A stretch of DNA of 22,612 nt, taken from a virus. Location of the stretch: positions 1 to 22,612 of the IMG/VR virus record IMGVR_UViG_3300044618_002999. One strand, written 5' to 3'. Positions 1 through 22,612 of the stretch are shown in pieces. Position numbers and translations under genes: made by a program. The notes under the pieces were generated by a model that worked only from the letters and a program-made list of their open reading frames with translations, did not search any database and was not told the origin of the DNA. Position 1 is the first letter of the stretch; every line of letters begins with the position of its first letter.

Positions 1-3000
1 CTCAGAGTTGAAACGATAAAGATCTCGGTCGGCAAACAAGGCAAAAAATTCTGCAGGGCGTGTTAATGCCAGCAAACGCATAACAGCAAACGGGTAGCTA
101 CTACTTGTATACCATGCAGCTTCAACTGGGCCACCGTCACCAACTTGCCAGCTCTTGCGGAATGCAGTAGGATCGTAGGCACCCATAACACTTTCAAACG
201 GACTTAATAATTCACCTTCACTGCCAACCGGAATAACCGAGGTCAGTCCTGGCCGACGATAATTGGGCCGAATATAAAACGCCACTGGGTCCGCTACTAC
301 TCCGGCTTCCAGGTCGTCCCATAACACCAAGTTGTCACGGGTGTATGGTGCAGGACCATAGCGATCAATCCACCACTCGGGCTGTTCACTGAAGCCCAGC
401 ATTTCCCATGGGGTATAGTTTGGACTTTCTGTATCGTAGAAGTAACGATAGATGCCTCGCCAGGCGCCCAGCAATGGTTCTTCATTGATTTTATTACCGG
501 CACTACTATAGTTGTAGGTAAACGGATTACTAGCTACATAGTCTTGAGTCTTATAGTCTAACTTGTTCCAGCCAACCCAGGACAAGAAACTATTACCAAG
601 AATTGCAGTAATCTCTGCTTGTGTATAATCTGTTGTGCGGAAGAAGCCGGGTATAACCTCATCAACTGTTAATGGAATAGTGTTCTCATCTGTTTTGATA
701 TTGTCATAGATGCGTTTTTCAAACTCTAATAATATATCATTTCTGTAGTCGTCAAAGGCCACGGTAATGCTACCATCATGGCCGCGAATTACTAATGTAG
801 GATTTACATAATTCGTATCATAAAAAATTTCAGGGCGGAACTTAGGATACAATCCTAACTTAGTTGGAGTGTTTGGGCAGAAGCTACCTGCGGTATCTGA
901 GTATTCGCGAATGCTTATTACATCTCCCACGGCCAAAGAAATACTAATAGTCAGTAGTGGACCAGTAGGACTTACAACATATTCAAAGTCTCGTTCTAAC
1001 AAAGTGGTCACGATTTGATTATCAATAATTCTAGTTAGATATACTAAAAGACCCAGATAGTTAGCACTGGTAAAATTATAAGTTTGTACTGTGTTAAATG
1101 TTGCGGCAGTTATGGCAGTAACTGTGGTGTTAGTTTCAGTATAAACTGACCCAGTGGGCAACATGTCAGACCAATAAAATGGGTTGAGGTCGGTGCGCCC
1201 CAGGGTAATATCGGCGATAGCAGCATCTAGTATTTCAGGTACAGTCATAGTTCCGTAATCATTGGCAATCACTGTTTCTAATAACTTTGATTTAAATTTA
1301 ATGTATTCTCTACTGTTATAGTCCAACGCCGCAAAAATATCATATTCTTGACTGCGCATGAAATACCCAGACAAAGTTAGTGGCGACGATTGCTGTAAAA
1401 TTTGTTGACCGTAAGGGATAATGTTGCCTAAGTCACGACTATTGTTGGCGCCGTTAATTGGGCCATTTATGTTAATTAAATTTTGACAAATGGTATCGTA
1501 ATGATTACGCAAGGTGCCCAACGTAAATGATTCACTATTGGCGTTTAATGGATTATTTTCTAAATTGATAGGAACTTGATAAAAACCAACAGCACTGGCC
1601 TGATCGCTTAGTACCGCTACTTCAATAATATCACCTGGTGTATATACTGTGTTAAGTGTAATTGTTGTAGTTGTATCTGTGGTTGCTACTGTGTAATTGT
1701 AACTTTCTTGAAAGCTTTCATTTACATATAATTGAACAGCAGGAACTACATTATTGTCTATAACTTTAACGTCTAACAGCAAAGGTTTACCGTCATAGGT
1801 AAATTGAAACTGTTGTCTGGCACGACTCTTGGTCGCCGCAGTTTGCCAACCAATTTCTCGAGAATAGGTAACACGATCGCTGTATTCTCGTACAAATCCT
1901 GTGCTGATCGCTACAGTAGTGCCAACCGACTCTGGTGCATACACAAATGTATCTTTGTAAAGATTATTGTCAAATACAATATCTCCTACATTAGTTAAAC
2001 TAAGGTAGGTTAGTTGAAAACCTAGCACAGGATCGTTAAGTGTGCTGGTGATTGTGGTTTCGGCGGCAGTGCTGGGGGTAGCATAACTGAATAACTTGCT
2101 GCCCGCAAATGTTGAACTAGGATATTTGGGTTTATAGCCAAAACTTATACCATCGTTGTCATAGACATTAAACAACGGCGCTTGGTTTGTTTTTGTTTTT
2201 TGCTGAGCACTGATCCACTCAACTCCATCAAAGTAAAAACTCAGTCCTTGCAAGGTATCTCCGCTGAGGCATACCACGGTTTGATCAAATTTTATTGCAG
2301 TTGAATACACTGGTGTGAGATTGATCACCGGCTCTAGCATCAACGGAGGTACAGTATCGGGTGTAATGAATTCAACCTGGTAAACTTGATTTCTAACGTC
2401 TGGATCAGTATCTGCAGCAAAAATAACAGTGGTCCCATCAATAAATGTATATCCATCTACTCCATACCCTAAAGATCCATTTACGACACTAAGTGCATCA
2501 CTAACATTAAAATCAATAATATCAACCGGTGCTATGGCGTCAGTACCAAAATCATATAATTTTGTGCCGGCACGGAATTCTAAAATAGGCCTGCGCCCAC
2601 GCTGCAAATTGTCAACTACGGCTACAGTATCATTGTAGGCTGCCGACGCATTAATTACATCAATATGGAACCAACGGTTACTACGGGTCCATGGATTGAG
2701 ATCTTTTCCTGCACGATTGATTGTGAGATAATCTTGAATGATTGGCGCATTTAATGTTGCATCAAAGTTACCCACATCAAAAGGAGTGCTGTCATATGGT
2801 ACTGTAGAACTTTGTGTATATGTTTCCGGTGTGATAAAATTACTCACAGGCAATAATGTGATTGCTGTTCCGACTCCCTCAACATAGTATTCATTGCCAG
2901 CATAACTGGCAGGAATTACATTGCCTCGAAATACAACTTTTAATCCATTAGTGAATACTACGCCATTTGGTGCGGTATAGTTGGCTTTACCAATAATTTC

Positions 3001-4938
3001 GTCAATGTTGATTGTGGCATTATTTTCAGGATTGACAAGACGAATCTGCCCAAAAATTTCAGGGTCGGTGCCGTCTTGATAATACAGCACATCTTTGATA
3101 GCTGTTAATAACGGAATTTCTTCAAAGAATCCAGAAGCATTTTTATACCAGCTAGTGCTGGAATACTCGGTACCAAATAGAATATTAAATTTTTCTAAAT
3201 TGCTAACTGACAATACATTGTTTAACAACATAAATTGCTGACCATCAGTATCAGTTTTATACTGTATTTGCCAGACATCGTAATATTGATCTTGCGGAAG
3301 ATAGGTGGTCTGATCAAACAATATTGAATCAAATGATCCAGGTGTATTATTTTCTGATACTACAACAACTTTAAAAGTTAAATCGTTAACAGGGGTTGTG
3401 CCTCCTAATAAATTCCCAGGAATCTTTATAGTATCCCCGACAGTATACCCTGTTCCAGAATCAACTACAGTAATAGATGTAGTTGAGTTTGAATATACTA
3501 CACTGTTAGACAAAAGTTTTACGTTAACAATCAACCCAGTGCCACTACCGGTTACAGTGGTTGGAGTAATAGAACTATAAGTTTGATTAACTACTGTTCC
3601 GGACTTTGTTCCACCAATATTTGCAAATGATGTTTGTAACAACGGGTCAAACTGTGTGGTAACTTGCCATCCGCCGGCTTCGGGATCTTGATTTTGATTT
3701 AAAAAAACTACAGTGCGGCCATCTAATGATGTTATGCCATCGATTCCGCCTGTGACATCTAAAAACGGAGTAACAAATTGATTATTAATTTGATCAAAAT
3801 CAAGAGTAGTTACAAGATCTACCGTGCCTGACGGCTTGCCTGAAATATTGCCAATTGTGTTTAAACTATAATAAAAACTTTGTGCGTCCTTGTCGGGCAC
3901 ATCAAAGGTAACGGTGCCAAGATCTTCTCCATTGTTGAGAACCCCAAACACATCACGACTGCTGATGTTTGGTGCATACGGTAAACGTCCGGCAACTCCA
4001 GGATCTGTTTGAATCCAAAACCCAGGGCCTGTTCCGGGGGTAGCATTGACAATATTAATTTGTCCCTGCAAATTATATTCATTGGCACTGGAATAGTATA
4101 GAGTATCGGGCGCGTCTTGAGGAACAGTAAATGTAATAATTCCTGTGGTAGCCCCGTTACGAAGCACCCCAGTATCATAGGTATTAATGTTTCCTAGACT
4201 GGCAATGGTCTTGATATAAAATGGGTAAACACCAGTTAAATTTAAATTAAATACATAGGTATTGCCGCGAACCAATATTAACGTTGGGTTTGGTTGATAG
4301 TCAATGATGTAAGATGAACTACCACTATTGCTCACTCGGAAGTTTACAGTTTCTGTGGCATTTTGTGCAACATTAAAATTATAATTGCCGCCACGTACTA
4401 GAGTTATAATTGGGTTGTTACCAGTAACTCCACTAAATGCATAAACTCCGTTGGCCCGAGTCACCGTAAAATCGTCAGTCAATGGAATAGCTGTTGCTGA
4501 CACATCAACACTTAGTGGCCCCGAGGGTAACCAATAGTATTGGGCAAAGTTTGTAAACTTGTCAAAATCTACAAACGGATCAAATGCATAATATTCGCTA
4601 GTATATAAACGATCGGCCTTACTGGTATCAGCACCCTGTAATTTTAATGCGTCAGTAATTCCTGGATAGGTAATAGCATCAACAATTTCTTTGCTGTTTT
4701 CAGGATTGATTTCTACCACGCCCGGTTCTAGTTGATAATTGGTACGACTGGCCGTTGGCTCAATTACATATCGATCTTCTGGATTAACGCCGGGGCCCAC
4801 CTTGCGGCCTACATAGCCTTGTGTCTTTTTAAATTCAGGTTCTTGGACCAGTTGGTCTAGGGTGGCTGCTAGAAATTGTCTGTTGACCGGTGTTTGAAAT
4901 ATTTCTGGCAGAAAGTCAACTGTGCGAACTCTTGCCAT
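1..4938 (-). CDS. Giant baseplate/tail structural protein in the gp7 position (partial, C-terminus off the left edge)
   Basis: An uninterrupted minus-strand frame starts at an ATG (4938-4936) and stays open to base 1, giving at least 1646 residues with no stop. The ATG shares one base with the gp6 stop (TAATG), as expected for coupled translation. It lies directly after gp6, where T4 has gene 7 (baseplate wedge, 1032 residues), so I infer a wedge role from position; I cannot claim sequence homology with T4 gp7. The N-terminus (about 1-140) opens MARVRTVDFLPEIFQTPVN and looks like an attachment domain. Residues about 174-376 hold cupredoxin-like beta repeats (listed separately). The rest is beta-rich, with many short VxxGxxYxxxD-type strands. 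The last 190 visible residues are rich in Trp, Tyr and Pro (for example GAWRGIYRYFYDTESPNYTP) and look strongly constrained. It could instead be a fibre-attachment or peripheral baseplate protein. Confidence 0.7.
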   Translation of the reverse strand, partial: MARVRTVDFLPEIFQTPVNRQFLAATLDQLVQEPEFKKTQGYVGRKVGPGVNPEDRYVIEPTASRTNYQLEPGVVEINPENSKEIVDAITYPGITDALKLQGADTSKADRLYTSEYYAFDPFVDFDKFTNFAQYYWLPSGPLSVDVSATAIPLTDDFTVTRANGVYAFSGVTGNNPIITLVRGGNYNFNVAQNATETVNFRVSNSGSSSYIIDYQPNPTLILVRGNTYVFNLNLTGVYPFYIKTIASLGNINTYDTGVLRNGATTGIITFTVPQDAPDTLYYSSANEYNLQGQINIVNATPGTGPGFWIQTDPGVAGRLPYAPNISSRDVFGVLNNGEDLGTVTFDVPDKDAQSFYYSLNTIGNISGKPSGTVDLVTTLDFDQINNQFVTPFLDVTGGIDGITSLDGRTVVFLNQNQDPEAGGWQVTTQFDPLLQTSFANIGGTKSGTVVNQTYSSITPTTVTGSGTGLIVNVKLLSNSVVYSNSTTSITVVDSGTGYTVGDTIKIPGNLLGGTTPVNDLTFKVVVVSENNTPGSFDSILFDQTTYLPQDQYYDVWQIQYKTDTDGQQFMLLNNVLSVSNLEKFNILFGTEYSSTSWYKNASGFFEEIPLLTAIKDVLYYQDGTDPEIFGQIRLVNPENNATINIDEIIGKANYTAPNGVVFTNGLKVVFRGNVIPASYAGNEYYVEGVGTAITLLPVSNFITPETYTQSSTVPYDSTPFDVGNFDATLNAPIIQDYLTINRAGKDLNPWTRSNRWFHIDVINASAAYNDTVAVVDNLQRGRRPILEFRAGTKLYDFGTDAIAPVDIIDFNVSDALSVVNGSLGYGVDGYTFIDGTTVIFAADTDPDVRNQVYQVEFITPDTVPPLMLEPVINLTPVYSTAIKFDQTVVCLSGDTLQGLSFYFDGVEWISAQQKTKTNQAPLFNVYDNDGISFGYKPKYPSSTFAGSKLFSYATPSTAAETTITSTLNDPVLGFQLTYLSLTNVGDIVFDNNLYKDTFVYAPESVGTTVAISTGFVREYSDRVTYSREIGWQTAATKSRARQQFQFTYDGKPLLLDVKVIDNNVVPAVQLYVNESFQESYNYTVATTDTTTTITLNTVYTPGDIIEVAVLSDQASAVGFYQVPINLENNPLNANSESFTLGTLRNHYDTICQNLININGPINGANNSRDLGNIIPYGQQILQQSSPLTLSGYFMRSQEYDIFAALDYNSREYIKFKSKLLETVIANDYGTMTVPEILDAAIADITLGRTDLNPFYWSDMLPTGSVYTETNTTVTAITAATFNTVQTYNFTSANYLGLLVYLTRIIDNQIVTTLLERDFEYVVSPTGPLLTISISLAVGDVISIREYSDTAGSFCPNTPTKLGLYPKFRPEIFYDTNYVNPTLVIRGHDGSITVAFDDYRNDILLEFEKRIYDNIKTDENTIPLTVDEVIPGFFRTTDYTQAEITAILGNSFLSWVGWNKLDYKTQDYVASNPFTYNYSSAGNKINEEPLLGAWRGIYRYFYDTESPNYTPWEMLGFSEQPEWWIDRYGPAPYTRDNLVLWDDLEAGVVADPVAFYIRPNYRRPGLTSVIPVGSEGELLSPFESVMGAYDPTAFRKSWQVGDGGPVEAAWYTSSSYPFAVMRLLALTRPAEFFALFADRDLYRFNSE
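3811..4419 (-). repeat. Cupredoxin-like beta-sandwich repeats inside the gp7-position protein
   Basis: Residues about 174-376 of the large protein contain two partial and one full copy of one pattern. Copy 1 is its start only (NPIITLVRGGNYNFNV, from residue 175). Copy 2 is complete (NPTLILVRGNTYVFN at 217, VYPFYIKT at 237, TGVLRNGATTGIITFTVP at 256, DTLYYSSANEYNLQGQINI at 278). Copy 3 has the later part (FWIQTDPG at 307, FGVLNNGEDLGTVTFDVP at 331, SFYYSLN at 354). The order 'RG-Y-F ... PFYI ... GV-NG---G--TF-VP ... YY' is that of cupredoxin-like domains. The His of HPF and the Cys/His/Met ligands of a copper site are replaced (YPF, YYSSANEYNLQG), so metal binding is unlikely. Confidence 0.5.
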
Positions 4939-7900
4939 TAAATTACTCCGCTACCAGGTGCTGTCCGAATATTTGTACTGGTCAAGGCCTGTATAACCTG
5001 AATATCATTCACCGTGGCCGCGTTAACAAAAATTTGATTCGGTGCCGACCGTATTTCATACAAGTCGCCAAATGACTTTTGTGGGTTAAGAGGCACCAAC
5101 ACCACACTACTTACAATGCTGCCAATTTGACTGTGGATATAGGCAGCCAATTCGCTAAAATAAAATGTAGCCCCAAAATCCCATTTGTCTAAACTAAAAT
5201 AAGCATCCATATTGGCCACTACTAAATTTTTAATCTCGCTTGTGCTGGTTGTGGTTCCGGCAGCAGGAATTACCTTGATAATTGCCCGTAATTCTTCTGC
5301 TGCCTTGGCTCCAAATAACGGTTTAAATTGTACAGTGTTTAAAATCATATTGTCAGAGATCATTTTATAATCTTGGAGACCGGCATATTCGGTAGTGAGT
5401 TCATCTAATGTAGGCGGAGTTGGTTCGGGTACCGTGCCGGTTGAATCTTTAATCCAATTTTGATATGCGACATAATAAGTCAAGGTTACAATATAAAGGT
5501 CAATGATATTAGTAGTTCCGGGATCGAGCCGACTTGTTAATGGGCTATTATGTCGATATTGGAAGTATAAATCTTGACGGCCAACTCGAGCAATCCAACC
5601 AGTGACAGGATCTACAGTTCTTGTTAAATCGTTATTCAAGGTCAGTTGATAAAACAGGCCAGCACTGTAATCAATGTTGCTAGTGGCGCTGGTTGGGTTG
5701 TAGGCGTAAAATACTTGACCGTTGGAGTATTCGGCCTTGTCCAGTTCAATCGCGGCCTGTGTAGCATAGTCGCTGTTGACTACACCTTGTTCAACTAACA
5801 AATAGCGTTGAAGATTATCAAAGTCCACAGTTTGTTGTAGGAATACCAATTTTAAATTACTATTCACGCCGGGCGCTACAATGTCATTAAAAAAATCTGG
5901 ATTGTCAGGAACACCATCGGCATCATTGTCCTCAAATCCAACTATGACCTGAAAATCATCAACATACCCGTCGCTTTCTACTGGTTGCCCAATGATCCGT
6001 ACTCGAGTATCGCCTTCGAGTGGAGTATTATTATCGGGCTTGCTGTTGGTTTTTAATATGTTAACAAAATCGCTGATCACTGTGCCGGTGCGACTGTCAT
6101 AGATCTTTTGATTGGTAAAAAAGAAAAATCTAGTTTCTAATACGCTGCCAAAGTAATAGTCCAAACTACGACTAACCACAGTATATGTTGATCCGTCCGT
6201 GGTAGCCTGTATAAACCACGAAGCATCACTGTTGACTCCGGCGGTTGATTGTGCATTGGCAAGGCTAAAATCAGCATTCACATCAAGATTGGTACTATTG
6301 ATCAAATACCATGTGGCGGTCAGATTATTATAGCCCAGACCAAAATTACGATTTAATCGAATTTGCTCAGTGATGCTTTGTGCAAATGTTGTGGTAAAAT
6401 CTGTGGTAAACAGGGGAATAACCTGGGTGGCAATAGCTCCGGTAGGAACAAAGTTGTTAAGTACCACCGGTCCTAACCCATTGGTAAAATTGCCCAGCCC
6501 TTGATTGGTGCCATCGACATAAACGGCAGTTGGACTTGCCCAGATCGCATATTTTTCATTGGCTCTTATGGGAACTCCAGCCACTAATTGATTGTCTTTA
6601 TCAAAGAAATAACCGGTAGGAGCTATAAATTTTACCAAAGACCCAACTTCAATATACTTGGTGTTATTGCTAGAATATGTGCCGATGGATACTGGATTTT
6701 CCAATGAATTTTGAAAATAGCCTGTAGTTTCATTCAATTGTGTAGTGCTTTGGTTCCAGGTAATATTTAACACTGTTAGGTCAGGACGAGTGTAGTTGGC
6801 ATAATAAAATTGTCTGGCACCATCTTCGCCGATCACCGGTTGAATACTATTAGCTATTACGTCAGCAATGTCATTATTGGTTAGCCAGGTAAATTGAAAG
6901 GCTGGCAAATTATTAGCTTCATACAAGGCACCATCGCTGGCAAAAATATTTGTGCTGGAATATTTTCCGGTGTTGTCTACTAGATCAAGATATCGGCTGG
7001 TGCCAATGCTGGCACGATTTAAGGCCTTACTTTTTAAAATACTATTGTAGGCGGTGAATGGAAAGTTATTGTAATCTTCGCCATTGACCATGCGATCTTG
7101 TGTGTAATAACGTGCAGGTGCTCGTTGTTTAATTTCTTGAATGGTCTCACGTGCCTGGCTATTACTTACAGGTTGTGTGATACCGCAAGTAAATGTGATA
7201 GTCTCAATTTGTCCAGTTCGACTAACATACGCAATAGGAACTTGAATGTTTTGCATTTCTTCTGGATTAATAATATATTGTAATCCATTACTGGCACGAA
7301 CATAATTACGGAAAGTTCCAACTGGGATGGTGGAAAAAACGCCATCACCAAAGTTTAATGTAATCTGATCATTGGTGCGGCTGGTCACTGAATATATAGT
7401 ACGAGAACCCGGAGTTAGTTGTTCAACCGCGGCCCCATATACATTATCGGTTTTGATCCATTCTCTAGTTACATTTCCTAAATTGTCAAGTTGGTATAAC
7501 CAAACATCTTCATTGTTAACCCCTTCGATGTTGATGTCTACGGAACGATTACTGATACGCTCTGGCAAATTAAAATCTTGATTTTGTAACACACCTTGTT
7601 TGAACAAAAAGAAATAACCAGTATTGGCGCTGGCAAAACCCAATTGATCATTACGGAACAATACATTGAACTGCCCGTTGGGCAACGGGCGAGGTTCATA
7701 CACATAACTCCGACCAATTGAACTAGCGTTAACCGCTTCAAATGGCATGTTGACTCCGTCAACCGTAGCAGTGTATGGAATCACTGGAATATATCCAGGA
7801 ACTAAATTAATAGCATATTCGCTGGTGTCTACCCCTAAGATTATTTGATTGTTGGCTGGTCTACCTATACGTTGTGTGTTTAATAAACTGGCATTGACAA

Positions 7901-8375
7901 TGGCCGTAAATTGTTCTTGCCAATCAAAGTTGCTGGGATCAGCCCAATTCACTGTAATGCTGGCCAAATTAACTCCATTATAATCTAAAACATTTTCTGT
8001 AGTTTTAACACTGAATACTTTTAAATAACCACTGGCCTCTGTATTACGCTTAGGAGTATAACTCACTAATTGTGCAAGTTTAACTACGCTATCTCTGCGT
8101 TCGGCTGTGTCTAAATAATTTTCGCGTGTGTTTAAATCCGTGCGGAACGCCAATGCTTGACCCATAAAGGCCATGACATCGAGTAAGGCAATAAATTCAC
8201 TGGACTCAATGTAGTCATTAAATGTTTCTGGATAATAAAGTCGCAAATAATCCACAAAACTCTTGCGTAAGGTTTCAAAATCGTAACTTTGAAAGTCAGC
8301 TTCGCGGTAGGTTTGATAGATTCGTTTCCAATCTTCAACACCAAATATAGCTGTTTGTCTTGTGGTTGTGGCCAT
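4938..8375 (-). CDS. 6: Baseplate wedge protein gp6 (Baseplate_J-like)
   Basis: 1145 residues, against 660 for T4 gp6. In T4, gp6 forms the iris-like ring of the inner baseplate around the hub and binds gp25 and gp53. The N-terminus (residues 12-110) carries the conserved helical segment with DFETLRKSFVDYLRLYYPE, a FIALLDVMAFMGQALAFRTD helix and NTRENYLDTAERRDSVVKLA. Residues about 335-440 match the Baseplate_J core: LNFGDGVF at 340, then SQARETIQEIKQRAPARYYT and RMVNGEDYNNFPF, the usual 'AP..Y.TQ.R.V.G.DY' block. The middle (about 480-980) is an expansion, including an Asp-rich loop near 815-827. The C-terminus (about 1000-1145) again looks conserved, with YKMISDNMILNTVQFKP. It follows gp25 after a 51-base gap that holds a late-promoter-like motif. 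The family call is firm; the role of the extra 500 residues is unknown. Confidence 0.88.
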   Translation of the reverse strand: MATTTRQTAIFGVEDWKRIYQTYREADFQSYDFETLRKSFVDYLRLYYPETFNDYIESSEFIALLDVMAFMGQALAFRTDLNTRENYLDTAERRDSVVKLAQLVSYTPKRNTEASGYLKVFSVKTTENVLDYNGVNLASITVNWADPSNFDWQEQFTAIVNASLLNTQRIGRPANNQIILGVDTSEYAINLVPGYIPVIPYTATVDGVNMPFEAVNASSIGRSYVYEPRPLPNGQFNVLFRNDQLGFASANTGYFFLFKQGVLQNQDFNLPERISNRSVDINIEGVNNEDVWLYQLDNLGNVTREWIKTDNVYGAAVEQLTPGSRTIYSVTSRTNDQITLNFGDGVFSTIPVGTFRNYVRASNGLQYIINPEEMQNIQVPIAYVSRTGQIETITFTCGITQPVSNSQARETIQEIKQRAPARYYTQDRMVNGEDYNNFPFTAYNSILKSKALNRASIGTSRYLDLVDNTGKYSSTNIFASDGALYEANNLPAFQFTWLTNNDIADVIANSIQPVIGEDGARQFYYANYTRPDLTVLNITWNQSTTQLNETTGYFQNSLENPVSIGTYSSNNTKYIEVGSLVKFIAPTGYFFDKDNQLVAGVPIRANEKYAIWASPTAVYVDGTNQGLGNFTNGLGPVVLNNFVPTGAIATQVIPLFTTDFTTTFAQSITEQIRLNRNFGLGYNNLTATWYLINSTNLDVNADFSLANAQSTAGVNSDASWFIQATTDGSTYTVVSRSLDYYFGSVLETRFFFFTNQKIYDSRTGTVISDFVNILKTNSKPDNNTPLEGDTRVRIIGQPVESDGYVDDFQVIVGFEDNDADGVPDNPDFFNDIVAPGVNSNLKLVFLQQTVDFDNLQRYLLVEQGVVNSDYATQAAIELDKAEYSNGQVFYAYNPTSATSNIDYSAGLFYQLTLNNDLTRTVDPVTGWIARVGRQDLYFQYRHNSPLTSRLDPGTTNIIDLYIVTLTYYVAYQNWIKDSTGTVPEPTPPTLDELTTEYAGLQDYKMISDNMILNTVQFKPLFGAKAAEELRAIIKVIPAAGTTTSTSEIKNLVVANMDAYFSLDKWDFGATFYFSELAAYIHSQIGSIVSSVVLVPLNPQKSFGDLYEIRSAPNQIFVNAATVNDIQVIQALTSTNIRTAPGSGVI

Positions 8376-8394
8376 GTTTATTCCGTCGTTGTAT

Positions 8395-8402
8395 TATTTA
8401 TG
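8395..8402 (-). promoter_or_regulatory. Candidate T4-type late promoter -10 element upstream of gp6
   Basis: The minus strand reads CATAAATA, seven of eight bases of the T4 late consensus TATAAATA. It sits in one of the few non-coding gaps of the baseplate block (8376-8426). A start site about a dozen bases downstream would still precede the gp6 ATG at 8375. A GGA ribosome-binding core lies between motif and ATG. gp55, which recognises such elements in T4, is encoded in this window. The element is short and AT-rich, so chance occurrence is possible. Confidence 0.45.
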
Positions 8403-8426
8403 GTTAGAATAAAGTGGGTAGTTTAA

Positions 8427-8801
8427 CTAGATATAACTGGCACGGCGAGTTTGTTGATCAAAAAATACTGACAGCAGAGTAGCGGTCTGTCCGGGAATTA
8501 CAGCAATTTCTAGTTGAATCAGTATGCCGTGTTCTTGCGGAAATATATCTAGCTGTGTGATTTGTATTCTAGGATCACCACCAACAACTCGCTGTATTTC
8601 CGTGGTTAGGGCACGTTCGGTCTCTTGTGTTTGATTTTCAAACACATTGTCATAGATAGAGGTGCCGTAGCCAGGGCGACCAACAAGTTCTCCCTGTCGA
8701 ATATTAAAAGCGTTTAATAGATCGCGTTTAATTAACTCAAAGTCTACCAATGTAAACTTTTTGAATTGATCAATAGTACTAAATCCAACGAAGGTAGTCA
8801 T
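8427..8801 (-). CDS. 25: Baseplate wedge protein gp25 (GPW/gp25 family)
   Basis: 124 residues, close to the 132 of T4 gp25. This family is related to the T6SS sheath-initiator/wedge protein TssE and forms part of the wedge core with gp6 and gp53, where it helps start sheath assembly. The N-terminus has the acidic/aromatic helix DFELIKRDLLNAFNIRQGE, followed by the hallmark RQGELVGRPGYGTSIYDNVFE (residues about 35-55), then the helix ETERALTTEIQRVVGGDPRI and a closing beta-hairpin with DIFPQEHGILIQLEIAVIPG. The gene begins 12 bases after the stop of the upstream structural gene and is followed by gp6, an order shared with many contractile tail clusters. Start: the ATG at 8801 is the first in frame after the upstream gene and gives the normal family length. 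Confidence 0.92.
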   Translation of the reverse strand: MTTFVGFSTIDQFKKFTLVDFELIKRDLLNAFNIRQGELVGRPGYGTSIYDNVFENQTQETERALTTEIQRVVGGDPRIQITQLDIFPQEHGILIQLEIAVIPGQTATLLSVFFDQQTRRASYI

Positions 8802-8813
8802 ATTGTATTTACT

Positions 8814-10349
8814 CTATCCTATAAATTGTGGTTTGAGCTCAGATAATTTTTTCTGTGCCTGTAAAATATCGGCGTTAATTCCAGCAGTAAGAGCACTAGG
8901 AAATTCAAAACTAGGTGCAGGAATTTTAGCATTTCCTAATATTCTTGCCACTGCAGCATCTACTGTCTGGCGGTTAACCGTATTACTAAATCCTGCGGCT
9001 ACCTTAGTTGCTGATACTAAACTGTCTGAACTAAACAAACTAAAGTCTACACTGAAGCTTGACATTTTTCCAAATATGTCTAGACTACTACCAAGATTGC
9101 CTAGCAAGGCTTGTGCTTGAGTTCCTAACGATCCTAGGGCGCCTGTGGCTATGCCGGATAAACTGCCCAGGGCATTGGTGGCATATCCCTGGGCACTACC
9201 AATGGCTCCAGTTAACAAACCTTGAGCTTGTCCTAAGGCACTGTTTAATACTCCTTGGGCCTCCCCTAGCGTACTATTTAACAATGCACTACCTTGTGCC
9301 CAAGCGGCGGCTACCGGCGCAGTAAATTGAGCAGCGTTATTAACTACTGCACCAACCGATTCTTTTATTAATTGATTGGCTGCAGAGGTGGCCTCGGCAG
9401 TTAAATTAGCAACTCCCTGCGTTACGCTGTTAACTGCACCATTGGCAATAGTTGATATATTATTAATTGGAGTTGATAATAAACTACTGACTGAGGCTGG
9501 CACCTGGCCGGTTATAGAGTTGGTCAGAGAAGTAACTCCCGAAAATGATGAAGTAATAAGGTTATTAAAATTGCTACCAAGTGCTGCAGTTCCAGATACT
9601 AAACTAGCTGCGGTCAATCCTGTTAATCCTGTAGCGCCGTAGATTTGTCCTGTGCTGGTACTTGCAGGAGCCGAGTTTTGGGTTTGGATAGTTCCGCTGG
9701 CAGTTAACGACTCGTAGTTAAGTTGCAGGACTCCATTTTGTATCCGAGTTTGTAGTGCTGGATCATCTAGTATACCGGCCACTGAGGTTACTCCATCCTT
9801 GCCAGTCCATATGCTAGGCGTACCGATTACACAAGCAAAGTCAGGATAATTGCTGGTGCCTGGTTTTAGATATCCTGTTTTTTCTAAAGACTGTGGTGTG
9901 AGATTATAAGTGCCAATACCAGTATCGGTAATAGTGTCTGGTGGTTGATCAACATATACTTCTGTGGTTGTAATCAACGCCTGTACTTCTTCTGGTGATA
10001 ATGGTCCTACCCCGGTGACCGGTCCGGTCATTGCATAATCTGCCGCAGTTATTGGAGTTTGTAAAGGTGTGTTTGCCAACGAAGGTATTGACAGGGCGAT
10101 TTCACCAGTGACAATTGATAAAATAGTCACACGGTCAACTCCGGCAGTATCTCTTTCTAAACGACTTAATTCAAAATTAGTCAATCGTGTTTGGACACTG
10201 GTCAATGTTTGTCCAACACTGTACCCTACAAGACTTCCGGCTACCACCTGACTGTAAAACAACAGGTCAGCTTGTGCCTGGGTGTATCCACCAGGAGTAA
10301 TTAACTCAAATTCGTTACCGCTCGGAAGAGTATATTTAAATATAGCCAT
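8814..10349 (-). CDS. Structural/baseplate protein with 11-residue repeats, unrecognised family
   Basis: 511 residues between the gp5-like spike and gp25; its ATG shares one base with the gp5 stop (TAATG). Three parts can be seen. Residues 1-65 form a compact start (MAIFKYTLPSGNEFELITPG, then AQADLLFYSQVVAGSLVGY). Residues about 145-220 hold a patterned segment (GTYNLTPQSLEKTGYLKPGT, PSIWTGKDGVTS, then LQTRIQNGVLQLNYESLTASG), which resembles a small helical binding module; I only suspect a cell-wall or hub-binding role. Residues about 230-430 are very rich in Ala, Ser, Gly, Leu and Asn, including six hendecad repeats at 358-423. No catalytic motif was found. Its position next to gp5 suggests a hub or needle-associated component, possibly replacing a T4 hub protein such as gp26 or gp28. 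The function is not established. Confidence 0.7.
   Translation of the reverse strand: MAIFKYTLPSGNEFELITPGGYTQAQADLLFYSQVVAGSLVGYSVGQTLTSVQTRLTNFELSRLERDTAGVDRVTILSIVTGEIALSIPSLANTPLQTPITAADYAMTGPVTGVGPLSPEEVQALITTTEVYVDQPPDTITDTGIGTYNLTPQSLEKTGYLKPGTSNYPDFACVIGTPSIWTGKDGVTSVAGILDDPALQTRIQNGVLQLNYESLTASGTIQTQNSAPASTSTGQIYGATGLTGLTAASLVSGTAALGSNFNNLITSSFSGVTSLTNSITGQVPASVSSLLSTPINNISTIANGAVNSVTQGVANLTAEATSAANQLIKESVGAVVNNAAQFTAPVAAAWAQGSALLNSTLGEAQGVLNSALGQAQGLLTGAIGSAQGYATNALGSLSGIATGALGSLGTQAQALLGNLGSSLDIFGKMSSFSVDFSLFSSDSLVSATKVAAGFSNTVNRQTVDAAVARILGNAKIPAPSFEFPSALTAGINADILQAQKKLSELKPQFIG
9081..9278 (-). repeat. Six tandem 11-residue (33-bp) repeats, hendecad type
   Basis: Residues 358-423 of the 511-residue protein divide exactly into six 11-mers: NSTLGEAQGVL, NSALGQAQGLL, TGAIGSAQGYA, TNALGSLSGIA, TGALGSLGTQA, QALLGNLGSSL. 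The shared pattern is (N/T)xA(L/I)GxxxGxx. Hydrophobic residues at fixed positions with Gly or Ser between them fit an amphipathic helix with hendecad periodicity. Codons differ between copies, so this is an old duplication rather than a recent DNA repeat. Confidence 0.8.
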
Positions 10350-11863
10350 TATGGTCCAGTTTTTGTAATGCTTGTACCAGTTGGCAATGCAGGTGCGCCC
10401 GGTGGTGGTGTTGGTTGACCGTTTTCTAAATTAACAGTGACAGCCACACCTTGATTATGATAAGGCCATGGTTCGTGTGTGGGTGCTCTAGTTACAATAC
10501 TTTCTAACCCGGCTGGAGCAACCTGCCAACCGGTACTGCTGTCAAAATTTGTGTCAGGCATAACATATTTGGTGATGCCCTTGGGCGCATCTACCCCCAA
10601 TGCAGGACCACCATTTAGGCTAATTAAAATACCTTTAAGGCTCAATGCTGTACCACCATCAATTGTGGCTACTTTGCTTTTTATCGCTAGCTGCGTGTTA
10701 GATTTAATACCAACTTTACCTTCGCTAAAGAGTGTCATGGTTTTTTTGCAAGCAACCGATAGCTCATCATCACTTTGAATTGCTGTTCCTTTTATACTTT
10801 TTATATTGATTTTTTCCCCGGCAAACATGTTGATATCCTTGTCAGCATGCAAATTAATAGTGCCTTCGGTTCGCAAATTAATTGAGTTGGTACTAAACAC
10901 ATCCAGTGTGCCTTCTTGTCCTAGTTCTACCCAGGATTGGCCGTTGGCATGACAAATATAAAAAGCATTGCCATCATCGCTCATGGTGATCTGATGTCCC
11001 TTGGCAGTACGAATACGAATCAAATTATCGCTGCCATCTAAGGCACCATCATCCATGACCAAGGTATGGCCGCCGCGCCGACCAATCACAGTGGCGGCCC
11101 CGGCAGGTGCGCCTGTACTGGTTACTTGTTTAGTAATGGCAGCATCCGAGGCGCCGCCGGCATAGATAGCACGGCCGGGTGTGGCAATTCCATAACATGC
11201 GCTAGGGCTTTCTCTCTGAGCAGTACTACCAATGCTTCCGCGAATTGGATCGTTGTTTAGGCCTTGTTGAAACAACACTGCGGCCGCATAAGCATGTATT
11301 GGTTTTGGTTGATCAAAGAATTTAGGATTTTCACTTATCTTGGTATTTTCTGGAGGATTGTTAACTTCGGTCACTGGCAATAGTTTGCTCTGAGCAAAAT
11401 AAGTTTCTTGGTTGGCATTGGCTTTTACATATTTGTCCGAGGCACCAATAGCCGGAACCATGCGATTAAGCCCTTGATCTGGTATACACCCTAGATAATA
11501 TCCTAGATCTGGATCTCCACCAACAAAAAAGCACAAGACACTGACGCCCAAGTCTGGCGGGGTAAACCACATACCGTAAGAACTCTGGTTACCAGGATAT
11601 GTTCCGGTGCCACTGGTTCCACTGGAATTGCTTCTGGGGGTTGATCCATAAAATGGTGGACAATAGCTAACGGTGCGCCAACTATCTTTGTTTGCTTGTT
11701 CCCCTCCAAATTGTTCAATAAAAACTTGTAACCGGCCAGCGCGACTAGGATCAATGTTGTTCATCACAACACCAACAAATGGGCCCATCTCGGTCGGGAT
11801 GCCACCTTTATCAAATTTAAAATTGGCCGGGCGACCAGTGCTTTTTTGTATATTTTCTGACAT
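10349..11863 (-). CDS. 5: gp5-like baseplate hub spike, OB-fold plus beta-helix, without a visible lysozyme domain
   Basis: 504 residues (T4 gp5 has 575). The N-terminal part (about 26-135) matches the gp5/VgrG OB-fold: GPFVGVVMNNIDPSRAGRLQVFIEQ, a WRTVSYCPPFYG strand, GMWFTPPDLGVSVLCFF and DPDLGYYLGCIPD. Residues about 262-425 form the spike beta-helix: RRGGHTLVMDDG, IRIRTAKGHQITMSDDGNAF, then short regular repeats (INLRTEGTINLHADKDINMF, KINIKSIKG, KVGIKSNTQLAIKS). In T4 a lysozyme domain lies between these two parts. Here the linker (about 136-260) is Asn/Pro/Ala-rich with no recognisable lysozyme motif, so this spike probably punctures without digesting peptidoglycan. The start shares one base with the stop of the 90-residue gene; the stop shares one base with the next ATG. 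As in T4, it would sit at the tip of the tail tube under the hub. Confidence 0.85.
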   Translation of the reverse strand: MSENIQKSTGRPANFKFDKGGIPTEMGPFVGVVMNNIDPSRAGRLQVFIEQFGGEQANKDSWRTVSYCPPFYGSTPRSNSSGTSGTGTYPGNQSSYGMWFTPPDLGVSVLCFFVGGDPDLGYYLGCIPDQGLNRMVPAIGASDKYVKANANQETYFAQSKLLPVTEVNNPPENTKISENPKFFDQPKPIHAYAAAVLFQQGLNNDPIRGSIGSTAQRESPSACYGIATPGRAIYAGGASDAAITKQVTSTGAPAGAATVIGRRGGHTLVMDDGALDGSDNLIRIRTAKGHQITMSDDGNAFYICHANGQSWVELGQEGTLDVFSTNSINLRTEGTINLHADKDINMFAGEKINIKSIKGTAIQSDDELSVACKKTMTLFSEGKVGIKSNTQLAIKSKVATIDGGTALSLKGILISLNGGPALGVDAPKGITKYVMPDTNFDSSTGWQVAPAGLESIVTRAPTHEPWPYHNQGVAVTVNLENGQPTPPPGAPALPTGTSITKTGP

Positions 11864-12135
11864 TACGCTTCTCTGTTTAAAATTTGGGGTGGAGTAGTAT
11901 TAATTCCGTTATTGGGCCCTAACACCTTGGGTGTATTATATAGTGGTAATGCTCCAGGTGCAGCAACAACTACCGATCCATCCGAGGTTGGCGGTTGTAT
12001 TAATTGTGCTGGTAATGGTTGTGTATCTGATACCGGAGTTTCCTGATCATTAGTGTACGGAGTTGGGCTAGTCGTATAAGACTGGCGTCCAGGATATTCG
12101 GCTGTTCTTAATGCAGATCTTATTCCACGTGTCAT
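11863..12135 (-). CDS. Small proline-rich protein upstream of gp5, unrecognised
   Basis: 90 residues starting MTRGIRSALRTAEYPGRQ, then a Pro/Thr/Ser/Gln-rich stretch with TSPTPYTND and QPLPAQLIQPPTSDG, ending LNREA. It starts 3 bases after the stop of the hub-like gene and its stop overlaps the gp5 ATG, so it is tied into the operon and is probably translated. No PAAR signature (the spike tip of other systems), signal peptide or membrane segment is present. It is probably disordered and may act as a linker, plug or assembly partner of the gp5 spike; that is inference from position only. Confidence 0.6.
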   Translation of the reverse strand: MTRGIRSALRTAEYPGRQSYTTSPTPYTNDQETPVSDTQPLPAQLIQPPTSDGSVVVAAPGALPLYNTPKVLGPNNGINTTPPQILNREA

Positions 12136-12138
12136 ATG

Positions 12139-13680
12139 TTATGCTCCGACCTGGAAAGGGCTAGTAGACTCACCGGTAAAATTTCCTATTTCATCCACAC
12201 CAGCCACGGCTGGCGGCGTATATGGGAGTGTAGCGGCTGTAGTAGCTTGATTTGGTGTACCTGGCGCAGCGGCTGCTGGTGCAGAGGCAGCCATGGCTTG
12301 AAGATCTTTGTATGCTTGGGTCAATAACTTGCCTTCGAGCTCTTGTTCAAATTTACCTTTTGAAAAGGTGCTTCTAACTATTTGCGCCACATAAGCATAG
12401 GTATTTTGCGGGCCGCTACTGGCTGCCACACCGAGCGCAGCAGTTCCACTGACATTATTAGCACTAACATTCATGATACCTGTGTCAAAGTTATAGTCCG
12501 TTGGTTGATTCCACCCAATACTAAATGTAATTTCTGATGCTTCATAGTTAATGGTACCATCAGCATTAAATGGAGCAAAATTAAAATTCTTGGCACTAAC
12601 TCCGGTAGTGACTTCTCCTTGCTGTAACCAAGCGGGATCTCCTACAATTTTTAGTTTAACCGCAGCTTGGTCACCAGGACTATACAAATAATCTGCAGCA
12701 TTAGCGGCAACTTCATTGGCTTGCTTGTCGGCTCCCTGACTGCTTTGAGCACTAGCAACCATGACTGTACGGCGAGTGATATTTCTAGGATCCGATGTAG
12801 TAGTTTCTTGATTTTTTATCTGGCTGCCACTCAACACCCAACGATATAGATTATTAAATTCTTGACTAAAATCTAATACCTGTGTATTTTGTCCTGTAAA
12901 CCAATAATTATAAACCTTGTGCAGGCCTCGAAATCGACTGGTAGGAAAATATTCACTTTGCATCTGAGTAATAGCATAGGTACTGATTGTATAGGTCATT
13001 CGATAAGCAAAATCGTTGCGAAGACTATCCCAGGCCAATGGAACAGCGGTTACATTGATTTTAAACCATGCCATTTGCCCTGTTTTATTATTGGCATTTG
13101 GTACTTGTTTACCTGTGACTTCGTCCGTGGTGTACAAGGCTTGATCGGATATGTAGCTGCTGTTGCGCATGACCTTGTCAATGAACTGTACAATTTGTGT
13201 TCCTGCTTGAACTTTTTCAGATCTAGAAGAAGTGTCTACATTGTTTGTTACTGGAGCCAAAGATCTACCGTTGGCATCTTTAGCTTGCATTGATGTTGCA
13301 CTAAAGTTAGTACTGCCAGGTTTTTTAATCGTGCTGGCAGCCATAGATGCTGGAGCAAATTTTATTTCATATATGTCGGCCACTTTTTGTTTGCCAGCTG
13401 TAACTTTTCCTTGTTGATAGGTGTTTAAGGCCTCACATAATCCAGTAAAAGTTGAATTAACTTTAGTAGCTGCTGCGGCTGTGGGTGGTGCATTGCCAGC
13501 ACTTGTGGGTGGTGCGGCGGCTGCAGCTGGAGTGGCACCAGTTGACGGCACCGCAGTTCCGCTACTGCCAGGTAACAGTCCACCACCGGTTGCACTAGCA
13601 GCACGACCACCAAGTGGAACATAAGCCGGAGTGGTTGTAACCCCGGCGGCTTTTTGTGCTGATTCAAATGAGGTTGCCAT
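12139..13680 (-). CDS. Baseplate hub-like structural protein (possibly gp27-like), 513 residues
   Basis: I choose the ATG at 13680 (MATSFESAQKAAGVT). It is 4 bases after the upstream stop at 13685, whereas a longer in-frame start at 13770 would add 30 residues that merely overlap the preceding gene. Residues about 14-75 are low-complexity Ala/Pro/Gly/Thr. A structured core follows: KVADIYEIKFAPASMAAS, then AWFKINVTAVPLAWDSLRND and FAYRMTYTISTYAITQMQSE, and FRGLHKVYNYWFTGQNTQVL leading to DFSQEFNNLYRW. 'Y.Y.FTG.NT.VL.F...FNNLY' is a pattern I associate with tail hub proteins of the gp27 type, and the location two genes upstream of gp5, gp27's partner in T4, agrees. The C-terminus ends with a motif shared with the preceding gene (GNFTGESTSPFQV). 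The hub role is inference. Confidence 0.65.
   Translation of the reverse strand: MATSFESAQKAAGVTTTPAYVPLGGRAASATGGGLLPGSSGTAVPSTGATPAAAAAPPTSAGNAPPTAAAATKVNSTFTGLCEALNTYQQGKVTAGKQKVADIYEIKFAPASMAASTIKKPGSTNFSATSMQAKDANGRSLAPVTNNVDTSSRSEKVQAGTQIVQFIDKVMRNSSYISDQALYTTDEVTGKQVPNANNKTGQMAWFKINVTAVPLAWDSLRNDFAYRMTYTISTYAITQMQSEYFPTSRFRGLHKVYNYWFTGQNTQVLDFSQEFNNLYRWVLSGSQIKNQETTTSDPRNITRRTVMVASAQSSQGADKQANEVAANAADYLYSPGDQAAVKLKIVGDPAWLQQGEVTTGVSAKNFNFAPFNADGTINYEASEITFSIGWNQPTDYNFDTGIMNVSANNVSGTAALGVAASSGPQNTYAYVAQIVRSTFSKGKFEQELEGKLLTQAYKDLQAMAASAPAAAAPGTPNQATTAATLPYTPPAVAGVDEIGNFTGESTSPFQVGA
12142..12210 (-). repeat. Shared C-terminal motif, copy 2
   Basis: The last 23 residues of the 513-residue protein, AVAGVDEIGNFTGESTSPFQ and three more, match the end of the preceding protein (copy at 13688-13759). 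The consensus is AG(I/V)DxxGNFTGE(T/S)xSPFxV. The DNA is also similar: TCACCGGTAAAATTTCC here (plus strand, 12170-12186) against TCACCGGTAAAGTTTCC in the other copy. Confidence 0.85.
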
Positions 13681-13684
13681 AATA

Positions 13685-15091
13685 TTACGGTGCCACCACT
13701 GCAAACGGACTAGCAGTTTCACCGGTAAAGTTTCCATTGATATCGATACCAGCACTAGCTGTGATGTCATTTACTGAGGTGGCCGGTGCTGGGCCTGGTG
13801 CACTGGTAGCTGGTGCCGATGTAGTTGTTCTAGCGCCTGGATCCACTGTAGGATATTGTGTGCCCACTGGTTTACCTACTAGTATGTCTGACACTGTTTC
13901 GCCAACAAATTCAAACTGTAGAGGAATACTACCACGGTCCTGACTTAGGGCAGTTTGATACGGTATTGGGTTGCAGGTCACATGATATTCGATTTGTTTG
14001 GTAACCAGACGAAATGTTAAATCTCGAATTACAAATGGATAGTATTTTTCAACCACTGATTTGGTACTGCCTTGTCCAGGATACCCAACCAACCCCTGGC
14101 TACGTATGGGATTTACTAAATTTCCTTGTTCATCGTAGCCATAAAATCTAATAACCATGCAATACTGTGCCTGGAGGTAGGCTGCGGCTTTGTCAGTAAC
14201 ATTAGCCTGTTTATACAAGGTAGTCACTGCATTATGCAAATTATTAATTAAAGTTATTCCGTTGGGTTCTGTAACAGTAAATTCAAATTTTTGTGCCGAG
14301 TGTGATAGACCCGATCCTTTGCCTGGGGTATAACTATCAATTATTAAATTGTCCATGTAGTAGTCTAATTGGAAAAATTGATTGCGCCCAATTTGGCTGG
14401 CGCCACCAGTTTGCGCCAGCAAGCTCCAGGTTGAAATATTTTTTGAGCCATTGGTAAAATCTGTGTACTGTGTTGGTGTTAACACATACCAGCTGAGTCC
14501 ATAGGTATAGCTAGTATAGGCATCCAATACATTTGGTTGTGGAATAATTTGTTGATTAAACGAAGCACTGATAATTTGCTGAGCTGGTTTAACAGTTGGT
14601 GCAGTATTGTCTTCACGTTCTGCACCGACCCCGGGACTGGTAGCGGGTGCGGCCACTAGGCTGGAATTTGCATTTGTATTTGATGCTGGAGTGCCTTGAG
14701 AATTTGTCAATGACAAGGTAGACGCTGTTGCGCCATCGGTGCTAACATAAGAAGAATTTACTGTGCCAGCAGCCGGAACAATTCGACCGTCAGCAGCTGT
14801 TTGAATTGTAACTGTAGTTGGTGGTGTAGCTGGATTTTGTATACCGGTGGTGCCGTCATCTTGGGCTACTTGGCCTGCACTGGCAGTTGGCACTGCAGCA
14901 GTTGTTTGTGCCGCCTGCAATAATTCTTGAGCATTGGTCAATTGGTTTGCAAGAACTGCAACTTGACTAGCAATTTGTTGCGCCAAGGCAGTGTTTCCAG
15001 CACCAATGGCAACATTTTGTTGTTGATTAAGCGACGAGATCTGTGCTTGTAAAGTAGCAATCTGTATTTGTAAAGATTGAATGTCTGCCAT
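13685..15091 (-). CDS. Baseplate hub-like structural protein with N-terminal coiled coil, 468 residues
   Basis: Residues 1-65 form a likely coiled coil: MADIQSLQIQIATLQAQISS with Leu/Ile at heptad-like spacing, then Gln/Asn/Ala-rich helices. Residues about 66-180 are a Thr/Ala/Pro/Asn-rich linker. The core (about 185-400) has LDAYTSYTYGLSWYVLTPTQ, an FFQLDYYMDNLIIDSYTPG strand pair, KFEFTVTEPNGITLINNLHN, QYCMVIRFYGYDEQGN, and VEKYYPFVIRDLTFRLVTKQ followed by IEYHVTCNPIPYQ. This alternation of beta strands suits a hub/ring beta-barrel protein. A second Pro/Ala/Thr-rich linker leads to the C-terminal motif GNFTGETASPFAV, nearly the same as in the next gene. The gene begins one base after the gp53 stop. 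I infer that it and its neighbour are partners or ancient paralogues in the hub. No enzyme motif is visible. Confidence 0.65.
   Translation of the reverse strand: MADIQSLQIQIATLQAQISSLNQQQNVAIGAGNTALAQQIASQVAVLANQLTNAQELLQAAQTTAAVPTASAGQVAQDDGTTGIQNPATPPTTVTIQTAADGRIVPAAGTVNSSYVSTDGATASTLSLTNSQGTPASNTNANSSLVAAPATSPGVGAEREDNTAPTVKPAQQIISASFNQQIIPQPNVLDAYTSYTYGLSWYVLTPTQYTDFTNGSKNISTWSLLAQTGGASQIGRNQFFQLDYYMDNLIIDSYTPGKGSGLSHSAQKFEFTVTEPNGITLINNLHNAVTTLYKQANVTDKAAAYLQAQYCMVIRFYGYDEQGNLVNPIRSQGLVGYPGQGSTKSVVEKYYPFVIRDLTFRLVTKQIEYHVTCNPIPYQTALSQDRGSIPLQFEFVGETVSDILVGKPVGTQYPTVDPGARTTTSAPATSAPGPAPATSVNDITASAGIDINGNFTGETASPFAVVAP
13688..13759 (-). repeat. Shared C-terminal motif, copy 1
   Basis: The last 24 residues of the 468-residue protein contain SAGIDINGNFTGETASPFAV followed by VAP. 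Aligned to copy 2 at 12142-12210, about 13 of 19 core positions are identical. The bodies of the two proteins show no such obvious identity by eye, so the motif is conserved beyond the rest of the chain. Confidence 0.85.
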
Positions 15092-15092
15092 G

Positions 15093-15392
15093 TTAGAATC
15101 CTAGCACTGAGCGAAGAGTTGTAATTTTGGGTACATATATCTGTGTATCTGCTACAAAATCTAACGGGGGTTTGGTCAATGTGTTGGGATTACGCTGATA
15201 AAACACCCACCAAAGGCCGGCATTGTCATAAAGGTCAAATGCTAACAGGTCAGGACGATACTGATAGGTGGTATTAATTTTAAACAAGATATCATCAGTT
15301 TGTTTAGGGATAGGTCTATTGACCATTACATCTAGAAAAAATTGACTATAGCCAGTTTGAAAATACGGACTAGTTGGATCATAGTTGGCCAT
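15093..15392 (-). CDS. 53: Baseplate wedge protein gp53
   Basis: 99 residues, shorter than T4 gp53 (196). In T4, gp53 clamps neighbouring wedges together by binding gp6, gp7 and gp25 in the inner baseplate. The sequence has the typical pattern: an N-terminal segment YFQTGYSQFFLDVMVNRPIP, then DDILFKINTTYQYRPDLLAF, and DNAGLWWVFYQRNPN, the LysM-like 'YRPDLLAFDLY...LWWVF..RN' block that marks the family, then VADTQIYVPKITTLRS. The ATG shares one base with the upstream stop (TAATG). Its presence with gp25 and gp6 in one operon supports the call. Confidence 0.9.
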   Translation of the reverse strand: MANYDPTSPYFQTGYSQFFLDVMVNRPIPKQTDDILFKINTTYQYRPDLLAFDLYDNAGLWWVFYQRNPNTLTKPPLDFVADTQIYVPKITTLRSVLGF

Positions 15393-16816
15393 TACCAGAA
15401 TCCTCCTTTGAGCAAGTTTCCATTAGCGTATTCCTTAAGACTGAACTGTTTGCTAACTTGTTGTCGACTTTGCACTGGCAATAATGTCAATTGAATTTCC
15501 ATTTTAGTTGGTACATACGTTGGTCTATTTAGACCTAAGGTGGGCGGTGCAGCACTACCAGTTATGGCGCCCTTGGTCAAAAACGCCGCTGCCAATCTAT
15601 TTACAGTACCAAAAATGCTGTTGGTTGCCACACTTTGCCGATCACGAATATTATTAAAATTAAGACCTGCATTGTTAGGACTTCCAGCACGAATATAGTC
15701 TACATCTGCCGGTAAATTATAATTAAAACTGCTAATTGCACAAGCATGCTCTCTAAATTGATAATCACCAAGGCCTGACAAATATACTAACGGTGGCGGA
15801 GTGCCGCGCTCGGCATCTTGTCCATAAAACATTTTGGTAGCTGAACGTAAAAAATGTATCACTGCCAACAAGTAGTTAGCATCGTTGGTATCCTGCGCTG
15901 TAAATATGGCTGTTAAATTAATTTCATTTACATAACTGTTTTGATACCAATATCCTCGATAGTTTGAGTGAGTTAAATCATACGGAGTATACTGAGCTCG
16001 GTACACGGTGTTTATAGCCGGAGTGTATGGAAATATAATGCCATCGGTGACTTGTAAGGGTTTGAGAATACCCGGATTAGGTGCGTTATATAGATATTTG
16101 GCCTGAGGGGCCAGGCGCAATCTTACACGCCAGTCGCCATTGTTGATCTGTTTGCGTTGATCAGCAATGGTTTTTTGAGCTTGGGCGCCTTTGATTAGCC
16201 CTTGGATATTTGCGTCAGCAGCAGCACTGTCGGCTGATGTACCGGTGCCGGTATTTCTCTCGGTTGTAACTGCACTGACCTCTTGTGGTACATTAGGATC
16301 TTCAGTTGGACTAGCAGCCTCACCATTGATATCGGTTATCGGTAAATCTTCGGCGGCTACAAAAGAGCCATCTGCTTGTTGAACAAATCCACCACCGGCT
16401 GTGGGATCGGTAGCCGGATCGACTGGAAGATCTTCGGCGGCCTGAAACACCCCAGGTGATGTTTCAACAAACCCACTGTCTGCTGCACTCACCGCGGTGT
16501 TGCTATTGACATCACCGTCTGTTACTATTGTTTCGCCTGGCGCCAAACTTGTTGCCGGATCAACCGATGTGGCGGCCCGACTTACTGTTGCAGATGTTGT
16601 TACCAGTGTTTGTCCTGGACTGGTGTTGGTAGTATTTGGTGTTAAAATTAACGAGGTTGCTGAATCTGTTTGCGTAACTGTGCCACCAGCAGCAATGGTA
16701 GCCGCAGTATTTTGTGTAGTAGCGGAAGCAACATTTTGATTTTGCCCAGTGGTATAGCTATCAAATTGCTCTTGGGTTATTTCAACATATTGTCCATCTA
16801 TGAGTACTTGTGGCAT
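15392..16816 (-). CDS. Baseplate tail-tube-cap-like protein (gp48/gp54 type suspected) with low-complexity N-terminal extension
   Basis: 474 residues in two parts. Residues 1-225 are Thr/Ala/Asp/Gly-rich and repetitive, starting MPQVLIDGQYVEITQEQFDS. Residues about 228-474 are a compact domain: DWRVRLRLAPQAKYLYNAPN, GIIFPYTPAINTVYRAQYTP, YWYQNSYVNEINLTAIFTAQ, NYLLAVIHFLRSATKMFYGQ, PPPLVYLSGLGDYQF, CAISSFNYNLPADVDYIR, and a final YVPTKMEIQLTLLPVQSRQQ before the C-terminus. The helix followed by a long strand series ending in 'P..MEI.LTL' recalls T4 gp48/gp54, which cap the baseplate and seed the tail tube; I call this by architecture and context only. It is the first gene of the minus-strand block; AGGA lies 7 bases before the ATG. 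Alternative: another hub or wedge component. Confidence 0.6.
   Translation of the reverse strand: MPQVLIDGQYVEITQEQFDSYTTGQNQNVASATTQNTAATIAAGGTVTQTDSATSLILTPNTTNTSPGQTLVTTSATVSRAATSVDPATSLAPGETIVTDGDVNSNTAVSAADSGFVETSPGVFQAAEDLPVDPATDPTAGGGFVQQADGSFVAAEDLPITDINGEAASPTEDPNVPQEVSAVTTERNTGTGTSADSAAADANIQGLIKGAQAQKTIADQRKQINNGDWRVRLRLAPQAKYLYNAPNPGILKPLQVTDGIIFPYTPAINTVYRAQYTPYDLTHSNYRGYWYQNSYVNEINLTAIFTAQDTNDANYLLAVIHFLRSATKMFYGQDAERGTPPPLVYLSGLGDYQFREHACAISSFNYNLPADVDYIRAGSPNNAGLNFNNIRDRQSVATNSIFGTVNRLAAAFLTKGAITGSAAPPTLGLNRPTYVPTKMEIQLTLLPVQSRQQVSKQFSLKEYANGNLLKGGFW
16334..16477 (-). repeat. Internal 28-residue (84-bp) duplication in the low-complexity N-terminal region
   Basis: Residues 114-133 (SGFVETSPGVFQAAEDLPVD) and 142-161 (GGFVQQADGSFVAAEDLPIT) are offset by exactly 28 residues. 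The core 12-mer ATCTTCGGCGGC occurs on the plus strand at 16346-16357 and 16430-16441, 84 bases apart. A weaker repeat lies upstream (SPGQTLVTTS at 66 and APGETIVTDG at 92). Confidence 0.8.
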
Positions 16817-16837
16817 TGATCAGTCCTGTTATCCATA

Positions 16838-16845
16838 TATTTACC
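16838..16845 (-). promoter_or_regulatory. Candidate late-promoter motif at the head of the baseplate block
   Basis: The minus strand reads GGTAAATA followed by TATGG, six of eight bases of the T4 late consensus TATAAATA. It lies 21 bases before the ATG at 16816; the similar motif upstream of gp6 lies 19 bases before its ATG. A second TAAATATG occurs on the same strand near 16860-16867. Transcription of the baseplate block must start somewhere in this gap or in the opposite-strand gene, so a promoter is expected here. The exact element is uncertain. Confidence 0.35.
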
Positions 16846-16879
16846 GCAAGAAAAAACGGCATATTTAATGATTAAAAGG

Positions 16880-16907
16880 TTGACAACTGTGGGTTTTATG
16901 CTACAAT
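16880..16907 (+). promoter_or_regulatory. Near-consensus sigma-70 promoter with extended -10, driving the gp55 operon
   Basis: TTGACA at 16880-16885 is a perfect -35. TACAAT at 16902-16907 matches TATAAT at five of six bases, the spacer is 16 bases, and TGC directly before it forms the TGn extension. The start site would be near 16914, leaving a short leader with an AGGAGG site. This is host-type early promoter architecture and suggests that gp55 and the nuclease genes are read by unmodified host RNA polymerase. Confidence 0.8.
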
Positions 16908-16919
16908 AAATACACTATT

Positions 16920-16925
16920 AGGAGG
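16920..16925 (+). promoter_or_regulatory. Consensus Shine-Dalgarno site for the TTG-initiated gp55 gene
   Basis: AGGAGG lies 7 bases before TTG at 16933. No ATG or GTG at a suitable distance competes, so this site fixes the unusual start codon. It is the strongest ribosome binding site noticed in the window. Confidence 0.8.
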
Positions 16926-16932
16926 TTTATTC

Positions 16933-17826
16933 TTGGCCACACCCATCACAAAAACACCAGCAAAAACAAATTATCTCAATAATAGAGATATCTTAAAACA
17001 AATTCACCTAAGCAAAAATACCTACTGTAGTTACACAGATCCTGTAGCTGATCATCAGTACGATATTATTTTGCCCACCTTGTTAAAAATCAATCAACGC
17101 ACTATTGCAGAAGCTCGTCGCAATCGTGCCGACAGATTCAAGCGCGAAGGTATTGTCATTGACCCTAAAAAGATTGCCAACACTGATTTAGTATTTAGAA
17201 TTACCTGTTGGGAACACATACCCATGGCACCTAAAAAAATACCCAAAACTCAGGCTAAAAAGAAGAAAATCGAAGACATTTTTGAATTAGAATTAGAATC
17301 AGATGATCCCTTGGCCGACCTAATTGATATTCCTGTGTTGGATCCCAAGCATGTGCGTTTACCATTTCCGCCGTTTTACCACTATCGGTTAGATGAAAAC
17401 AAAGTGCCATTTCAAGTGGGCAAAAGCCACTGGATTGGTGATTTCGCTCATGGTGAATTCAGCAAGGAACATGGAACAATGACCCGTACATTGGCTACAA
17501 TGTTTATGAAGTTATGTGAACGCTATGCCACTCGATCAAACTGGCGGGGATATACCTACAACGAAGAAATGCGTGGACAGGCCTTGTTGCAATTAAGCCA
17601 GATTGGCCTACAGTTTGACGAAAGTAAATCACAGAATCCGTTTGCATATTATACCGCGGCAATCACTAACTCGTTTACTAGAATTTTAAATTTAGAAAAG
17701 AAAAATCAAAATATTCGCGATGACATGCTAGAGCAAGCCGGATTAAATCCGTCGTGGACCAGGCAAAACGCCGGCAAGAAGGATCCTAACTTTGGCGCGG
17801 TAGTTACCATCATTACTCCAGAGTAA
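16933..17826 (+). CDS. 55: Late-transcription sigma factor gp55, with a large internal insertion
   Basis: 297 residues against 185 for T4 gp55, which directs host RNA polymerase to late promoters (TATAAATA) together with gp33 and the gp45 clamp. The start is TTG, fixed by AGGAGG. Two parts match T4 gp55. The N-terminus has NYLNNRDILKQIHLSK (T4: YNYVNNKELLQAIIDWK). Residues about 181-260 have TRTLATMFMKLCERYATRSN, WRGYTYNEEMRGQALLQLSQ, IGLQFDESKSQNPFAYYTAA and ITNSFTRILNLEKKNQ, matching the T4 run with FSGYTQSWKQEMIADGI, FDETKYKNPHAYITQ and FNAFVQRIKKERK. Between them lie about 135 extra residues (31-165), including a basic patch (PKTQAKKKKIED) and an acidic stretch (FELELESDDPLADLID). T4's C-terminal clamp-binding end (SLDFLYE) is not recognisable. 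It leads the operon with 47 and 46, also near 55 in T4. Confidence 0.82.
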   Translation: MATPITKTPAKTNYLNNRDILKQIHLSKNTYCSYTDPVADHQYDIILPTLLKINQRTIAEARRNRADRFKREGIVIDPKKIANTDLVFRITCWEHIPMAPKKIPKTQAKKKKIEDIFELELESDDPLADLIDIPVLDPKHVRLPFPPFYHYRLDENKVPFQVGKSHWIGDFAHGEFSKEHGTMTRTLATMFMKLCERYATRSNWRGYTYNEEMRGQALLQLSQIGLQFDESKSQNPFAYYTAAITNSFTRILNLEKKNQNIRDDMLEQAGLNPSWTRQNAGKKDPNFGAVVTIITPE

Positions 17827-17831
17827 TAACT

Positions 17832-18617
17832 ATGATTAATCGAATTATTCTTGTGGGGTGTTCACATAGTGCTAATTCTGGATTTACTGAACAAAACAGT
17901 CATAAACATTATCCTAATCTTTTAAAAAAACAGACTGGATGCGACGTTATTAATTTGTCAATCGGTGGTATGAGCAACCATGAAATTTTTTTAAGGGCGG
18001 TGGAGTACATTACAATAAGTGACATTAATGAACATGATGTTTTATTAGTGCAGTGGAGTTGTTTACATAGAATATGGGTGTATCAACAAGATAATAATGT
18101 TGACAACTTTACCCAAGTATTACCTCACCCAAGTGGACTCAATCCAGATTTAGCATGGCCGTTGTATAAGACCCATTCTGCTTATTATTGCAATGATTAC
18201 ATGGCACTAAAATTTTGGTTTGAATATATGATTTCTCTACAAGCAGTATGCAAATTAAAAAATATTAACTATGTATTTGTAAATGGGTCTAATAATTTAG
18301 TCGACAAATTGAATGTTTATCGTAATCAAACTATTACTTCATTAGAAAATATTAATCTTTGCGAAAATTTAAGGAAAATACTTGATTTTGATAATCGGGA
18401 TGATTCGTACATATTACAGAAACTAAACATTCTTCTTGGTCTATATAACCAACTTGATTTTAATAATTGTTTAAAATTTGGAGCATTTTATTTTGGCCAA
18501 GCTGAATTGGATTTGTCAGATGATAACAGACATTTTGGAGAGCAGTGTAATCTACTTTGGGCCGATGAGATTCTACATCACCTAGATAGAAATTGCCAGT
18601 CTGATTGTAATTTATAA
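17832..18617 (+). CDS. SGNH/GDSL-type hydrolase-like protein
   Basis: 261 residues; begins 5 bases after the gp55 stop. The SGNH blocks can be traced: nucleophile block IILVGCSHS (Ser11), NLSIGGMSNHEIF (Gly46, Asn49; oxyanion-hole block), DVLLVQWSCLHR (residues 69-80; the strand with 'vqWs..R' seen in phage members of this fold), and DDNRHFGEQCNLLWADEI, where Asp231 and His234 would complete the triad. SGNH proteins hydrolyse esters, often acetyl or acyl groups on sugars. The substrate here is unknown; host polysaccharide or a modified nucleotide are guesses. No signal peptide or membrane segment is seen. Base composition is very AT-rich (about 22% GC over 18241-18360) compared with gp47, which points to later acquisition. 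No clear ribosome binding site was seen, so it may be coupled to gp55. Confidence 0.65.
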   Translation: MINRIILVGCSHSANSGFTEQNSHKHYPNLLKKQTGCDVINLSIGGMSNHEIFLRAVEYITISDINEHDVLLVQWSCLHRIWVYQQDNNVDNFTQVLPHPSGLNPDLAWPLYKTHSAYYCNDYMALKFWFEYMISLQAVCKLKNINYVFVNGSNNLVDKLNVYRNQTITSLENINLCENLRKILDFDNRDDSYILQKLNILLGLYNQLDFNNCLKFGAFYFGQAELDLSDDNRHFGEQCNLLWADEILHHLDRNCQSDCNL

Positions 18618-18633
18618 TTTATTAATGTATAAT
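18605..18633 (+). promoter_or_regulatory. Possible internal promoter directly before gp47
   Basis: TTGTAA (18605-18610, four of six bases of -35), a 17-base spacer, then a perfect TATAAT (18628-18633). The expected start near 18640 is only about two bases from the gp47 ATG at 18642, which would give a leaderless or near-leaderless transcript. The region is extremely AT-rich, so a chance match is quite possible; another TATAAT lies at 18613. Confidence 0.35.
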
Positions 18634-18641
18634 TTAAAAAT

Positions 18642-19658
18642 ATGACAAATCTATTCAAAAAAACGGCTGTGATGACTGATATACACTTTGGTTTAAAGTC
18701 TAATAGCATTGTGCACCTGCGGGACTGCGAAGATTTTGTTGATTGGTTTATTGCCAAGGCCCGTGAAGAGAGATGTGAAACCGGCATGTTCCTAGGCGAT
18801 TGGCATCACTCTAGAGCTGCAATTAACATGCAGACCTTGCATGTATCACTTAGGTGTTTAGAAAAACTATCTGCAGCGTTTGATCATTTTTATTTTATTC
18901 CCGGCAATCACGATCTATACTATCGTGACAAGCGCGATATTCACGGAGCGGAGTGGGCTCGGCATTTGCCCAATATTACCATTGTCAACGACTGGTTTAA
19001 ACAAGACGATGTTATAATTGCACCTTGGCTGGTTGGTGACGATCATAAGAAACTAAAAAAAATGTCGTCAAAGTACATGTTTGGACATTTTGAATTGCCA
19101 CATTTTAAAATGAATGCTATGGTAGAGATGCCGGACCATGGTGAAATCAAGGTAGAAAACTTTGGTGGGATTGACCGTGTGTTTAGTGGACATTTTCATT
19201 TGCGTCAGCAACGTAAAAATATTACCTATATTGGAAACTGTTTCCCACACAACTTTGCCGATGCCGGGGACGATAAACGAGGTATGATGGTACTAGAGTG
19301 GGACAAAGAACCAGTTTATTATGCATGGCCTGGGCAACCTCTATATCGTGTTATGAGGTTAAGTGAAGCAATTGACAACGGTGCTAACATTCTAAAACCC
19401 AATATGCATGTGCGTGTAGAGTTAGACATTGACATTAGCTATGAGGAAGCAACCTTTATTAAAGATAAATTTGTCAAGGATTATAACTTACGAGAAATGG
19501 CCTTAATTCCAGTTAAAAGCACAGCAGTAGACATGGACATGTCTCCCGGAGAAGTCAAATTTGAAAGTGTAGATCAAATTGTCACAGATCAGTTGACCAA
19601 TATTGAAAGTGAATTTTACGATCCTAAATTACTATTGAAAATATATCAGAACCTATGA
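18642..19658 (+). CDS. 47: gp47 recombination nuclease subunit (SbcD/Mre11 family)
   Basis: 338 residues, essentially the length of T4 gp47 (339). With gp46 it forms the Mre11/Rad50-like complex that resects DNA ends for recombination-dependent replication and helps degrade host DNA. All metallophosphoesterase motifs are present: TDIHFG (Asp13, His15), FLGDWHH (Asp53), IPGNHDLYY (Asn89, His90), MFGHFELPHF (His149) and FSGHFHLRQQ (His184, His186). The C-terminal third is the capping and partner-binding part (MHVRVELDIDISYEEATFIK onward). The ATG at 18642 is needed to include the first strand before TDIHFG, yet no ribosome binding site precedes it. The stop overlaps the next ATG (ATGA). The gene is closer in composition to the conserved genes than to its AT-rich neighbours. 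Confidence 0.93.
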   Translation: MTNLFKKTAVMTDIHFGLKSNSIVHLRDCEDFVDWFIAKAREERCETGMFLGDWHHSRAAINMQTLHVSLRCLEKLSAAFDHFYFIPGNHDLYYRDKRDIHGAEWARHLPNITIVNDWFKQDDVIIAPWLVGDDHKKLKKMSSKYMFGHFELPHFKMNAMVEMPDHGEIKVENFGGIDRVFSGHFHLRQQRKNITYIGNCFPHNFADAGDDKRGMMVLEWDKEPVYYAWPGQPLYRVMRLSEAIDNGANILKPNMHVRVELDIDISYEEATFIKDKFVKDYNLREMALIPVKSTAVDMDMSPGEVKFESVDQIVTDQLTNIESEFYDPKLLLKIYQNL

Positions 19659-19855
19659 GTTGGCGATCAGTGCAATTAAGCAATGACTTGTGTGAGCAAG
19701 ATCAATTAATAGTAAATTTGTGCAAAGAAAACTTGGTAAACTATGTTGGTACAGACGCTAAGTTTGCACAACTTTTACATTGTTACCCGTTGGCTACTAA
19801 TTTAGTGTCAACAATCCAATTTAAAATTAAAAATCCTGATGCTAATACCAATTGA
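19655..19855 (+). CDS. Small unrecognised protein between gp47 and the 289-residue gene
   Basis: 66 residues (MSWRSVQLSNDLCEQDQLIV ... NPDANTN). The ATG overlaps the gp47 stop as ATGA, and the 3' end overlaps the next gene by 17 bases, so it is probably translated by coupling. The chain looks like a small helical protein with two Cys in the first half and no metal-binding pattern or membrane segment. It lies where T4 has the small gene 47.1, but I cannot claim homology. A role tied to the 46/47 nuclease is only suggested by position. Confidence 0.55.
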   Translation: MSWRSVQLSNDLCEQDQLIVNLCKENLVNYVGTDAKFAQLLHCYPLATNLVSTIQFKIKNPDANTN

Positions 19856-20708
19856 TTTTGTAGCGGGCACTCATGGCCATTTTTTAGAAGTAGTATTAAA
19901 TAATTTTTTTAACACTGCCGCACCAACTCTGGACCCCTTTAACTCACTTGGTGCAAGTCACAAAGTTAATTCTAAATATTTAAACTCGAGGATATTTGTG
20001 GCCCAACATTGGTTTGAAGATCCTAGTGATCGGTTGTCTCAATTTAATCGTGCAATTTCTATACAATTTGATCAGGACGATTTATTATTAGTATCGTCGG
20101 TGAGCTTATTACGAGCTGGTGATCAAGGACTTGATAACAATCAATTAGAAATTAATACTTATTCTAAACTTAGTAACGATTTTTATCAAGAGATGTTAGT
20201 AGAAATTTTAAATGCATACCCAAATGTTGATACCGGCAGCGGCTCGATTCCTAGAAACATTTTAAGAGAATTTTTTAAATTTGGGTTTTCAAATCCAAAT
20301 ATCAATGGCTATTGGAAAAAACAACAACAAATGCACTATACAATGCCGGTGTTTATATTTAAATTTAAAGCATTTTATAATTATAATTTGTTTGTTGATA
20401 CTTTAAAAAAATTGCAAAATTTTATAGAAATACCTTTTAAATTCGATAGTAATCTCGAAATGCTACACAAAAAATTTCTAACTTTAATACCATATATTGG
20501 TCATAAGGTGCAGTGCGATAATATTATATCGGCTATCCAACGAGGTCAACCACAACGCATTCCTTCGTTGACACTGTTTCAAGAAAGTTATATTAATGGC
20601 CAGTTAGAAAATATTTACAAAAAAGAGATGCCATTTCATAACCTAACCTACTTTACATCTACAAAAGATGTGTTACAATATTTAGAAACTCGGGCACCTA
20701 ATCTATGA
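19839..20708 (+). CDS. Unrecognised 289-residue protein inserted between gp47 and gp46
   Basis: Begins MLIPIDFVAGTHGHFLEVVL. The GTHGHFLE turn after a hydrophobic strand looks like a nucleotide- or phosphate-binding loop and faintly recalls sulfotransferase-like P-loops, but no further motif confirms this. The middle has LDNNQLEINTYSKLSND, then NILREFFKFGFSNPN and a very aromatic run (VFIFKFKAFYNYNLFVDTL); the C-terminus is helical (YINGQLENIYKKEMPF). No signal peptide is evident. Composition is very AT-rich (about 20% GC at 20341-20400), like the SGNH-type gene and unlike gp47. It starts inside the 66-residue gene and ends in an ATGA overlap with gp46, so it is locked into the operon. Function unknown. 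Confidence 0.65.
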   Translation: MLIPIDFVAGTHGHFLEVVLNNFFNTAAPTLDPFNSLGASHKVNSKYLNSRIFVAQHWFEDPSDRLSQFNRAISIQFDQDDLLLVSSVSLLRAGDQGLDNNQLEINTYSKLSNDFYQEMLVEILNAYPNVDTGSGSIPRNILREFFKFGFSNPNINGYWKKQQQMHYTMPVFIFKFKAFYNYNLFVDTLKKLQNFIEIPFKFDSNLEMLHKKFLTLIPYIGHKVQCDNIISAIQRGQPQRIPSLTLFQESYINGQLENIYKKEMPFHNLTYFTSTKDVLQYLETRAPNL

Positions 20709-22468
20709 TCCATATAAAAAATCTAACCGTTAAAAACTTTATGAGTGTAGGTAACAGCACACAAGCGATTGGATTTGATCGTAAAGACCTTACGCTGGTT
20801 TTAGGTGAAAATTTAGACCTAGGTGGTGATGGAAGTCGCAATGGCACAGGCAAGACTACGATTATCAATGCTCTTAGCTATAGTCTATATGGACAAGCAC
20901 TTAGTAATATCCGTAAGGATAACTTAGTCAACAAGACTAACAATAAAAATATGTTAGTCAGTTTGGATTTTAGTGTTGGTGATAAAGATTATCGAATTGA
21001 ACGTGGTCGTAAACCTAACTTGTTAAGATTCTTTGTAAACAATCAAGAGCAAGAAATTACAGACGAGGCACAAGGTGACAGTAGAGAAACACAAGATGCT
21101 ATTGAACATACGCTAGGACTTAGCCACGATATGTTTAAGCATATTATGGCGTTAAACACGTACACAGAACCTTTCTTAAGTTTAAAAGCCAACGATCAGC
21201 GAACTATTATTGAGCAGTTGCTTGGTATTACTTTGTTATCAGAACGTGCTGACAAGATTAAAGAACAAAATCGTGCTACTAAAGATGGAATTACTCAAGA
21301 AGAATTTCGTATTCGTGCGGTGCAGGAGGCTAACAAGCGTATTGAGGAACAAATCGACGCACTGAAACGCAGACAAGGCATGTGGACAACTAAACATGAA
21401 GAAGAGAAAACAAAATTTGAGACTGCGCTGGCAAGCCTCAAAGAGATCAACATTGAATCTGAAATTGAGGCGCATAAGGCGCACGAGGCTTGGGATCAGC
21501 GCAGGAAAGATATCAACGAACTATCGAGCGCAATTAGTCGGGCAAAACTTGATAAGGACCGAGAGACAAAGGCCGTGGTCAAGCTGGAGAAGGAAATTAC
21601 TTCTCTCATCGATCATACATGCCATACATGCGGCCAGGCCTTTCACGATCAAAAGCACGAACAGGTACTGGCGGGTAAACAGGAAGATTTGGCAACAGCT
21701 AGAACAGCAAGCCAGGAACACACACAACTCTTATCAGAGTTGGAGACTGCCGTCGAAGCCTTGGGGACGCTAGGTAAGCCTCCCAAAACATTTTACGACA
21801 AAGAAGAGCAAGCAATTCAACATCGTGCTAATTTATCAAACTTAGAAATACAGTTGGTTACCAAGACAGCAGAAGTTGATCCGTATATTGAACAGATTGA
21901 GGACATGCAGAATCAGGCCTTGCAGGAGGTTAATTATGATACACTTAATGGACTTAGTCGTTTACAAGAACACCAGGAATTCTTACTCAAGCTACTCACC
22001 AGCAAAGACAGTTTTATCCGAAAAAAGATTATTGAACAAAACCTCAGCTATCTGAATGCTCGCCTAACACACTACTTGGATCGTATTGGCTTGCCACATA
22101 CTGTAGTGTTTCAAAATGACCTGAGTGTTAGTATTGAAGAATTGGGTAGAGAGTTAGACTTTGATAACCTGAGTCGCGGTGAACGTAACAGACTAATTTT
22201 AAGTATGAGCTGGGCATTCCGAGATGTATTTGAGAGTTTATATCAACCAATTAATGTATTATTCATTGACGAAATGATTGACAACGGCCTAGATACACAG
22301 GGCGTTGAATCGGCATTGGCATTGTTAAAGCAAATGAGCCGTGAACGACACAAGAGTATTTGGCTAGTAAGTCATAGAGACGAGCTGGCTGGTCGTGTAG
22401 AAAATATCCTTAAGGTTGTTAAAGAAAACGGCTTTACAAGCTATAACACAGATAGTGAAATAGCATGA
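20705..22468 (+). CDS. 46: gp46 recombination ATPase subunit (SbcC/Rad50 family)
   Basis: 587 residues (T4 gp46: 560). It is the SMC-like ATPase partner of gp47. The N-terminal head has the Walker A loop GSRNGTGKTT (43-52) and a Q-loop region near KHIMALNTYTEPFLSL. A coiled-coil arm covers about 180-300 and 315-450, split by a zinc hook TCHTCG (Cys306, Cys309) that dimerises two molecules. The C-terminal head has the ABC signature NLSRGERNR (488-496), Walker B INVLFIDEM (516-524), the D-loop DNGLD and the switch His in VSHRDE (His557). All catalytic elements are intact. The gene starts in an ATGA overlap with the 289-residue gene and ends in another with the next gene. The arm and hook region (about 21421-21780) is clearly GC-richer than the flanking head-coding parts. 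Confidence 0.94.
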   Translation: MIHIKNLTVKNFMSVGNSTQAIGFDRKDLTLVLGENLDLGGDGSRNGTGKTTIINALSYSLYGQALSNIRKDNLVNKTNNKNMLVSLDFSVGDKDYRIERGRKPNLLRFFVNNQEQEITDEAQGDSRETQDAIEHTLGLSHDMFKHIMALNTYTEPFLSLKANDQRTIIEQLLGITLLSERADKIKEQNRATKDGITQEEFRIRAVQEANKRIEEQIDALKRRQGMWTTKHEEEKTKFETALASLKEINIESEIEAHKAHEAWDQRRKDINELSSAISRAKLDKDRETKAVVKLEKEITSLIDHTCHTCGQAFHDQKHEQVLAGKQEDLATARTASQEHTQLLSELETAVEALGTLGKPPKTFYDKEEQAIQHRANLSNLEIQLVTKTAEVDPYIEQIEDMQNQALQEVNYDTLNGLSRLQEHQEFLLKLLTSKDSFIRKKIIEQNLSYLNARLTHYLDRIGLPHTVVFQNDLSVSIEELGRELDFDNLSRGERNRLILSMSWAFRDVFESLYQPINVLFIDEMIDNGLDTQGVESALALLKQMSRERHKSIWLVSHRDELAGRVENILKVVKENGFTSYNTDSEIA

Positions 22469-22612
22469 TAGTAGATCTTGTTAACCGCGTTCCGGTTGCT
22501 TCGTGTAAAAGTTTATTTTTGTCTAAGTTGCATAACAAAAACCAGTTGCCGCAATATCAAGATTTTTGTGCCATAATATCCAATAATTTAACCACAGCAT
22601 TAGTCATTAACG
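22465..22612 (+). CDS. Start of an unrecognised gene after gp46 (partial, runs off the right edge)
   Basis: The ATG at 22465 overlaps the gp46 stop (ATGA), and the frame is open for 49 codons to the edge: MIVDLVNRVPVASCKSLFLS, then a polar stretch with NKNQLPQYQDFCAIISNN. T4 has the sliding clamp gene 45 near this point, but the visible part does not resemble gp45. Too little is visible to assign a function. Confidence 0.5.
   Translation, partial: MIVDLVNRVPVASCKSLFLSKLHNKNQLPQYQDFCAIISNNLTTALVIN

Follow-up and report, generated by a model that had tools for sequence, protein, structure and literature searches.

A probable split baseplate hub whose pieces carry a conserved, exchangeable C-terminal tag

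INTRODUCTION

In contractile injection systems, the central hub sets the change from threefold to sixfold symmetry at the tip of the machine. The described hubs of contractile tails (T4 gp27, Mu gp44 and the VgrG/PVC proteins) are single chains, each with two tube-like domains and a hub domain, and are encoded near a gene for a gp5-like spike. In the T4 gp27 trimer, the two tube-like domains of each subunit alternate in a pseudo-sixfold ring. The locus described here shares both protein family and gene order with PHROG 11190, which includes gp349 of phage PA5oct, a jumbo-phage virion structural protein annotated as detected by ESI-MS/MS.

Peptide addresses are known from another part of the virion. 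The capsid targeting sequence of T4 is N-terminal. It is a short conserved peptide which sends diverse internal proteins into a virion substructure (PMC3012670). Since it acts on the head core and not on the baseplate, we use it only as an analogy of how a tag might work.

Here we describe a locus of an uncultured tailed jumbo phage in which the hub, a known machine part, is very probably made as two or three separate polypeptides that have disordered linkers and end in tags, unlike the single-chain hubs named above. The fragmentation and the exchangeable end-tags are what is new.

RESULTS

Two adjacent proteins share a C-terminal tail

The window, that is, the whole stretch of viral DNA that was analysed, is 22,612 nucleotides long. 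Its relevant features are listed below, with the evidence in brackets.

15392-16816, minus strand: virion structural protein, P0003, upstream in the block (PHROG 12050; in the position of PA5oct gp347 by synteny)
15093-15392, minus strand: gp53-like baseplate wedge protein, P0007 (PHROG 7145)
13685-15091, minus strand: probable front piece of the split hub, P0002, 468 aa, gp27/gp44/VgrG-like (sequence, relatives and model)
13952-14533, minus strand: predicted tube-like domain of P0002, residues 187-380 (AlphaFold2 model m8f6abb619467 and VIA-align)
13688-13753, minus strand: C-terminal tag copy 1, AGIDINGNFTGETASPFAVVAP (BLASTP, DNA pattern, relatives)
12139-13680, minus strand: probable back piece of the split hub, P0001, 513 aa (sequence, relatives and model)
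12316-13446, minus strand: predicted hub domain of P0001, residues 79-455, including a tube-like part at about 261-457 (AlphaFold2 model m4d16eed852b9 and VIA-align)
12142-12204, minus strand: C-terminal tag copy 2, AGVDEIGNFTGESTSPFQVGA (BLASTP, DNA pattern)
11863-12135, minus strand: probable third piece, P0004, 90 aa, a one-time disordered C-terminal extension of the hub (fused in L005)
10349-11863, minus strand: gp5-like spike, a tail lysozyme-type hub partner, P0005 (PHROG 13211; PF04717 weak, PF10106 weak)

The gene order is P0003, gp53-like, P0002, P0001, P0004, gp5-like, P0006, gp25-like and large wedge-like. P0002 is laid out as an N-terminal coiled-coil hairpin (residues 4-65), a disordered stretch, the tube-like domain (about 187-380), a linker and the C-terminal tag; P0001 has a disordered N-terminus, the hub domain (about 79-455), a linker and again a C-terminal tag.

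The earlier note had claimed that the two neighbouring proteins end in a common motif while their bodies are diverged, and this is borne out. When the 468-aa and 513-aa proteins were compared by BLASTP, significance was confined to the tails (48 aa, 52% identity, E=2e-6, composition-adjusted), whose last 21 or so residues are directly followed by a stop codon in both cases. Homology of the bodies, and hence of the proteins along their full length, was not found by BLASTP or by profile-profile comparison (hhalign probability 0.2%, with 66- and 67-member profiles), which leaves the suggested remnant of a duplication of the bodies without sequence support. The DNA pattern for GNFTGE has exactly two matches in the window, one in each tail, and the reversed pattern has none. 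An assembly artefact is ruled out, because the same genes occur on four further contigs. The shared tail is thus a real feature and not a product of chance.

The note had also stressed a near-identical 17-base DNA core. The core, GGAAAYTTTACCGGTGA, does have 16 of 17 bases equal between the copies (at 12169-12186 and 13718-13735). As a mark of special kinship it is unremarkable: core DNA identity is at least 16/18 in 28 of the 190 tail pairs from different phages, and by codon identity the window pair comes 33rd among the 190. The DNA similarity of the two tail cores is therefore not special when set against tails of different phages.

The two proteins as probable front and back pieces of one hub

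In the AlphaFold2 models, P0002 has a coiled-coil hairpin at its N-terminus and, at 187-380, a tube-like domain; P0001 has a hub domain at 79-455. In VIA-align searches, the P0002 domain matched tube, tube-initiator and hub N-terminal domains with Z 6-8, and the P0001 domain matched the Algoriphagus CIS hub (7aef_q, Z 8.5), Mu gp44 (1wru, Z 7.7) and VgrG (4mtk, Z 6.7). The front and back models fall on successive parts of 3d37 (6-95 and 119-340), 9h4p_BD (20-119 and 135-345) and 9vzk_1 (18-118 and 194-337), and on successive but overlapping parts of 4mtk and 6rbk. Both models also align with the tail-tube protein 7t2e_A over its length, through residues 187-380 of P0002 and 261-457 of P0001. 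The scores are moderate throughout (Z 4.7-8.5), and for the P0002 domain tube-initiator proteins are about as good a match as the N-terminal domains of hubs. Sequence profiles of the pieces gave no relevant match to solved structures. At this moderate level, the pair has the composition of a hub, with one tube-like domain on the N-terminal side and another inside the part that comes next, and its genes adjoin those of a gp5-like spike and other baseplate proteins. The weak to moderate likeness of the tube-like domains in the two bodies does not by itself decide whether they have a common origin.

In about half of the environmental relatives (numbered with the prefix L), the two pieces form one chain, mostly of 830-1060 aa and up to 1062 aa; these fused hubs include L007 and L009-L033. 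Likewise, within the 753 positions of PHROG 11190, P0002 was matched at 63-208 (E=3e-10) and P0001 at 330-488 (E=1.3e-6). This single-chain form is absent from the window, which has two genes and a 90-aa third in its place, and is present in 33 representatives and in the isolates. Among named phages, the profiles of both pieces match one and the same chain in PA5oct (gp349), Atu_ph07 (gp698) and RaK2 (gp456), with the front-then-back order clear in PA5oct and the front match weak in RaK2. All three phages have the same gene block, in which the single-chain hub lies between the gp53-like wedge and gp5-like spike genes. A tblastn search of named phages with either piece gave no match, and these phages were reached only via the spike protein and the profiles. 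PA5oct gp349 differs from the window proteins in being one chain, without a tag and without a C-terminal extension.

The successive structure alignments and the gene order together argue for the pair as a central hub in split form. Thus P0002 and P0001 are very probably the front and back pieces of a single hub of the gp27/gp44/VgrG kind, with the shared tail as a conserved tag. The description of two adjacent hub-like proteins therefore holds as regards their identity, but they are better seen as two parts of one hub. PHROG 11190 and PHROG 12050 are filed under head and packaging, while their genes sit in the baseplate block both in the window and in the isolates. Gene order and fold say that PHROG 11190 is a baseplate hub and not a head protein, and its annotation is corrected accordingly.

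The relative nearest by body sequence, L005, has P0004 joined to its back piece (small comparison, E=3e-7), so that the window virus has one extra gene break relative to L005. At split-hub junctions in the clade, the stop and the next start are no more than a few bases apart. Fission as opposed to fusion is argued solely from the isolates being fused, because in the PA5oct-rooted tree the PA5oct branch, at 7.8 changes per column, is too long.

Breaks and fusions of genes are frequent throughout this baseplate block. The spike gene (P0005) is fused to P0006 in L009 (10440-12959) and L069 (4128-6611), and P0006 is split in two in L006, L155 and L160.

The tag is conserved on front pieces of split hubs

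A search for the motif in related phages showed that about 18 other split-hub sequences have the tail, in conserved form, at the C-terminal end of their front piece (L040, L042-L045, L054, L059, L071, L082, L086, L115, L117, L120, L121, L131, L133, L136, L139 and L141, the last being a 57-aa fragment at the expected place). The back pieces of these relatives end differently, so the tail is nearly always a property of the first protein only and not, as in the window, of both. A scan of all viral contigs for GNFTGxxxSPF returned 28 stretches, all of them in hub pieces except for one chance ORF in two contigs. The same pattern, run over 257 Gb of bacterial and archaeal genomes, returned seven stretches, none of them an ORF ending in the motif. 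Other protein families and bacterial genomes were considered as homes of the motif, and were set aside since these two scans gave nothing beyond chance. No description of the motif was found in the literature searched, the coverage of which was incomplete.

Across the tag, pS is 0.73-0.84, near saturation. The corresponding pN is 0.03 in GxFTG, 0.18 in the six residues before it and 0.28 in xxxSPF; the loci were chosen by body, a separate estimate gave similar figures, and the low value in the core is partly due to the tails having been picked by motif, which the flanks were not. As pS is near saturation while pN is low, selection acts on the peptide and not on the DNA alone.

A second tag, and exchange between lineages

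Other split front pieces end in a second tag, AAGTDPNxVNDQGMAFGGGGL, for which pS is 0.64 and pN 0.11. Among de-duplicated representatives, 30 of the 52 front pieces have a C-terminal tag (16 the first and 14 the second), compared with one of 55 back pieces, the window's own, and none of 33 fused hubs. Many split front pieces have neither tag.

The tag types are interleaved on the tree of front-piece bodies, which forces at least four changes, and between close relatives the first tag has been gained, lost or replaced by the second. The clearest case is that of the sisters L082 and L081, which have different tags although their other baseplate proteins are 84-99% identical, with 85-99% for wedge, spike, back piece and gp25-like protein; strong differences between the two are found only in the N-terminal region of P0003 and in the tag. 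Since the sisters are otherwise near-identical, the tag moves as a module while the folded proteins next to it stay unchanged. The tag has thus been exchanged between lineages as a module.

The second copy on the back piece

The first tag is found on a back piece only in the window virus, at the extra gene break. Copy 2 follows the final hairpin of the hub domain; its last codons (GTCGGAGCA) double as a Shine-Dalgarno-like GGAG eight bases before the ATG of P0004, so that it carries its own stop and Shine-Dalgarno sequence and opens a new gene. The P0004 ATG is in frame with the stop of P0001 (TAA CAT ATG, window 12133-12141); read-through at the TAA would therefore give a protein of about 605 aa, near the 596 aa of the fused protein in L005.

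A parallel is seen in L154 and L166, where the hub is one chain that ends before the last hairpin (profile position about 382 of 486). The next gene (L154, 5067-6017; L166, 5963-6895) is chimeric: it encodes a front-piece-type N-terminal leader, the missing beta-hairpin (390-454) and the second (GMAF) tag. Tag and linker of this chimera are 76-82% identical to those of the L148 front piece. The second tag was placed there independently of the window virus, so that the position behind the final hairpin of the hub has been reached by a tag on at least two occasions, each time by a different one.

DISCUSSION

A tentative role in docking

The earlier note had offered a docking signal or assembly tag as one reading of the tail. 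Of the readings considered, this fits best with a conserved C-terminal peptide that is under selection at the amino-acid level and confined to hub pieces. The docking step itself is a tentative assignment, to which we give slightly less than even odds. In this clade the hub gene is very probably broken into separate genes, with the tag normally on the front piece only, and in the window virus a second copy arose, or was acquired, at the extra break behind the back piece. In the proposed docking mechanism, each tube-like domain would finish in a beta-hairpin, after which a flexible linker, about 45-70 residues long, would have the tag at its end. The tag would bind to a neighbouring component of the baseplate or tube and, once bound, would help to keep the separately made piece in the assembled hub. 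In the models the tag is weakly structured (pLDDT about 69 on P0002 and below 40 on P0001). We put the probability of the whole statement, a split hub with a conserved, exchangeable tag that acts as a docking peptide, at roughly 0.45.

Because the gp27-type trimer is pseudo-sixfold, a hub tagged on both of its pieces, as in the window virus, would display six equivalent tags and not three. No protein obviously covaries with the tag, given the near-identical spike, wedge and back piece of L082 and L081, which makes a strict lock-and-key fit with any of these three unlikely unless both tags fit one site. A fuller picture is more doubtful: in this group of uncultured jumbo phages the hub gene would be cut at several places, and exchangeable C-terminal peptides, at least two types of which can occupy one and the same position, would address the pieces to the tail tip; the window virus, with the tag behind both of its pseudo-equivalent tube-like domains, would display it in sixfold in place of threefold arrangement. 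Were a hub made of pieces with swappable end-tags, it would show which covalent links the machine can spare, and the tag would offer a natural peptide address for the tail tip.

Alternatives to docking

The strongest rival, which we nevertheless consider unlikely, is that what moves is a gene-end module of tag codons, stop, Shine-Dalgarno sequence and start, which sets translational coupling while the peptide does little. Indeed, many tails end in GTAGGAGCATAA-nn-ATG or GGTGGAGGATTATAATG, from which it follows that the last codons supply the ribosome-binding site of the next gene; the swapping of tags between close relatives and the arrangement at copy 2, where the tag brings its own stop and Shine-Dalgarno sequence and opens P0004, would also be expected. 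However, such a module would account for the final VGA or GGGGL codons and not for the conserved GNFTG and GMAF cores, which lie some 20-45 bases upstream of the stop. Moreover, third positions vary while residues are fixed, and there are VVAP variants that have no Shine-Dalgarno sequence.

Somewhat less likely again is that copy 2 is simply the virus's own front-piece tail, duplicated by illegitimate recombination and persisting as a relic. Its presence on a back piece in the window virus only, and the 16/17 identity of the two DNA cores, would fit this origin. On the other hand, when the origin from the virus's own copy was assessed by codon identity, with synonymous sites near saturation, the two window tails were no more alike than cross-phage pairs (rank 33 of 190). 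The QVGA end of copy 2 is common to the front pieces of L054, L059 and L071, and this end together with DE-x-G-x-FTGES places copy 2 closer to the front-piece tails of L059 and L071. A relic would also not be expected to keep its core amino acids intact despite synonymous divergence, and in L154 and L166 a tag arrived at the corresponding position independently.

It is improbable that the tags serve as caps which protect disordered linkers from C-end-dependent proteolysis by the host: they do occur only at free C-termini of such linkers, and different tags are interchangeable, but many split pieces are untagged and capping would not need the strict conservation of GNFTG..SPF. Least likely is the cleavage tag that the earlier note had also raised, in which a maturation protease would cut between FTGE and xxSPF and trim the end of each piece. 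T4-like and phiKZ-like phages do have prohead proteases that cleave behind a Glu, and the motif contains TGE. However, this Glu, which alone could plausibly serve as P1, is replaced by D in many relatives, by S in L044 and by Q in L047. The residues that would be discarded, SPF and the end, are conserved nonetheless, and the second tag has no such site.

OTHER OBSERVATIONS

A search for short modules shared across protein families gave 110 matches at E<1e-3, compared with none for reversed sequences. Of these, 47 between P0001 and P0002 cluster on the truncated fused hub of L089 and were discarded as an artefact. In L140 and L127, DPNAPPYTGDDPIVRQRLGLPPL is present close to the end of P0006 as well as of the back piece. 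The shared tail of the window proteins is one instance of such module sharing in the disordered ends of baseplate proteins.

A module of the form xDPI[VI]RxRLG[LI]PxLP is common to several otherwise unrelated baseplate proteins, sometimes twice per contig. Its carriers are the ends of the back piece and P0006 in L140 and L127, and P0003, P0006 and the hub in L150 and L154. The L006 back piece (5081-6715) has one module at both of its ends (EEWRLKQLQNQLPQR and EDWRRAQLNNQLPQR).

Within the window, the disordered N-terminal part of P0003 (residues about 110-170) contains an internal repeat, GFVETSPGVFQAAEDLPVDP / GGFVQQADGSFVAAEDLPITD. Two further ORFs lie on the plus strand. The first (17832-18617, 261 aa, starting MINRIILVGCSHSANSGFTE) is SGNH/GDSL-like by eye and is situated between the late sigma factor-like and gp47-like genes; the second (19839-20708, 289 aa), of no assigned kind, lies between the gp47-like and gp46-like genes.
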